Part shown: piece by piece, positions 1 through 52,349 of the stretch | How positions within the stretch are numbered: position 1 is the first letter of the stretch | How the letters are laid out: every line of letters begins with the position of its first letter | Source: Nitrospirota bacterium | GTDB lineage: Bacteria; Nitrospirota; Thermodesulfovibrionia; Thermodesulfovibrionales; JdFR-88 | Length of the DNA stretch: 52,349 nucleotides | Direction of reading: 5' to 3' | NCBI GenBank assembly: GCA_014874185.1 | Contig: JACWAF010000002.1 | Span: 1-52,349 of the forward strand | Position numbers and translations under genes: made by a program | Notes under the pieces: generated by a model | What the model was told of the DNA's origin: nothing | Databases searched by the model: none | The model's input: the letters and a program-made list of their open reading frames with translations, nothing else

Positions 1-222
1 GAGTCACCTTTCAGCGCGGTGAGGTTGAGGACGGATGCGGCGAAACGGTTTAAGAAGGTCCAAAACGCAACGGCAATGATCTGGAAACTTTTACAGGTCG
101 CCGAGAAAAGTTTCCGCACCTTAAAAGGATACTGGTTATTGTCTGATGTCTATAAAGGGAAAAAGTTTGTCGATGGGGTTGCAAAGGATGCCTCAAAGGC
201 ACTCGAAAGGATGGCCGCCTGA
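1..222 (+). CDS. IS256-family (mutator-type) transposase, C-terminal fragment
   Basis: The reading frame is open from the first base of the window and ends at a TGA at 220-222, giving 73 residues of a longer protein. The segment beginning ESPFSAVRLRT and continuing NATAMIWKLLQVAEKSF is the typical C-terminal end of mutator-type DDE transposases of the IS256 family, which move the element by cut-and-paste or copy-out transposition. The catalytic residues lie upstream of the window, so I cannot tell whether the gene is intact. It is transcribed towards the convergent jetD gene. Confidence 0.8.
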   Translation, partial: ESPFSAVRLRTDAAKRFKKVQNATAMIWKLLQVAEKSFRTLKGYWLLSDVYKGKKFVDGVAKDASKALERMAA

Positions 223-256
223 TGGCTTTTTACACACCTATTGACAAGAGCCCTTT
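1..256 (+). mobile_element. 3' end of an IS256-type insertion sequence
   Basis: The window opens inside a transposase gene. After its stop codon, a T-rich stretch and TACACACCTATTGACA (231-246) resemble the terminal repeat of IS256-group elements, which characteristically contains TGTGTAAA when read inwards. The exact end cannot be fixed because the other terminus lies outside the window. The element sits just beyond the 3' end of the Wadjet operon. Confidence 0.65.
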
Positions 257-342
257 ATGACAGAAAAATAAGTTCACAGTGGACAAATAGAAAAGGCCTA
301 GAATACGGATTGGGATTTCATTTTACGGCTACAGCTATGAAT

Positions 343-1524
343 TTATAATTCGAAAACCGATTTTAGTTCTGATTTTATTAAATCAAATCCGATCCTCTCC
401 TGTTCGAGCCTGACGGCAGGGCCTATGCGGTTAAACCGGAGGTCATCGAAAAGCGCATTCTCCTCCGCGCTGAGTCTGGTCAGGTCGCGATTCAAAGGTT
501 GTGGTTCACTTACCCATTGCGACTTATGGGCTATCAATGTTTTGCGGTCCATAAGGAATGATCTGGCATGAGGGAAATATGCCCGCAACTGATCAAGAAT
601 GGCAAAACCGTGCGTATCAATGTCGCCCCAATAGTGAATAGCACACCGGCGCAGCCATGCAGCCTGAACCAGCATCTCAAAGCCGTAGCCCGCGCCGAAA
701 ATGACCATGCTCTCCGGCACGCTGGGAAATGCCAGAAAGTTAATCTCGTTTTCAGTTATAAATACTCTGCTGGCCTTTAAATCTAGCAGGTTAAAAGCAT
801 CCTGATTGATGGCAATATCCTGGCCGACGCCCGATGGCTGCAAAACCAGTTTTGGGTCAAGAAGACGGAAACGGATTCGGAGCGGTTTTTCGAGAAATCC
901 ATACCGGCAGCAAAACTGGTCTATACCCTCGGCCTCAGCGTTGACAGAATCGGGAGGCAACGCCAAGTCCAGCAATTCCTTCAATATGGAAAGATTTCTT
1001 TCAATTAACTTTGTGTGAACGCCTGGAATATCTACTTGTCTCAGATATATTCCGGGGCGCGGATGGGCTTGCATCCAATTTACAATATCAAGCAGGAGTG
1101 GCCAGTCGGAAGCTAGAGCCAAGACTTTCAGCGGGTGTTTCATAATCCAAGGCAGCAATAATGGCTGGCGCTCTCTAGTAAGGGTTACGAGACCGGTGAA
1201 CTGTTTAGCATCCCGGATTTTACCTATTATATTAAGTGCATCCTCGATTGTATCTATCCATATCTCATACGGAATTGAATTGTTACCAATTAAATGATGC
1301 CTCAGATCGCGCATTACAACGCGGTAATGTACCCCTTGCCTCAGATTGGCAATCCAGGTCCGGACTTCATTAAAACGGACAGATAATTCAGCCGATGTAG
1401 GTTTTTTGAGAGTAAGGCGTCTGGGAAATAGTGCCTCACTGCCTGCCAGAGAGGCCAGGATCAGCCCCTTGTCCCATAATTTCTGTACCTGTGTTCGAAG
1501 GTCAGATGGCGTTGTCCATTCCAT
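343..1524 (-). CDS. jetD: Wadjet nuclease subunit JetD (DUF3322/DUF2220, Toprim-like)
   Basis: JetD is the DNA-cleaving subunit of Wadjet, related to the Spo11/TopoVI-A fold; it cuts circular plasmid DNA extruded by the JetABC SMC motor. The 393-residue protein has an N-terminal DUF3322-like part. Its DUF2220 Toprim-like part (about residues 255-315) shows a glutamate in VFITENEINF and an acidic pair in YWGDIDTHGF, the expected metal-binding positions. The ATG at 1524 lies 23 nt inside the end of jetC, so the two are translationally coupled. It is the last gene of the four-gene operon. Length and order match known type I systems, and I see no truncation. Confidence 0.88.
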   Translation of the reverse strand: MEWTTPSDLRTQVQKLWDKGLILASLAGSEALFPRRLTLKKPTSAELSVRFNEVRTWIANLRQGVHYRVVMRDLRHHLIGNNSIPYEIWIDTIEDALNIIGKIRDAKQFTGLVTLTRERQPLLLPWIMKHPLKVLALASDWPLLLDIVNWMQAHPRPGIYLRQVDIPGVHTKLIERNLSILKELLDLALPPDSVNAEAEGIDQFCCRYGFLEKPLRIRFRLLDPKLVLQPSGVGQDIAINQDAFNLLDLKASRVFITENEINFLAFPSVPESMVIFGAGYGFEMLVQAAWLRRCAIHYWGDIDTHGFAILDQLRAYFPHARSFLMDRKTLIAHKSQWVSEPQPLNRDLTRLSAEENALFDDLRFNRIGPAVRLEQERIGFDLIKSELKSVFEL

Positions 1525-4500
1525 GTGAGGCCTTCGCCTTTTCTACACGATATTCTTCGATGGTTAGATTGCGGAGCTTTGAGGAGCGGCCTTCCTCGTT
1601 GTGTACAAAACCTACGCCAGCCACAAAGGGCTCAATAACATGGATCTTCTGAAGCGGGGTGACAATAAGGAGCTGTAGATTCATTTTCTGAAAGAGCTTG
1701 AGTCCGTACTGCGCTGACTCGTCCGAACCCCGGCCGAAGGCCTCGTCTATGACTACGAAACGGAAAGATCTGGAACGCACGGCGCCCCATTCAAGTCCAA
1801 ACTGATAGGCCAGACTTGCCGCAAGAATGGTATAGGCCAGTTTCTCTTTTTGTCCTCCGGATTTTCCGCCTGAATCCGAGTAGTGCTCATGTTCTGTTTT
1901 ATCCTCACGCCAGCGCTCTGAGGCTGCAAAGGTGAACCAGTTGCGCACATCGGTTACTTTTGCCGTCCAGCGCCTGTCCAGCTCGGCCTGCCCCGGCCGC
2001 CCTCGGAAACGCTCGATGATTTGCTTCACCTGAAGGAACTTGGCTTCAGAATACTGTTCATTATCTGATCCGGTCAGACTGCCTTCGGTGCATGCCCTGA
2101 GTTCGCCCTGGAAATCCCGGATGTCAGCATCTTGAGCAGCATGCGCCTCCAGCACGATATAGCGGCCAGGATTATAATCTATCTGCACCAGCGAATCATT
2201 GATATGGGCGATCCGCTCTTTAATAGTTTCGCGCTCACGGTTTAATTGCGACTGAAAGTTGGCAACCTCGCGGATAGTGTTCTCATTGAGAAGTTCCTTG
2301 AAGCGCGCCTCAAAGCGCGGCAGGTCGTCCTTTTTCAGCTTATCAAGCATCAAACGATATTCGTCCGCCGCCTCAATCCCAACGTCCACCTCCTGCGTAT
2401 CCAAAGGGAACTCGGCACGGTATACACGCATGGCGTCAATTATCTTATCGCGCAGGCGTTTTAGCTTCTCGGCCGCTGCGTCGATCTTATTCTGCAGCCA
2501 TTCGCGCATTTCCCGCTCCCGGTTATCGCAGGACTCCACGCTCAATTGGCGCTCCCCAATCGCCTCATGCAGCATGGCCTCCAGGGATTCGAACTTGGTC
2601 TTGTGGATGACATATGCGGGGTCATCCAGCACGGATTGCGTTTCGAGGCGCGTGGAGATGAAATCCGTCTTTTTCTGATCCGTTTTGGATCTTTTATCCC
2701 TCGATTCATTTATCCGTTCCTCAGTCTTTTGCATATCGAGCGTCAGGGCATCCAGCCTCTTGGTGAGTTCCAGAAGCAGATCGGAGGCCGATTCCAGTTG
2801 CCTCTTTTCATCCTTAAGCCTTTCAATTTCAGCCGCCACCGGCTGCCAGTCTATTTCATGGAAGTCCCGGTATTCCTCGAGTTTCGACAGCGCCTTTAAC
2901 CTGCCCTCGATTTTTTTCTGTTCGTTTAGAAGGGCGTTTATATGTTCCGCCAAACCTGTTATTTGAGATTCGAGTTGCCGCGTCTTGGTTTCAAGCGCGG
3001 CGATTTTGGCCTCATTGGTCCAGCCAAGGACATACCGGCTGCGGTCGTCTATGCGGTGCCGGTCGTCCTTTTCGTGCCTTTCACCCTGGTTCTTGATCTG
3101 GCCCGCCATCGTAACGGCGCGGACCTCGCGGCGGAACTGTTGCTGTGTTTTGCAGCAGGCGAAGTCAAAACGGTGGGCGATCTCCCGTTCAAGCCAGTCG
3201 TAATCGGGTGAATCGGGTTTGATGGCAAGCTTGCGGACCAGTGAATCCTGCCCGATGCCTGGCAAACCGGAGCGCGCGGATGAGCGAACCCTGAAATAAA
3301 CCAGCCGGCCCCTGAGGTGCGTGCGGTCCACCCATTCAGCCACTTCAGCATAATAATTTTCGGGCACCAACATGGACAGCCCGAAATTTCGCAGCAGCCG
3401 TTCCGCAGCGCCTTCCCACTGGCGCTCCTCATCCCGCACCTGTATAAGTTCGCCGGCAAAGGGCATATCGGACTCTGGCAATTTCAGCGCGCCGGCTATG
3501 GCCTGGCGCATCAATATTTGTTCGCCAGGAATGTTGCTGCGCCTTGATTTTAAACTCCTGATCTCCGCCGTAATGGCATCGTGCTCCTGCCGCCATCTGG
3601 CAAAAGAAACATTCGCCTCGGTCAATTCATTTTGCAGCGACGTCTGGCGGCCGGATGCCTCTTCCGAAAGGCTGGAAAATATTTTTTGCTGGGCCAGAAA
3701 CGCCTCCTAGCTGGCGGGGACGGGCATTCCAAGCGAGCCAGCCAGGCCGGTAAAGCGTTTCGCCTTGTCCCGTCTTCTATTGTACTCATCCTCTTTCTGG
3801 AGTATCTCGCCGGCCAACTGCTCAATGCATTGGCCGCCGTTTTCGGCGATGCTGGATTTAATTTCGCTTTCTTGTTTGCGTTGCGCGTTTCTGAGCTCTT
3901 CAAGCCGCAGTACCTGCGCGTTCTGACGTTCCCATTCTTCACTGAGCGAGGCAATGCGTTTTTCAAGCAGATCGATCTTCAAGCTGGCAAAATACGTTTT
4001 CAGCGCCTCTCGGCAAGCCCGCAACTGCTCGCCGTGCGAACTCAGTTCCGCGTGACTACGGCAGTCCGCAATCAGGGGAGCAAGCAAAGCCATCTGGCGC
4101 TTGGCCTTGAGGACCGCCTCGTGGGCCTGGTTGAGATCATCGAAATGCGTAACCAGAGCCTTAATGCGAGACTCCATATCTAAGGGCTCCAACATGTGGC
4201 TGCGCACAAAATCTGTGAGATTGCCGACCGACTTCATGGATACAGTCTGATGGAATAGCTCCAGCGCCTGTTCATTTTCAATGCCGAACCTGCGGCGAAA
4301 CCATGCCCCGTAAGGTGGAAAGCTGTCAAAGACCTCCGCGCCCGCGCTGCGCAGGCGTTTTTTTAACATTCCGATCTCCGGGCCGAATTTTGAAAAATCA
4401 TTCGAAATCGAAAGTTCGCGCCCTGCCCCGGCATAAAAGCGCGCGGGCTGGCCCTGCTGGTCTTTTATCCAGAAAACCTGCGCAATTGTTATTGTCTGGC

Positions 4501-4888
4501 CGTATCCTGCGTTATGGAAAACTCCTAAAATAACTGAGTAGCCGTTTTGATCACGAAGAGAGACGGGCTTGGCGGCGCCGCTTAACTCATTTCTTTCAGA
4601 TTTGTAATGGCCAAGGACGTAGGAGCGCAAGGTCCGTTCTTTCATATCAGCCCCGGCCGCTTTGTTATAAGAAATCCTCTGTGCGGGTACAAGCAGGGTG
4701 GTGACAGCATCTACCAATGTTGTCTTGCCCGAGCCTATATCTCCCGTAAGGAGGATATTCCTGCAGTCAAGATTCAATGTCCAAATATGCTTGTCAAAAG
4801 TTCCCCAGTTATATAGCTCAAGGCGCCGAAGACGAAAACCCGCAAGCGAGTCATCAGACATGAACTCCAGATCCAGCAGCTCATTCAT
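1502..4888 (-). pseudogene. jetC: Wadjet SMC-like ATPase JetC, interrupted by an in-frame TAG
   Basis: JetC is the SMC/MukB-like motor of Wadjet. Walker A GDIGSGKTT lies at residues 49-57, followed by long coiled coils, the ABC signature SGGQKEKL and Walker B VVIDEAFGRGSDES near the C-terminus. A TAG at 3707-3709 splits the gene into a 393-residue N-terminal part and 734 further codons. Both halves are in the same frame, and the codons around the TAG (before: GMPVPAS; after: EAFLAQQKIFSSL) continue a normal coiled coil, so only one codon is at fault. The ATG at 4888 overlaps the end of jetB by 8 nt; longer upstream starts would run into jetB. A TTG at 3625 could restart translation but would give no Walker A. 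The gene is a nonsense mutant, a readthrough case or a sequencing error. Confidence 0.85.
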
Positions 4889-5516
4889 CCGGTCTGGCCC
4901 CCTTGCCTTTCTCCAGGGCCTCCCGATATGAAATAAGCCTTTTGTCAAACTCCGCCAGCCATTGTGCATCTACGAACGCCTTGAGAATACGACGCACCTC
5001 AAACATCTGCGCCTGTCCGCTTTGGGGTTTCAGCCGGCGCACAAAACCAAGATCTGCTATCTTGTTCAGATGACTGTCCACGTTATCGATCAGTTTTGCC
5101 TCGTTGCTGTTTTCAGGCAGAAACACGCGGACCATCTCCACCACTTGATCGCGAGAGAGGACAAGCCGGGTATCCGCGCCGCCAGCGTCGAATTCGGCCA
5201 GCTTCTTTCGAAGAAGCGCCAGAAGAAGGCTTACAGGAAAAGACAACGGCCGTCTGATAATTAAACGAGGGATTTTTATCTCCCCATCGTCAGGCCGCGA
5301 GCGTAAAAAAGCATAACCCTCAGCTTCATCCAGCACCAACTCTAACCCAAGCACGGCTGTATAGTCACGCACGCGTGCTTGGATTGAAATGATAGTACTC
5401 CACGCCTCCGGATCGTTTTCCTGATAAACTACGCCTTTCAAAAGCGGCACCACTGCACGCGAGAGCTCATTGCCGGATGGGGATCCTGTTTCAAAATCCT
5501 GTTCCGTAGCAATCAC
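4881..5516 (-). CDS. jetB: Wadjet subunit JetB (DUF4194, kite-like)
   Basis: JetB corresponds to the kite subunit (MksE/MukE-like winged-helix protein) that binds the JetA kleisin and JetC in the Wadjet SMC complex. The 211-residue length is usual for DUF4194. The protein is mostly predicted helix with a basic winged-helix-like middle (IPRLIIRRPLSFPVSLLLALL) and carries no catalytic motif. It starts with GTG at 5516, whose last bases form the TGA stop of jetA (GTGA overlap), behind an AGAGGTG ribosome-binding sequence. Its identity rests on its position between a clear DUF3375 gene and the SMC gene plus its length. Confidence 0.82.
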   Translation of the reverse strand: MIATEQDFETGSPSGNELSRAVVPLLKGVVYQENDPEAWSTIISIQARVRDYTAVLGLELVLDEAEGYAFLRSRPDDGEIKIPRLIIRRPLSFPVSLLLALLRKKLAEFDAGGADTRLVLSRDQVVEMVRVFLPENSNEAKLIDNVDSHLNKIADLGFVRRLKPQSGQAQMFEVRRILKAFVDAQWLAEFDKRLISYREALEKGKGARPDE

Positions 5517-6961
5517 CTCTTAAAGATAATTCGCAGCATCTTGCCCTGCCTCATGGTCTCGCTTCCGTTGCCGGCATTACTTTTCCATATGATAGTTTCG
5601 ACTGAGTTTTCGTCGACCTCCGCCTTAAACGTGTCGCTTGCCAGCTGCAGGTAAGCGATTAGTTCAGCAAGGCCTTGTTGTAAAGGCCGCCCCTCGATAA
5701 GCTCGCGCAGGGTAATCTGACTCCGTTCCTGCAACGCGTTCCGGATATGTCTTGATAATTCTGCCTTATCGATAACCACTTGCGCGAAGAGCGCGGCAGC
5801 ATCCAGTTCCTCGTCGCCCTGTTCCAAAATCACGTCAGAGATAAGCGGATTGGAAGGAGGCGTGTAGAGTGGCCGCTCCATAGGCAATTCGATATCGGCT
5901 GCAGTGTCATCAATCTGTATAAACTCTCCCGAAGGCGGACTGTCACGCAGCGCTAATGCATTGACCTCAATACCGTGCAGGATATCCATTATGCGGCGGT
6001 TTTCGAGCCATGCCTGATCATCCAGAAAGCGCCGTAATTGCTGTGAGAGCTGAGCCACGGTACGTTGGGTATGCTCGCCTGCTTCCAGCCAATCGTAATG
6101 TATGCGCCGGATGCGGTAATCGGGTTTGAGATCAGATACAGGTGGCAGGGCCAGCACCCTTTCCAGCAGCACTGTAAATTCCTCCTGCCGGTTGCTTGAC
6201 ATAAGAAAATCCCAGAAGGCACGAAAACTCCTGCCCTGGTCTGAATCCTCGATTGAGTCGCGTTCACCCATTATTTCATCCAGGAGAGTACCTTTAGTGC
6301 CCGCCCAAAGGGCAATGCGCTCGCGCACGCGGCGGTCAAGCGTGCGAAAATTGTGCTCCACTTCGCGAAAATCCGCCAGAAGCTCACGCGCGAGACCCAT
6401 GAACTGCTGGAAGCGGTCCTTTAGAGCCGTGTCCGAAAGCGTGGATATATCGCCGTCCATAATGCGAGCCATTTCAGCATCTATTTCGTCCCGGCGCTTT
6501 TTCAGTTCTGCTATTCGGACCTGCGGATCTGTTTCGCTGCCCTCGCTTATCTGTCTTAGTAATGCAAAAAGCGTCAGGAGCCTTGATTCAGTGCCTACGA
6601 AGCCTCTTTCCATAAGCGAATTAAGCCAGGAGATTGCCTTTTCGGCAGCTGGTGTCAAATCGAAGTGAGGCTCGTCGCTCCCCTGCGGATAGAATTTCCG
6701 GAGCCAGCCTTTCTCGTTGGAAGCCCAGTCGTCGAGATAATCAGCGGCAGATTTGGGAAAGACTTCCGCCCCAATCCTCTCGCGCAAGCCGAACAATTCG
6801 TCTTCCAGCGCTTCTGCAAGGTCAGCCTGCTGCATGATTCTTACGTTAGGGACAATAAAGATTCGATGTAAAAAACTTACTATAAGCGGCGCGTGATCGG
6901 AGCGAAGCATCCGCCATGCCGGGTGCTTCTGGCGCAACATGTCCAGGGTAGCGTAATCCAT
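5513..6961 (-). CDS. jetA: Wadjet kleisin-like subunit JetA (DUF3375)
   Basis: JetA is the kleisin (MksF/MukF-like) that closes the SMC ring of Wadjet. The 482-residue protein opens with LRQKHPAWRMLRSDHAPLIVSFLHRIF, recognisable as DUF3375, and has helical, acidic middle and C-terminal parts that fit kleisin architecture. The ATG at 6961 is chosen; a TTG three codons upstream (6970) is possible. No strong Shine-Dalgarno precedes either. It is the first gene of the operon and is divergent from the AAA_14 ATPase at 7084, so both promoters must lie in the 122-nt gap. Confidence 0.85.
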   Translation of the reverse strand: MDYATLDMLRQKHPAWRMLRSDHAPLIVSFLHRIFIVPNVRIMQQADLAEALEDELFGLRERIGAEVFPKSAADYLDDWASNEKGWLRKFYPQGSDEPHFDLTPAAEKAISWLNSLMERGFVGTESRLLTLFALLRQISEGSETDPQVRIAELKKRRDEIDAEMARIMDGDISTLSDTALKDRFQQFMGLARELLADFREVEHNFRTLDRRVRERIALWAGTKGTLLDEIMGERDSIEDSDQGRSFRAFWDFLMSSNRQEEFTVLLERVLALPPVSDLKPDYRIRRIHYDWLEAGEHTQRTVAQLSQQLRRFLDDQAWLENRRIMDILHGIEVNALALRDSPPSGEFIQIDDTAADIELPMERPLYTPPSNPLISDVILEQGDEELDAAALFAQVVIDKAELSRHIRNALQERSQITLRELIEGRPLQQGLAELIAYLQLASDTFKAEVDENSVETIIWKSNAGNGSETMRQGKMLRIIFKR

Positions 6962-7045
6962 ACTATACAAGTGAGATTATTCCGGCGCACAGAGCCGTAA
7001 TCATCAAATATTTTACCTTAATTGCCCTGTGGAAGTTCCTTAACT

Positions 7046-7054
7046 TGATATAAT
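7046..7054 (+). promoter_or_regulatory. Extended -10 promoter for the AAA_14 gene
   Basis: TGATATAAT gives a perfect -10 hexamer (7049-7054) with a TGn extension and no good -35 at 17 nt. Transcription would start near 7061, about 23 nt ahead of the ATG at 7084. Confidence 0.5.
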
Positions 7055-7083
7055 GGCAAAAAGACATTAGAATATGAAATATT

Positions 7084-8313
7084 ATGACAGATAAATACAT
7101 TCCAAGGGACATAATTTCTACTATACAACATGCCCTCTCCGAAATGCCTGTTGTAGCCATAACCGGTATGAGGCAGACCGGCAAGAGTACACTTCTCCAA
7201 AGGCAGCCTGAATTTGCCGGGAGGCGCTATGTGAGTTTTGACGATTTTGCCCAGCTTGAGGCCGCAAAACTCGATCCGGAAGGTTTTATCGATACTGAAG
7301 AACCTTTAACAATTGATGAGGCCCAAAAGTGTCCGGAGATATTTACTGCCATAAAGCGGTCTGTTGACCGCAAAAGAATCCCTGGCCGGTTTCTTCTTTC
7401 CGGTTCCGCAAATTTTGCCGTTTTGAAAGGAACATCTGAAAGCCTGGCCGGAAGGGCTGTTTATTTTACAATGCATCCCATGAACGCCAGAGAACGTATG
7501 CATAACACGCTGGAAGAGCCTTTTTTGAAAACTTTCTTTAAGACACCGGAAACGCCCAAGGCGAAGGGCTTCAGAAAAATAAAACCAGATGAGGTTCTAA
7601 ATGGTGGCATGCCAAGCGTTTGCCTGGGAGAGATAAAAGATCGAGCGCTCTGGTTTAAAGGTTACGAACAGACATATCTTGAAAGGGATGTCAGAGAGCT
7701 CAGCCAGATCGGCAATATTATCGCGTTCAGGCACATGCTGCATTTGGCCGCGATGCGGTCCGGGCAGCTTTTGTCTCCAAGCGAGCTTGGCCGGGATGTT
7801 AAAATGAATGCGGCAACCTCGTCCCGGTATCTTGCCCTGCTAGAAGCCTCTTTTGTCAGCTACCGGCTGAATCCATTTTTTGGAAACAGGGCAAGCAGAC
7901 TGATAAAATCGCCAAAACTCTATATGGGCGATTCCGGGCTGGCGTGCTATCTTTCGGGAATAACCGATCTGGGGCCTACTGCGGAAGAACCCCTCTTTGG
8001 AGCAATGTTCGAAACGCATATCGCACAAAATCTAGCATCCATAATAGACGCCAGGTGGCCGGAAGCTCATCTCTATTTCTGGAGTGTCCAAGGCAGGCAT
8101 GAAGTTGATTTCGTTATCGAAGCAGGCAGGTCTTGTATTGCCATTGAGGTAAAGGCAAGCGCCAAATGGGATGACCGGGACCTTTCAGGCCTCCGGACCT
8201 TTCTTGCGGCCACCCCTCATTGTAAAGCCGGAATACTTGCATATAACGGAACTGAAGCGGTAAGGCTTGGAGATAGATTATGGGCCGTCCCGCTGGGAAT
8301 TGTACTGTCCTGA
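7084..8313 (+). CDS. AAA_14/DUF4143 ATP-binding protein
   Basis: This 409-residue protein has an N-terminal P-loop ATPase with Walker A GMRQTGKST (28-36) and Walker B LTIDEAQK. It continues into a winged-helix/DUF4143 region that ends in a PD-(D/E)XK-like pattern (EVDFVIE, then IAIEVKAS). The family is widespread, often horizontally moved and sometimes linked to toxin-antitoxin or defence loci, but its biochemical role is unknown. It is divergent from the Wadjet operon and is the last gene before the tRNA fragment that marks the island edge. Nothing suggests truncation. I would not assign it to Wadjet. Confidence 0.85.
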   Translation: MTDKYIPRDIISTIQHALSEMPVVAITGMRQTGKSTLLQRQPEFAGRRYVSFDDFAQLEAAKLDPEGFIDTEEPLTIDEAQKCPEIFTAIKRSVDRKRIPGRFLLSGSANFAVLKGTSESLAGRAVYFTMHPMNARERMHNTLEEPFLKTFFKTPETPKAKGFRKIKPDEVLNGGMPSVCLGEIKDRALWFKGYEQTYLERDVRELSQIGNIIAFRHMLHLAAMRSGQLLSPSELGRDVKMNAATSSRYLALLEASFVSYRLNPFFGNRASRLIKSPKLYMGDSGLACYLSGITDLGPTAEEPLFGAMFETHIAQNLASIIDARWPEAHLYFWSVQGRHEVDFVIEAGRSCIAIEVKASAKWDDRDLSGLRTFLAATPHCKAGILAYNGTEAVRLGDRLWAVPLGIVLS

Positions 8314-8722
8314 GTTGTCCCCAAAGTGTCCCCAGATCCATTGCTAAATTGCATAACATGTTGAATTTAAAAAGAAATTAGCCTTTCCTGTGCGGGTTCG
8401 ATTCCCACACATTCCCGCCAAAATACATTTTAATCTAAAAACTCGTTTCGATTGCGAATGACTATATAACCTCTCCACGAATGGGCGATACCATTTATAT
8501 TATACCCATCCATAATTAACGCCCTTTGTCACTTGCTTTAGAGGTAGGAAGGCAGCACTGGATAAAGACCGTTGCAAGAAAAATCCTTTCCCTTTGCCTT
8601 TCACCAGATTGCGCACTATCATTTAATTGAGAGCACCACTAAAAGGAGCCCTCTCAAAGCCTTTTTTGTTTTTTTCCGGCCCGCAGGCCTTCTCTTGCAA
8701 GAGGAAGAAGGAGAGCCCATAA
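8314..8722. other. Gene-free island edge and flank
   Basis: This 409-nt stretch contains the tRNA 3' fragment (8390-8420) and, just before the next gene, a near-palindrome CTTCTCTTGCAAGAGGAAG (8689-8707) related to one hairpin of the repeat described at 22281 and 34744. No convincing coding frame is visible. Confidence 0.6.
8390..8420 (+). other. tRNA 3'-end fragment, probable attachment site
   Basis: The fragment shows a T-loop TTCGATT, a T-stem 3' strand CCCAC, an acceptor 3' strand ACATTCCC, discriminator G and an encoded CCA. Between T-stem and discriminator there are 8 rather than 7 bases; an 8-bp acceptor stem with G73 is the hallmark of bacterial tRNA-Sec. The 5' T-stem strand GCGGG has one mismatch (C opposite A), and nothing upstream can form the rest of a tRNA. 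It is therefore a displaced 3' end, as left by integrases that target tRNA genes. It separates the island from chromosomal genes. Confidence 0.6.
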
Positions 8723-9265
8723 ATGGCGCAAATAACCATCTTCACCATAGGACATTCGACAAGGGTGCTGGATGACTTTTTAGGACTTCTGAAAGCCAAC
8801 GGCATCCAGGAAGTGGTGGACGTGCGCACGGTGCCGCGCTCCAGGTTCAACCCGCAATACAATATAGAGACCCTGCCCGCCGGGCTTGAGAAGGCCGGGA
8901 TAGAGTACACCCACATGGCGGGGCTCGGCGGCCTCAGGCACCCCCAGAAGGAATCCATCAACACGGCCTGGAAGAACGCCTCCTTCCGCGCCTTCGCCGA
9001 CTACATGCAGACGCCCGAGTTCGAAGAGAACCTCCGCGCGCTGATGGAACTTGCAGGGAAGAAGAGGACCGCGCTGATGTGCGCCGAGAGCGTGCCCTGG
9101 AGGTGCCACCGGTCTCTTATTGCGGACGCGCTTACGGTCAGGGGAGTGCGGGTGGAGCATATAACCGGCTACGGGAAGAACCGTCCGCACGAGCTTACGC
9201 CCTTTGCCAAAGTGGAGCACGGAAGGGTTTATTACCCCGCCGAACCGGCCCATTCCAGGCCTTGA
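8723..9265 (+). CDS. DUF488 family protein
   Basis: A 180-residue protein of the DUF488 family, recognised from the opening TIFTIGHSTR, the VVDVRTVPRSRFN segment and the CAESVPWRCHR motif, whose cysteines and histidine are conserved and may bind metal or act catalytically. The function is not established. The ATG at 8723 follows GAAGGAGAG at good spacing. It stands alone, with a convincing promoter for the next gene starting only 30 nt after its stop. Confidence 0.85.
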   Translation: MAQITIFTIGHSTRVLDDFLGLLKANGIQEVVDVRTVPRSRFNPQYNIETLPAGLEKAGIEYTHMAGLGGLRHPQKESINTAWKNASFRAFADYMQTPEFEENLRALMELAGKKRTALMCAESVPWRCHRSLIADALTVRGVRVEHITGYGKNRPHELTPFAKVEHGRVYYPAEPAHSRP

Positions 9266-9295
9266 CGGGAAGCGGAATCCTGCCAGAAATTTTTT

Positions 9296-9325
9296 TTGAC
9301 ATTTAAGGTAAGTTCGTGCAATAAT
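9296..9325 (+). promoter_or_regulatory. Strong sigma-70 promoter of the cold-shock gene, long leader
   Basis: TTGACA (9296-9301) and AATAAT (9320-9325) are 18 nt apart, nearly consensus. Transcription from about 9332 gives a leader of roughly 120 nt before the TTG start, typical of cspA-type genes whose leader RNA refolds in the cold. Short complementary stretches (GGCCGCAAGGACTTTTAAG and AAAGCC/GGCTTT-type pairings) are visible in the leader. Confidence 0.7.
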
Positions 9326-9450
9326 ATCGCCGAAGTTTTAGGAGTTTTTGAGTTCCGAAAGGCCGCAAGGACTTTTAAGCTTTGTGGCTTTTTTAGTTGA
9401 GACTGTGTTCTCTTAAAGCTTTAGTTCACAAAAGAAGGAGGTTGAAAGAT

Positions 9451-9651
9451 TTGGCAGAAGGCACCGTAAAATGGTTCAATGAGTCCAAGGGGTTCGGGTT
9501 CATCACCGCCGACGAGGGCGGAGACGTATTCGTCCATTATTCCTCTATCCAGGGGAACGGATTCAAGACCCTTGCCGAAGGCGACAAGGTAAGCTTCGAC
9601 ATCGAGCAGGGCGCAAAAGGACCCAAAGCAGTCAATGTCACCAAAATCTAA
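9451..9651 (+). CDS. Cold-shock protein (CspA family)
   Basis: A 66-residue single cold-shock domain that binds single-stranded RNA and DNA and melts RNA secondary structure. RNP1 KGFGFI and RNP2 VFVHY are intact, and the start ([15 protein letters not shown]) is typical. The initiation codon is TTG at 9451, decided by AAGGAGG at 9435-9441; the ATG at 9397 would add 18 residues foreign to the family. It has its own promoter and a terminator right after the stop, so it is monocistronic. Confidence 0.92.
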
Positions 9652-9675
9652 ATAGATTTCCAGGACATTCATGCG

Positions 9676-9709
9676 AAAATCCCCCTTCCAAAAAAGGGGG
9701 ATTTTTAAT
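9676..9709 (+). terminator. Rho-independent terminator after the cold-shock gene
   Basis: AAATCCCCCTT and AAGGGGGATTT form an 11-bp stem with a CCAAAA-type loop, followed by TTTAATTT. Confidence 0.85.
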
Positions 9710-9819
9710 TTCATTGCGGCAATGGACACCCGTTTCTCCCCATGAGGCCCGCCAATTGACAGATGCCCCTTTTGGAAGATAATGGAGATAGCTTGCCATA
9801 TTTCAAGGAGGAGTGATTT

Positions 9820-10038
9820 ATGGTTACCGGTTTCGACTCGTTCTGGTACTGGCTGGCGATGTTCGTGCTATGGGCCATGCTTATCACGGGGATAATCGTC
9901 TTCATGGTGAGGCGGGTAGGGGAGCCCAGGACCGATAGGGAGATTTGCGACCCTCATGCCATTCTGAGGATCAGATATGCCCGCGGCGAGATAAGCAAAG
10001 AGGAGTTCGAGGCGAAGAAGAAAGACCTGGAAGGCTGA
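9820..10038 (+). CDS. Small membrane protein with SHOCT domain
   Basis: The 72-residue protein has one transmembrane helix (about residues 8-30) and a C-terminal SHOCT motif (AILRIRYARGEISKEEFEAKK), a short helical domain common at the ends of membrane proteins. A clear AAGGAGGAG lies 7 nt before the ATG. SHOCT proteins of this size are common and have no assigned function. No partner gene is adjacent on the same strand. Confidence 0.85.
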   Translation: MVTGFDSFWYWLAMFVLWAMLITGIIVFMVRRVGEPRTDREICDPHAILRIRYARGEISKEEFEAKKKDLEG

Positions 10039-10089
10039 TGGCGGGCATATCCCAGCCCTCGTCAACCGGTCCCCCGCCGCGTCTTTTGC

Positions 10090-10899
10090 TTAGTACCTGA
10101 ACGTAAGCCCCAATAGATAAGCGATATCCGGCTCCGGGCTGGAGAGGCCCCGCTTGACCCCGCCGCTTATATCGAGGCATTTTGAAAACCTGTAAATGCC
10201 TCCTGCAAGGGCGAAGGAGCCCGCCCGGTTAGCGGGCGGGTCCGGGTCCGTTTGGGCCCCGAAATTGACCACGGCCCTGAACTTTTCCGCTGCCTGCATC
10301 TCCACTGCCGCCGAGAGGTGCCAGAGGTCTTTTCTCTCGCCAATTGAGTTGTTGTTCCTCAGGTATCCCAGGTTCTGGTCGAAGGCGAAGCGCCCGGCCT
10401 CCTCGGTGGCTATAAGATAAACATGATAGCCAACGCTGCCCGCGCCGAGCCCCGCCCCGGCATCCCCGGTGGGGAAGACAATTCCGGGCTTTACCGCAAT
10501 TCCAAGCCCTTTCTTCTGGATGAAACGCCACTTCACCTCCACCGAGGTGTCCGAAACCCCGTCCGCCTGTGTCCAGACGCCGTTTTCTTTCGTCCTTACC
10601 ATTAAGTACCCAGGCGAGACCACGATGTCCACCCTGTCCGCCGCGCCGTAAGTGAGTATCGGGGCAAGCTGAAATATGTCCTGGCGGATTCCGTCCGTTC
10701 GGTCTTCGGAGTAGGCGCCGTCCATCTCGAACTGCGCGTGCCCCGCGCCCTGAGTGCCGGCGTCGTCGGTTATGAGCGGGTGGGCGGCAAAGACGGTTTC
10801 AGAGAGAAAGAAACAGATGAAAAAGAGGGCAACCCCCGCGGCAGTCAGAAGCGCGAGGGATATGACATGGCCTGGCTGGCGTCTTCCTTTATTCATCAC
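10090..10899 (-). CDS. Outer-membrane beta-barrel protein, PF13557-type transporter
   Basis: The 269-residue protein has a signal peptide (hydrophobic core about residues 15-34, cleavage near VFAA-HP). The mature start HPLITDDAGTQGAGHAQFE is characteristic of the phenol-degradation-associated transporter family, and alternating beta-strands end in an aromatic residue (TFRY). It is expected in the outer membrane; the substrate is unknown. A Fur-type operator lies immediately upstream (10915-10935) and suggests metal-dependent control, which fits the neighbouring cobalt uptake genes. A related gene lies at 45466-46236. Confidence 0.75.
   Translation of the reverse strand: MMNKGRRQPGHVISLALLTAAGVALFFICFFLSETVFAAHPLITDDAGTQGAGHAQFEMDGAYSEDRTDGIRQDIFQLAPILTYGAADRVDIVVSPGYLMVRTKENGVWTQADGVSDTSVEVKWRFIQKKGLGIAVKPGIVFPTGDAGAGLGAGSVGYHVYLIATEEAGRFAFDQNLGYLRNNNSIGERKDLWHLSAAVEMQAAEKFRAVVNFGAQTDPDPPANRAGSFALAGGIYRFSKCLDISGGVKRGLSSPEPDIAYLLGLTFRY
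10729..10791. repeat. Partial duplication, copy A (in the transporter gene)
   Basis: About 63 nt encoding AAHPLITDD...GAGHAQFEM match 10960-11022 without gaps at an offset of 231 nt (77 codons) and in the same reading frame, with roughly a tenth to a sixth of bases changed. Confidence 0.8.
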
Positions 10900-10914
10900 G
10901 GCAGGGATTATAAC

Positions 10915-10935
10915 TGAAACTGAGTCTCAATTTCA
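10915..10935. promoter_or_regulatory. Fur-type operator upstream of the transporter gene
   Basis: Arms TGAAACTGAG and CTCAATTTCA around a central T form a 21-bp inverted repeat with only two mismatched arm pairs. Size and layout match Fur-family boxes. The same TGA-ACTGAG-CTCA pattern is found ahead of the Fur-family gene at 13111. It lies 15 nt before the transporter ATG and overlaps the end of the preceding gene. Confidence 0.6.
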
Positions 10936-11259
10936 AATACATTTCCGCTTCATCACGGGGAACTGCATGTGCCCCGCGCCCTGGGCGCCCGCGCCGCCGG
11001 TTATGAGCGGACGGGCGGCAAAAATTTCAACGATTGTCTGCCGCATGCCTTTTATTGTCTGAAGGACGTAATCATAACCTTCCCCGGTATGGGGGATCGT
11101 GCAGTTTGAACAGTCTTTTATGCCGTTTTTGAAGGTGAAATCGCCGCCGCAGTCGAGCAGATAAAGGGGGCACCAGCAAAAAAGACACGACCTCCATTCC
11201 GTAAGGTCATGGCAAGGGAAAAAACAGCAGTCCCGGTGCACGAAATACTTGTAGTTCAT
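10933..11259 (-). CDS. Cysteine-rich small domain protein (PF04071) with a fused foreign tail
   Basis: Residues 1 to about 72 form the cysteine-rich small domain found next to cobalamin and cobalt genes: YKYFVHRD, FFPCH, CLFCWCPLYLLDCGGDF, KDCSNCTIPH. The cysteines probably bind metal. The last 30 or so residues (FAARPLITGGAGAQGAGHMQF) are not part of that family; they repeat the signal-cleavage region of the transporter gene next door. The ATG overlaps the TGA of the cbiN-like gene (ATGA), making it the third gene of the riboswitch-controlled operon. A role in cobalt handling is inferred from context. Confidence 0.75.
   Translation of the reverse strand: MNYKYFVHRDCCFFPCHDLTEWRSCLFCWCPLYLLDCGGDFTFKNGIKDCSNCTIPHTGEGYDYVLQTIKGMRQTIVEIFAARPLITGGAGAQGAGHMQFPVMKRKCI
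10960..11022. repeat. Partial duplication, copy B (tail of the Cys-rich gene)
   Basis: Second copy of the 63-nt segment at 10729-10791, here forming the C-terminal codons of the cysteine-rich small protein. The reading frame of the original is kept. Confidence 0.8.
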
Positions 11260-11525
11260 TCAGTGCCGGTTTTCCTCTTCTCGGCAAAGAGCATCCTGTA
11301 GGAGTAGCCAAGGACAAAACCTCCGGCCACACCCGATATGAGGAACACGAAAAGCAGCATGTCCCCTTTGTCCGTATTTATGAGAGGCTTGCAGGCCGCC
11401 CTGCCGTGCTCCCCCGCTATCTTCTCCACGACCGTCTCGTCCACCCCTTTCCACTCGCCGGCAAGGACGAAAGCCGGCAAAAGAAGCGTAAGAAGCAAAA
11501 TGAATGCCGCCGCCGCCTTTTTCAT
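11256..11525 (-). CDS. CbiN/NikN-like small subunit of an ECF cobalt/nickel transporter
   Basis: The 89-residue protein has a signal-like first helix (FILLLTLLLPAFVLA), a short periplasmic loop with GEWKGVDETVVEKIA and INTDKGD, and a second transmembrane helix (LLFVFLISGVAGGFVLGY). This two-helix layout is that of the auxiliary N component that works with CbiM/NikM. The ATG at 11525 overlaps the cbiM stop (ATGA). The same frame is open much further upstream, but that part lies inside cbiM and is not coding. Confidence 0.8.
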   Translation of the reverse strand: MKKAAAAFILLLTLLLPAFVLAGEWKGVDETVVEKIAGEHGRAACKPLINTDKGDMLLFVFLISGVAGGFVLGYSYRMLFAEKRKTGTE

Positions 11526-12271
11526 GCCGCAGCCTCCTCTTTTTTGATAACGTTCAGCTTGACAAGTATGTCCGGACGTTTCCTTGAGAGGAGGATGACC
11601 ATCCCGGCCGTCCCGAACCCCTCCAGTATCCCAAGCGGAAGCTGCGTGGGCACGAACGCCACTGCGATCTTTACAAAAAGCGGCATGAAGGGGTCGCCCC
11701 CCCTGATGCCGCTTGCCAGCTCGACGGAGGTTGTGAGATATGTCGCCCAGTCCGCAAGGAGACCGGCGGCAAAGCCGGCCGGAAACAACCCCATGCGAAG
11801 TCCCCTCAGGCCCTTGAACACGGCGTATCCCGTTATCGAGCCCACTATCCCCATGGAGAAGAGATTGGCTCCGAGGGTGCTTATGCCCCCGTGGGCAAGA
11901 AAGAGGGCCTGCAAAAGGAGCGCCACCAGGGCGACCAGTATGCTTATCCCCGGCCCCAGGAGTATGCCCGATATTCCCGTGCCGCACGGGTGGGAGCACG
12001 TGCCGGCCGTGGGCACCGGGATGGGCATGGCCGAGATGATGAACACCATCGCCGCCATCAGCCCCACAAGCGGCTTGAACGAGAGGTCAGCCCCGGAGAG
12101 CTTTTTAAGCCTCCGAAGCCCGTACAGCACAAACGGCGCGGACGCCGCGTACCAGAGAAGACACCAGTTCAGGGGCAGTATCCCCTCCGATATGTGCATG
12201 GCGTACGCGCTGCCAGGCAGCAGAAATACAGCCAGAAACAAAAAAGAAAAAAGCCTTGTCCGGAATCTCAC
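11522..12271 (-). CDS. cbiM: Cobalt ECF transporter substrate-binding membrane component CbiM
   Basis: The S component of an energy-coupling-factor importer for Co2+ (or Ni2+). After a 24-residue signal peptide the mature protein begins MHISEGILP, whose N-terminal Met and His are metal ligands in CbiM/NikM; several transmembrane helices follow (249 residues). The start is GTG at 12271, set by AAAGGAGA 6 nt upstream; the ATG at 12334 lies in the terminator of the leader. A cobalamin riboswitch precedes it. No cbiQ or cbiO is present in the window, so energising subunits must be encoded elsewhere or be missing. Confidence 0.9.
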   Translation of the reverse strand: MRFRTRLFSFLFLAVFLLPGSAYAMHISEGILPLNWCLLWYAASAPFVLYGLRRLKKLSGADLSFKPLVGLMAAMVFIISAMPIPVPTAGTCSHPCGTGISGILLGPGISILVALVALLLQALFLAHGGISTLGANLFSMGIVGSITGYAVFKGLRGLRMGLFPAGFAAGLLADWATYLTTSVELASGIRGGDPFMPLFVKIAVAFVPTQLPLGILEGFGTAGMVILLSRKRPDILVKLNVIKKEEAAA

Positions 12272-12299
12272 CACAGTCTCCTTTCTTGATACAAATTTA

Positions 12300-12341
12300 A
12301 AAAATAAAAAATCCCGATGAGCCGAAAAGCCCATCGGGATT
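12300..12341 (-). terminator. Intrinsic terminator of the cobalamin riboswitch
   Basis: On the minus strand ATCCCGATGGGC and GCTCATCGGGAT pair around a short loop and are followed by TTTTTATTTT, between the aptamer and cbiM. A second strong hairpin (AGAGAGACCGGG with CCCGTCTCTCT) just upstream may be part of the switching platform. Confidence 0.8.
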
Positions 12342-12424
12342 GCACCCAGTTTGCTTCATCCCAGAGAGACGGGTTTACCTTCCCGGTCTCTCTACTTCTT
12401 CCGCGAGAAGTCCTTTTTAAAAAC

Positions 12425-12598
12425 CCGCAGGCAGGTCTTCTGGCTCCCGGATCATCCTCACCTCCGCCTTCCCATGCCCCTGATGAGGCACAGTGGCTTC
12501 GCTGGAGGTCTCGTCCCCGGTTACAGCGGCGGGACCGCTCCCGATTTCCACGGGATTCCCTATTACGCCCCTTGGGGCGCCTGCAAGCCTAAATCTGG
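12425..12598 (-). promoter_or_regulatory. Cobalamin riboswitch
   Basis: On the minus strand the conserved elements occur in order: GGGAATCCCGTGGAAATCGGGA, the GGTCCCGCCGCTGTAA segment, the AGCCACTG box (complement at 12491-12498) and the closing AGCCAGAAGACCTGCC (complement at 12431-12446). This is the AdoCbl-type aptamer. Together with the terminator at 12300-12341 it should switch off cbiM, the cbiN-like gene and the Cys-rich gene when cobalamin is plentiful. Confidence 0.93.
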
Positions 12599-12609
12599 TT
12601 TTGATTTAA

Positions 12610-13095
12610 TCACAGGCGGGCGGAAATGTCAACGCCTGCCTGGGGAGGGCCTGCTTTTTCCGCTTTCCTCCTGCAGGCTGGGCAGAGCCCGTAGAGGTCC
12701 ATACGATGCGAAGTAAGCGAATAACCATAGCGGTCCGCCAGTTTCTGCTGGAGTTGTTCTATGGCTTCGTCAACAACCTCGCGGGTCCTGCCGCATCGCA
12801 TGCAGATAAGGTGGTCGTGATGGGCGTGCCCGTACTTGTGCTCATAGCGCAAGACGCCTTCGCCAAAATCCACTTCATGGGCAAGCCCGGCCTCCTTGAG
12901 GAGCTTCAGCACCCGGTAAACGGTGGCCCGGCCAACGGCCGGGGCCTTGGCCCGCACCAGAAGGTAAAGCTCTTCGGGGCTCAGATGCCCCTCTTTCTTC
13001 AGGAAGATGTCCAGGATGAGCTGCCGCTGGCGGGTCATCTTGAGGCCCTTTTCGGCGAGAAAGCCCTCGAATATCTCCTTCACTTGCGAGTTCAT
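12610..13095 (-). CDS. Fur-family metal-responsive repressor
   Basis: The 161-residue protein has a winged-helix DNA-binding half (MTRQRQLILDIF, TVYRVLKLLKEAGLAHEV) and a dimerisation half with the metal-binding cluster HKYGHAHHDHLICMRCG and the structural zinc site CMRC...CPAC. It could be Fur, Zur or a nickel-sensing Nur; the sequence does not decide. Its neighbours are cobalt uptake genes and an outer-membrane transporter preceded by the same kind of operator as its own promoter, which suggests autoregulation and control of metal traffic. Confidence 0.9.
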   Translation of the reverse strand: MNSQVKEIFEGFLAEKGLKMTRQRQLILDIFLKKEGHLSPEELYLLVRAKAPAVGRATVYRVLKLLKEAGLAHEVDFGEGVLRYEHKYGHAHHDHLICMRCGRTREVVDEAIEQLQQKLADRYGYSLTSHRMDLYGLCPACRRKAEKAGPPQAGVDISARL

Positions 13096-13110
13096 TCATT
13101 TTAATATAGA

Positions 13111-13131
13111 TGATACTGAGACTCATCTGCA
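13111..13131. promoter_or_regulatory. Fur-type operator upstream of the Fur-family gene
   Basis: TGATACTGAG, a central A, then CTCATCTGCA resembles both the classical Fur box and the operator at 10915-10935. It lies 16-36 nt upstream of the ATG at 13095, where the promoter must be. Confidence 0.55.
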
Positions 13132-13139
13132 AGCCCCCT

Positions 13140-13604
13140 CTAGAATCTGCCCCCATGTCCCTGCCACACCCCGGCCAGGACGGCGAACATGCTCACTATC
13201 AGGATGACCCAGTGGAAGACGGCAAGGGCCCCGAAGACCCTTGCCGAATCGAACCGGCCGGGCTTTCCGAATATCCGCTTGAATATCCGCTTTTCAAACA
13301 TGAGGACGAGAAGATAAAAGGCCCACGCCACAAGCATGGCCGTTATCCCCAGTCCCTGTTTCGTGAAAAGGTCTCCGGCCCTGCCCTCCATGAACAGCAT
13401 CCCGAAACCGGTCAGTCCGGAGAGGGCCACGTATATCTTCGCGTGCCTGCCGAAGCGGTGCTCTATCCCCTGAAACGCAAGGACCTGCTCCAGGCTCCCG
13501 CCCATCTTCTGTATCATGGGGAATATGATGACGGTGACAAAGGCGACCCCGCCTATCCACAGGACGATTGTAGCCACGTGAATTGCCGCCAGAATAGGGT
13601 ACAT
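13140..13604 (-). CDS. Four-helix integral membrane protein, CopD/HemJ-like
   Basis: The 154-residue protein has four predicted transmembrane helices. The first (ILAAIHVATIVLWIGGVAFVT) carries a histidine and a WIGG motif, and a later GIEHRFGRH segment is found in heme- or copper-related CopD/HemJ-like proteins. The ATG at 13604 is chosen because AGGAGG lies 10 nt upstream; the longer frame has no ribosome-binding site. It lies just upstream of the Fur-family gene on the same strand with a 44-nt gap that holds the operator. The function is not established. Confidence 0.6.
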   Translation of the reverse strand: MYPILAAIHVATIVLWIGGVAFVTVIIFPMIQKMGGSLEQVLAFQGIEHRFGRHAKIYVALSGLTGFGMLFMEGRAGDLFTKQGLGITAMLVAWAFYLLVLMFEKRIFKRIFGKPGRFDSARVFGALAVFHWVILIVSMFAVLAGVWQGHGGRF

Positions 13605-13815
13605 GATCAGTCGGCCTCCTTTGCCGGAATTTTTGCCTCTTTTTAATTCTGGCCCGCCGCGCAGCCCGCGGCCATGACCTGAATCATACAAGAGATCATA
13701 TAAGAAAACGGCCCATTATCAAAATTGAATGAGAAGGGTGTTTCCATTATAGAATAACGGGATCCAGGAGGTTGAGGACAAGCCCCTCCTGAAAAGGCCG
13801 GGCAGGGGGCCTTTA

Positions 13816-13845
13816 TTTGACATTACAGGCCCGGTATGTCAAACT
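13816..13845 (+). promoter_or_regulatory. Promoter with overlapping inverted repeat, DEAD-box gene
   Basis: TTGACA (13817-13822) and a weak -10 CAAACT (13840-13845) are 17 nt apart. The inverted repeat TTTGACAT-N12-ATGTCAAA (13816-13843) covers both promoter elements and could be an operator. Confidence 0.5.
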
Positions 13846-13877
13846 AAGGCACAGTTCTGAAATTTTTGTCAAATAAG

Positions 13878-13913
13878 AGGCCGCAAAAATTTTTGAAATG
13901 CGGCCTTTTTTTA
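13878..13913 (+). terminator. Terminator-like hairpin in the DEAD-box leader
   Basis: AGGCCGCA and TGCGGCCT form an 8-bp GC-rich stem followed by seven T residues, about 35 nt before the helicase ATG and downstream of the only visible promoter. It is placed to act as an attenuator of the helicase gene. Confidence 0.7.
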
Positions 13914-13948
13914 TTTGGCTGTAATGGGATTTCAGGGCAGGGGGATGA

Positions 13949-15526
13949 ATGTACAACAGATTTTACGAGTTTGGGCTTTCGGACGAGGTCCTGAAGGCGC
14001 TCTCCGAGATGGGGTTCGAGGAACCCACCCAGATACAGAAGATAGCCGTCGGCCCGGCCCTTAAGGGCGGGGACATAATAGGGCTTGCCCAGACCGGCAC
14101 CGGAAAGACCGCCGCCTTCGGCATACCGATAATCGAGCGTACCGAAGCGGGAAGGACCAAACACCCGCGCGCCATCGTGCTTGTGCCCACAAGGGAGCTT
14201 GCCATACAGGTGGCGCAGGAACTGAACAGGATAGGCCAGAACAAGGGGATAACATCGGTGCCCATCTATGGCGGGCAATCGATAGAAAGACAGATAAGGA
14301 GCCTTCAAAAGGGCGTCCACCTGGTGGTGGGCACCCCCGGAAGGATACTTGACCACCTGCAAAGGAAGACCCTTGTCCTTACGGATATAAACACGGTCGT
14401 GCTGGACGAGGCCGACGAGATGCTCAATATGGGCTTCATAGAGGACATCGGAAGGATACTCGAAAAGATACCCAAAGAGAGACAGACGATGCTCTTTTCG
14501 GCCACGATGCCGGAGGAGATCGTGCGCATCTCCAGCCGCTATATGCGGACGCCCGAAAAGCTCTACGTGGACCCCAAGAACATGGTGGTGGCGAAGATAA
14601 AGCAGGTCTTCTACGAAGTGCGCGAGGAGGACAAGATAAAGGCCCTCACGCGCCTTCTGGACGTGGAGGACCCAGCGCTCACGCTTGTCTTCTGCCATAC
14701 AAAAAGGGACGTGGACGAGGTATCGGGAAAATTGAGGCAGATGGGCTACGATGCGGGCGCCATCCACGGCGACTACACCCAGAGCCACAGGGACGAGGTG
14801 ATGAGCCAGTTCAGGCAGGGCAGGCTGGACATACTGGTGGCCACGGACGTTGCCGCCCGCGGGCTGGACATACCCGAAGTGACCCATGTCATAAATTACA
14901 GCATCCCGCAGTACCCGGACGCCTATATCCACAGGATCGGCAGGACGGGCAGGGCCGGCAAATCCGGCATCGCGATCACCCTGGTTACCCCTCGCGAATA
15001 TAGACAGTTGAGACTGATCGAAAAATCTGCGAGAATAAGAATCAGCAAAGCAAGTCTGCCCACGAGGGAACAGGTCATAGAGGCCAGGGAGAACGAACTG
15101 GTCCAGGACATCGAGGCCGTAATCTCGGAAGGGGAGCATGAGAGGTATCTGCCTTTGGTGGAGGGGCTGCTTGCCAAACACCCCGAGAAGGTGATCGCGG
15201 CGGCGGCCATCAGCCTGATAGCCGGGGAGCTGGAAGTGGAGGACATCGCGGAGATGGGCAGATCACATTCCCCCGCGGGCTCGTTCACAAGGCTGTTCGT
15301 GACCATAGGCCGGAAAGACAGGATCAAAGTAGGGGATATAGTGAAGTCCATTTCCACCGGGAGCAACATACCGGGCAGGAAGATAGGCAAGGTGGACATC
15401 CATGATACGTTCAGTTTCGTGGAAGTACCGGCCGACCTGGCCGACAGCGTGATAATGAGCCTGAACGACATGGTGCTCCACGGCAAGCGGATAAGGGTGC
15501 AGACTGCCAGGCAGGGCGCGGCCTGA
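13949..15526 (+). CDS. DEAD-box ATP-dependent RNA helicase (DeaD/CsdA-like)
   Basis: A 525-residue RNA helicase with all core motifs: Q motif (GFEEPTQIQ), Walker A AQTGTGKT, PTRELA, DEAD in VVLDEADEML, SAT in LFSATMP, and HRIGRTGRAG. The C-terminal part (about 440-520: SFTRLFVTIGRKDRIKVGDIV onwards) matches the DbpA-type RNA-binding domain. Such enzymes unwind structured RNA in ribosome assembly and mRNA decay, especially in the cold. The ATG at 13949 follows a G-rich ribosome-binding stretch. The leader carries a promoter with an inverted repeat and an attenuator-like terminator. An RRM protein and S21 follow downstream. Confidence 0.93.
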   Translation: MYNRFYEFGLSDEVLKALSEMGFEEPTQIQKIAVGPALKGGDIIGLAQTGTGKTAAFGIPIIERTEAGRTKHPRAIVLVPTRELAIQVAQELNRIGQNKGITSVPIYGGQSIERQIRSLQKGVHLVVGTPGRILDHLQRKTLVLTDINTVVLDEADEMLNMGFIEDIGRILEKIPKERQTMLFSATMPEEIVRISSRYMRTPEKLYVDPKNMVVAKIKQVFYEVREEDKIKALTRLLDVEDPALTLVFCHTKRDVDEVSGKLRQMGYDAGAIHGDYTQSHRDEVMSQFRQGRLDILVATDVAARGLDIPEVTHVINYSIPQYPDAYIHRIGRTGRAGKSGIAITLVTPREYRQLRLIEKSARIRISKASLPTREQVIEARENELVQDIEAVISEGEHERYLPLVEGLLAKHPEKVIAAAAISLIAGELEVEDIAEMGRSHSPAGSFTRLFVTIGRKDRIKVGDIVKSISTGSNIPGRKIGKVDIHDTFSFVEVPADLADSVIMSLNDMVLHGKRIRVQTARQGAA

Positions 15527-15720
15527 AGGTGTCCGGTTGGGCGGTACAGCCCTGCAAAACCGGGGCTTTTGCCAAGCTTTGTTTCTGAAAGGGACCGGTT
15601 CGGATATTTGCCATTGTCAGGCTGCGGGATTGGAAAAAATTAATCGGTTAAGGACGTGCGGCTTCGGTTTCCGCCGCATTCGGGAAAAAAGAAAAAGCGG
15701 TTGAAAAGAAGGAGAATGTA

Positions 15721-16065
15721 GTGGCCAAGAAGATCTATGTGGGAAACCTTTCCTACAACGTAAAAGAAGACGACCTGCGGAGGCTTTTTGAGCAGATGGG
15801 AGAAGTCACGTCGGCCAAAATAATCACGGACCCGGCGACCGGGCGGTCGAAAGGCTTCGGTTTTGTCGAGATGACCTCGGACGAGGAAGCGGACAAGGCG
15901 ATATCCAGCCTGGACGGCACCGTCCTTATGGACAGGACCCTGAAAGTGAGCGAGGCCAAACCCCAGGTTGGCGGCGGCAGGCCCAGACCCGGCGGCGGCA
16001 GGCCCAGGCCCGGCGGAGGCGGCAGGCCTTTCGGGAGGGAGAAGGGACCGGACAGATGGAGATAA
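15721..16065 (+). CDS. RRM-type RNA-binding protein
   Basis: A single RNA-recognition motif (residues 1 to about 80) with RNP2 IYVGNL and RNP1 KGFGFVEM, then a flexible Gly/Arg/Pro tail containing the repeated unit GGGRPRP. Bacterial RRM proteins of this size resemble cyanobacterial cold-induced Rbp proteins and bind RNA. The start is GTG at 15721, preceded by AGAAGGAGA. The last ten bases overlap the S21 gene, indicating translational coupling. The 194-nt gap from the helicase gene probably holds its own promoter. Confidence 0.9.
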   Translation: MAKKIYVGNLSYNVKEDDLRRLFEQMGEVTSAKIITDPATGRSKGFGFVEMTSDEEADKAISSLDGTVLMDRTLKVSEAKPQVGGGRPRPGGGRPRPGGGGRPFGREKGPDRWR

Positions 16066-16253
16066 AAGTCGAGGGCAATGACGTTGAAAAGGCCCTCAAG
16101 GCCCTTAAAAGAAAGATACAGAAAGAGGGCCTGATGGGCGACCTGAAGAGGAGGCGCTACTATGAAAAGCCCTCGGTGAAGCTGAAGACCAAGCAGCGTG
16201 AGGCCCAGAAGAAACGGGCCAAGAGCGCCAGGCGGAGCAGACAGAGCGCGTAA
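16056..16253 (+). CDS. rpsU: 30S ribosomal protein S21
   Basis: A 65-residue, highly basic protein with the family signature (EIKVEGNDVEKALKALKRKIQKEG, then LKRRRYYEKPSVK). It sits near the 3' end of 16S rRNA and helps initiation. The start overlaps the end of the RRM gene by 10 nt, so the two are expressed together. Confidence 0.93.
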   Translation: MEIKVEGNDVEKALKALKRKIQKEGLMGDLKRRRYYEKPSVKLKTKQREAQKKRAKSARRSRQSA

Positions 16254-16280
16254 TAACTTTAATCCATAGAAAGGAAGATA

Positions 16281-16478
16281 TTGGCAAGACAGCCCGCATA
16301 TAAAAGCGAGAAGAGAAAGAAAGAGCTGGCCAGGCAGAAAAAACAGGAGCAGAAACGGCAGAGGCGCCTGATGGGCAAGGGCCAGGGCGGCCAGGAAGAG
16401 CATCAGCCCGAGGAGAATGAGGGGGGGACATCCCCGGCCGGGGGCGAAGGCTCCCAGACTGCCCCGGAGGGCCAATAA
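16281..16478 (+). CDS. Small basic protein of unknown function
   Basis: The 65-residue protein has a lysine/arginine-rich first half (SEKRKKELARQKKQEQKRQRR) and an acidic, glycine-rich tail. The start is TTG at 16281 with AAAGGAAG at proper spacing. It follows rpsU by 27 nt on the same strand. The charge pattern suggests nucleic-acid or ribosome association, but I know no characterised homologue. The alternating charge and good ribosome-binding site argue that it is real. Confidence 0.6.
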   Translation: MARQPAYKSEKRKKELARQKKQEQKRQRRLMGKGQGGQEEHQPEENEGGTSPAGGEGSQTAPEGQ

Positions 16479-16715
16479 GCCGGTCAGGCCGGCAGTGGAA
16501 AATACTATAATCCCTGCCGCAACGAATCGCTTGCGGAATTTTTCATTTTCATTTTCCCAACTAATTCCGCGGGCGGGTTTTTTCTTTAGCCTCCAATAAA
16601 AAGATTCCGGGCAAGCCGGATTGAAATCCCTTCCCAAAGCCGTACCCGGATGCATTTTCTTAAGGACTCGCCGGATAATATGTGCTATATTAGAACCGGC
16701 TAGGTTTTCCATTAC

Positions 16716-18122
16716 ATGACCAGTTACATGATCAGGCGGGCGTTCCTGCTCATAGTGTTCTCCCTTATAGGAGGTTGCGCGTCCTTTCACGAACGCCCCC
16801 TATCGCCAGCGCAGACCGCCCGTGATTTCGAAGCCCGCACCCTGACAAACCCCGAACTGAGAAAATACCTCGAATCGAATCTCAACAAAGAGATAAAACC
16901 CTGGCCCCCCGAAAGATGGGATTTCGCCATGCTGACCCTTGCGGCCCTCTGTTTCAATCCGGACCTGAAGGTGGCCGGGGCCGGGTGGAGGGTAAGGGAG
17001 GCGGCGGTGATAACGGCGGGCGAGCGCCCGAACCCCTCGGTCTCGTTCACGCCCCAGTACCACGCGGACCCACGCGGGCTTCCGCCCTGGACGCTGACCT
17101 TCAACCTGGACGTGCCCATCGAGACCGCGGGCAAGCGGGGATACCGGATAGCCCGCGCCAAACGCCTCTCCGATGCGGCCCGGCTGGAGATCGCAAACCA
17201 GGCCTGGCTGGTGCGGAGCGCGGTCAGGAAAAACCTCCTCGCCCTTTATTCTTCGGTCCGGCGGGCGCGCATCCTCGAAAGCGAGTTTAATGTGCAAAAA
17301 GAACTGCTCCAGGGATTCAAAAAACGGCTTGCGGCGGGCGAAGAGGCAAGTTTTGCCGTGACAAGCTCCGCCATCGATCTGAACCGGACAAACCTTTCAC
17401 TCTCGGAAAATCAGAAGATCACGGCCCAGGCGCGGGCCGCACTGGCCGGGTCGCTCGGCCTGCCGCTTGAAGCGCTGAGCGGGGTTGATATTTCCTTTAA
17501 AACTTTCAAGGAGATGGGCCCGGACCTTTTTTCGCCGTCCGTGCGGCGGCAGGCCCTTACCAGCCGGCCCGATATACTGGCCAGGCTTCAGGAATATGAG
17601 GCCGCCCAGTCCGCCCTTCAACTGGAGATAGCCAGGCAGTACCCGGACATACACCTGGGGCCCGGGTACGAGTGGGACCAGGGGGACAACAGGTGGTCAG
17701 TAGGGGTGGGCCTCGTGCTGCCGGTCCTGAACCGCAACCAGGGGCCTATCGCGGAGGCGAAGGCCCGCCGCCAACAGGCGGCGGCGCGATTTACGGCCCT
17801 TCAGGCGCGTGTGATAGAAGAGGCAGACCGGGCCCTTGCGGGCTACAAGGCCGCGCTTGCCACCCTGAAGACCGCCCGTTCCATCCTCCAGGACCAGCAG
17901 ATTAAATACAAGGCGGCGGAGGCCATGTTCAGCAGGGGCGAGGAGGACAGGCTGTCACTCTTGAGCGCCAGGCGGGTGCTGGATGCCGCGCGCCTGGCCT
18001 CACTGGAAGCCCTTGTCGGGGCACAGCGAGCATTGGGCGCGCTGGAAGACGCCGTGCGGATGCCGCTTGGCGGCCAGGAAGCCTTTCCTTATCGGGCCGT
18101 CCTTAACGGGGCCGCCAGATGA
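16716..18122 (+). CDS. TolC-family outer-membrane efflux lipoprotein
   Basis: The 468-residue outer-membrane channel of a tripartite efflux pump. A signal peptide with lipobox LIGGC places an acylated cysteine near residue 21. The mature part shows the helical TolC/OEP pattern in two repeats (REAAVITAGERPNPSVS, then LQEYEAAQSALQLEIARQYPDIHLGPGY). It overlaps the adaptor gene by ATGA. The ATG at 16716 is taken; an ATG four codons later is equally possible. It is the first gene of a CzcCBA/CusCBA-like operon. Confidence 0.88.
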   Translation: MTSYMIRRAFLLIVFSLIGGCASFHERPLSPAQTARDFEARTLTNPELRKYLESNLNKEIKPWPPERWDFAMLTLAALCFNPDLKVAGAGWRVREAAVITAGERPNPSVSFTPQYHADPRGLPPWTLTFNLDVPIETAGKRGYRIARAKRLSDAARLEIANQAWLVRSAVRKNLLALYSSVRRARILESEFNVQKELLQGFKKRLAAGEEASFAVTSSAIDLNRTNLSLSENQKITAQARAALAGSLGLPLEALSGVDISFKTFKEMGPDLFSPSVRRQALTSRPDILARLQEYEAAQSALQLEIARQYPDIHLGPGYEWDQGDNRWSVGVGLVLPVLNRNQGPIAEAKARRQQAAARFTALQARVIEEADRALAGYKAALATLKTARSILQDQQIKYKAAEAMFSRGEEDRLSLLSARRVLDAARLASLEALVGAQRALGALEDAVRMPLGGQEAFPYRAVLNGAAR

Positions 18123-19165
18123 TAAAAAAAACCGCTTTTGCCGCGCTCGCGGCCGTTTTGGCATTCATCATCCTGATCCCCCTCTCCGCGTGCAAAAAGC
18201 AGGAAGAGAAAAAGGCCCCCCCTGCCAAACAGGAACCCCCCGCAGCTCCTCCAGAGCGGAAAGGGGTGGAAATCAGCAGGCAGGCCCAAGGGGCAAGCGG
18301 GATAATCACTGAGGAACTTAAACCCGTTTCGTACCGGGAGCAGACGGAAGCCTACGGGATCGTGCTCCCTTCCAACCCGCTTATAGAGATGCGGCAAAAT
18401 TATGTATCCGCCGTGAGCGCGGTTGACAGGGCACAGGCCCTTCTGGGGGCCTCGCAGAAGGAGTACGCGCGTCTAAAGGCGCTTAACGAGGACAACAAGA
18501 ACGTCTCCGACAAGGCGGTCCAGGCCGCCTCGGCCGCGCTTGCGGCCAGCCGGGCAAGCCGCTTCCAGGCGGGGCAGGACCTGCTTTCCGTTAAAGCGGC
18601 CATAAAACTTAAATGGGGCAATATCCTTTCGGGCTGGATATTCAACTCCTCGCCCGGATACCGCAGACTTGTAAATATTCAGGACGTCCTCGTCCAGGTG
18701 ACACTGCCCGCAACGGCAAAAGTCATATCGATACCGGGAAAGATCAGCGTCCGGGACCTGGAAGGCGGCCTGATAGCGGCCAGGTTTGTAGCGCGCGCCC
18801 CCTCTACCGACCCGCGCATCCAGGGGGTGAGCTTCTTTTGCATAGCCCCTTCGTACACCACCCGCCTCCTGCCGGGCATGAACGTAACGGCATATCTGCC
18901 CGGAAGGCAGGCGGAGAGCGGGTACATCGTGCCCCTTTCGGCGATAATTTGGCTCCAGGACAGGGCATGGGCTTATGTCCAAAAAAACCCAACCCTGTTT
19001 CAGCGGATTGAGGTGCCCACCACGCAGCCAATGAAGGACGGCTATTTTGTGACCGGCGTATTCCCACCCGCCAGCCGCATCGTGGTGCATGGAGCGCAGT
19101 CCATCTTCTCCCAGGAATCCGCGCCCCAGTTCAAATCCCAGGGCGGAGAGGGAGACGGGGATTGA
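18119..19165 (+). CDS. RND efflux periplasmic adaptor (HlyD/CusB-like lipoprotein)
   Basis: The 348-residue protein has a lipobox LSACKK, so it is anchored by a lipid in the inner membrane. A helical-hairpin region (about residues 95-165, alanine-rich with AQALLGASQKEYARL) is followed by beta-barrel and membrane-proximal domains (VLVQVTLPATAKVISI; LPGMNVTAYLPG; YIVPLSAII). I cannot find the usual lipoyl halves with their conserved glycines around the hairpin, so this is a shortened type of adaptor. The ATGA overlap with the channel gene and TTGA overlap with the pump gene show tight coupling. Confidence 0.85.
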   Translation: MIKKTAFAALAAVLAFIILIPLSACKKQEEKKAPPAKQEPPAAPPERKGVEISRQAQGASGIITEELKPVSYREQTEAYGIVLPSNPLIEMRQNYVSAVSAVDRAQALLGASQKEYARLKALNEDNKNVSDKAVQAASAALAASRASRFQAGQDLLSVKAAIKLKWGNILSGWIFNSSPGYRRLVNIQDVLVQVTLPATAKVISIPGKISVRDLEGGLIAARFVARAPSTDPRIQGVSFFCIAPSYTTRLLPGMNVTAYLPGRQAESGYIVPLSAIIWLQDRAWAYVQKNPTLFQRIEVPTTQPMKDGYFVTGVFPPASRIVVHGAQSIFSQESAPQFKSQGGEGDGD

Positions 19166-22100
19166 ACGCCGGGCAGAGCGGGGTGCTTGGCGCTATCGTC
19201 CGGTTCTCGCTGCGCCGCCGGGGCGTGATAATCGCCTTGGCCGTAATCTTTCTGGCCTATGCTGTCTATGCGGCCACGCGCGCGAGGTATGATGTCTTTC
19301 CGGAGTTCGCCCCGCCCCAGGTAGTGGTCCATACCGAGGCGCCTGGGTTTTCGTCCGAACAGGTGGAAGTGCTTGTCACCACCCCGATAGAGACCGCCCT
19401 CACCGGCGCGGGCGGCATCGAGTCCATGCGCTCCAGCTCCATTCAGGGCTTTTCGGCAATCACGCTTAAATTCAAGTCTGGCACGGATGTGTATCTTGCC
19501 AGGCAGAAGATAGCCGAACGCCTCTCCACGCTGGCCGGACTGCTGCCCCGGGGGCTCACGCCCCAGATGACCCCTCTCACCTCATCCACGGGCACAGTGC
19601 TTGTGGCCGGGCTGGCCTCAAAGAAGATGGGCCAGATGGCCCTGAGGACAGTGGCCGACTGGACGGTCAGGCCCCGCATCCTCGCCGTGCCGGGGGTGGC
19701 AAAGGTGGCCATATTCGGCGGAGACATAAAACAGCTCCAGATACAGGTGCGGCCGGACCGGCTGATAAAATACAATCTCTCGCTGGATGACGTGCTCTCC
19801 GCCGCGAGACGGGCTACCGGGGTGCAGGGGGCGGGCTTCATCGAGACCGCAAACCAGAGGATCCCGCTCAGGTCCGAGGGCCAGTCCGTAAAGCCGGAAG
19901 AGCTGGCAAAAACCGTCCTCCTGCATGAAAACGGCGCGAACGTGGTGCTCTCCGACGTGGCAAGGGTCAGGGAGGCGCCCGCGCCTCCTATCGGCGGGGG
20001 CGAGATCATGGGAAAGCCCGGCGTGATCATGATCGTCTCGGCCCAGTACGGGGCCAATACGCTTGATGTGACCGCAAGGCTCGAAAAGGCCATAGAAGAG
20101 CTTCGGCCGTCGCTTGAGAACCAGGGGATAAAGGTCTATCCCGCCCTCTTCAGGCCCGCGGACTTCATAGAAACGGCAGTCCATAACGTGCGCACATCGC
20201 TCCTCATCGGGGCGGCCCTGGTCGTACTCGTCCTCTTTCTGTTCCTTTTCAACCTGCGCACAGCGGCCATCTCCTGCGCAGCCATACCGCTGTCGCTGCT
20301 TTCGGCCATAACAGTCCTGGGGCATTTCGGCTACAGCCTGAACACCATGACGATGGGCGGGCTTGCCATCGCGATCGGAGAGGTGGTGGACGACGCCGTC
20401 ATAGACGTGGAGAACATCTTCAGGAGGCTGCGGGAAAACCGCCGCCTTGCCATGCCCCGCTCCGTCTTCAGGGTGGTCTTCGATGCCTCCATCGAGGTCA
20501 GGAGCGCAGTGGTCTACGCCACATTTGCCGTGGTGCTTGTCTTTGTGCCGGTGCTGACCATGTCCGGGGTGGCCGGACGGCTCTTCTCCCCCCTGGGCAT
20601 CGCCTACATACTGGCCATTCTCTCCTCTCTTGTGGTTGCGCTCACCATAACGCCCGCCCTCTGCATGGTCCTTTTGGGTGAAAGGGACCTGCCCGCCGGT
20701 GAGCCCCCCGTTGTCCGGTGGGCAAGGGCGCGGTATCAAAACCTCATCATGCACGTCGAAAAGCGCCCGCGTGTGGTTGTCCTGGCCGGGGCGGTGCTCA
20801 TCATCGCCATACTTGCGGCAATCCCCTTCCTGCGCGGAAGTTTCCTGCCGGAACTGGTCGAAGGCAATTTCATAATTCACGCCACGTCCGTCCCCGGCAC
20901 ATCGCTTCCTGAAACCTTGCGCCTGGGGCGGCACATAGCCCGGGGGCTTTTAAGGCTTCCCTATGTGCGCTCCGTCTCACAGCGGGCGGGAAGGGCGGAA
21001 CGAGGCGAGGAGACCAGGGGAACGAATGCCAGCGAAATAGACGTTACCCTGAGCCCGCTTAATAAAAAGGGGTTCGACTCCGCGAAGAAGGAGATACGCC
21101 ATCTGCTGGGTAAATTCCCGGGGATGTCCTTCTCCATAAACACGTTCCTCACCGAGAGGATAAACGAGACCGTCTCGGGCTATACCGCGCCCGTCGTTGT
21201 AAACATCTATGGCAGCAACCTCAACGTGCTGGACGAGAAGGCCCGGGAGGTTGCCGCCGTGCTTGGCGGCGTGCGCGGGGCGGCGGATGTCAGGCTGCAG
21301 TCCCCGCCGGGCGCCCCCCAGCTTCTGGCAAAACTCAGGAAACCCGACCTCGCCCGATGGGGCTTCGACCCGGTCAGCGTACTGGATGCCATGAACGTCG
21401 CGTTCGAGGGCAGGACCGTGGGCCAGGTCTATCAGGGCGACAGGGTCTTTGATGTATCTGTAGTCCTTGACCCCGAAAACAGGAACAAGGTAACCGATAT
21501 CGCAAACCTCCCCATCCGTTCGCCCGGCGGGACTTACGTCAGGCTTGGACAGCTTGCCGATCTCCACGAGGAACCGGCGCGGTTCATCATACTGCACGAT
21601 GGCGGCAGACGCGTACAGGCCATAACCTGCACCGTGACCGGAAGAAACGTAAGCGCCTTTGTTGCCGATGCCCGGCAAAAGATCCTCTCAGCCGTTTCCT
21701 TTCCGGCGGGGACTTACGTGGACTTCTCCGGGGCGGCCCGGGAGCAGGCCCGCGCGAGGCGGGACCTGCTGGTCCACTCGCTCCTGGCAGGCATAGGGAT
21801 AATAATACTTTTATCCATGGCGGTGGGCAGCTATAAAAACGTGCTCCTCATCCTCCTGAACCTCCCTTTCGCCCTGGCGGGGGGAGTCATCATCGTCCTC
21901 GCAACGGGCGGCTTCCTCTCCATCGGATCCATGATCGGCTTTGTCACCCTCTTCGGCATCACCCTCCGCAACAGCGTCCTCATGATCTCCCACTACGAGC
22001 ACCTGGTGCAAACGGAGGGGATGCCATGGGGACTGGGGGCCGCCGTGCGCGGGGCCTCGGAACGTCTTACACCCATCCTGATGACCGCCTCCGTCACCGC

Positions 22101-22263
22101 CCTGGGCCTCCTGCCCCTCGCTGTCGGAAGCGGCGCCCCCGGACGCGAAATAGAAGGGCCAATGGCGCAGGTCATCCTCGGAGGCCTCGTCACCTCCACC
22201 CTCTTGAACCTGATCATCATGCCCACCCTGGCATTAAGATACGGCCGCTTTGAAAAGAGATAA
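19162..22263 (+). CDS. RND efflux permease, heavy-metal-efflux (CzcA/CusA) type
   Basis: A 1033-residue inner-membrane proton-driven pump with two sets of six transmembrane helices and two large periplasmic loops. The proton-relay acids are in helix 4 ([20 protein letters not shown]). The start [16 protein letters not shown] and [14 protein letters not shown] are typical of the HME branch. The start is TTG at 19162, overlapping the adaptor stop. The substrate is not evident; metal cations are plausible. Downstream, a two-hairpin repeat separates it from a convergent gene. Confidence 0.9.
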
Positions 22264-22280
22264 AGGCTTGTAAAGACCCT

Positions 22281-22380
22281 TCTTCTTTCTCTTGCAAGAG
22301 AAAGCCCGCGGACTGTGGGACAGCAAAGAGTAAGAGTTTTTTCTTTTGCTACTTTTCTTTTTTGCAAAAAAGAAAAGTAG
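22281..22380. repeat. Two-hairpin intergenic repeat, copy 1
   Basis: An 18-bp perfect palindrome (TTTCTCTTG/CAAGAGAAA, 22286-22303), an imperfect GC-rich hairpin CCCGCGGACTGTGGG, the word ACAGCAAAGAG, then a 32-bp perfect palindrome (arms CTACTTTTCTTTTTTG and its complement, 22349-22380). The same order appears inverted at 34744-34890. It lies between two convergent genes, where it may also terminate transcription both ways. Confidence 0.85.
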
Positions 22381-22384
22381 GCAG

Positions 22385-23506
22385 TTATTCGCAAATGGCG
22401 TGTTTTTTTATCCTGGCGAGCCTTTTGCCTTTGAGCCCCAGGGCCTCGAAGCTGGTCACCCCGCCCCTCTGCCGGGCCGTAATAATCCTGTCCACCGTTT
22501 CGGGGCCGAGGCCGGGCACGCGCAAGAGGGCCTCTTTGTCCGCCTTGTTGATCCTGACCGGATAGAACTCCGGATGGGCTTCGGCCCATAGCTCCTTTGG
22601 GTCTTTATCCAGCCGCAGGTTGCCGGTGCTGTCGAAGATGATCTCCTCTTTTTTGAACCCGTACCTGCGGGAGAGGAAATCGACCTGGTACAGCCGGTGC
22701 TCGCGGATGAAGGGTTTTTCGGGGCTGGTGAGGAAGTTCCTCTCGCCGGGTATACCGGGTTTCCCCATGCCCTTCTGATAGGCGGAAAAGTACACGCGCT
22801 TGAAATTCATTTCGTCATAGAGGGTGTACATGCTGTCCACGATCTCGCGGTCGGCCTCGCTGGCGGCCCCCACGATGAACTGGGTGGTGCATTTCACCCG
22901 CGAGTGGCGCATCCCCCTTCCCGTAAGCCTGCCCATGAGGCGCATCGGGCGCAGGATGTCTTTTTCGTAGTCTTTCTTTTGAGAGAGGAGGCCGAAGTGG
23001 TCTTTACCGGGTGTCTCTATATTAAGGGAGACGGCGGTGGCCAGCGAGAGGGACTCTTCTATCGCGGCGTCCGAGGCGCCGGGGATGATTTTCAAATGGA
23101 TGTACCCCTTGTAGCCATGCCTGTATCTCAGCAGCCGGGCTGCGGCATTTATCCGGTCCATTGTGTAATCGGGGGTGCTGATCACTGCCGAGCTTAGAAA
23201 GAGCCCGAATGCCTTTCTCTTCGCGTAATACTCCATGAAGACCCGTGCCGCCTCTTCGGGCTGAAGGGTGCAGCGCCGCACGCCGGTTTCGGAGCGCAGG
23301 GGACAGTAGCCGCAATCGTTGGCGCAGGCGTTGGAGAGGAGGGTCTTGAGGAGCACGGTATAACCGCCTTGGGGAAGGGCAACCGGGTAGAGCCATTTGC
23401 CCCCGGTCCCGCGCCTTCTGTGCTCGTCTTTTCCGGTTCCGCAGGCGCATGCCAGGTCGTAGCGGGAGTCCTCGGAGAGGATTTTCAGCTTCTCAAGCGT
23501 ATCCAT
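22385..23506 (-). CDS. Radical SAM protein of the DNA modification/repair-associated type
   Basis: The 373-residue protein carries the radical-SAM cluster motif CANDCGYC (Cys 61, 65, 68), a TIM-barrel core, and a C-terminal helix-hairpin-helix (LLRVPGLGPETVDRIITAR) for DNA binding. This architecture matches the putative DNA modification/repair radical SAM family (TIGR03916), usually encoded next to a uracil-DNA-glycosylase-like partner (TIGR03915). No such partner is adjacent here. Biochemical function is unproven. The gene is convergent with the RND operon. Confidence 0.85.
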   Translation of the reverse strand: MDTLEKLKILSEDSRYDLACACGTGKDEHRRRGTGGKWLYPVALPQGGYTVLLKTLLSNACANDCGYCPLRSETGVRRCTLQPEEAARVFMEYYAKRKAFGLFLSSAVISTPDYTMDRINAAARLLRYRHGYKGYIHLKIIPGASDAAIEESLSLATAVSLNIETPGKDHFGLLSQKKDYEKDILRPMRLMGRLTGRGMRHSRVKCTTQFIVGAASEADREIVDSMYTLYDEMNFKRVYFSAYQKGMGKPGIPGERNFLTSPEKPFIREHRLYQVDFLSRRYGFKKEEIIFDSTGNLRLDKDPKELWAEAHPEFYPVRINKADKEALLRVPGLGPETVDRIITARQRGGVTSFEALGLKGKRLARIKKHAICE

Positions 23507-23658
23507 GGTGGAAACCCTGCAAGATTATATCACGCCCGTTCAGGGAAAATTAAACCGGGAGTTTTCTCTACGGCCAGCCAGGGGCAAGACATGGCCTGCG
23601 GGCAGGCGAATTGACATGCAAAGTATTCTGCGGGAAACTGGAATAAGGACAGTTTTCG

Positions 23659-24744
23659 ATGAGAACTTACTTTATAAAAATACTCTCGATCATTTGCCTG
23701 GTCCTGCTGCCCATTGCGGGACTTGCCCAGGGGCAGGACAGAACGCAGATCCCCCCCATAGCCCAGCCCCTTGTGCGTGAGGGCGAATTCGCGGTGAGGC
23801 TGGCCAATGCCCTCGGCCTGGGCACGACCAATGACGAGGTGGAGGCGGAGAGCATACTGGGCGCAGACGGCATCTCTCCAAGAAACGGCTGGATAGCCGA
23901 TTACCCCATGACCCCGGACATAGTGGACGAGATACGGTCCTCGGTCATCCAGGCCTCGGATTCGGGCAGGCTGGGCATGGGAAAAGATGACGCATTGCGG
24001 ATAGTGGATGACGTCAGCGTCCAATTCAACATGAACATAGGGCCATATTCCGCCGGAGAAGCCGAAGCGCCGCCCCCATCGGGCGCCAATTATCCAAACC
24101 CGACCGTCATTAATAATTACTATTACAATGTGGGCCCGCCGGTGGTCACCTATTATCCGCCGCCTCCGGGCTTTTTTTATCTCTATTCCTGGGTCCCCTA
24201 TCCGTTCTGGTGCAACGGTTTCTTCTTTACGGGTTTTTTTGTACTGCATGATTTCAACAGGGTCATTATAAGGGACAGAAGGGCGGAGATCGTTACCAAC
24301 CATTTCCTTGTTCCTCACAGGAACAGGGGCTACAGGATCGACCCGGTAAACAGGCTGAGGGGGAGGACGTTTGGCGGGATCGCACCCCGCACGAGAGACC
24401 TGGTCCGCATTCCAAGGGGCCCTGCCCTGTTCAACCATAACAGGCCAATCCCAAAAATCACTCCGCGTTTCCGGGGCCGCGGTATTACTCCGCCGCCAAG
24501 GCCGGGCGCGCCATCGCGGATAGCCCCGGCGCCGTCAAGGCCAGGCATGTTCCCAAGGATCAGCCCAACACCGCCCCGGAGGCTGTCGCCTGCCCCCGCT
24601 CCGCCACGTGCTCCGGCCCCTGCTCAACCGCCCAGGCCCAGCCTGCAGCCGCGCAGACTCATGCCAGCTCCGGCGCCGCCAAGGCCACCCGCCCCTGCCC
24701 CTGCTCCGCCCAGGCGAGGCATTGCCCCGTTTCCGGGGAGATAG
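23659..24744 (+). CDS. Secreted Pro/Arg-rich protein of unknown function
   Basis: The 361-residue protein has a signal peptide (IKILSIICLVLLPIAGLAQG). The first 130 mature residues look folded (EGEFAVRLANALGLGTTNDEVEAESILG), followed by Tyr/Pro/Phe-rich sequence (NNYYYNVGPPVVTYYPPPPGFFYLY). The tail is a low-complexity stretch of Pro, Ala and Arg with repeated PAPAPP and PPR. The tail is probably disordered and could bind cell wall or nucleic acid. I do not recognise a named family. A secreted protein with similar composition is at 34894-35400. Confidence 0.7.
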   Translation: MRTYFIKILSIICLVLLPIAGLAQGQDRTQIPPIAQPLVREGEFAVRLANALGLGTTNDEVEAESILGADGISPRNGWIADYPMTPDIVDEIRSSVIQASDSGRLGMGKDDALRIVDDVSVQFNMNIGPYSAGEAEAPPPSGANYPNPTVINNYYYNVGPPVVTYYPPPPGFFYLYSWVPYPFWCNGFFFTGFFVLHDFNRVIIRDRRAEIVTNHFLVPHRNRGYRIDPVNRLRGRTFGGIAPRTRDLVRIPRGPALFNHNRPIPKITPRFRGRGITPPPRPGAPSRIAPAPSRPGMFPRISPTPPRRLSPAPAPPRAPAPAQPPRPSLQPRRLMPAPAPPRPPAPAPAPPRRGIAPFPGR

Positions 24745-24805
24745 AGGGAGCGCCGGTCCGGCTCGGGCTTTAAGAAAATTCGAATGCGGCAGAGGCGCGT
24801 TCAGG

Positions 24806-24838
24806 AAAAAAAGCGGGGCAGGGCTGCCCCGCTTTTCA
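24806..24838. terminator. Bidirectional terminator
   Basis: AAAAGCGGGGCAG and CTGCCCCGCTTTT form a long GC stem flanked by A and T runs, between the convergent secreted-protein and PEBP genes. Confidence 0.85.
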
Positions 24839-25378
24839 TTTCATTGCAGGCTCTCTCTTTTTCTCATAGCGCGCCATAAGTTCCGCCTGAGAGATCACAT
24901 GCCCCCGCATGGCCTTTTCCACTTCCTTTTTCCCTGACCGGGGGCCCAGGTCCAGCGTGGTGTCCAGCGCATACAGCCTGAAAAAATACCGGTGTGTCCC
25001 GCTGGGGGGGCAAGGGCCTCCGTAGGAGCGCTTCTTGAAATCTGTGGTGCCCTGCACCGCCCCTTCCGGGGCCGAGCCTTCCTTTATCTCCGTTGTCCGG
25101 GGATTGATGTTCCACACCACCCAGTGCACCCAGTCGCCATGCGGAGCGTCGGGGTCGTCCAGAATCAGCGCCAGCGATTTTGCCCCCTCCGGGACGCCCT
25201 CTATCCGCAATGGCGGGTTGATATTTTCTCCATCGCAGGTGTATTTCGGCGGTATGCCGGCATTCGCCTTGAAAGCCTGGCTGGTTATCCTCATGTCTTT
25301 CATTTGTCCTCCTCCGTATGCGGCATGACTGCCCAAAACAAGAAAAACAGCCATTATCATGGAAGCGGCCTGTTTCAT
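24836..25378 (-). CDS. YbhB/YbcL family PEBP-like protein
   Basis: The 180-residue protein has a signal peptide (MIMAVFLVLGSHAAYGG) and the phosphatidylethanolamine-binding fold: IPPKYTCDGENINPPL, LALILDDPDAPHGDWVHWVVWNI (ligand-binding DPDAP and HW), GPCPPSGTHRYFFRLYALD. Bacterial members are related to Raf-kinase inhibitor protein, but their ligand is generally unknown. The signal peptide places it in the periplasm. Length and motifs are complete. Confidence 0.9.
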   Translation of the reverse strand: MKQAASMIMAVFLVLGSHAAYGGGQMKDMRITSQAFKANAGIPPKYTCDGENINPPLRIEGVPEGAKSLALILDDPDAPHGDWVHWVVWNINPRTTEIKEGSAPEGAVQGTTDFKKRSYGGPCPPSGTHRYFFRLYALDTTLDLGPRSGKKEVEKAMRGHVISQAELMARYEKKREPAMK

Positions 25379-25468
25379 CGCTCTGCTCCTTGTTATAGTT
25401 TAACTGCAAAAGATTATACATAAAACGGGCCGGATGATAAGAGGCGTTTGAAATATTGGAATACGGCC

Positions 25469-26047
25469 TCAGCCGGGCGGCTCCAGTGCGTCCCTGGCGG
25501 GGACCATGATGCGGACGAGGATGCCGGGCTTTATTTTTATCGCTCCCAGCAGGGCACTGAACGGTTTTATCCCGTAATCGGGCTGGCGGAGCCTGAATTC
25601 CGCGGTATAAAAATCCCCTTCCTTCTGCGCGGTCAAGGTGATCTCCCTCGTTTTCCCATGCAGTGCAAGCTCGCCGTCAACGATATAGCCGGAACCCTTT
25701 CTGGTTATTGCCGAAGAGGTGAAGATTATATCCCTGTAAATATCCGTCTGCAGTACATCTTTTCTTATATTCCGGTCGATCTCCTGCCTGTCTTTTTCGC
25801 TCAGGATATCCGGCCTCCGGGCGCCGTTCACCATGGCGCAATCCACCCGCAGGGAATCCGGATCGAAGCGGGCCCGGATGAAGTCCCTTTCGAACTCGAT
25901 AAAAAAGGATGTGACGCTTATGCGAAGGTCATGGGCGAGGGGGGAGAGCATGCCCTCCTTGTAAGTGAACACCTGGCAGGATGCCGAAGACTGGTCGAAA
26001 CGCCTCACTCCAGCCGCCATAAGAAAAGATTCTACCTTTCTTTTCAT
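25469..26047 (-). CDS. YceI-family lipocalin-like protein
   Basis: The 192-residue YceI-like beta-barrel protein can be recognised by LAHDLRISVTSF, ARFDPDSLRVD, ILSEKDRQEIDRNIRKDVL and VDGELALHGKTREITL. The family binds long isoprenoid or fatty chains; exact roles vary. No signal peptide is visible, so a cytoplasmic form is likely unless the start is wrong. A short coding-like fragment ends 16 nt upstream on the same strand. Confidence 0.8.
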   Translation of the reverse strand: MKRKVESFLMAAGVRRFDQSSASCQVFTYKEGMLSPLAHDLRISVTSFFIEFERDFIRARFDPDSLRVDCAMVNGARRPDILSEKDRQEIDRNIRKDVLQTDIYRDIIFTSSAITRKGSGYIVDGELALHGKTREITLTAQKEGDFYTAEFRLRQPDYGIKPFSALLGAIKIKPGILVRIMVPARDALEPPG

Positions 26048-26062
26048 TAAAAAGAAAGGCGG

Positions 26063-26161
26063 TCAGGCCTTTATGAAACCCTCTTCGGCAAGCGCCCTCA
26101 ATAAAAGGTGGAAGTAGATCAGTCCGCCGAATGTGCCGAAGCGCGCCGCCCTGCGTCTCAC
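26063..26161 (-). pseudogene. Short coding-like fragment upstream of the YceI gene
   Basis: A frame ending in TGA at 26063-26065 reads RPGYDEVRRRAARFGTFGG followed by LIYFHLLLRALAEEGFIKA and looks like real protein with GC-rich third positions. A GTG at 26161 could start a 32-residue peptide; the coding look extends back to about 26190 and a TAA lies near 26224, with no ATG between. It may be the tail of a decayed gene or a very small protein. I do not recognise the family. Confidence 0.4.
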
Positions 26162-26454
26162 CTCGTCATAGCCGGGCCGTTCGGAAAGGCCTGAAAGGGG
26201 GCCGGGGGGGAAAGAGAGGGATTACTTATCATTTTTATAAATATTGCTTATTGAAAATTGCTTATTGAAAGCCCGGGAATGCTGTGCTAACTGTTTGTTT
26301 GTGCCCGGATGCATATATAGCGTCTTTTTGCGATTTTCCATCTTGTCCTTGCCGGGATTTTTTGTGATTTCACGCACATTTTTTATCCGCTCCGGCGGTT
26401 CAAAATCCACTAGCGGCAATATAATGACTAAAACCGGGAAGAAAGGAGGCAGTC

Positions 26455-27489
26455 ATGAAGAAGTCGATGTTTCTGCTGTTGTTTTTAGGCTTGATAGGGT
26501 TCATCTATTCGTGCGGAGGGGGCGGGGGTGGCACCTCCCCCAGCGGCAATGTGTCTTTTTATGTTACGGACGCCATGTCCGATCAGTACCGGCAGGTGGC
26601 CGCGACCCTGAACAGCGTGTCGCTTGTAAACTCCGAAAGCGGTGAGCAGTGCGTCCTCCTGGATAACTCTACCTCGGTGGACATAGCAACCCTTGCCAAC
26701 GAGATACTGCTCCTGGGGGCGCCCCATTGTCCGGCGGGCAATTACGACCGCATACATGCGGAATTGAGCAATTCGGTCGTCATCACAAACTCTGCCGGGG
26801 TAACCCAGACCTGCACCTTTGTCTCTTACAACCAAAATTCCAATAATCCTCCAGACGTGCTCAACTGCAATGGCAACAATTGCACGCTGGATGTAAACGG
26901 GGCCGTAAACGTCTTCGCGAACCAGAACAACAAGCTGGGCCTGGATTTCGAACTTAAGAATTTCGTCGTAAACGATTTTCCTAACCCCGATTGCACCGTG
27001 ACCATGAAGGTCTCTCCTCTTAACGCCTCGGACATGATGGGCAAGATGGGGCAGGGCTACATGGAATCCGTGGAGGGCCGCATCTCCCTGCTGAATGCCA
27101 CGGATAAGACATTCACTCTTAGCGGAGAGGACCGGAGCTTCACGGTGGATTACAACGGGGTGAGCCAGCAAGGCATCGATAAACTGTTACCGTTTGCCCA
27201 AGACAACAATCTGGAGGTGCGGGTGCTTGCCAACAGCATAGACCTTGGCTCCGCCATAACCGCCACGGGCATCTACGTAATGGACGAAGGCATGGTATCC
27301 AACCTGGATGCCTCCGGTATGACATTTGTCCTTGGCAACGGCATAACGGTTGATTATTCCAGCGCCCTGGTTGAGGGCGAGACCGCGCTTGCCAACGGGG
27401 TGCAGGCCGAGGTGAGCCTTATGGGGACAAACGGCACCGCTTACATCGCCAACAAGGTGGAAGTGGACGAGCCGGAGGCGGAGGACTGA
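26455..27489 (+). CDS. DUF4382/DUF5666-type lipoprotein
   Basis: The 344-residue lipoprotein has lipobox IYSCGG followed by a glycine run. The DUF4382 domain starts at GNVSFYVTDAMSDQYRQVAATLNSVSL. The C-terminal repeats (VEGRISLLNATDKTFTLSG; GMVSNLDASGMTFVLGNG) have the character of DUF5666 OB-like modules. It is exported and lipid-anchored; the function is unknown. AAAGGAGGCAG precedes the ATG. A strong terminator follows. Confidence 0.85.
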   Translation: MKKSMFLLLFLGLIGFIYSCGGGGGGTSPSGNVSFYVTDAMSDQYRQVAATLNSVSLVNSESGEQCVLLDNSTSVDIATLANEILLLGAPHCPAGNYDRIHAELSNSVVITNSAGVTQTCTFVSYNQNSNNPPDVLNCNGNNCTLDVNGAVNVFANQNNKLGLDFELKNFVVNDFPNPDCTVTMKVSPLNASDMMGKMGQGYMESVEGRISLLNATDKTFTLSGEDRSFTVDYNGVSQQGIDKLLPFAQDNNLEVRVLANSIDLGSAITATGIYVMDEGMVSNLDASGMTFVLGNGITVDYSSALVEGETALANGVQAEVSLMGTNGTAYIANKVEVDEPEAED

Positions 27490-27512
27490 CGCCTGAATTC
27501 ACAGCCTGAAAA

Positions 27513-27552
27513 GAACAGGGGGCGGATGTTTTCATCCGCCCCCCTTGTTTTA
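27513..27552. terminator. Terminator after the DUF4382 gene
   Basis: GGGGGCGGATG and CATCCGCCCCC pair around TTTT and are followed by TTGTTTT; an A-rich flank on the other side lets it serve the convergent rhodanese gene too. Confidence 0.85.
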
Positions 27553-27623
27553 TGTCCAGGCGCTTCGAGGCGCTTTGCGCGAAAGGCCCGGACGCTTTTT
27601 CCCATTCCGGCCAACCCCGGTTG

Positions 27624-28556
27624 TTATTTCTTCTGCTCGCCTTTTTCCAGCTTCTTGATCGCCTTCATCTCGGGGACGAAGTTAAAGTAGCTCACGTCCG
27701 CTGCGGGCAGGTCCAGCCTGGTGCCCCAGACTATCCAGCTGGCGTCGTAGTCCCGGACTTTCGGGAACCCAAGCTCCTTCAGCACGAAATACGTATTGGC
27801 CGCCCTGGTGCCCGTCTGGCAATAGACGATGACCTCTTTTCTCTTGTCCAGTTTGCCATAGATCTTTGACAGCTCGGAGACCGGCTTCAGGATGGTCGAA
27901 CCGGGCTCGTAATTCCGTTCGAAGTTGATGTTTATGGCTCCGGGGATATGGCCCCCCCTCAACGACCTCACGTCCGTGCCCTTGTATTCGCCAGGGGTGC
28001 GGGCATCAAGGATGATCACATTCGGCCTGATCAGGCTGGCCCTCACATAACGGGTGGTGGCGTATTTGCGCGGATCGGGTTTGGCCCTGAAGACGGACGG
28101 GGGCAGTTTTGCAACAGAGGTCGAGAGGTCTCCCTTCCATGCCTCGATCCCGCCGTTTAGCACATGGAGGCGCTTCATCCCGAGATAGTCAAACATCCAG
28201 TATCCGAGATATGCCATTTCCTTGCCTTCGCCGTACAGCACCACGTCCTTGCCCAGATCCAGACCGCTTTCTCCAAGTATCCTGTTTAGCCGTGGAACGG
28301 GCAAAAGGATATCGTCCGGTTTGCTCTGCAGACCATCCACGGGGACGCTTATGGCGCCGGGGATGTGCCCCTCCAGATACGCCTCCTTGCTGCGCAGGTC
28401 AACAAGGACTGCATGGGCCCTGTTCTGCGCCAGCCAGGCGGCATCGACCAGGGGCCGCTTGCCGGAGGAGGCCTTCCCGGCGTAACTTGCGGACGAGAAC
28501 AGCAAAAGGATGCTGAAGCCTACGGCCAGAACCATCAAACTTTTCAAGCGTCTCAT
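27624..28556 (-). CDS. Exported two-domain rhodanese (sulfurtransferase)
   Basis: The 310-residue protein has a signal peptide (LMVLAVGFSILLLFSSASYAG) and two rhodanese domains. The second has the active-site loop IVYCQTGTRAANTYFVL with the persulfide-forming cysteine; in the first the loop is LYGEGKEMAY without cysteine, as in other tandem rhodaneses with an inactive first domain. It probably transfers sulfane sulfur in the periplasm. The ATG at 28556 is chosen because the signal peptide starts there; an in-frame start at 28601 would add 15 residues. Confidence 0.88.
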   Translation of the reverse strand: MRRLKSLMVLAVGFSILLLFSSASYAGKASSGKRPLVDAAWLAQNRAHAVLVDLRSKEAYLEGHIPGAISVPVDGLQSKPDDILLPVPRLNRILGESGLDLGKDVVLYGEGKEMAYLGYWMFDYLGMKRLHVLNGGIEAWKGDLSTSVAKLPPSVFRAKPDPRKYATTRYVRASLIRPNVIILDARTPGEYKGTDVRSLRGGHIPGAININFERNYEPGSTILKPVSELSKIYGKLDKRKEVIVYCQTGTRAANTYFVLKELGFPKVRDYDASWIVWGTRLDLPAADVSYFNFVPEMKAIKKLEKGEQKK

Positions 28557-28755
28557 TTTATTCTGCCTTTCTTTATATGAAGAGTTTTCCCAAACTGGCA
28601 ACCTCGCATGCGGCTGTTTATGGCGGCAGGCATCTAAAAGCCTTTAATAAACCAAAGAGCATAAGAGAAGAATACCTTTATTTAATAATACTCCGTTATT
28701 TAATTTTTTATGCTTATCCGGTTAGCTCACAAACTCAGTAAAGCCCCCAAATCAT

Positions 28756-28883
28756 GTCATTCCCGCAAGCCCCGTATCAGGTACGGGGCAGGCTCCGCGC
28801 GCCGGGAACCCAACCCACCCCCGTCCCCTCCCAGGAGGGGATTAAGGGGTGGGTAGATTCCGGACAAGCCGGAATGACAGGAA
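28756..28883. repeat. Intergenic palindromic repeat, CATTCC(C/G)GC type
   Basis: The ends GTCATTCCCGCAAG and AAGCCGGAATGAC form an outer inverted repeat around GC-rich inner hairpins (CCCGTATCAGGTACGGGGC; CCCTCCCAGGAGGGG). This belongs to the common class of extragenic palindromes and resembles the repeats at 38028 and 38940. Apart from this, the 498-nt gap between the rhodanese and PfkB genes holds only the PfkB promoter. Confidence 0.7.
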
Positions 28884-29007
28884 TCCGAGTAAACCGGATA
28901 AGCATAATTTTTTTTAGACTTCGACATCGTCTCTTGCCGGTAGTTTGGCGGCCCCCATTACCTGAAACCGATCCCCCGCTGCCTTGCGTGGAAACCCCTG
29001 TTTTTTG

Positions 29008-29016
29008 TGCTACAAT
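29008..29016 (+). promoter_or_regulatory. Extended -10 promoter for the PfkB gene
   Basis: TGCTACAAT carries a TGn extension and a 5/6 -10 hexamer; the ATG is 39 nt downstream behind GAGGTGATGA. Confidence 0.5.
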
Positions 29017-29054
29017 ATTCTGTATTTTCATCTGCTTATCTCATGAGGTGATGA

Positions 29055-29963
29055 ATGGGCATCCTTGTTGTTGGCTCGGTGGCGCTCGATACCGTAAAGA
29101 CGCCTTTCGGGGAGGTGGAAGAGGCCCTTGGCGGCTCGGCCACATACTTTTCCGTTGCGGCAAGCTATTTCACGGACGTGAGCATGGTAGCCGTAGTGGG
29201 GCAGGACTTCCCGGAAAAACACATAAATTTTCTTAAAACCCGGAAGATAGACCTTAACGGGCTTCAAAAGGCCCCCGGCAAGACCTTCCGCTGGGCAGGC
29301 TACTACGATTACGACCTGAACAGGGCCAATACTTTAAAGACAGAACTTAACGTCTTCGAGACCTTCAGCCCGGAGCTGCCAGGAGAATACAAGGATGCGG
29401 AATTCGTCTTTCTCGCCAATATAGACCCGGTCCTCCAGCGAGCGGTCCTGGACCAGATCAACAGGCCCAGGCTCATCGCCGCCGACACGATGAACTACTG
29501 GATAGAAAACAAAAAAGCGGAACTCATAGAGACCTTGAAGCGCGTGGACATCCTGACAATAAATGAAGCCGAGGTCAGGGAACTGGCCGGCGAACCCAAC
29601 CTGATAAAAGCGGCAAGGAGCATACTCTCCCTCGGCCCGAAGGTGCTTATAGTGAAACGGGGGGAGTACGGGGTTTTGATGTTCAACGGGGGAAGCGTAT
29701 TCTCCGCCCCGGCTTACCCGCTTGAGAGCGTCTTCGACCCCACCGGCGCGGGCGACACCTTCGCGGGGGGGTTCATGGGCTATGTGGCAAGCGTGCGGGA
29801 CTGGACGGATGGAGGGTTGCGCAAGGCGCTGGTTATGGGCAGCGTAATGGCCTCTTTTAACGTGGAGGATTTCAGCCTGGGGAGGATCAAAAGCCTGGAC
29901 TACAAGGAGATAGAGACGAGGTTCAGGGGGTTCAAAAGGCTTGCCCAGTTTGAAGACCTTTAA
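29055..29963 (+). CDS. PfkB-family carbohydrate/nucleoside kinase
   Basis: The 302-residue kinase has the N-terminal GG motif (EEALGGSATYFSVAAS) and the catalytic and anion-hole motif DPTGAGDTFAGGF with the base aspartate. PfkB enzymes phosphorylate sugars or nucleosides with ATP; the substrate cannot be read here. The C-terminal 32 nt overlap the end of the convergent coiled-coil protein gene. Confidence 0.88.
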   Translation: MGILVVGSVALDTVKTPFGEVEEALGGSATYFSVAASYFTDVSMVAVVGQDFPEKHINFLKTRKIDLNGLQKAPGKTFRWAGYYDYDLNRANTLKTELNVFETFSPELPGEYKDAEFVFLANIDPVLQRAVLDQINRPRLIAADTMNYWIENKKAELIETLKRVDILTINEAEVRELAGEPNLIKAARSILSLGPKVLIVKRGEYGVLMFNGGSVFSAPAYPLESVFDPTGAGDTFAGGFMGYVASVRDWTDGGLRKALVMGSVMASFNVEDFSLGRIKSLDYKEIETRFRGFKRLAQFEDL

Positions 29964-30627
29964 GCTCCTCTTCCAGGTCTTGCTTTCGGCGCAACAGATT
30001 TTCCTTTTTGGTCATTAACTGGTCAAATTCGGCCTTTTTGTCCTTCAGCTCCGTCTCAAGCTCGCCTTTATGTATGAAATTGGCCTGCACCATCTGCTGC
30101 TCTTCGGGGGTAAGGTACTGCAGATATGTCTGGTTGGCCTCCAGCTGGCTCTTCCCGGCGGCCATGGCGGCATCGATGCCCTTTTTGAAGAGCACCTGTA
30201 TGCGCAGGTTTACCTGGTAAAGTTCGTCCTGAAGCGCCTTGTACTTGTCTTCGGCCTTCCGGATGCCGGCCAATTCCTGGTCGATCTCGGCAAGCCGCGC
30301 TTTTATCTGCCCGGCACGGGGTGAGACGGCTGGCGGTGCGGGCGACTGAGGGCTTGCAGGCGGCGCTTTGGGCCGGAAAGGGGCCGGGACATGCTCTTCC
30401 TTCAATTTCTCCTCCGCCCCCGGCGTATACTCCTCTATGCGGACAATCTCGCTCTCCGGGATGCCTATCGTGCCCCCGCCCGCATTGAACTTTATCTCCC
30501 CGTCCTCTTTCCTGTAAGAGACAATGCCGCTTATGGTGGAGCCGTTTTTAAGATACAACCGGTAGGCAGCCTGGGAGAGGGACGCGAAAAACAGAACAAA
30601 AAGACCTGCCGCCAGGAGCTTCTTCAT
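29932..30627 (-). CDS. Exported coiled-coil protein of unknown function
   Basis: The 231-residue protein has a signal peptide (KLLAAGLFVLFFASLSQAA), a short beta domain (YRLYLKNGSTISGIVSYRKEDGEIKFNAGGGTIGIPESEIVRIEEY, a pattern common in secreted SH3-like modules), a proline-rich linker and a long C-terminal coiled coil (from about 105). The start codon overlaps the uvrC stop by four bases, so it is translated together with uvrC. No named family is recognised. Confidence 0.7.
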   Translation of the reverse strand: MKKLLAAGLFVLFFASLSQAAYRLYLKNGSTISGIVSYRKEDGEIKFNAGGGTIGIPESEIVRIEEYTPGAEEKLKEEHVPAPFRPKAPPASPQSPAPPAVSPRAGQIKARLAEIDQELAGIRKAEDKYKALQDELYQVNLRIQVLFKKGIDAAMAAGKSQLEANQTYLQYLTPEEQQMVQANFIHKGELETELKDKKAEFDQLMTKKENLLRRKQDLEEELKGLQTGQAF

Positions 30628-32423
30628 GCCTCCATTCTAGCAGAATTCTCTTTTTTTAAGAACTCCTTTATGGCATGGGCAAGCCCCCGGTCTATGCCCT
30701 TCACCTGGACCAGTTCCTCTTCGCTCGCCGCGCGCAGGGCCTCAATGCTTCCAAAATGCCTCAAAAGCTCCAGCCTTTTCTTGTTCCCTATGCCCTTTAT
30801 CTGCAAAAGCGGGCTTTCCAGCAGCCCCTTCCCCCGTAATTTCTTGTGGAAAGTTATGGCGAACCTGTGCACCTCGTCCCGTATCCTCTTTAGAAGAAGG
30901 GAAGAGGGCCTTCCGTCCTCCAGGTCCACCGGAATGGGGTAATCGGGAATGAACACCCTGTCCGGGTCTTTGGCAAGGGCGATTATTTCAGGCGGGTCTT
31001 CGATATTTTCCAGCGCGGCCCGGGCGGCCTCAAGCTGCCCTCTGCCCCCGTCTATCACGATAAGCTCCGGCCTCTCTTCCGCCAGGTCAGTGAGCACCCG
31101 GCGGACGGTCTCCGCCATCATGGCGTAGTCGTCGGATTTGTCCTCTGTCTCCCTGATCTTCACGTGCCGGTAGAACTCTTTCCTGAACCCTCCCTCCGCC
31201 CAGCAGACAAACGCGCCCACCGGATAGGCCCCCTGTATGGTGGAGACATCGAAGGCCCCTATGGACTCAGGCACCCGTTTAAGCGACAGCCTTTCTTTGA
31301 TCTCCTCCAGGGTCTTGTGCTCCGGCCCCGACCGCCGCACCCTCAAAAGTTCCGCGGCGTTCTTTTCGGCCATCTCCAGAAGTTCCCGCTTCTTCCCCCG
31401 TTGGGGATAGATGAAACGGGTCTTCTTCCGCTTCCGGCCGGAGAGCCATTCCGAAAGCTCGTCCTCATCCAGCGGGTGGGTGCGCAGGAGTATCTCATCC
31501 GGCGGGATCAGCTCTTTAGAGTAGAATATCTCTAGAAAACCGCGCGTAAGCTCTTCCGGTGCTATCCCCTCCATCTTTTTGAGATAAAAATCCTTGTTGC
31601 CTATCATAAGCCCCTTGCGGATGAAGAACACCTGAAACGCACAGGTGCCATCCTGGCAGATACAGCCGATTATATCCATGTCGCCAAGCTCCGGCGAGAT
31701 GACCTTTTGCTTGTCCCACGCCCTGCGTACCGCGTCCAGCTTGTCACGCACCACTGCGGCCTGCTCATAGAGCATGGCTTCCGAGAGTTTTTGCATCCGG
31801 GTCTCAAGCTCTCTTACAAGCCCCGTCTTCTGCCCCTCCAGGAAGAGCCGCACCTCGCTTACGTTTTTCATGTACTCTTCTTTCGATATGCGGCCGTCGC
31901 AGGGGGCCGGGCAGCGGCCCATCTCGCTCTCGATGCAGGGGCGCATGGGCCTGTCCAGCCGATAGCGGCACGGCCTTATATTGAAATGCCTTCGGATGAA
32001 GGCCAGCATCTCCCACATCGCCCCTGCGGGCACGAAGGGGCCGAAATAGAGTGAGCCGTCGTGCACAATGCGGCGCACCACCTCCAGCCGGGGCCATTCC
32101 TCACCCACGGTGAGCTTTATATAAGGGTAGTTTTTGTCGTCCCGCAGGATCACGTTGAAGCGGGGCTTGTGCTGTTTGATCAGGTTCGCCTCAAGGGCAA
32201 GGGCCTCAAGCTCGCTGTCCGTGATCAGCCAGGAGAAGTCCGCCACCTGCCGCACCATCGCCTGCTTCCTCTCGTCAAGGTCCGCGCTCTTCCGGAAATA
32301 GCTCCTCAAACGCTGGCGCAGGCTCTTGGCCTTCCCAACGTAAAGGATCTTCTCTTTCCGGTCCTTGAACAGGTAGACGCCGGGGGCGGCCGGCACGGTA
32401 GAGAGTTTTTCATCAAGGGTCAT
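30624..32423 (-). CDS. uvrC: Excinuclease ABC subunit C
   Basis: The 599-residue UvrC makes both incisions in nucleotide excision repair with UvrAB. The GIY-YIG nuclease is at the start (GVYLFKDRKEKILYVGKAKSLRQR), the Cys-containing region (CRYRLDRPMRPCIESEMGRCPAPC) and UvrB-binding segment follow, then the RNase H-like 5' nuclease (IGAFDVSTIQG, VIDGGRGQLEAA). Tandem helix-hairpin-helix motifs close the protein (IKGIGNKKRLELLRHFGS, VKGIDRGLAHAI). Complete and of normal length. Confidence 0.96.
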   Translation of the reverse strand: MTLDEKLSTVPAAPGVYLFKDRKEKILYVGKAKSLRQRLRSYFRKSADLDERKQAMVRQVADFSWLITDSELEALALEANLIKQHKPRFNVILRDDKNYPYIKLTVGEEWPRLEVVRRIVHDGSLYFGPFVPAGAMWEMLAFIRRHFNIRPCRYRLDRPMRPCIESEMGRCPAPCDGRISKEEYMKNVSEVRLFLEGQKTGLVRELETRMQKLSEAMLYEQAAVVRDKLDAVRRAWDKQKVISPELGDMDIIGCICQDGTCAFQVFFIRKGLMIGNKDFYLKKMEGIAPEELTRGFLEIFYSKELIPPDEILLRTHPLDEDELSEWLSGRKRKKTRFIYPQRGKKRELLEMAEKNAAELLRVRRSGPEHKTLEEIKERLSLKRVPESIGAFDVSTIQGAYPVGAFVCWAEGGFRKEFYRHVKIRETEDKSDDYAMMAETVRRVLTDLAEERPELIVIDGGRGQLEAARAALENIEDPPEIIALAKDPDRVFIPDYPIPVDLEDGRPSSLLLKRIRDEVHRFAITFHKKLRGKGLLESPLLQIKGIGNKKRLELLRHFGSIEALRAASEEELVQVKGIDRGLAHAIKEFLKKENSARMEA

Positions 32424-32489
32424 GTTTAATTATAAAACAGAAGCAAAGATGTTCTTTCTCTTGATAACTTGATAAAATCGAAGCTGGTT

Positions 32490-33326
32490 ATGGACGCGCT
32501 TGTATTTACAGTGCTCATATGGCTGGGCTCTATCATAGCCGGGTTTTTCGGTGCGCTGACCGGCCTTGGCGGAGGCGTTGTGATCGTACCGCTCCTGGCC
32601 CTCGGGTTCGGGGTGGACATCCGCTATGCCATCGGGGCGTCCCTGATCTCGGTGATCGCCACTTCATCCGGTGCGGCCTCCGCCTATGTGAAGGAAGGCT
32701 ACAGCAACATACGCATCGGCATGTTCCTGGAGATAGCCACCACCCTTGGCGCGCTCGCGGGGGCATTCCTGGCCCAAAGGCTGCCAACCTCCACGATAGC
32801 TGTCATCTTCGGGATAATCCTGGTCTACTCTTCATTCATATCCGTCCGGCCTCCCCGCCCGAAGCCTTCGGCCAACATCCCAAACAAGCTGGCCACACGT
32901 CTCCGGATGAACTCCAGCTATCCCACTCCAACAGGCAGGAAGCCCTATTACGTGCATTCCGTTCCGGCTGGATTTGGCCTGATGTTCGGGGCCGGCACGA
33001 TCTCCGGTTTGCTGGGAATAGGGGCGGGGGTGGTGAAGGTGCTGGCGATGGACCAGGCGATGCGCATCCCCTTTAAAGTATCCACGACGACAAGCAATTT
33101 CATGATAGGGGTGACGGCCGCGGCAAGCGCGGGGGTCTACCTGAACCGGGGCTACATAGACCCGGGGCTCGCGATGCCGGTAACCCTTGGCGTCCTTTTG
33201 GGCTCCCTGCTGGGTGCGTTCGTGCTGGTCAGGGCCAAAACGCGCCTCCTCCGGATGGTCTTCAGCCTGATAATCCTTCTTCTGGCCGTGGAAATGATTT
33301 ACAGCGGCTTGACGGGGAAGCTGTAA
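32490..33326 (+). CDS. TSUP-family membrane transporter (TauE/SafE)
   Basis: The protein has 278 residues and about eight transmembrane helices with the duplicated family motif (GSIIAGFFGALTGLGGGVVIVPLLALGFG; GTISGLLGIGAGVVKVLAMDQAM). TSUP proteins export or import small anions and sulfur compounds such as sulfite or sulfoacetate. The ATG at 32490 is preferred; a TTG at 32469 would add seven residues and neither has a clear ribosome-binding site. The stop overlaps the start of the DUF1634 gene, a usual pairing. Confidence 0.88.
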   Translation: MDALVFTVLIWLGSIIAGFFGALTGLGGGVVIVPLLALGFGVDIRYAIGASLISVIATSSGAASAYVKEGYSNIRIGMFLEIATTLGALAGAFLAQRLPTSTIAVIFGIILVYSSFISVRPPRPKPSANIPNKLATRLRMNSSYPTPTGRKPYYVHSVPAGFGLMFGAGTISGLLGIGAGVVKVLAMDQAMRIPFKVSTTTSNFMIGVTAAASAGVYLNRGYIDPGLAMPVTLGVLLGSLLGAFVLVRAKTRLLRMVFSLIILLLAVEMIYSGLTGKL

Positions 33327-33715
33327 TGCCAAAACAGAATTCCAGATGGACGGACAGGCAGATAGAGCTTATTATCGGCAAGCTCCTGCGGATCGGGGTG
33401 ATACTGGCGGCTTTTGTGGTGTTCGCTGGCGGGATCTATTATCTGGCGTATTATGGGGCCTCTTCTCCGGACTACAGGGTCTTCCGGGGGGAGCCCACGG
33501 ACCTGCGGCACGTGCGCGGAATCGTTCAGGATGCCTTCGCCTTGCACAGCCGGGGGCTTATCCAGCTGGGCCTTCTGCTTCTGATAGCCACTCCCGTGGC
33601 GCGGGTGGCCTTCTCAATCCTTGCCTTTGCCGTCCAGCGTGACCGGGTATACGTAGTGGTGACGATAATCGTCCTCTCAGTGCTCATGTTCAGCCTTGCA
33701 GGCGGGCATATTTAG
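33326..33715 (+). CDS. DUF1634 membrane protein
   Basis: The 129-residue protein has three transmembrane helices (IGVILAAFVVFAGGIYYL; LIQLGLLLLIATPVARVAFSILAF; VYVVVTIIVLSVLMFSLAGG). It is recognised as DUF1634 by sequence and by its position directly after a TSUP transporter, with which it overlaps (TAATG). It is probably an accessory subunit of that transporter. Confidence 0.85.
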   Translation: MPKQNSRWTDRQIELIIGKLLRIGVILAAFVVFAGGIYYLAYYGASSPDYRVFRGEPTDLRHVRGIVQDAFALHSRGLIQLGLLLLIATPVARVAFSILAFAVQRDRVYVVVTIIVLSVLMFSLAGGHI

Positions 33716-34150
33716 ATTAGCCCTCCGGGCCCGACTCCCTCAGAATTTGAATGGTTTTTGCTGCCGTTTTTCCCCGGTTCCGTTTCAGGGCTCAGACATT
33801 CGTCGCAGGGAAATAAGACTATCTATCCGCTCTGTATCCTCTTTTATTTCTGTACTTGATCAGTCTGGTAACATCCTGCCTTTATCCCTTTTCCCGCTCA
33901 ATCAAGAACTCTCCTCAGGAGTCTGCGCTGAAAACGGAACCGGGGCTTTCTGTAAAAAAAAAAGAATGGGGCTGAGCAGGAGAGAATCTTTTTAATGAAT
34001 TTTTGGGGGCATGGGGGCGCTAGCCCCTATACAAATAGGGGCGGCGGGCGGGATTAGATTAAATTCTTCCAGTTCCCCACCCCTCATTTCCGTTCCGGGG
34101 ATAGATCGTTCTTTGCTATACTGATAAAAATATTTAATCCGGAGGCCTTC
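33716..34150. other. Intergenic region with REP-like hairpin and promoter
   Basis: This 435-nt stretch has no convincing gene. At about 34004-34045 it holds a hairpin-forming element (GGGGGCGCTAGCCCCTAT) like that at 49305-49335. At 34115-34123 TGCTATACT forms an extended -10 promoter for the flavin reductase gene. Confidence 0.6.
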
Positions 34151-34720
34151 ATGAAAAAATCATTGGGCGCAAAAACGCTTGTCTACCCCACCCCCGTCTG
34201 GGTCATAGGCACATATGACAAGGATGGAAAACCAAACGCCATGACCATAGCCTGGGGAGGCATCTGCTGCTCCCAGCCCCCCTGCGTTTCCGTGTCCCTG
34301 CGGAAAGCCACATACAGCTACGGCAGCATAATGGAGCGGAAGGCCTTCACACTGAACGTGCCTTCAGAGGCGCAGGCCCGCTACGCGGATTATTTCGGGA
34401 TGGTCTCGGGCAGGAACGCGGACAAGTTCGCGGCCACGGGCCTTACACCGGTAAAGGGCGGCCACGTCGATGCGCCATATATAAAGGAATTCCCCCTGGT
34501 CCTGGAATGCAGGGTTATCCAGACGCACGAGATCGGCCTGCACACCCAGTTCATTGGCGAAATAATGGACGTGAAGGCCGATGAATCCGTGCTCAATGAA
34601 AAGGGCGTCCCGGATATTGAGAAGATAAGGCCCATCATCTTCAGCCCCGAACGGCGCGCCTATCACAGGGTGGGCGGATACCTTGGCGAGGCCTTCTCGA
34701 TAGGGAAGGAGATCAAATAA
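34151..34720 (+). CDS. Flavin reductase family protein (FMN-binding split barrel)
   Basis: The 189-residue protein has the flavin-reductase-like split-barrel signature: [60 protein letters not shown]. These proteins bind FMN and reduce it or use it as electron carrier. CCGGAGG precedes the ATG. It stands alone behind an extended -10 promoter; a two-hairpin repeat follows it. Confidence 0.88.
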
Positions 34721-34743
34721 CCAAAAATGAAAAAGGCAAAGAA

Positions 34744-34890
34744 CTACTTTTCTTTTTTATAAAAAAGAAAAGTAGCAAAAGAAAAAATTTTTGCTTTTTG
34801 CCGCTCCCCGAAGGGAGCGGCAAAATCTGAAAGTTCTCTTTGCTGTCCCACGATCCGTGGGCTTTCTCTTATAAGAGAAAGAAGAATCCT
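34744..34890. repeat. Two-hairpin intergenic repeat, copy 2 (inverted)
   Basis: A 32-bp perfect palindrome (arms CTACTTTTCTTTTTTA and complement, 34744-34775), an extra GC hairpin GCCGCTCCCCGAAGGGAGCGGC, the word CTCTTTGCTGT, the hairpin CCCACGATCCGTGGG and an 18-bp palindrome (TTTCTCTTA/TAAGAGAAA, 34863-34880). Read on the minus strand it has the same order as copy 1 at 22281-22380. Confidence 0.85.
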
Positions 34891-34893
34891 TCA

Positions 34894-35400
34894 TTAATCG
34901 TCGTCATCTCGGCCGTGCCTGCCCCAGCCACGCCCATGGTCTTCATCACGCCCGCGGTCACGCCTGTCCTCGCGCCTGTCCCAGTATCTCTCCCTTTCCC
35001 ATCTGCTCCAGTTCCTGCGCAACTGGCCGTAGGGTATCCGCTCGCGTCCGCGAGGCATCCTGCGGTAATCCGGCGGCAAGGTTATAAGGACACGCGGCAC
35101 CCTCGGCCTGGAAAGATAAATCCACGGCCCGTTATAGGCCCGCGCCCTGTACCAGCGCCCTTCATGCGGCCTGTACCAGTAGCCGTGGTAGAACAGGACG
35201 TTCACGTTCACATCGGGCGGGTAATAAACGTATGTTCCGGGTATCACGACCATCAGCGGGGGCGCTGGGATGACTACCGCGGGCAGGGGCGCATTAATCC
35301 CGATATTGATATTCAAACCCGCCATGCTCCGGCCCGGCAATCCCGCCAGCATCAGGAGCGCACCCCCAACTGCCAACAAACCTGTTTTCCTCATTTTCAT
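34894..35400 (-). CDS. Secreted Arg/Asp-rich protein (YXWGXW-like)
   Basis: The 168-residue protein has a signal peptide (GLLAVGGALLMLAGLPGRSMAG), a hydrophobic beta-rich middle, the aromatic segment VLFYHGYWYRPHEGRWYRARAYNGPW typical of small exported YXWGXW-type proteins, and a charged tail of Arg, Asp, Gly and His. The charged tail may bind metal or nucleic acid; this is inference. It has its own upstream region and no operon partner. Confidence 0.7.
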   Translation of the reverse strand: MKMRKTGLLAVGGALLMLAGLPGRSMAGLNINIGINAPLPAVVIPAPPLMVVIPGTYVYYPPDVNVNVLFYHGYWYRPHEGRWYRARAYNGPWIYLSRPRVPRVLITLPPDYRRMPRGRERIPYGQLRRNWSRWERERYWDRREDRRDRGRDEDHGRGWGRHGRDDDD

Positions 35401-35786
35401 GATACGCTCTCCTTTTCTGAAAAGCTGAACTTATCCATAGCTCGAAGCTATTATAGTACAAACCTTGTCACTGAATTATGAAGAAAAACGCCCTTAAAAA
35501 ACGTGACTGGAATCACATAATTTACTACAGTCTCGTAAATAATGGGATGCACTTAATTATTAGAAAATCCCTCCTGACCCTCCTTTGTCAAAGGGAGGGA
35601 TTACCCCTCTTTGGAAAAGAGGGGCGAGGGGGGATTTTCCGGTCAAAATGTCTATTCAGTTATGAGACCCTTAATAAAAGGGAATGGGGTTTCAATAGAA
35701 CAAAACCCGTTGGCGAGCGGCTTTCCACGATCGGATAACGGTTTGGCCGGATTTTTCAGGGCCTCACGGGCCCTCTAGGTGGTCCC
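35401..35786. other. Intergenic region dominated by a palindromic repeat
   Basis: Between 35562 and 35640 the sequence AAAATCCCTCCT, an inner hairpin TTTGTCAAAGGGAGGG and CCCTCTTTGGAAAAGAGGGG, then GGGGGATTTTCC form a composite inverted repeat of the kind scattered between genes. No supportable gene is seen. Confidence 0.6.
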
Positions 35787-35960
35787 TCAACTGCCGCAGT
35801 TCGGGTTGCAGCGGGGGGCCAGTTTCTTCTCGTCCTCCTCCAGGTGGCACTTCTTGTACTTCTTCCCGCTCCCGCACCAGCAGGGCTCGTTCCTGCCCGG
35901 CCTCTGCGCGGGGACTTCCTCTTTCCTGGAAGAGAAGAGCCCGGCTATTTTCTTGAACAT
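35787..35960 (-). CDS. SEC-C motif zinc-binding small protein
   Basis: The 57-residue protein ends in a SEC-C motif (GRNEPCWCGSGKKYKKCH), the zinc-binding module found at the end of SecA and in many small proteins. The ATG at 35960 is chosen (FKKIAGLFSS follows, as usual for the family, with GAGGTG upstream); the longer frame to 36032 has no ribosome-binding site. It could help SecB or SecA interaction or bind nucleic acid; not determined. Confidence 0.8.
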   Translation of the reverse strand: MFKKIAGLFSSRKEEVPAQRPGRNEPCWCGSGKKYKKCHLEEDEKKLAPRCNPNCGS

Positions 35961-36006
35961 CTCGCGCACCTCATAATCAACAAGTTTCGCAATTATTATA
36001 GCAGAC

Positions 36007-36420
36007 CTACATCGAGAAGAAAATAACCGCAAGGAGGGCGAAGAAGATGCCGGCGGCCTGCTTCAGCGTGATCGCCTCCCTGAGCACGGCAAATGAAAGG
36101 AGCACGGTTATCAGCGGATAGAGCGCGGTAAGGGTGACCACCACCGATGCCTTATACCTGCTCATGGCGCTCATGAAAAAGAAGAACCCCAGCGTACCGA
36201 CCAGGCCCGAGAGGACGGCGAAGGCGATCCCGCGGGGATTTGCCTCCAGCTTTATCCTCAATGCCAGAAGCCCGATAACGTAAACGGCGGTGCTGCCCGC
36301 AAGCTGGTAGACCAGCGCGGTATAGGGCCTTATCTCGTTTGTGGCGAGTTTTGTGAAAAACCCCCACAGCCCCCAGCAAAAAAGAGAAAGAATGGAATAT
36401 GCAAGCCATGCCGCTTTCAT
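36007..36420 (-). CDS. EamA-family transporter, single-repeat type
   Basis: The 137-residue protein has five transmembrane helices forming one EamA/DMT repeat (SLFCWGLWGFFTKLATNEI; LVGTLGFFFFMSAMSRYKASVVVTLTALYPLITVLLSFAVLREAITLKQAAG). Full DMT proteins have two repeats, so this one probably works as a dimer like small multidrug transporters. The ATG is at 36420. Substrate unknown. Confidence 0.85.
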   Translation of the reverse strand: MKAAWLAYSILSLFCWGLWGFFTKLATNEIRPYTALVYQLAGSTAVYVIGLLALRIKLEANPRGIAFAVLSGLVGTLGFFFFMSAMSRYKASVVVTLTALYPLITVLLSFAVLREAITLKQAAGIFFALLAVIFFSM

Positions 36421-36551
36421 ATCAGAAGATTATATCAGAGCCCATTTTATGGATAGCCTGCAAAAAGGCAAGCTGATAAGATTTAAGGAGAATGCTGCTT
36501 TTCTTTTTTGCAAGTGAGAATGCCGTCAAAGAAGGAGTGGCAAGTCAGGCC

Positions 36552-37285
36552 ATGAAACACGGATTGGTTGCCCTTGCATTCACTCTCCTATTGGCGCTGC
36601 TGGCATCCTGCGGCGGGGGGCGTCACCATGAAGAGGGCCCCCCGGCGGAATCGTTCATCGGCTTCCTGATGCAGGGAGACCAGATAAATTATTCCATGGG
36701 CTTTGTGAACGCGGCAACCGGCGATACATTTACAGGGGATGTGCGGCTGGTTGTGCTGTCCGACAACATCCCGAACCCGTACAATTTCCCTTGCGGGCTG
36801 TACGAGATCTCGGGTACGCTGCTGGATGCGGCCGGAAACCCGTTCTTTTACAGGCAGAGGACGCTCTTTGCCCAGGATGTGAACGGGAGCTCTATTCCTG
36901 CGGTAAGGTGGACCCGGTGACAGACAACCTCATATTCATACAGGACACGTCCGAGACGCCAAGCGGCCTGCGGCTTATGGTGGAAAGCCCGGTGATGGCC
37001 GGTTCCACCACTGGCCCGGTAACGGCCCTTTACATGGACGGCACCGCCGAGACCTGCACCGATGACGTGGTGCAATTAGACGTGGTGGGCACGATAGCGG
37101 GGGCTTTCGACGCATACAGGGTGGACGAGGCCTGCTTCTTTCCGGGCGGTGCGGTCAGCTCCAACTCAACCAACTGGCTCTACCCGCCTCTCTTTTACGT
37201 GAAGAGCATTTCCGGGGACGCCCCGGGAAACGTCACCACCCTGGATATGGAATCGTTCTCGCTGGCGCCGCTGAAAAGGAATTAA
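36552..37285 (+). pseudogene. Lipoprotein gene with a frameshift near 36900
   Basis: The first part encodes a lipoprotein signal (FTLLLALLASCGGG) and about 100 residues of beta-rich sequence ending in NGSSIPAVRWTR and TGA at 36918-36920. A second frame, shifted by minus one, continues as VDPVTDNLIFIQDTSE and runs without stop to 37285 (FSLAPLKRN). The two parts read as one protein of about 240 residues, so a single indel around 36895-36915 has broken the gene, or the sequence has an error there. No family recognised. Confidence 0.7.
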
Positions 37286-37325
37286 CCCGGCGGAGTCCCT
37301 TCGAGGAGACTCCGCCGGGTTATTA
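37283..37325. terminator. Bidirectional terminator, shared hairpin
   Basis: AACCCGGCGGAGTC and GACTCCGCCGGGTT form a 14-bp stem around CCTTCGAGGA followed by TTATTAA. A near copy (CGGCGGAGTCCC...GGAGACTCCGCCG) lies at 38137-38167. Confidence 0.75.
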
Positions 37326-37328
37326 AGA

Positions 37329-37622
37329 TCACCCACCCTTTTTATTTAATAATCTGAAGGTCTCTTCGTAAATGGACTTGCGAGGACCAACGGCGACCAG
37401 TTCAACTACATTGCCTTCAGCCACCCTGTAGATTATCCTGAACCTGCTTGCCCTGAAGCTCCGCAATCCCGCCAATTCGTTCTTAAGGGCTTTGCCGGAA
37501 TAGGGGTCTTTGAGGATTGTCTTCAGAGAGGTCTTGATCTTCTTTTTAAGCTCCGGGTGCATTTCTCGGATGAGTCCGGCCACCCCGGCCGGAACACGGA
37601 GCTTGTAAAGGGAGCTTTTCAC
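37329..37622 (-). CDS. RelE/ParE-family toxin
   Basis: The 97-residue toxin has a RelE-fold pattern: VAGLIREMHPELKKKIKTSLKTILKDPYSGKALKNELAGLRSFRASRFRIIYRV, ending VVELVAVGPRKSIYEE. RelE-type toxins cleave mRNA in the ribosome A site. It directly follows its antitoxin gene with no gap. Confidence 0.88.
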   Translation of the reverse strand: MKSSLYKLRVPAGVAGLIREMHPELKKKIKTSLKTILKDPYSGKALKNELAGLRSFRASRFRIIYRVAEGNVVELVAVGPRKSIYEETFRLLNKKGG

Positions 37623-37883
37623 TTAACTGAAAAGCTCATCAAGGGTATAGAGCCTGGCCTTTTTCGATTTAAGCTCTTTTAAGCCCTTTTTTATCTCGGC
37701 CATAAGCTCCGCGTCAGAGCGTATGCGCGCGGTCTCCTTCAGACTCTCGAACTCGTCATGACTTATAAGCACGGCGGCGGGCGAGCCGTTCTTGGTTATC
37801 ACGACCTCCTCGTCGCGGCCCCTCACATCCTCCACCAGCCCGCTAAGCTTCATCTTCGCCTCCGAAAGCGAAAGCGTCTTCAT
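37623..37883 (-). CDS. Phd/YefM-family antitoxin
   Basis: The 86-residue antitoxin has a Phd/YefM DNA-binding N-terminus (LSLSEAKMKLSGLVEDVRGRDEEVVITKNGSPAAVLISHDEFESL) and a toxin-binding tail. The ATG at 37883 is set by AAAGGAGG; the longer frame to 38015 has no support. It neutralises the adjacent RelE-type toxin and should repress the operon through the inverted repeat upstream. Confidence 0.88.
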   Translation of the reverse strand: MKTLSLSEAKMKLSGLVEDVRGRDEEVVITKNGSPAAVLISHDEFESLKETARIRSDAELMAEIKKGLKELKSKKARLYTLDELFS

Positions 37884-37901
37884 CTCTGACCTCCTTTCTG
37901 G

Positions 37902-37949
37902 TTGACCAGAATTATAGTCAATAATAGCATTATGCAGCAAGCATGTCAA
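37902..37949 (-). promoter_or_regulatory. Promoter and operator of the RelE/Phd module
   Basis: On the minus strand TTGACA (complement 37944-37949) and TATTAT (complement 37921-37926) are 17 nt apart. Just downstream TTGAC-N10-GTCAA (37902-37921) is an inverted repeat well placed as the antitoxin operator. Confidence 0.7.
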
Positions 37950-38027
37950 ACTGCGGGGGCCGCTCCTGTTTTTTAATCCGTCATGCCGGACCCGATCCGG
38001 CATCTGTCTTTTCAATCCTTTTATCCC

Positions 38028-38096
38028 GGACTTGACCCGGAATCCAGTCGTAAGGTTTTTTTGTCATTCCGGCGAAAGCCGGAATCCAGCGGCTTT
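38028..38096 (+). repeat. 69-nt direct repeat, copy 1
   Basis: A perfect match to 38940-39008. It contains the palindrome ATTCCGGCGAAAGCCGGAAT and the word CCGGAATCCAG twice. The two copies flank the higBA module. The rest of the 342-nt gap holds the RelE/Phd promoter, a CCGGACCCGATCCGG palindrome and the hairpin at 38137-38167. Confidence 0.9.
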
Positions 38097-38225
38097 GGTT
38101 TTGATTTTTTTAGAGGCCGTGAGATAACGATCAAATCGGCGGAGTCCCTTTCAGGAGACTCCGCCGGAGGTGGAAGACTCCTGCCGGGGGAAAATTGAGC
38201 AAGCGTTGGGGGCTGTTTATTTTTT

Positions 38226-38540
38226 TTAACCAGCCATCTTTTTGGGACGACTGAAAGGTACAATCTTTTTCAACAGTTCCCTTTGCTTTTTATTTGCGTT
38301 GTAGAGGTCATACTCATTCTGAAGATTCAGCCAAAGCTCGGGTGATGTGCAAAAGAACCTGGCAAGTCTTATGGCCATATCCGGCGAAACCGCCCTTTTA
38401 GCGTTCAGGATTTCATTAATAGTCCTGAAAGTTGTTTTCAGCTTACTGGCAAGCTCTACCTGAGTGAGGCCAAGCGGGATTAAAAAATCTTCCTTAAGGA
38501 TTTCTCCCGGATGGGTTGGCTGCCGTTTAAGATCAAACAT
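38226..38540 (-). CDS. higA: HigA-family antitoxin
   Basis: The 104-residue antitoxin has an XRE-type helix-turn-helix (LTQVELASKLKTTFRTINEILNAKRAVSPDMAIRLARFF) and the family ending SPELWLNLQNEYDLYNANK. It should repress the operon and neutralise HigB, encoded 32 nt upstream in the usual toxin-first order. Confidence 0.92.
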   Translation of the reverse strand: MFDLKRQPTHPGEILKEDFLIPLGLTQVELASKLKTTFRTINEILNAKRAVSPDMAIRLARFFCTSPELWLNLQNEYDLYNANKKQRELLKKIVPFSRPKKMAG

Positions 38541-38572
38541 TGCTTTCTCCCTTTAAGGCTTCTTTATTCCTT

Positions 38573-38851
38573 TTAATGATAATCTGTTATTTCGACCTCG
38601 TAAGCGTCCCTTCCTTGAAACATGAAGACCACCCTGTACCGGTCATTTATCCGTATACTATATTTGCCTTTTTTGTCCCCTTTTAAAGCTTCAAGCCTGT
38701 TGCCGGGCGGGGCCGCCAATTCCATCAAGCAGGTTGCGGCATTCAGGTAATCGAGTTTTCGGACCGCCACTTTGAGAATGTCCTTGAATTTATTACTTGC
38801 CCCTGAAAGATAAAGCCTTTCGGTCTCTTTATCGGAAAAGGACTTTATCAT
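38573..38851 (-). CDS. higB: HigB-family mRNA interferase toxin
   Basis: The 92-residue RelE-fold toxin of the HigB/Killer type: IKSFSDKETERLYLSG at the start, RLEALKGDKKGKYSIRINDRYRVVFMF in the core, and the conserved ending VEITDYH. It cleaves mRNA on the ribosome. Complete, with its HigA partner downstream. Confidence 0.92.
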   Translation of the reverse strand: MIKSFSDKETERLYLSGASNKFKDILKVAVRKLDYLNAATCLMELAAPPGNRLEALKGDKKGKYSIRINDRYRVVFMFQGRDAYEVEITDYH

Positions 38852-38939
38852 AACAAATATTACATTAAGCGTTATAATATGTCAAAAAACGGATTTGGCA
38901 CGGGAAGCCAAAATATGCGGGCCTTTGTCCTGTCATTCA

Positions 38940-39008
38940 GGACTTGACCCGGAATCCAGTCGTAAGGTTTTTTTGTCATTCCGGCGAAAGCCGGAATCCA
39001 GCGGCTTT
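38940..39008 (+). repeat. 69-nt direct repeat, copy 2
   Basis: Identical to 38028-38096 at an offset of 912 nt and in the same orientation. It lies between higB and parB. Confidence 0.9.
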
Positions 39009-39086
39009 TGCTTTTTGAATGGGTTAGTCGGTGAGTCTTTTTCCGTGGGAGTCACCCGCCTACGGGTGACCCCTCCTTTACTCCCC

Positions 39087-39929
39087 TCACCCCATCCGCT
39101 CCAATATCCCCTGCAGCTCGTCCACCGAGCTATACTCAATCTCTATCCGCCCGCCTTTTTTGCCCTTATGCTTGATTTTCACCTTCGCGCCCAAGGTCTG
39201 CTTAAGGCGCTCTTCCAGGGCTAAGATATTGGGGTCTTTCATCCGGAGCGCGGCGCGGCGGACGGCCTCCCTGCCAGTGCCCATGGTGTTTTTCTTCAGG
39301 AGCTTTTCCAGCTCCCGCACGGAGAGTTTGTCCTTGATCGCGGTGTGGGCGGCCTCGATCATCCGGGCCTGCGTCTCGAAGCCAAGAAGCACCTTCGCGT
39401 GCCCCATCGAGAGTTTTTCTTCCTGTATGCAGCCCTGGACCTCTTCGGGCAGCTTCAACAATCTCAGGAAGTTGGCTACCGTGGCGCGCTCTTTGCCGAG
39501 CTTTTCGGAGAGGGCCTCCTGGGTGAGCTTGAACTCCACCTGCAGTTTATCCATGGCCCGTGCCGTCTCCATCGGGTTCAGGTCCTCGCGCTGGATGTTC
39601 TCTATCAGGGCCATTTCAAGGCAGTCCGCCGGGGCGGCGGCCTTCTTCAGTATGGCTGGCACCTTCCTGAGGCCCGCGATATGGGCCGCGCGAAGCCTGC
39701 GCTCTCCGGCTATAAGCCTGAAAGAGCCGTCCCCCGCCGGGCAGACCACCAGCGGCTGCAGGATGCCCTTCTCCTTTATGGAGGCGGCAAGCTCCTTAAG
39801 CGCACCCTCTTCGAAGCGTTTCCGGGGTTGGCCCTCGGAGGGCACCACACGCTCTATGTCAAGTTCCACGGCCTCAAGGCCGGACTTCGGGATAAGGGCC
39901 TCAAGCCCTTTGCCTAACGCCGTCTTCAT
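39087..39929 (-). CDS. parB: Chromosome partitioning protein ParB
   Basis: The 280-residue ParB has the CTP-binding region with boxes LVVCPAGDGSFRLIAGERRLRAAHIAGL and ENIQREDLNPMETARAM, a central helix-turn-helix (LTQEALSEKLGKERATVANFLRLLKLP) that reads parS, and a C-terminal dimerisation domain. It loads at parS, spreads as a CTP-dependent clamp and recruits SMC. It overlaps parA by 29 nt. Two matching parS sites are in the window (49262, 49443). Confidence 0.95.
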   Translation of the reverse strand: MKTALGKGLEALIPKSGLEAVELDIERVVPSEGQPRKRFEEGALKELAASIKEKGILQPLVVCPAGDGSFRLIAGERRLRAAHIAGLRKVPAILKKAAAPADCLEMALIENIQREDLNPMETARAMDKLQVEFKLTQEALSEKLGKERATVANFLRLLKLPEEVQGCIQEEKLSMGHAKVLLGFETQARMIEAAHTAIKDKLSVRELEKLLKKNTMGTGREAVRRAALRMKDPNILALEERLKQTLGAKVKIKHKGKKGGRIEIEYSSVDELQGILERMG

Positions 39930-40677
39930 GGCTTAAAAACTCCTTTGCTAGTGATAGATAGCTCTGCGCCCCCCTGGAGCGCGTATCGTACAGAAGGGCC
40001 GGTTTGCCATGGCTGGGGGCCTCGGCAAGGGTTATATTGCGGGGGATCACCGTGGAATAGACTTTTGGGCCGAAGTGCGCCCGAAGCTGCTCCTCCACCT
40101 CGCGGGTAAGGGAGTTCCTGGGGTCGTACATCGTGAGTAGCACGCCCTCTATATCAAGCCCCGGATTATAAGAGCCACGCACAAGCGAGAGCGTGTGCGA
40201 CAGCATCGAAAGCCCCTCCAGGGCGTAATACTCGCACTGCACGGGGACAAGCGCGGCCTCGGCCGCAACCAGGGCGTTCAGCGTGAGTATCCCCAGCGAG
40301 GGCGGGCAGTCTATCAGGATGTATTTGAACCTCTCCCGGACGGGAGATAAGGCGTCTTTGAGCAACTGGCTGCTCCCCTCGCCCCCGGCAAGCTCTATCT
40401 CGGCCCCCAGGAGGTCGGGGGTGGAGGGCAGGATGGATAGATGTTCCACTCCGGTCGGCCTCAGGGCCTCTTCCACGGCGCACCTTCCGGCATAGACGTC
40501 GTAGAGGCCGGGCGGGGCCTTCTCAAGTCCCAGCCCGCTTGTTGAATTGCCCTGCGGGTCCGCGTCCACCAGCAGTATGTTCACACCGGCCAGGGCCAGC
40601 GACGCGGCCAGGTTCACGGCGGTGGTGGTCTTCCCCACCCCGCCTTTTTGGTTGACTATGGCAATCGTTCTGCACAT
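39901..40677 (-). CDS. parA: Chromosome partitioning ATPase ParA (Soj)
   Basis: The 258-residue ATPase has the deviant Walker A KGGVGKTT near the N-terminus, DADPQGNSTSGLG and YILIDCPPSLGILTLNAL. It forms ATP-dependent DNA-bound gradients that move ParB-parS complexes. It lacks the N-terminal helix-turn-helix of plasmid ParA, so it is a chromosomal Soj-type protein. Operon parA-parB. Confidence 0.95.
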   Translation of the reverse strand: MCRTIAIVNQKGGVGKTTTAVNLAASLALAGVNILLVDADPQGNSTSGLGLEKAPPGLYDVYAGRCAVEEALRPTGVEHLSILPSTPDLLGAEIELAGGEGSSQLLKDALSPVRERFKYILIDCPPSLGILTLNALVAAEAALVPVQCEYYALEGLSMLSHTLSLVRGSYNPGLDIEGVLLTMYDPRNSLTREVEEQLRAHFGPKVYSTVIPRNITLAEAPSHGKPALLYDTRSRGAQSYLSLAKEFLSHEDGVRQRA

Positions 40678-40757
40678 AATAGTGGAATTTCAAGCGTCCC
40701 GGAATCGAAATATATTAGCATACGGGGCGCGGATTATTAAAAAACCGGAATGGCTGG

Positions 40758-41450
40758 ATGAAGAAGATACTGATCGTCGACGACCTGGAGCCCTTTATAA
40801 GACAGGAGCGCACACTCCTCGACCGCTCCGATTTCATGATATTCACGGCCAAATCGAGCGAGGAGGCCATTGAGCTTCACCGCAGGGAGAGGGTGGACCT
40901 GATCCTGGCGGACCTCAACATGCCGGGCATAAGCGGGGACCAGATGACCAGCGCCATACGGCTTGACCCGGACCTCCGTTACGTTTCGGTGATGATCATC
41001 TGCTCCCAGAAGAAGGCGGACATGGAAAAGTGCGCGGCCTGCGGCGCAAACGATTTCATCACGAGGCCCCTGGACGCGAAAAAGCTGATGGACAAGATAA
41101 GCAGACTTCTGGAAATTCCCCAGCGGCGGAACCTGCGCGTCCTCATCAAGGTGAGCGTAAAGGGCACCTTCGACTCGGCCCCCTTCTTTGGCACCACCCA
41201 CAATATAAGCGTGGCCGGTCTGCTGCTGGAAAGCGACAAGGTGCTTGCAAAAGGCGACCGCATCAACTGCGTCTTCTACCTGCCCGACTCCGAGCGCGTG
41301 AGCGCAGAGAGCGAGATCATCCGGGTGATACGCGGAGAAAAAACCTTCCAGTACGGGGTGAAATTCCTGAATGTGGGCGAACAGGACAGAGGCCTCATTG
41401 AGGCCTTCGTAAAAAAGGCTTCCTGGCGCCAAACAAGCATTCGGGATTGA
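40758..41450 (+). CDS. Response regulator with REC and PilZ domains
   Basis: The 230-residue protein has a receiver domain (KILIVDDLEP; phospho-acceptor in LILADLNMPG; conserved lysine region ITRPLDAKKL) and a C-terminal PilZ domain with the c-di-GMP signature RRNLR and NISVAG. It joins phosphorylation and c-di-GMP input, commonly for motility or surface behaviour. It is divergent from parA; the gap is only 80 nt. No kinase is adjacent. Confidence 0.9.
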   Translation: MKKILIVDDLEPFIRQERTLLDRSDFMIFTAKSSEEAIELHRRERVDLILADLNMPGISGDQMTSAIRLDPDLRYVSVMIICSQKKADMEKCAACGANDFITRPLDAKKLMDKISRLLEIPQRRNLRVLIKVSVKGTFDSAPFFGTTHNISVAGLLLESDKVLAKGDRINCVFYLPDSERVSAESEIIRVIRGEKTFQYGVKFLNVGEQDRGLIEAFVKKASWRQTSIRD

Positions 41451-41488
41451 CACTGAAAAGCCTTCTCCGGATGTGATATCATTTTAAA

Positions 41489-41716
41489 ATGAGGTCGTTT
41501 GTGGGTTTCTTCGCCTTCGCGCTGGTGATAATAGGCGTCCTGTTTGTCTTCTCCGGCAGGAAATTCCCGCAAATACCCGCGGACCCCGCTCACGCGGGCA
41601 TCACGAAAGAGGCAAACTGCATGAGCTGCCACGGCCCGGGCAGGACGGACCCCCTGAAGCCCACGCACCCCCCAAAGTTCTCTTGCTTCAAATGCCATAA
41701 GGCCAGGCGGGGCTGA
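41489..41716 (+). CDS. Small membrane-anchored diheme cytochrome c
   Basis: The 75-residue protein has an N-terminal membrane anchor (GFFAFALVIIGVLFVFSG) and two heme-binding motifs CMSCH and CFKCH, with histidines between them as possible axial ligands. It faces the periplasm and probably carries electrons. It is 38 nt downstream of the REC-PilZ gene. The partner reductase is not in the window. Confidence 0.85.
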   Translation: MRSFVGFFAFALVIIGVLFVFSGRKFPQIPADPAHAGITKEANCMSCHGPGRTDPLKPTHPPKFSCFKCHKARRG

Positions 41717-41743
41717 GCGGCCCCGCAAAGTCCGCCTTTCCCC

Positions 41744-41790
41744 TTGAAAAAACCTTCGGCAAATGGTTTAATATGTTAGTAAGCACTTAC
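41744..41790 (+). promoter_or_regulatory. Promoter with TetR-type operator ahead of the MFS gene
   Basis: TTGAAA (41744-41749) and TAATAT (41769-41774) are 19 nt apart. The palindrome GTAAG-CA-CTTAC (41779-41790) lies at the expected transcription start and resembles operators of TetR-family repressors of exporters. No repressor gene is adjacent. Confidence 0.5.
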
Positions 41791-41809
41791 ATAGAGAGGG
41801 CCCGGCCTG

Positions 41810-43078
41810 ATTCCTCGGCGGGGTAATTTTCAGACGGTCAAGAACATTCTGCGCGCGCTGCGCCATAGAAACTACCGCCTCTATTTCGGCGGGCAGGGCA
41901 TTTCCCTGGTTGGCACCTGGATGGAGCGCATAGCCATGAGCTGGCTGGTTTACCGGTTAAGCCACTCGGTGCTCCTCCTGGGCGCAGTCGGATTTGCGGG
42001 CCAGATACCCACGTTTCTGCTCACCTCTTTGGGCGGGGCGATTGCCGACAGGGGGAACCGCTACCGGATGATCATCGGCCTGCAGGCGCTGGCGATGGTA
42101 CAGGCCTTCATAGTGGCCTATCTGGTGCTTAGCGGAAAGGTGCAGATCTGGCACCTGTTTGTCCTCCGCATAATCCTGGGCTCAATAAACGCGTTCGACA
42201 TCCCCATCCGACAGTCCTTCATCGTGGACATGATAGAGGACAGGGAGGACCTGGGCAACGCAATCGCCCTCAATTCCTCCCTGGTGAACGGGGCAAGGCT
42301 CCTTGGCCCCTCGATAGCAGGGGTGCTCATCGCGGCCGTTGGCGAGGGGATGTGCTTCCTCCTGAACGGGATAAGCTTCATCCCGGTCATCGCGGCCCTT
42401 CTGGCCATGCGCGTGCGTCCGCACGTGAAGAAGCGCCGCGAGACAAACGTGCTCCACGAGATGAGGGAGGGCTTCTCTTACGCGTTCGGGTTTCCGCCCA
42501 TCCGGATGGTCCTTCTGCTTCTGGCCCTGGTAAGCCTGGTGGGGATGCCCTACATGGTGCTGATGCCGGTCTTTGCCAGTCAGGTGCTGCACGGCGGCCC
42601 CAATACCCTGGGTTTTCTGATGGGGGCTTCCGGCTTGGGGGCCTTGGCGGGCGCCATCTACCTGGCCTCCAGGAAGAGCGTGCTGGGGCTTGGAAGGGCC
42701 ATCGTCTGGTCTGCCTCGCTCTTCGGGACGGGGCTGGTCTTCTTCTCGCTGTCAAACATGCTTACCGCCTCCATGGCGATGATGGTGGTTACAGGCTTTG
42801 GCATGATGGTGCAGATGGCCGCAAGCAACACGCTTCTTCAGACCGTGGTGGAAGACAAGATGCGGGGCCGGATCATGAGCTTCTTCACGATGGCATTCAT
42901 GGGGATGGCCCCGTTCGGAAGCCTTCTGGCCGGGGCGATGGCAGACAGGATAGGGGCCCCGCATACCGTCCTCATAGGCGGCGTGTGCTCCATCCTGGGG
43001 GCGCTGGTATTCGCCAACCGGCTCTCTGTCCTGCGCGAAGGCCTCCGGCCCATTTACGAGAGCAAGGGGATAATCTAA
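41810..43078 (+). CDS. MFS exporter (MFS_3/EntS-like), non-canonical start
   Basis: The MFS exporter has about 422 residues and twelve helices. The coding frame clearly extends upstream of the first ATG (41921): NFQTVKNILRALRHRNYRLYF then GGQGISLVGTWMERIAM is a normal MFS N-terminus. No ATG, GTG or TTG occurs in this frame before a stop at 41792; ATT at 41810, or CTG at 41807, lies 7-9 nt after GAGAGGG. I therefore place the start at the ATT. Members export siderophores or drugs. A TetR-type operator overlaps the promoter. Confidence 0.8.
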   Translation: MPRRGNFQTVKNILRALRHRNYRLYFGGQGISLVGTWMERIAMSWLVYRLSHSVLLLGAVGFAGQIPTFLLTSLGGAIADRGNRYRMIIGLQALAMVQAFIVAYLVLSGKVQIWHLFVLRIILGSINAFDIPIRQSFIVDMIEDREDLGNAIALNSSLVNGARLLGPSIAGVLIAAVGEGMCFLLNGISFIPVIAALLAMRVRPHVKKRRETNVLHEMREGFSYAFGFPPIRMVLLLLALVSLVGMPYMVLMPVFASQVLHGGPNTLGFLMGASGLGALAGAIYLASRKSVLGLGRAIVWSASLFGTGLVFFSLSNMLTASMAMMVVTGFGMMVQMAASNTLLQTVVEDKMRGRIMSFFTMAFMGMAPFGSLLAGAMADRIGAPHTVLIGGVCSILGALVFANRLSVLREGLRPIYESKGII

Positions 43079-43102
43079 AAGGACCCGCCGGCATCCCGGA
43101 TG

Positions 43103-43873
43103 CTACTTCATTCCTGTCAAAATCAGTACGGGATATGAAAAGTGGATCTCGTTGCCCTTAAGATATGCGTCAACCCCAAGGCTGTCTTTTCCTATGTCAT
43201 CCCTTAAGAGCTTCCTGATCCTGTCATCATCGCCGGGGTTTGGAAATGATGCCTTTATCTGCGCCTCCAGTTCCATCTCCAACCGGTGAAATTGCGTCCT
43301 GATATCGCGCAGGCCCAGCTTCTCAGCCATTTCAAGGGACCTGGCCGGCGTCAGGGTACGGGTATGGGACGGGTCACGAAGTTTTTCCATCCGGTTGAAG
43401 GCCTCCATTTTATCATGTGGTACGGCGAGGTCGGCCACAACGATCGTCCCGCCCGGAGCGCAGACGCGCCCCATCTCCCCGAAGACGGCCTCCGGGTGGG
43501 CAAAGTGGTGGAATGAAAACCTCGACACCACAATCGAAAAGGAGGAATCCGGGTAGGGCAGGGAAAGGACGTCCCCCAACTGCCAGGTCATATTAGAAAG
43601 GTTTTTCTTCTGCTGGAGCCCCCTGGCCTGGTCTATCATGGCCGGGGTGATGTCGATGCCGGTAACATGTTTGGCCGCCCCGGCAAAGGCGCAGGCCAGC
43701 AACCCCGGCCCGCACGCTACATCCAGAACTGTATCACTGCCTGTCACGCCCGCGGCGGCCAGGACCTTGAGCGCTATCTCCTGTCCCTTTCCGGCCATTT
43801 TCTCTTTAAACGGGACCGCCTGCCTTGTGAATTGATCGATAATGGTTTTGTTATGAGCTTGTTGTCTCTTCAT
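43103..43873 (-). CDS. Class I SAM-dependent methyltransferase
   Basis: The 256-residue methyltransferase has motif I VLDVACGPGLLACAFA, an acidic residue after the second strand (VTGIDITPAMI), and FSFHHFAHPEAVFGEMGRVCAPGGTIVVADL. It resembles the UbiE/Methyltransf_11 group; the acceptor is unknown. Convergent with the MFS gene; 20 nt downstream of the RNase gene. Confidence 0.88.
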   Translation of the reverse strand: MKRQQAHNKTIIDQFTRQAVPFKEKMAGKGQEIALKVLAAAGVTGSDTVLDVACGPGLLACAFAGAAKHVTGIDITPAMIDQARGLQQKKNLSNMTWQLGDVLSLPYPDSSFSIVVSRFSFHHFAHPEAVFGEMGRVCAPGGTIVVADLAVPHDKMEAFNRMEKLRDPSHTRTLTPARSLEMAEKLGLRDIRTQFHRLEMELEAQIKASFPNPGDDDRIRKLLRDDIGKDSLGVDAYLKGNEIHFSYPVLILTGMK

Positions 43874-43893
43874 TTAACAATGGGCGATAACAA

Positions 43894-45414
43894 CTAGGAA
43901 GCGGCTATCTCCTTCTCTTCGGGTGCCTTCTTTGGCTCCTCCGGGGGGGCGTTTTCTATATGGAGCACATGCTGGCCGGGGGCCATGGCCGGGTCTGAGA
44001 TTATATTTATCCTCACCTTGAACTCTTTTTCCATGGCCGCCAGCTCGGCCCTCTTCGTGTTCGTTATCAGGTTTGCGCTTGCCACGGGCAGATGGCAGGT
44101 TATCGCCTTTATCCCTCCCCTCGATGCCTTCATATGGATATCCCTGAAGGCGGAGAGCGCGACCATCTCCTCGGTCTTCACCACCCCGGAGCCCTCGCAG
44201 TCCGGGCACTTCCTGTATGCCGATTCGAAGTAGGCGGTGCGCATCCGCTCCCGCGTCATCTCCAGCATCCCGAAGCGGGATATGCCGGTGATGTCCGCGT
44301 GGGCCTTATCGGCAAGCAGGGCGGTCTTCAATCGCCGCTCCACCTCGCGGCGGTTCTTCGTGATCTCCATGTCGATGAAATCTATCACGATAAGCCCCCC
44401 GATGTCCCTCAGCCTGAGCTGCCGCGCTATTTCGTCCGCGGCCTCCAGGTTGGTCTTGAGGGCGGTCTGCTCTATGTTCTTTTCCTTCCTGCTCCTTCCG
44501 GAATTGACGTCTATGGCGGTAAGGGCCTCCGTCCTGTCGAATACAAGGTGCCCCTTCGAGGGCAGGTGGACGTAGCGGTCGTTTATCTTCGATATCTGGT
44601 CTTCGATGTTATGCTGGTCGAAGATGGGCCTTTTCCCCCTGTAAAGGGTGATATTTATCTTCCGCCAGGGCAGGGTGCGCCGCAGGAATTCCCTTACCTT
44701 GCGGGCCGTCCCCTGGTCGTCCGCCAGTATCTCCTCCACGTCCGAAGTGAGGTAATCCCTGATAGTCCTTACGGCTATGTCCTGCTCCTTGTAGATCAGG
44801 GCCGGGGCCGGGGCCTCTTTCGCCTCTTTCTGTATCCTGTCCCAGAGCTTCGTGAGATACTTCAAATCGTTTGCCATGTCTTCAGCCGTCTTCTCGATCC
44901 CGGCCGTCCGCAGGATGAAGCCCATCTTCTGGGGGAGCTTCAGGGTTTTAAGTATTTCCTTCAGGCGCACCCGTTCCTCCGGGTCGTCTATCTTCCTCGA
45001 TATCCCCACCCTGTCCTGCCCCGGCATCATCACCAGGTACCTGCCGGGCAGTGATATGTAGGTTGTAAGGCTTGCGCCCTTGGTGTCCCTCTCGTCCCGC
45101 TCCACCTGCACTATGAATTCCTGCCCCTTGGAGAATATCTCCTGAATCCTCTTCTTCTTCTCCCTGCCGGCCGGGCCGAAGTACTCCGGCGCTATCTCGC
45201 GCACCTGCAGGAAGCCCTGTTTCTTCTGGCCGAAGTCCACGAAGACGGCCTGCAGGGCGGGCTCCACCCTTGTTATAAGGCCCTTGTAGATGTTGCCCCT
45301 CAGGTGCTCCCTGGCGGATGTCTCAACATAGAAGTCCACCAGGTGGTCCCCTTCAACTATGGCCACCCGCTTTTCTTCCGGATATTTCGCGTTAATCAGT
45401 ATCTTTTTCTTCAT
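43894..45414 (-). CDS. rng: Ribonuclease E/G family protein
   Basis: The 506-residue endoribonuclease has an N-terminal S1 domain (GNIYKGLITRVEPALQAVFVDFGQKKQGFLQV), the catalytic DNase I-like region with ALTAIDVNSGR and GGLIVIDFIDME (two metal-binding aspartates), and a zinc-link CPDCEGSG. The size is RNase G rather than the long RNase E scaffold. It processes rRNA and starts mRNA decay. Confidence 0.92.
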   Translation of the reverse strand: MKKKILINAKYPEEKRVAIVEGDHLVDFYVETSAREHLRGNIYKGLITRVEPALQAVFVDFGQKKQGFLQVREIAPEYFGPAGREKKKRIQEIFSKGQEFIVQVERDERDTKGASLTTYISLPGRYLVMMPGQDRVGISRKIDDPEERVRLKEILKTLKLPQKMGFILRTAGIEKTAEDMANDLKYLTKLWDRIQKEAKEAPAPALIYKEQDIAVRTIRDYLTSDVEEILADDQGTARKVREFLRRTLPWRKINITLYRGKRPIFDQHNIEDQISKINDRYVHLPSKGHLVFDRTEALTAIDVNSGRSRKEKNIEQTALKTNLEAADEIARQLRLRDIGGLIVIDFIDMEITKNRREVERRLKTALLADKAHADITGISRFGMLEMTRERMRTAYFESAYRKCPDCEGSGVVKTEEMVALSAFRDIHMKASRGGIKAITCHLPVASANLITNTKRAELAAMEKEFKVRINIISDPAMAPGQHVLHIENAPPEEPKKAPEEKEIAAS

Positions 45415-45465
45415 ATCTATCTAGAATACCATTCCCAGCGGGAAATGTTGAGTTTATCCGGGTAA

Positions 45466-46236
45466 TTACGGGCCGAAGGTCAGTTGATAGGCCGCGTACA
45501 TCCGGTATCTGACCGGGCCGCTAAGGTCTCGACCGGCGGAAAAAAGGATATGATGGATTCCGGTAATATTCACTATCGCGCCCGCGTTGAACCCGGTTGA
45601 GCTTGTTTCGTCCCTCGCCGAAGCCGTCTGGTTGAAGACCTCCGCCCCCAGGGTAAGCGTCCTTGTTATGTCGCGCTGCACCTCAAGCCCGGTGAACCAG
45701 TAATTTTTGTTGTCAGCGCCGGGGTGTATCCAGTACCCCCCGCCCCCGTATGCCAGCCAGTGCCCCCAGGCCTTCTGAAGCCATATGGGCAGAAAGAGGT
45801 TGGGATGGCCCTCGCCAAGCCCGCGTGAACGTGATCCCGTTGGCAGTGTCAGCAGGGGGAACGTGCCCGCCTGAAACCCTGTCCCCACGTCATTATAGAA
45901 ACGGTATTTAACCCCCGTTTCCATGTCTCCAGGCCCGTATGCCGCGGGGCCGCCCGCAGGGTGCGCGTAGACCATCGGCACTATCAGGTGGATCTGGGTG
46001 TTTGGAAGCGCGCCGTAGTTGATCTCCACGTGCGGCGCGGTGGTGTCGAAGCCCGCACCCTTCACGTTCTCGTACTGCGAGGCCAGGTAGACCTCCCAGT
46101 GGTGAAGCTCCACGGGCTCCGGGTCGTCCGTGAGAAAGGGCGGGCCCGCCCACGCCCTTGCCGCAATCAGGGCCAGGGCGCAGCCGATAATGACCGTCCA
46201 TAAGGCCTTCCGGCCATCGGGGATTCCGGGTTTCAT
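45466..46236 (-). CDS. Outer-membrane beta-barrel protein, PF13557-like
   Basis: The 256-residue protein has a signal peptide (WTVIIGCALALIAARAWAG) followed by GPPFLTDDPEPVELHHWEVYLAS, the same LTDD-type mature start as the transporter at 10090-10899. Beta-strands end in an amphipathic YQLTFGP. It is expected in the outer membrane; the substrate is unknown. The ATG at 46236 is chosen for its signal peptide and AAAGGG upstream; the open frame to 46374 has no support. Confidence 0.78.
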   Translation of the reverse strand: MKPGIPDGRKALWTVIIGCALALIAARAWAGPPFLTDDPEPVELHHWEVYLASQYENVKGAGFDTTAPHVEINYGALPNTQIHLIVPMVYAHPAGGPAAYGPGDMETGVKYRFYNDVGTGFQAGTFPLLTLPTGSRSRGLGEGHPNLFLPIWLQKAWGHWLAYGGGGYWIHPGADNKNYWFTGLEVQRDITRTLTLGAEVFNQTASARDETSSTGFNAGAIVNITGIHHILFSAGRDLSGPVRYRMYAAYQLTFGP

Positions 46237-46330
46237 AAACACCCTTTCATCATTAATTGAAGAGTATATGATTTCGCAAGAGGGTGGAATTGTCAATTCC
46301 TTTTCGAAACAGCGCGGAGTAGTAGATTGG

Positions 46331-46612
46331 CTATTTGCCAGCCTCGTGCAATTCCTCATCCACCCGCTCTGCAAGGAACAGCTTCAGAAGGGACTGATAG
46401 GGTATGTCCCTTTTATTGGCAAGGGTTTTCAGGTGCTCGAGCAGGGCTTCGGGCAGGCGTATCGAGATGGTCCTTGTGGAAGGCTTCAGATTCGGGAAAG
46501 CAGCCTTCTTCGCCTTTCTGTAATCGACGTACCCGGTAGAATCGTGAGTTGCCCAGAATTCCCGTTCATCTTCTTCTGTCTTAAATTTCGGGATTTTTTT
46601 CAATTTCATCAT
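46331..46612 (-). CDS. brnA: BrnA-family antitoxin (toxin partner decayed)
   Basis: The antitoxin has about 93 residues: an N-terminal toxin-wrapping part (KIPKFKTEEDEREFWATHDST) and a ribbon-helix-helix DNA-binding end (STRTISIRLPEALLEHLKTLANKRDIPYQSLLKLFLAERV). The ATG at 46612 follows GAGAGG by 6 nt. In this frame the codons just upstream encode the tail of a BrnT toxin, so the start at 46636 belongs to that remnant. The toxin is no longer present, leaving an orphan antitoxin. Confidence 0.82.
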   Translation of the reverse strand: MMKLKKIPKFKTEEDEREFWATHDSTGYVDYRKAKKAAFPNLKPSTRTISIRLPEALLEHLKTLANKRDIPYQSLLKLFLAERVDEELHEAGK

Positions 46613-46618
46613 GGATGG

Positions 46619-46675
46619 CCTCTCTTTTTTGTTCATGTCCCGCGCGGAGATTACCCTGATTTTATTTCTGCCGGA
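46619..46675 (-). pseudogene. Remnant of a BrnT toxin gene (last 19 codons)
   Basis: Between a TGA at 46676-46678 and brnA the frame reads SGRNKIRVISARDMNKKER, matching the conserved C-terminal end of BrnT toxins (IRxISARxMxKKER). It lies in the expected place directly before brnA. The rest of the toxin gene is missing; a repeat and the end of a higA gene take its place. Confidence 0.65.
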
Positions 46676-46686
46676 TCACGCGCTCT

Positions 46687-47037
46687 TCAACATTTTTGAA
46701 TTCCATTCTCCCTCTCCCCCCGGGAGAGGGCCAGGGTGAGGGAATTCAGCACTTTTACCTCTTTTTCAAGCCTCGAATCCAGTTTGTCCTTTTCCATCTC
46801 CAGATCATACCGCGACTGAAGGTTCAGCCAGAAGCGTTCCGAGAGGCCGAAATAGCGGGAAAGCCTCAGGGCCGTATCGGCCGTGACCGCCCGCTTGCCC
46901 TGCACGATCTCGTTTATCCGCCGCGGCGGCACGCTTATGTCCCTGGCCAGCCTGTACTGGCTGATTTTGAGAGGCTTTAAAAATTCCTCTAGCAGGATTT
47001 CTCCCGAATGTATCGGGGGTGTTGGTTTGGGTTTCAT
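46687..47037 (-). CDS. HigA-family antitoxin with repeat-derived tail
   Basis: The 116-residue antitoxin has a HigA-type helix-turn-helix (ISQYRLARDISVPPRRINEIVQGKRAVTADTALRLSRYFG) and the family end ERFWLNLQSRYDLEMEK. The last 20 residues (NSLTLALSRGERENGIQKC) are translated from an intergenic repeat (46703-46746) and replace the normal end. Only a possible shred of its HigB toxin remains upstream. Confidence 0.82.
   Translation of the reverse strand: MKPKPTPPIHSGEILLEEFLKPLKISQYRLARDISVPPRRINEIVQGKRAVTADTALRLSRYFGLSERFWLNLQSRYDLEMEKDKLDSRLEKEVKVLNSLTLALSRGERENGIQKC
46703..46746. repeat. Intergenic palindromic repeat inside the higA 3' end
   Basis: ATTCTCCCTCTCCC and GGGAGAGGGCCAGGGTGAGGGAATT form the widespread CCCTCACCCTGGCCCTCTCCC-type element. 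It is read through by the HigA frame and ends close to the BrnT remnant. Confidence 0.8.
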
Positions 47038-47049
47038 TTTCTACTTCTA

Positions 47050-47070
47050 ATGATAATTGATTTCTTTTCT
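47050..47070 (-). pseudogene. Possible tail of a HigB toxin gene
   Basis: On the minus strand the codons just before higA read RKEINYH and a TAG stop (47048-47050 complement), similar to the EI-x-YH ending of HigB toxins (EITDYH in the intact copy at 38573). Upstream codons no longer resemble HigB because the RT module begins there. The stretch is very short, so the call is weak. Confidence 0.35.
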
Positions 47071-47085
47071 TAATTCTATTCGCGT

Positions 47086-47094
47086 TGGTATAAT
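47086..47094 (+). promoter_or_regulatory. Extended -10 promoter of the reverse transcriptase gene
   Basis: TGGTATAAT carries a perfect -10 with TGn extension; the transcript would start near 47101, about 19 nt before the ATG at 47120. Confidence 0.6.
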
Positions 47095-47119
47095 TAAAAA
47101 ATTTTCATTTAGGTCCATT

Positions 47120-49213
47120 ATGGCTAACGATTACCAAAGAATGTGTTCTCTCGATAATTTGAACCGTGCTTACCGCTGGGTTCAATCTAATCCTGATGCA
47201 TTATATAAAAAATTTTTTAGAGATTCTTACAGTGCCTATGCTGCCTCTTCACAATACAATCTAAATCGGCTTAGAAAACACTTGCTTAGATATGCTTTTG
47301 AAGGGACACATGCATCTAAATTATATTTTCCTAAACCATCAGGAATATTAAGGCCCTATACGTTATTGGCAGTTGATGATCAGATCGTTTATCAAGCGTG
47401 CGTCAATATTATAGCTGAGAAATTAAAATCACAAGTACAGGCCCGATACTATAAAAATATATTTGGACATCTTTATGCCGGTAAATCATCAAAATTCTTC
47501 TACTATAAATGGCAGGACGGCTACCGTTTATACTCACGAGCGGTCGTTGAAAATATAAAAAAGGGCTTTGATTATGTCGCTAATTTTGATTTAACTTCTT
47601 TTTATGATTCGATAGATCATTCTGTCTTACAGCATTTTCTTATTGAAATTGATATAGATAAAGAATTAATCGATTTTCTTTTTAGATTACTTAAACTTTG
47701 GACTTCCTCTACATGGACCAATCGATCCAATATTATTTATATCGAGCATGGAATACCTCAAGGCCCTTTGTCATCAGGATTGCTGTCCGAAGTGATACTG
47801 AAACATATCGATGATAAAGGTATACGTTTTCCTGAGAAAAACAAAAAGGTAGTTAAATATTTGCGATATGTAGATGATATTAAATTATTTGCAAAGAATG
47901 AAAAACTTTTACGTCAAAGACTGATTTCTCTTGATTTGGCGGCGAAGGAAATAGGTTTATTCCCCCAAAGTTTAAAGATAAATGTCAGAAAAGTTACTAA
48001 TCCAATCGAAGAAATCAAAACGGTAAGCGGTGTTGCAGAATTGGTTAGCAATCCAGCTATTAATCAAAACAAAATGTATAATCAAATTCTTGATCTTTCT
48101 AAAGGTGGTAAAATCCGAAATGAGGATCAAACTAAATTTAAATATCTTTTAAGCCGAACTATACCTAATTACAAGTTAAATAACAGAATAATTCAAATAT
48201 TGAAAAATCATCCATCTCTTTCTACTCATATAGCCTATTATTTTGGTAAATATAAAAAATTGCCACCTAAGTGTGCAGAAAAAATCGTTCACTTTATAAG
48301 AAATGAAGATATTTTTCATTCAGTACAGGCGGATATTTTATTTGCCACTATAGAGAATATGCCAGAGCCATATAAGGCTTACTGTTTAGGGTATTGTAAC
48401 GAGCGATTGTTTCCTACAGCAAGATTCACTGCGCAACCACAACCCTCATTAAAGGCAGCCTTACTTGCTTGGATTTTAAAAAATGACAACATTACTTATC
48501 AAAAATTAAAAATTTTTATCACGGAAGAGCTTGATTGGTGGGTAATAAAAGATGTGCTTAAATATATTCGCGATGATCAATATGGGATTGCAAGTTATAA
48601 TACCTTTTTAAATGAACAAATAGAATCTAAATATGCTGATATCGCAAGAATGGCGGCTTTAAAGATTATAAATGAAAATCTTAATGTTAATTCTAAATCC
48701 GCAAACGAAGCAGCAAAATTACTCCTGTTTTCAGCTGGAAAAATTAGGAAAATAGGAAAACCTGAAAGCCTTGTGAGCAAAGTCCTCTGTTATGTACTTA
48801 AATGTAATTTACCGCCCTTTAGCTGGGATCGTTTATTTGGGCAGAATCATAAAAAAGCTGAGTACATTGCTTTTAATGTAAAAAAGGATTTTGAATCAAA
48901 CATAAATAGTTGCTTGCTCACTTTAGATAGTTTGTGCGATTTATTATTTGAAAAATTATTTAATAAATTTCTTCCACAGAATACTTATGGAAATTATGGC
49001 AGCATGCTTCTTAATCCAACCATTAACCAAAATTTACCTAATACTTGTTCAGCTTTTCAAGAATTACATAAATTAAGATTATTATCAATTACCGCCCACC
49101 CAAGATCAAGATCAGGTAATTCAACCAGACATTTAAAATACGGAGATTTTTACAATATTAAACCTCACTTAATAAGCGCTTTTAATGAAATTGCTCAAAA
49201 TATCACAGTTTAG
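47120..49213 (+). CDS. AbiA-like defence reverse transcriptase (RT plus C-terminal HEPN-type end)
   Basis: The 697-residue protein starts at ATG 47120 behind an extended -10 promoter; an earlier ATG (47057) lies upstream of that promoter. The RT half (about 60-330) has motif A NFDLTSFYDSIDH (Asp157), motif B GIPQGPLSSG (211-220) and motif C YVDD (250-253). A long helical middle follows. The end has a HEPN-like RX6H motif (RLLSITAH, about Arg653-His660) followed by a basic tail. RT plus HEPN is the AbiA abortive-infection architecture. No msr/msd or maturase features are seen. The gene is strikingly AT-rich and uses codons unlike its neighbours, so it was acquired horizontally. It probably polymerises DNA during phage attack and arrests the host; this is inference. 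Confidence 0.72.
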   Translation: MANDYQRMCSLDNLNRAYRWVQSNPDALYKKFFRDSYSAYAASSQYNLNRLRKHLLRYAFEGTHASKLYFPKPSGILRPYTLLAVDDQIVYQACVNIIAEKLKSQVQARYYKNIFGHLYAGKSSKFFYYKWQDGYRLYSRAVVENIKKGFDYVANFDLTSFYDSIDHSVLQHFLIEIDIDKELIDFLFRLLKLWTSSTWTNRSNIIYIEHGIPQGPLSSGLLSEVILKHIDDKGIRFPEKNKKVVKYLRYVDDIKLFAKNEKLLRQRLISLDLAAKEIGLFPQSLKINVRKVTNPIEEIKTVSGVAELVSNPAINQNKMYNQILDLSKGGKIRNEDQTKFKYLLSRTIPNYKLNNRIIQILKNHPSLSTHIAYYFGKYKKLPPKCAEKIVHFIRNEDIFHSVQADILFATIENMPEPYKAYCLGYCNERLFPTARFTAQPQPSLKAALLAWILKNDNITYQKLKIFITEELDWWVIKDVLKYIRDDQYGIASYNTFLNEQIESKYADIARMAALKIINENLNVNSKSANEAAKLLLFSAGKIRKIGKPESLVSKVLCYVLKCNLPPFSWDRLFGQNHKKAEYIAFNVKKDFESNINSCLLTLDSLCDLLFEKLFNKFLPQNTYGNYGSMLLNPTINQNLPNTCSAFQELHKLRLLSITAHPRSRSGNSTRHLKYGDFYNIKPHLISAFNEIAQNITV

Positions 49214-49261
49214 TGCTTTTCTCTAGGGCGGCTCTCCTCTGCCATATAGACGGATCTGGAA

Positions 49262-49277
49262 TGTTCCACGTGGAACA
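49262..49277. promoter_or_regulatory. parS centromere site 1
   Basis: TGTTCCACGTGGAACA, a perfect 16-bp palindrome identical to the parS form of pseudomonads and myxobacteria. The palindrome extends perfectly to 24 bp (49258-49281). Confidence 0.92.
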
Positions 49278-49302
49278 TTCCATCTCCTAAAATGGAAAAA
49301 AT

Positions 49303-49360
49303 TTTTCGGGGTCATAGGGGCGGAGCCCCTATCCAATTAAAAGGCCCAGAAGGGCCTTGG
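49303..49360. repeat. REP-like hairpin element
   Basis: ATAGGGGC-GGA-GCCCCTAT forms a stem, followed by a second small hairpin AAGGCCCAGAAGGGCCTT. The first part resembles the element at about 34004-34045 (TTTTTGGGGGCATGGGGGCGCTAGCCCCTAT). Confidence 0.6.
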
Positions 49361-49433
49361 CTCCCGTTCCGATATTTGGGCGGGTTAGATGAAAATCTCT
49401 TCCTTATTGCCTTTAAGCAGGAGATAGCCCAGC

Positions 49434-50792
49434 CTACTCCATTGTTCCACGTGGAACATCTATCTCGTAGGCCTTTATCTTCCGGTGCAGGTTGGAGCGC
49501 TCAACGCCCAAAAGCTCCGCCGTCTTGGAGATGTTCCAGTTGTTCTCGGTCAGCTTCCTGCGCAGGAAATCCCTCTCGAAGGCGTCCCGCGCCTCCTTCA
49601 GGGTTTCGTACCCGAAATAGTCCTCCGCCCCGGCCTGAACGCTCGCGAAGATCAGACCCTTGCCGTCTATCACATCCCCCGGGCTCATTATCACAAGCCG
49701 CTCTATCGCGTTCCTAAGCTCCCGCACGTTTCCAGGCCAGTTGTGCTCGGAGAGCCGCTTCAGGGCCTCTTTGGTGAGCTTCTTTGCCGGGCGGCCGTAC
49801 TCAGAGGCAAGCTGACGCAAAAAGTACTCGGCCAGCTCCGGGATGTCCTCCCTGTGCGCCCGGAGGGGCGGGACGACAAGAGGGATGACGTTCAGCCTGT
49901 AGTAGAGGTCCTCGCGGAAGCTGCCCTGCTTCACCTCCCTGGCAAGGTCCTTGTTTGTGGCCGCGATCAGGCGCACATCCACGCGCAGGGTCTTGCTGCC
50001 CCCAACCCGCTGAAACTCCTGCGTTTCGATGGCGCGCAAAACCTTGGCCTGGGTGGGGAGGCTCATGTCCCCCACCTCGTCCAGAAAGAGACTGCCCCTG
50101 TCTGCAAGCTCGAATTTGCCCTTTCTGGCCTCCTGAGCGCCGGTGAAGGCGCCCTTCTCGTGCCCGAACAGTTCGCTCTCTATAAGCTCCTGGGGGATGG
50201 CCGCGCAGTTAAGCTCTATAAAGGGCATCAGGGCGCGCGGGCTAAGCTCGTGCAGCAGGCGGGCCACAAGCTCCTTGCCGCTTCCGGACTCCCCGGTTAT
50301 AAGCACCTTGCTTGCGCTCTTTGCCGCCATCTCCACCTGGGCTTTAAGCTCGCGCATCGTCTGCGACCCCCCGGCCATCGCGAGTCTGCCCCGAAGGGTC
50401 TCCTTCAGGGACTTGTTCTCGCTCTCAAGCTGGTACTTCTCCAGCGCGCGCGCGGTGCTGAGGAGCACCCGGTCCATGGAGAGGGGCTTTTCAAGGAAAT
50501 CATAGGCGCCCATGCGGGTGGCCTTCACGGCAAGCTCTATGGTGCCGTGGCCGGTTATCATTATCACGGGCAGTTCGGTGTGGGCGGCCTTTATCTTCTG
50601 AAGGCAGTCGGTGCCGTCCATCCCCGGAAGCCAGATGTCCAGTATGACAAGCTCCGGGGGCTTCTTTGCAATGATTTCAAGGGCCTCCTCCCCGGTGGAG
50701 GCAAGCTCCACCTCGTAGCCCTCGTCTTTCAGGATGTCGGCCAGGCTCTCCCTGATGTTCTCTTCATCGTCTACAATCAGGATTCGCGGCAT
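49434..50792 (-). CDS. Sigma-54-dependent response regulator (NtrX/NtrC-like)
   Basis: The 452-residue activator has a receiver domain (RILIVDDEEN; acceptor in LVILDIWLPG; IEL...FLEKPLSMD), an AAA+ sigma-54 activator domain with Walker A GESGSGKE, GAFTGA loop and Walker B LFLDEVGDM, and a Fis-type helix-turn-helix (WNISKTAELLGVERSNLHRKIKAYEI). It opens sigma-54 promoters when phosphorylated. The last codons (DVPRGTME) are encoded by a parS site. No histidine kinase is adjacent in the window. Confidence 0.93.
   Translation of the reverse strand: MPRILIVDDEENIRESLADILKDEGYEVELASTGEEALEIIAKKPPELVILDIWLPGMDGTDCLQKIKAAHTELPVIMITGHGTIELAVKATRMGAYDFLEKPLSMDRVLLSTARALEKYQLESENKSLKETLRGRLAMAGGSQTMRELKAQVEMAAKSASKVLITGESGSGKELVARLLHELSPRALMPFIELNCAAIPQELIESELFGHEKGAFTGAQEARKGKFELADRGSLFLDEVGDMSLPTQAKVLRAIETQEFQRVGGSKTLRVDVRLIAATNKDLAREVKQGSFREDLYYRLNVIPLVVPPLRAHREDIPELAEYFLRQLASEYGRPAKKLTKEALKRLSEHNWPGNVRELRNAIERLVIMSPGDVIDGKGLIFASVQAGAEDYFGYETLKEARDAFERDFLRRKLTENNWNISKTAELLGVERSNLHRKIKAYEIDVPRGTME
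49443..49458. promoter_or_regulatory. parS centromere site 2, inside the NtrX-like gene
   Basis: A second exact TGTTCCACGTGGAACA, 181 nt from the first, located in the last codons of the regulator gene, where it encodes DVPRGT. Both sites lie about 9 kb from parAB. Confidence 0.92.
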
Positions 50793-50996
50793 TTTATTCC
50801 TTTACGTTTTCGAAATGAGTCGCGTTTTCATTTTTAACCCAACTTTAAAGGTACACCGCTTCTACTATTTACGCTCTTTTTGAGAATACCCCTTTATAAT
50901 TGAAAAGGTCAAAATTATGCGTTTCCTTCTTTTCTTCCCAAACGAATTATTCATAAATGTTTGCCCGCGCATATCCGCGCATGTAATAAATGAAAA

Positions 50997-51025
50997 TTGA
51001 CAAATGTAAACATTTCCTGTAATCA
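50997..51025 (+). promoter_or_regulatory. Candidate promoter of the structured RNA
   Basis: A perfect -35 TTGACA (50997-51002) is 17 nt from a weak -10 TAATCA (51020-51025). This would start transcription near 51032, exactly at the first hairpin of the RNA. Confidence 0.45.
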
Positions 51026-51031
51026 TATGAT

Positions 51032-51124
51032 TGAGCGGTAAGACCGCTGTGGGTTCCTCTGGTGTTCCCTTCCGTAGGTTGGCCAAGCCAGGGGGTACAC
51101 ACCCGCAGGGCACGCTCTTTTTTT
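51032..51124 (+). ncRNA. Candidate structured small RNA convergent to DUF3800
   Basis: The RNA would be about 92 nt. A 5' hairpin AGCGGU/ACCGCU (51034-51048) is followed by a long stem: 51049-51054 with 51101-51106 (GUGGGU/ACCCGC), a five-base bulge, then 51055-51062 with 51088-51095 (UCCUCUGG/CCAGGGGG). The stem holds three U-G pairs that would be A-C mismatches on the other strand, so the plus strand is the one that folds. A run of seven T follows (51118-51124). GAGCG near the 5' end can also pair with CGCTC before the T run, suggesting an alternative fold. The minus-strand DUF3800 gene ends at its 3' edge. Confidence 0.6.
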
Positions 51125-51752
51125 ATGGCAAATATACATCGTCATATTTGATCTTACCCTTAAAGACATCAAACCATTCCTGGTCATTCTTCTCATATTT
51201 CCGGTAAATCCCCCACGAAAACAAATCAACGGCCTGAAGGGGCAGGTCTTCATGGGAAAGATGGTGGTTTATATCAAGCGGTATTCTTGGCTCTATTCTG
51301 CCGCTTAGCTGCCGGATCAGGTAATCATCGAACTCTCTTATTTCCTTCTTGCTCTTGCTCCTGTCTATTGTCAGGCCGACCCTCACCGAGGCATTTGCAA
51401 ATGGAATGACATCCAGGACTTTTCTAGCTATGAAGTTATAAACCCGATCCTTCTTCTGGGAAAGATGATCATAGACACGCCTTTTATTGAGGGTAAGGGC
51501 ATAAAGCTCGAAGGGTACGCGCTCTATATGCCTGTAAAAATACCGTTTTACCTCTATGGATTGTTTTGACCCTTTCAATTCGGGTTGTCTTGACAGCTTC
51601 TTTTGAAGCGTTCTTTTTACCGCCCTGGCAATCATTTTCCTGTTTTCCATTCCCTGCACCAGCATTACGGTAACCGTAAAATATTTCGAGGGCTTTTTGG
51701 CGAAGAAGTCAAAGCCCAGGTCCCCGCTTTCGTCAAGATAGAGATAAAGCAT
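51123..51752 (-). CDS. DUF3800 domain protein
   Basis: The 209-residue protein starts MLYLYLDESGDLGF, the signature of DUF3800, an RNase H-like fold with conserved acids (DES motif; later IDRSKSKKE and LPLQAVDLFSWG). The family is common in phages and islands; its function is not established, but active-site geometry suggests a nuclease. The start codon follows GAAGGGG inside a fragment duplicated from the regulator gene. A structured RNA candidate converges on its 3' end. Confidence 0.88.
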   Translation of the reverse strand: MLYLYLDESGDLGFDFFAKKPSKYFTVTVMLVQGMENRKMIARAVKRTLQKKLSRQPELKGSKQSIEVKRYFYRHIERVPFELYALTLNKRRVYDHLSQKKDRVYNFIARKVLDVIPFANASVRVGLTIDRSKSKKEIREFDDYLIRQLSGRIEPRIPLDINHHLSHEDLPLQAVDLFSWGIYRKYEKNDQEWFDVFKGKIKYDDVYLP

Positions 51753-51756
51753 TTAT

Positions 51757-51831
51757 CTATTTTCCCCTTCTGCAGTGCGACAGGCTCTCCCTGATGTTCT
51801 CTTCATCGTCTACGATCAGTATTCGCGGCAT
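51757..51831 (-). pseudogene. Duplicated 5' fragment of the NtrX-like gene
   Basis: The frame reads MPRILIVDDEENIRESL, identical to the start of the regulator at 50792, then SHCRRGK and a TAG. At the DNA level 51781-51832 matches 50742-50793 with very few changes, and similarity fades into the upstream region. It sits directly before the DUF3800 gene on the same strand and may supply its translation signals. Confidence 0.85.
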
Positions 51832-51864
51832 ATTAGGCCCTGAATTTGATAATGAGTTTCGTTT

Positions 51865-52047
51865 TCATTTGAGTTTCTGTTTTACTTCTTCGGGGGAGGC
51901 GGTTTCAAAGAACAGTTCCAATGCTTCTTTAAGGTTATCTCGCGCCTCCTCAATAGAGACCCCCTGGCTTGCTATGTCAAGCTCCGGGCATAGAGAAACA
52001 TATCCGGCATCTTCCTTTTCTATGATCGCGGTTAGTTTTTGTTTCAT
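51865..52047 (-). CDS. HicB-family antitoxin-like protein, orphan
   Basis: The 60-residue HicB-type partial RNase H fold: KLTAIIEKEDAGYVSLCPELDIASQGVSIEEARDNLKEALELFFE. HicB usually neutralises a HicA RNA-cleaving toxin encoded beside it. No HicA is found on either side; the downstream position is taken by the regulator-gene fragment. It may be an orphan antitoxin. Confidence 0.82.
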   Translation of the reverse strand: MKQKLTAIIEKEDAGYVSLCPELDIASQGVSIEEARDNLKEALELFFETASPEEVKQKLK

Positions 52048-52074
52048 ATCGCTTCTTCTCTAAATTGGCTGTTT

Positions 52075-52209
52075 CTAAATTATTATTTTTAAGATTTTCC
52101 CGACACTTTTATCTAAATCGTTCTTAATCTCTGATTCCCAAATCCTAATAATTTTCCAGCCCTCCGTTTTAAGCTCCTTATTGACTTCTTTATCTCTTCT
52201 GATATTTTT
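52075..52209 (-). pseudogene. C-terminal fragment of a Vsr/DUF559-type endonuclease
   Basis: The frame ending in TAG at 52075-52077 reads NIRRDKEVNKELKTEGWKII then RIWESEIKNDLDKSVGKILK, matching the C-terminal half of very-short-patch-repair (Vsr) and related DUF559 endonucleases (N-x-x-RD...GW.V..IWE). The upstream part is cut off by the insertion sequence at 52210. Vsr nicks T-G mismatches next to cytosine-methylated sites, so the intact gene probably belonged to a restriction-modification island. Confidence 0.72.
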
Positions 52210-52349
52210 GGCTCTACTGGGTTTCCTGTGGGTACAGGTTGAGCTTCCCACAGAAAAACAGGATGGCTATCCTGTAATTTTCAAAGTTCCTGAATCCCCG
52301 AGCTGCTGACTTCACCTGCTGGACCCTGCTGTTTATTCCCTCTACCGCA
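52210..52349. mobile_element. Terminus of an ISL3-family insertion sequence
   Basis: GGCTCTACTGGGTTTCC at 52210-52226 has the GGCTxT start typical of ISL3-family inverted repeats and coincides with the point where the Vsr-like frame breaks off. The transposase gene begins four bases inside and runs out of the window. Confidence 0.7.
52214..52349 (-). CDS. ISL3-family transposase, C-terminal fragment
   Basis: The frame from the window edge to TAG at 52214-52216 reads AVEGINSRVQQVKSAARGFR then NFENYRIAILFFCGKLNLYPQ, the typical C-terminus of ISL3 (IS204/IS1001/IS1165-type) DDE transposases, including the catalytic-glutamate region EGINS. It is cut by the window end. Confidence 0.82.
   Translation of the reverse strand, partial: AVEGINSRVQQVKSAARGFRNFENYRIAILFFCGKLNLYPQETQ

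What the first reader, a model, noticed from the sequence alone, without database searches (positions are those of the whole stretch)
47120..49213. AT-rich AbiA-like reverse transcriptase with a C-terminal HEPN motif
A full set of RT motifs with YVDD, a long helical body and an RX6H motif at the end match abortive-infection RTs of the AbiA type, but it stands alone between parS sites and antitoxin relics. There is little room for a template RNA, so template-free or protein-primed synthesis is likely. It is a good candidate for an uncharacterised phage-defence branch.
Basis: partly seen in the sequence, partly recalled or inferred. Interest (0 to 1): 0.7.

Follow-up and report, generated by a model that had tools for sequence, protein, structure and literature searches.

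The report
UG19 defence reverse transcriptase with HEPN
This is a horizontally acquired bacterial reverse transcriptase of the catalogued but, as far as I could find, untested defence group UG19, whose tail is an unannotated HEPN (ribonuclease-type) domain with a near-invariant active-site motif, and whose relatives often sit inside restriction-modification operons.

Summary
Window 47120-49213 (+) is an intact 697-aa, AT-rich ORF (32% GC, GC3 25%) with a full RT core (YVDD, residues 250-253), a helical-repeat body and a C-terminal R-X6-H (R653, H660). PADLOC assigns it, full length, to RT_UG19 (E 5e-158). It is not a group II intron RT (UG19 monophyletic, 100/99), and it is filed under UG19 rather than AbiA, although the RT + solenoid + HEPN layout is AbiA's.

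In 68 aligned UG19 proteins from many phyla, R653 (67/68) and H660 (68/68) are kept while the tail otherwise diverges. AlphaFold gives a four-helix tail (pLDDT 96) whose 14 best structural matches are HEPN-fold proteins; Pfam annotates none of this.

In 10 of 79 UG19 loci the gene directly follows hsdS of a type I restriction-modification operon, the layout of the anticodon nuclease PrrC. The window copy is solo: its genome has no HsdS or N6-methylase match.

Most likely it makes untemplated DNA (class 1 architecture, no room for a cis RNA in several loci) and uses the HEPN tail to dimerise and probably to cleave RNA. The closest precedent, AbiA, does not need its R/H motif, so the RNase step remains unproven.

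The parts
47120..49213 (+). UG19 reverse transcriptase-HEPN gene, 697 aa
   Evidence: RT_UG19 E 4.7e-158 over the full profile; model pLDDT 92.9
47120..48019 (+). RT-like polymerase domain (residues 1-300); YVDD at residues 250-253 (47867-47878)
   Evidence: RVT_1 hit 71-283; structure matches group II, G2L4, AbiA, DRT4 RTs
48062..48799 (+). alpha-helical repeat (HEAT-like) solenoid, residues 315-560
   Evidence: secondary structure of the model; structural alignments of AbiA, AbiK, Abi-P2, DRT4, UG15 extend through it; HEAT_2 Pfam hit in 3 of 68 relatives
48824..49210 (+). C-terminal HEPN-fold domain (residues 569-697)
   Evidence: isolated model pLDDT 95.9; the best 14 VIA-align matches are HEPN-fold proteins
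49076..49099 (+). R-x6-H motif, R653 to H660 (H650 just upstream)
   Evidence: 67/68 and 68/68 conserved
49262..49277 (.). parS site TGTTCCACGTGGAACA (context, not part of the system)
   Evidence: exact match, 0.03 expected
49443..49458 (.). second parS site (context)
46687..47037 (-). HigA-like HTH antitoxin-type gene, divergent neighbour (context)
   Evidence: HTH_3 E 9e-10
46331..46636 (-). CopG antitoxin-type gene (context)
   Evidence: PF12441 E 5e-33

Best explanation
The gene encodes a single-protein anti-phage defence enzyme of UG RT group UG19, architecture class 1 (RT plus HEAT-like solenoid), with a C-terminal HEPN domain. Shown: intact gene, UG19 assignment, intact RT active site, solenoid, HEPN fold (predicted structure), near-invariant R-X6-H, foreign base composition, no type I R-M found in this genome. 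Inferred: on phage infection the RT/solenoid cleft makes DNA without a nucleic-acid template, as the studied class 1 enzymes do; the HEPN tail dimerises the protein, as in AbiA, and is itself probably a metal-independent RNase that stops translation when the enzyme is triggered. In relatives that lie within hsdM-S-R operons the same protein probably acts as a second line behind the restriction system; this copy works without one.
For: UG19 assignment: 525.7 bits against 165.5 for the next group and 79 for the general RT model; UG19 monophyletic 100/99, apart from group II RTs. Class 1 architecture: structural alignments run through the solenoid for AbiA (2..535, Z 20.7), DRT4 (12..515, Z 18.2), AbiK (16..516, Z 17.3), Abi-P2 (12..537, Z 17.2), but stop at 338-378 for class 2 DRT9 and DRT2; class definitions in PMC12489045 and PMC13174585. 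HEPN: 2hsb Z 9.3, 3.2 A over 119 residues, then HepT toxins and sacsin, against Z 6.6 for the best unrelated bundle. Motif: R653 67/68, H660 68/68, H650 96%, while the solenoid has 1 column of 246 at 90% or more. No cis RNA: UG19 is packed between co-directional neighbours in L043 (-7/-3 bp), L037 (-10/-3), L097 (15/14) and others; no Rfam family at its gathering score near the gene. Defence context: hsdS directly upstream in 10 of 79 loci.
Against: In L. lactis AbiA, the closest solved architecture, the HEPN domain showed no RNase activity and R581A/H588A mutants still defended (PMC11077055). The residue after R653, polar in many active HEPNs, is usually L or Y here (N in 14 of 68). No conserved tyrosine matches the AbiK/Abi-P2 priming loop. 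Foldseek E-values for the HEPN model alone are above 1. No UG19 member was found to have been tested in the papers that could be searched.
Confidence: 0.5

Rival explanations
1. Same protein, but the HEPN is only structural, as reported for AbiA: it dimerises the polymerase, and defence rests wholly on untemplated DNA synthesis.
For: AbiA: HEPN deletion abolishes dimerisation and polymerase activity, no RNase seen, R/H mutants still protect (PMC11077055). Residue after R653 usually non-polar.
Against: R653 and H660 are kept in 67/68 and 68/68 relatives across phyla while most of the domain drifts; a purely structural domain would not obviously need both.
Confidence: 0.3
2. PrrC-like guard: UG19 is held silent by a type I restriction complex and released when a phage blocks that complex; stand-alone copies such as this one have found another trigger.
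For: UG19 directly follows hsdS in 10 of 79 loci, often with hsdR or hsdM after it; roughly 80 hsdS genes in 50 host genomes makes chance adjacency well under one locus (my estimate). PrrC lies in the hsdMSR operon and its nuclease is a HEPN domain (PMC3710099; PMC12707154). Fic genes directly downstream in L037, L043, L066 recall the R-M/HEPN/Doc loci.
Against: The window's genome has no HsdS or N6-methylase match, and most UG19 loci show no type I R-M within 8 kb. Operon position shows co-transmission, not physical control.
Confidence: 0.3
3. Class 2-like: the RT copies a non-coding RNA encoded in the flanks or elsewhere.
For: 220 nt downstream of the window gene is unassigned; class 2 systems use cis RNAs (PMC13174585).
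Against: Several relatives leave no flanking space; structure is class 1; the downstream space here holds two parS sites; no Rfam match at gathering score.
Confidence: 0.08
4. Ordinary retroelement RT (group II intron or relative) misread as a defence gene.
For: NCBIfam group_II_RT_mat 76.7 bits; RT-domain structure closest to group II RTs.
Against: 76.7 bits is far below that model's cut-off of 300; tree separates UG19 from group II at 100/99; solenoid and HEPN instead of maturase parts.
Confidence: 0.01

Closest known systems
UG19 group of Unknown Group/Abi reverse transcriptases (PADLOC RT_UG19, PDLC03756)
   Same: Full-length profile match, same architecture and motif in relatives
   Different: Nothing in membership; this copy stands outside any R-M operon. 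The HEPN tail is not annotated by Pfam in any of 68 members
AbiA of Lactococcus (PDB 8oz7)
   Same: RT + helical domain + C-terminal HEPN with R-X6-H; AbiA motif RNSNPVSH resembles RNxLPxSHPY of one UG19 branch
   Different: Different RT group by profile; UG19 solenoid about 246 residues against about 170 in AbiA; no conserved tyrosine seen in the linker after the RT domain, whereas AbiA primes from Tyr298
DRT4/UG15, AbiK, Abi-P2 (class 1 polymerases)
   Same: RT plus alpha solenoid in the same arrangement
   Different: No HEPN domain
UG21 RTs
   Same: Next-best UG profile for this protein
   Different: About 615 aa, end in the helical repeats without the HEPN tail
PrrC / EcoprrI
   Same: HEPN-bearing gene placed inside a type I R-M operon (in UG19 relatives)
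   Different: PrrC has an ABC ATPase instead of an RT; the window copy has no R-M partner

Membership tests
UG19 RT group | Best full-length profile match among UG/Abi groups | tested here: met
   525.7 bits, profile 2-560/562; next UG21 165.5
UG19 RT group | Monophyly with other UG19 RT domains, outside group II RTs | tested here: met
   100/99 support; retron, AbiA and class 2 sequences were not in the tree
UG/Abi class 1 | RT fused to HEAT-like alpha repeats | tested here: met
   model and structural alignments; HEAT_2 hit in 3 relatives
UG/Abi class 1 | Template-independent DNA synthesis | not testable with these tools
   needs enzyme assay
AbiA | RT + helical + C-terminal HEPN with R-X4-6-H | tested here: met
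AbiA | AbiA-group RT/HEPN_AbiA_CTD sequence | tested here: inconclusive
HEPN superfamily | Four-helix HEPN fold | tested here: met
   14 best VIA-align rows are HEPN-fold proteins, Z 6.8-9.3
HEPN superfamily (catalytic) | R-X4-6-H at the end of helix 3 | tested here: met
   R653-X6-H660; 67/68 and 68/68; position in the model
HEPN superfamily (catalytic) | Polar residue directly after R (not universal) | tested here: not met
   L654 in the window; N in 14 of 68 relatives
HEPN superfamily (catalytic) | RNase activity | not testable with these tools
   needs assay
PrrC-like R-M guard | Gene inside a type I R-M operon | tested here: not met
   not for this copy: no HsdS/N6_Mtase match in its genome; met for at least 10 relatives
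Group II intron RT | Score above the maturase cut-off, placement among group II RTs | tested here: not met
   76.7 of 300 bits; tree

The most novel reading that the evidence does not exclude
UG19 is a two-warhead guard of restriction: an RT-HEPN fusion that has repeatedly entered type I restriction operons at the position of prrC, senses loss of restriction, and responds with both untemplated DNA synthesis and RNA cleavage; stand-alone copies like this one are the same weapon with an internal trigger.
Probability: 0.2. Interest if true: 0.75.

Novelty: new member of a known kind. Interest (0 to 1): 0.45.

Why it matters
It turns an anonymous UG group into a testable system. AbiA left open whether the HEPN of RT-HEPN proteins ever acts as a nuclease; UG19, with a near-invariant motif in 68 diverse members, is a better place to ask. 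The operon link to type I restriction suggests that reverse transcriptases can serve as back-up for restriction, as PrrC does.

Tried and rejected
Single-sequence scans of viral contigs and genome contigs and a PLSDB plasmid search gave nothing; two phage records match only the RT core at 25-28%. A profile of the HEPN region found no PDB sequence, so the fold claim rests on predicted structure. Foldseek with the HEPN model alone gave no E below 1; the VIA-align ranking was needed. The HEPN_AbiA_CTD search in the phylum rang nowhere, including controls, so it proves nothing. A Drt3a search for tree rows found none, and the Drt4 rows lacked the [YF][ACVM]DD motif my script used, so they are not in the tree. 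AbiK-like priming: the window model has only residues 23-26 between the second and third helices, with no conserved tyrosine there; Y29 and Y37 are conserved but lie in the following helix, so protein priming was not adopted. The idea that ntrC-parA is a defence hot spot was dropped: relatives carry ordinary genes there. The Mestre 2022 classification paper is not held, so whether it already notes HEPN or R-M operons for UG19 is unchecked.

Full report
What is there. The ORF at 47120-49213 (+) encodes 697 aa without interruption. It is 32% GC with GC3 25%, between genes of about 55% GC; the neighbouring ntrC-like gene has GC3 81%. The composition points to horizontal acquisition. The finding's coordinates are right.

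Which RT it is. PADLOC's RT_UG19 model covers the protein end to end (E 4.7e-158, 525.7 bits); the next group, UG21, scores 165.5 and the general RT model 79. NCBIfam's group II maturase model gives 76.7 bits against a cut-off of 300. In a tree of RT domains, 17 UG19 rows form one clade at 100/99, apart from five group II RTs and an RT-Cas1. Class 2, retron and AbiA sequences were not in that tree.

Relatives. A profile scan of one genome per species kept 79 loci from many phyla, among them Pseudomonadota, Acidobacteriota, Bacteroidota, Bacillota, Planctomycetota and Verrucomicrobiota. The nearest are 52-56% identical (Thiobacillus L023, Desulfuromonas L024, L025, L026). In the window's own phylum 15 of 395 sampled genomes match the UG19 model at E 1e-40, but several of those are UG21 by their best model and one is an RT-Cas1.

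Domains. AlphaFold on a 68-sequence alignment gives mean pLDDT 92.9: an RT domain (1-300), a helical-repeat domain (315-560) and a four-helix tail (569-697). Structural alignments to AbiA, AbiK, Abi-P2, DRT4 and UG15 continue through the helical domain to residues 515-602, whereas those to DRT9 and DRT2 end at 335-378. By the published definitions (class 1: RT plus HEAT-like repeats; class 2: RT alone; PMC12489045) this is a class 1 layout. The related UG21 proteins are about 615 aa and lack the tail.

HEPN. The tail alone models at pLDDT 95.9. Foldseek E-values are above 1, although many of its hits are HEPN proteins. VIA-align, which only re-ranks Foldseek hits, puts HEPN-fold proteins in the first 14 rows, led by 2hsb (Z 9.3, 3.2 A over 119 residues); the best unrelated helical bundle has Z 6.6. 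Pfam's listing shows no HEPN family for the window protein or among the 25 commonest hits of 68 members. The R-X6-H sits at the end of the third long helix, as in HEPN RNases. R653 is kept in 67 of 68 and H660 in 68 of 68; H650, G627, W569, D603, D607 and P640 are the only other columns of the tail at 90% or more, and the solenoid has just one such column. The exception, L012, has an arginine one residue along. A bare R-X4-6-H would be weak evidence, since 41% of control stretches hold one.

What the HEPN does. Rx4-6H residues are catalytic in RNase L, RloC and PrrC (PMC3710099). In AbiA, however, the same layout gave no RNase activity, the R/H mutants still protected against phage, and the domain was needed for dimerisation (PMC11077055). 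The strong conservation in UG19 favours a catalytic role; the non-polar residue after R in most members speaks against it. I put RNase action somewhat above structural-only.

Template and primer. In several relatives UG19 is packed between co-directional genes on both sides (L043 -7/-3 bp, L037 -10/-3, L097 15/14), which leaves no room for a flanking RNA. No Rfam family reaches its gathering score around the window gene. Together with the class 1 architecture this favours untemplated synthesis, as in the class 1 systems studied so far (PMC13174585). Protein priming is a different matter: AbiK and Abi-P2 prime from a tyrosine in a loop between the second and third fingers helices (PMC9508834); in the window model that loop is four residues long and has no conserved tyrosine.

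Restriction link. Clustering of neighbour genes and a recount with HMMs built from them show hsdS directly upstream of UG19 (-57 to 18 bp) in 10 of 79 loci, with hsdM and hsdR around it in most; Pfam confirms Methylase_S in 8 neighbours and N6_Mtase in 6, and one HsdS matches solved S subunits. In L023 the preceding frame ends in RAERMRQSIFVKSFSG, like the tail of the hsdS in L024, and hsdM starts 4 bp downstream. On the UG19 tree the type I-linked rows need at least four changes of state. About 160 HsdS domain matches, roughly 80 genes, lie in 50 host genomes, so chance adjacency would be far below one locus (my estimate). AbiA-type HEPN-RTs were already noted in R-M operons, and PrrC is the model for a HEPN nuclease held by a type I enzyme (PMC3710099; PMC12707154). 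For UG19 I found no such report in the papers that could be searched. The window's genome has no HsdS or N6_Mtase match, with controls ringing, so this copy is unlikely to work through a type I system of its own genome.

Locus. In related genomes ntrC lies next to a response regulator, parS and parA-parB, sometimes with a few ordinary genes between; the window has about 8 kb of other genes, UG19 among them, between the response regulator and ntrC. The nearest same-family copy is interrupted by an IS66-like element with an 8-bp target duplication (the IS66 naming is from my knowledge of its TnpB).

Verdict. A sound observation, an interpretation right in kind but not in family. The gene is a new member of a catalogued, uncharacterised group; the well-conserved HEPN and the restriction link make it worth testing.

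Noticed in passing
window 50742-50796 and 51781-51835: The 5' end of the ntrC-like gene is duplicated (55 nt, 95% identical) on the far side of a DUF3800 gene, with a further similar 20-nt stretch, as if that gene had been inserted with a duplication.
   Followed up: partly
window 40758-49434: Relatives have ntrC, parS, a response regulator, parA and parB close together; here about 8 kb (MFS, methyltransferase, RNase G-like, UG19 and others) lie between the response regulator and ntrC.
   Followed up: partly
L006 and L002 (G005 contigs C53 and C14): The same-family UG19 gene is split by an IS66-like insertion after codon ~270, with the 8-bp repeat GTTTCTCT on both sides.
   Followed up: yes
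window 38016-38102 and 38928-39014: Two 87-nt direct repeats (93% identical) flank a HigB-HigA-like toxin-antitoxin pair (38226-38851).
   Followed up: no
L037, L043, L066: A Fic-family gene directly follows UG19 (-3 to 4 bp) in three loci, recalling the published R-M/HEPN/Doc loci.
   Followed up: partly
L030, L033, L050: A GIY-YIG-type (T5orf172/MUG113) protein gene abuts or overlaps the start of UG19 in alphaproteobacterial loci.
   Followed up: no
L050: UG19 is cut into two frames by one in-frame stop.
   Followed up: no

Follow-up and report, generated by a model that had tools for sequence, protein, structure and literature searches.

The window, by which we mean the whole 52,349-nucleotide stretch of Nitrospirota DNA analyzed here, contains close to one end a small structured RNA and a protein-coding gene that point towards each other. 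The RNA (51027-51122, plus strand) is matched by the Rfam family DUF3800-V (RF02964) over model positions 1-96 of 96 with a score of 65.9 bits. As this match is full-length and lies above the gathering score of the family (37.4 bits), the RNA is a further member of an existing Rfam family. The gene (51123-51752, minus strand) encodes a protein of 209 residues that matches PF12686 (DUF3800) with an E-value of 2.8e-11 and 44.8 bits, against a cut-off of 21. An earlier note, made from the nucleotide sequence alone, had described a structured small RNA facing a DUF3800 gene and had pointed to the class of DUF3800 RNA motifs; the convergent layout and the comparison with the Rfam covariance models bear out both points. 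DUF3800 RNAs are attributed to Weinberg et al. (2017) in a paper citing that work (PMC10910872), and in the literature searched we found no paper assigning them a function.

The RNA is preceded by a sigma-70-type promoter (50997-51026, plus strand), consisting of TTGACA (50997-51002), an 18-nt spacer and AATCAT (51021-51026). The suitable distance of the TTGACA element had been noted before, and a similar -35/-10 pair lies directly upstream of most of the 29 homologous RNAs that we gathered from genomes of the same phylum and aligned. The transcript likely spans about 51033-51124 on the plus strand, from the closing or terminator stem, in which GAGCG (51033-51037) pairs with CGCUC (51113-51117), to the end of a U-run at 51118-51124, which is the terminal T run recognized originally. 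The length of the RNA is nearly constant, at 100-107 nt in the 54 loci checked. Its U-run overlaps the stop codon of the DUF3800 gene, RNA and gene thus being placed tail-to-tail.

The plus strand folds with an energy of -40.7 kcal/mol (z -2.44; 2 of 200 shuffled sequences equally good), the minus strand with -31.2 kcal/mol (z -0.86). In the alignment of the 29 homologues, the closing stem is paired in 85.5% of the cells and double changes are present. The long bulged stem P2 (51047-51108), which carries an apical CCUUCC/GGUUGG hairpin, comprises 8 base pairs (51047-51054 with 51101-51108) and 7 base pairs (51056-51062 with 51088-51094), which are paired in 97.8% and 87.7% of the cells, respectively, with double changes in 12 of the 15 pairs. 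It corresponds to the 14-bp bulged stem described earlier, now with the support of covariation. Over the whole structure, double changes occur in 17 of 26 pairs, a value reached by none of 500 shuffles and far above that of slid controls. Uncompensated stem-breaking substitutions at loci with a DUF3800 gene had been proposed as evidence against the RNA; among the homologues, the stem is instead maintained by compensated changes. Further, the non-helical segments are conserved in sequence. Compared to the RF02964 consensus, the window RNA shows the same fold and likewise adjoins a DUF3800 gene, but the outermost consensus pairs are not formed and the GAGCG/CGCUC stem closes the structure instead. 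A 5' hairpin (AGCGGU-AAG-ACCGCU), also part of the original proposal, could form in the window sequence but has no covariation support; it competes with the closing stem, whose pairing survives two-sided changes, and we therefore rejected it.

The AlphaFold model of the DUF3800 protein has a pLDDT of 92, and its best matches in the PDB are to RNase HII (Foldseek E-value 3e-6; Z-score 13.2 over 164 residues at 2.9 Å), followed by RNase HIII and then by the PIWI domains of Argonautes. We confidently assign the predicted structure to an RNase HII-like fold; earlier papers already describe an RNase H fold for DUF3800 (PMC10910872, PMC12669027). Sequence searches for relatives of solved structure gave no credible match. 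Across 72 proteins, little or no variation is seen at the residues D7-E8-S9-G10-D11, E58, D130 and D176: E8, E58 and D130 are invariant, and D7 and D176 are conserved in at least 90%. The acidic residues among them are intact in the window protein and are putatively catalytic.

PADLOC gave no match for the window DUF3800 protein. It did identify, about 2 kb from the RNA-gene pair, a reverse transcriptase of the RT_UG19 (DRT) class (47057-49213, plus strand; E-value 5e-158), close to which lie an HTH gene (46687-47037, minus strand) and a CopG antitoxin gene (46331-46636, minus strand). The window further contains a cobalamin riboswitch (12413-12599, minus strand; 120 bits) and, near the contig end, a short ORF (52075-52251, minus strand) that resembles the C-termini of DUF559/MTES_1575 nucleases.

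A profile of the DUF3800-V proteins, run against a species-level collection of genomes, yielded 432 relatives. We fetched the best 80 and searched their loci with a covariance model derived from the aligned RNAs, 29 in number. Two of the 80 loci were truncated; in all of the 78 usable loci, that is, those in which the end of the gene is present, an RNA converges on the tail of the gene. These loci come from many phyla, and they indicate that RNA and protein form a pair, as had been suspected, and an obligately linked one. In three of the 78 the gene has an in-frame stop, yet the RNA is high-scoring. The distance from the RNA edge to the stop codon has a median of -2 nt (54 loci). A locus with two DUF3800-V RNAs 466 nt apart (L048, 5115-5676) has a gene with the second only, and tandem DUF3800-V cassettes in one genome bin (L118, 4899-9061) comprise three intact genes and a broken one, with an RNA at each. 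In two loci (L050, 12196-13183; L153, 1501-2091), RNAs of the DUF3800-VII type are likewise tail-to-tail with their DUF3800 genes, so that the arrangement may be general; a search for DUF3800-I across the phylum gave no match and was uninformative.

Since 3' ends abut or overlap in nearly all loci, the RNA might merely control DUF3800 expression, by pairing with the mRNA or by blocking converging transcription. The gene strand has no apparent terminator before the RNA, so that an mRNA extended by readthrough would carry the exact complement of the RNA. Antisense pairing, however, requires neither a compensated fold nor conserved non-helical segments, and the RNA is retained where the gene is absent. 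Complementarity to the leader of the adjoining gene is not specific to that gene (P = 0.97), and we rejected an antisense action at this site. Control of expression in cis is thus hardly probable as the sole function of the RNA.

Seen from the side of the RNA, the linkage is looser. Among the 29 aligned RNA loci, the gene is intact in 14, broken in six, absent in eight and cut by a contig edge in one; in a thirtieth locus (A94b) it is also broken. Four genomes with the RNA carry no DUF3800-V gene at all. The gene offers mutations a larger target than the RNA does and the covariance search recovers well-formed RNAs only, so broken genes near intact RNAs are partly expected. The promoter lies outside the search model, and its retention is therefore not an effect of the way in which the loci were discovered: the orphan RNAs keep both their stem pairing and promoter-like elements, with a promoter score of about 10 of 12 compared to 7.8 for shuffled upstream sequence. 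Two orphan RNAs (L054 and L056; A336 and A352c), whose loci share their flanks and hold no trace of a DUF3800 gene, differ by changes that leave the pairs intact and are in part compensatory; this may reflect selection on the RNA without the gene.

That no usable locus has the gene without the RNA, while the RNA does persist without the gene, fits an RNA that restrains the nuclease. We therefore favor, tentatively and with a little less than half of our confidence, a mobile two-gene cassette in which the RNA would bind the nuclease and keep it in check, the nuclease being tolerated only as long as the RNA is produced. The pair would then represent an addiction or defense module with a structured RNA as antidote; the toxin-antitoxin-like role raised in the earlier note would agree with a loss that affects mainly the gene. 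The main rival is an RNA-activated nuclease, in which the RNA would be an essential scaffold or cofactor and the ribonucleoprotein would attack RNA or RNA-DNA hybrids, such as those of phages or plasmids. The absence of genes without the RNA among the 78 usable loci agrees with this, as do the RNase H fold of the protein and the conserved non-helical segments, which are of the kind expected of protein-binding RNAs. DUF3800 proteins also occur at some V-A2 (Cas12a2) and VI-F CRISPR loci, where a role in interference or crRNA handling has been suggested (PMC10910872, PMC12669027). As in the window, an RNase H-fold DUF3800 domain is there linked to RNA biology; the Cas12a2-linked proteins, though, carry TPR domains and stand in a CRISPR setting, whereas the window protein is a stand-alone chain of 209 residues with its own small RNA. 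Against activation speaks the persistence of RNA and promoter in gene-free genomes, which would not be expected of a pure cofactor; we regard the RNA-activated nuclease as possible but not probable.

The combination of an RNase H-fold nuclease with an adjoining structured RNA in a mobile unit also recalls the omega RNAs of TnpB and IscB, and the earlier note had considered a guide. In those OMEGA systems, the guide end is drawn from the flanking sequence. In our loci, by contrast, both ends of the RNA are fixed, by a promoter a few nucleotides before the closing stem and a terminator right after it; the length is constant, no segment derived from the flanks is seen, and the longest variable unpaired stretch in the alignment is about 7 nt. 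A guide role is therefore unlikely, and we reserve only a very small probability for the RNA directing an RNA-guided nuclease.

The antitoxin RNAs known from type III toxin-antitoxin systems are short tandem repeats that precede the toxin gene within a single operon. The likeness to these systems lies in an RNA that would directly restrain a nuclease, as we propose here. The cassette differs from them in that it has a single structured RNA in place of a repeat array, in the convergent rather than operonic layout, in the separate promoter of the RNA and in the RNase HII-like fold of the protein.

RNA and gene travel together in a compact cassette that is about 0.8-1.2 kb long, also across phyla. 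The cassettes of L089 and L095 are 94.8% identical over 849 nt, and those of L093, from a Calditrichaceae bin, and L096, from a deltaproteobacterial bin, 95.0% over 1221 nt, in both cases within unrelated flanks. In several cassette pairs the similarity stops near both promoters. Searches against phages gave no DNA match to the cassette, and those against phages and plasmids only distant proteins. The best defense model, a type I methyltransferase, was found in 5 of 143 cases near the cassette and in 2 of 108 far from it, a weak indication that defense genes are slightly commoner next to it. We found no earlier report of obligate pairing and of evidence for mobility in the literature searched; the evidence presented here is computational.

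In 14 of 73 loci the cassette is closely bracketed by direct repeats, compared to 5 of 202 control genes (P = 1e-5); no more than roughly one locus in five thus has them. Most of them are ends of a neighboring gene, and in at least ten loci they coincide with the gene ends. The duplicated 3' ends are, for instance, hsdM-like, glycosyltransferase-like or hydrolase-like, and the 5' ends belong to ntrX in the window and in a relative (L059), and to hsdM-, proC- and dinD-like genes elsewhere; except for the window ntrX, which was run against Pfam and NCBIfam, these names come from reading the translations. In the window, an intact gene for an NtrX-like sigma-54 response regulator (49434-50792, minus strand), whose NCBIfam NtrX score is below the curated cut-off of the model, has its 5' end duplicated beyond the cassette. 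By sequence comparison, the left repeat copy (50742-50833, minus strand) holds the start and leader of the intact gene and the right copy (51781-51870, minus strand) the leader and the first 17 ntrX codons. The ORF of this fragment (51757-51831, minus strand) ends 4 nt before the DUF3800 start.

Pooled over the repeat pairs, the codons of the two copies differ by 66 synonymous and 35 nonsynonymous changes, where 18 synonymous changes would be expected under neutrality. Such a synonymous excess is not expected of a decaying duplicate. The two copies thus resemble alleles that have diverged, which disfavors a simple duplication followed by neutral decay and suggests recombination with a foreign allele. 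Individual pairs vary: nonsynonymous changes outnumber synonymous ones in A360, there are no coding differences in L059, and the A277 pair lies in a region with several repeats.

The repeats might also be chance occurrences, dispersed repeats or local duplications and say nothing about the movement of the cassette. Those of L079, L083 and L117 do look like intergenic dispersed repeats, and control genes are also flanked in some cases (the 5 of 202 above). Further, a search of the family for a clean empty site at ntrX gave none that would simply match the window without its cassette; in the cassette-free members in which we found an ntrX start, this start is immediately preceded by a sensor-kinase-like gene. 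Nevertheless, the excess over controls, the coincidence with gene ends, the bias of the divergence towards synonymous sites and the near-identical cassettes in differing flanks all speak against uninformative repeats, an explanation we consider improbable.

The repeats also suggest a mode of entry for the mobile cassette. The arriving cassette would bring along a foreign allele of the end of a gene; recombination would be homologous at one of its sides and illegitimate at the other, and the old gene end of the resident would be left on the far side of the cassette. Long direct repeats also flank restriction-modification genes whose insertion involved a long duplication of the target (Nobusato et al. 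2000, as cited in PMC1643837); those units combine a methylase with a nuclease, whereas the cassette combines an RNA with a nuclease. It is conceivable, although we think it doubtful, that DUF3800 RNA cassettes constitute a distinct class of selfish mobile elements, an RNase HII-like nuclease with a non-guide RNA, that spread between phyla by entering gene ends with a foreign end allele while the gene is kept intact, the nuclease perhaps provoking the recombination.

DUF3800 RNAs have been on record since 2017. Their linkage to the gene, the RNA outliving the gene, the likeness of the protein to RNase HII and the joint mobility now give rise to testable claims, namely toxicity of the nuclease, binding of the RNA and insertion at gene ends, and may offer a lead on the DUF3800 proteins that accompany some Cas12a2 and type VI-F loci.
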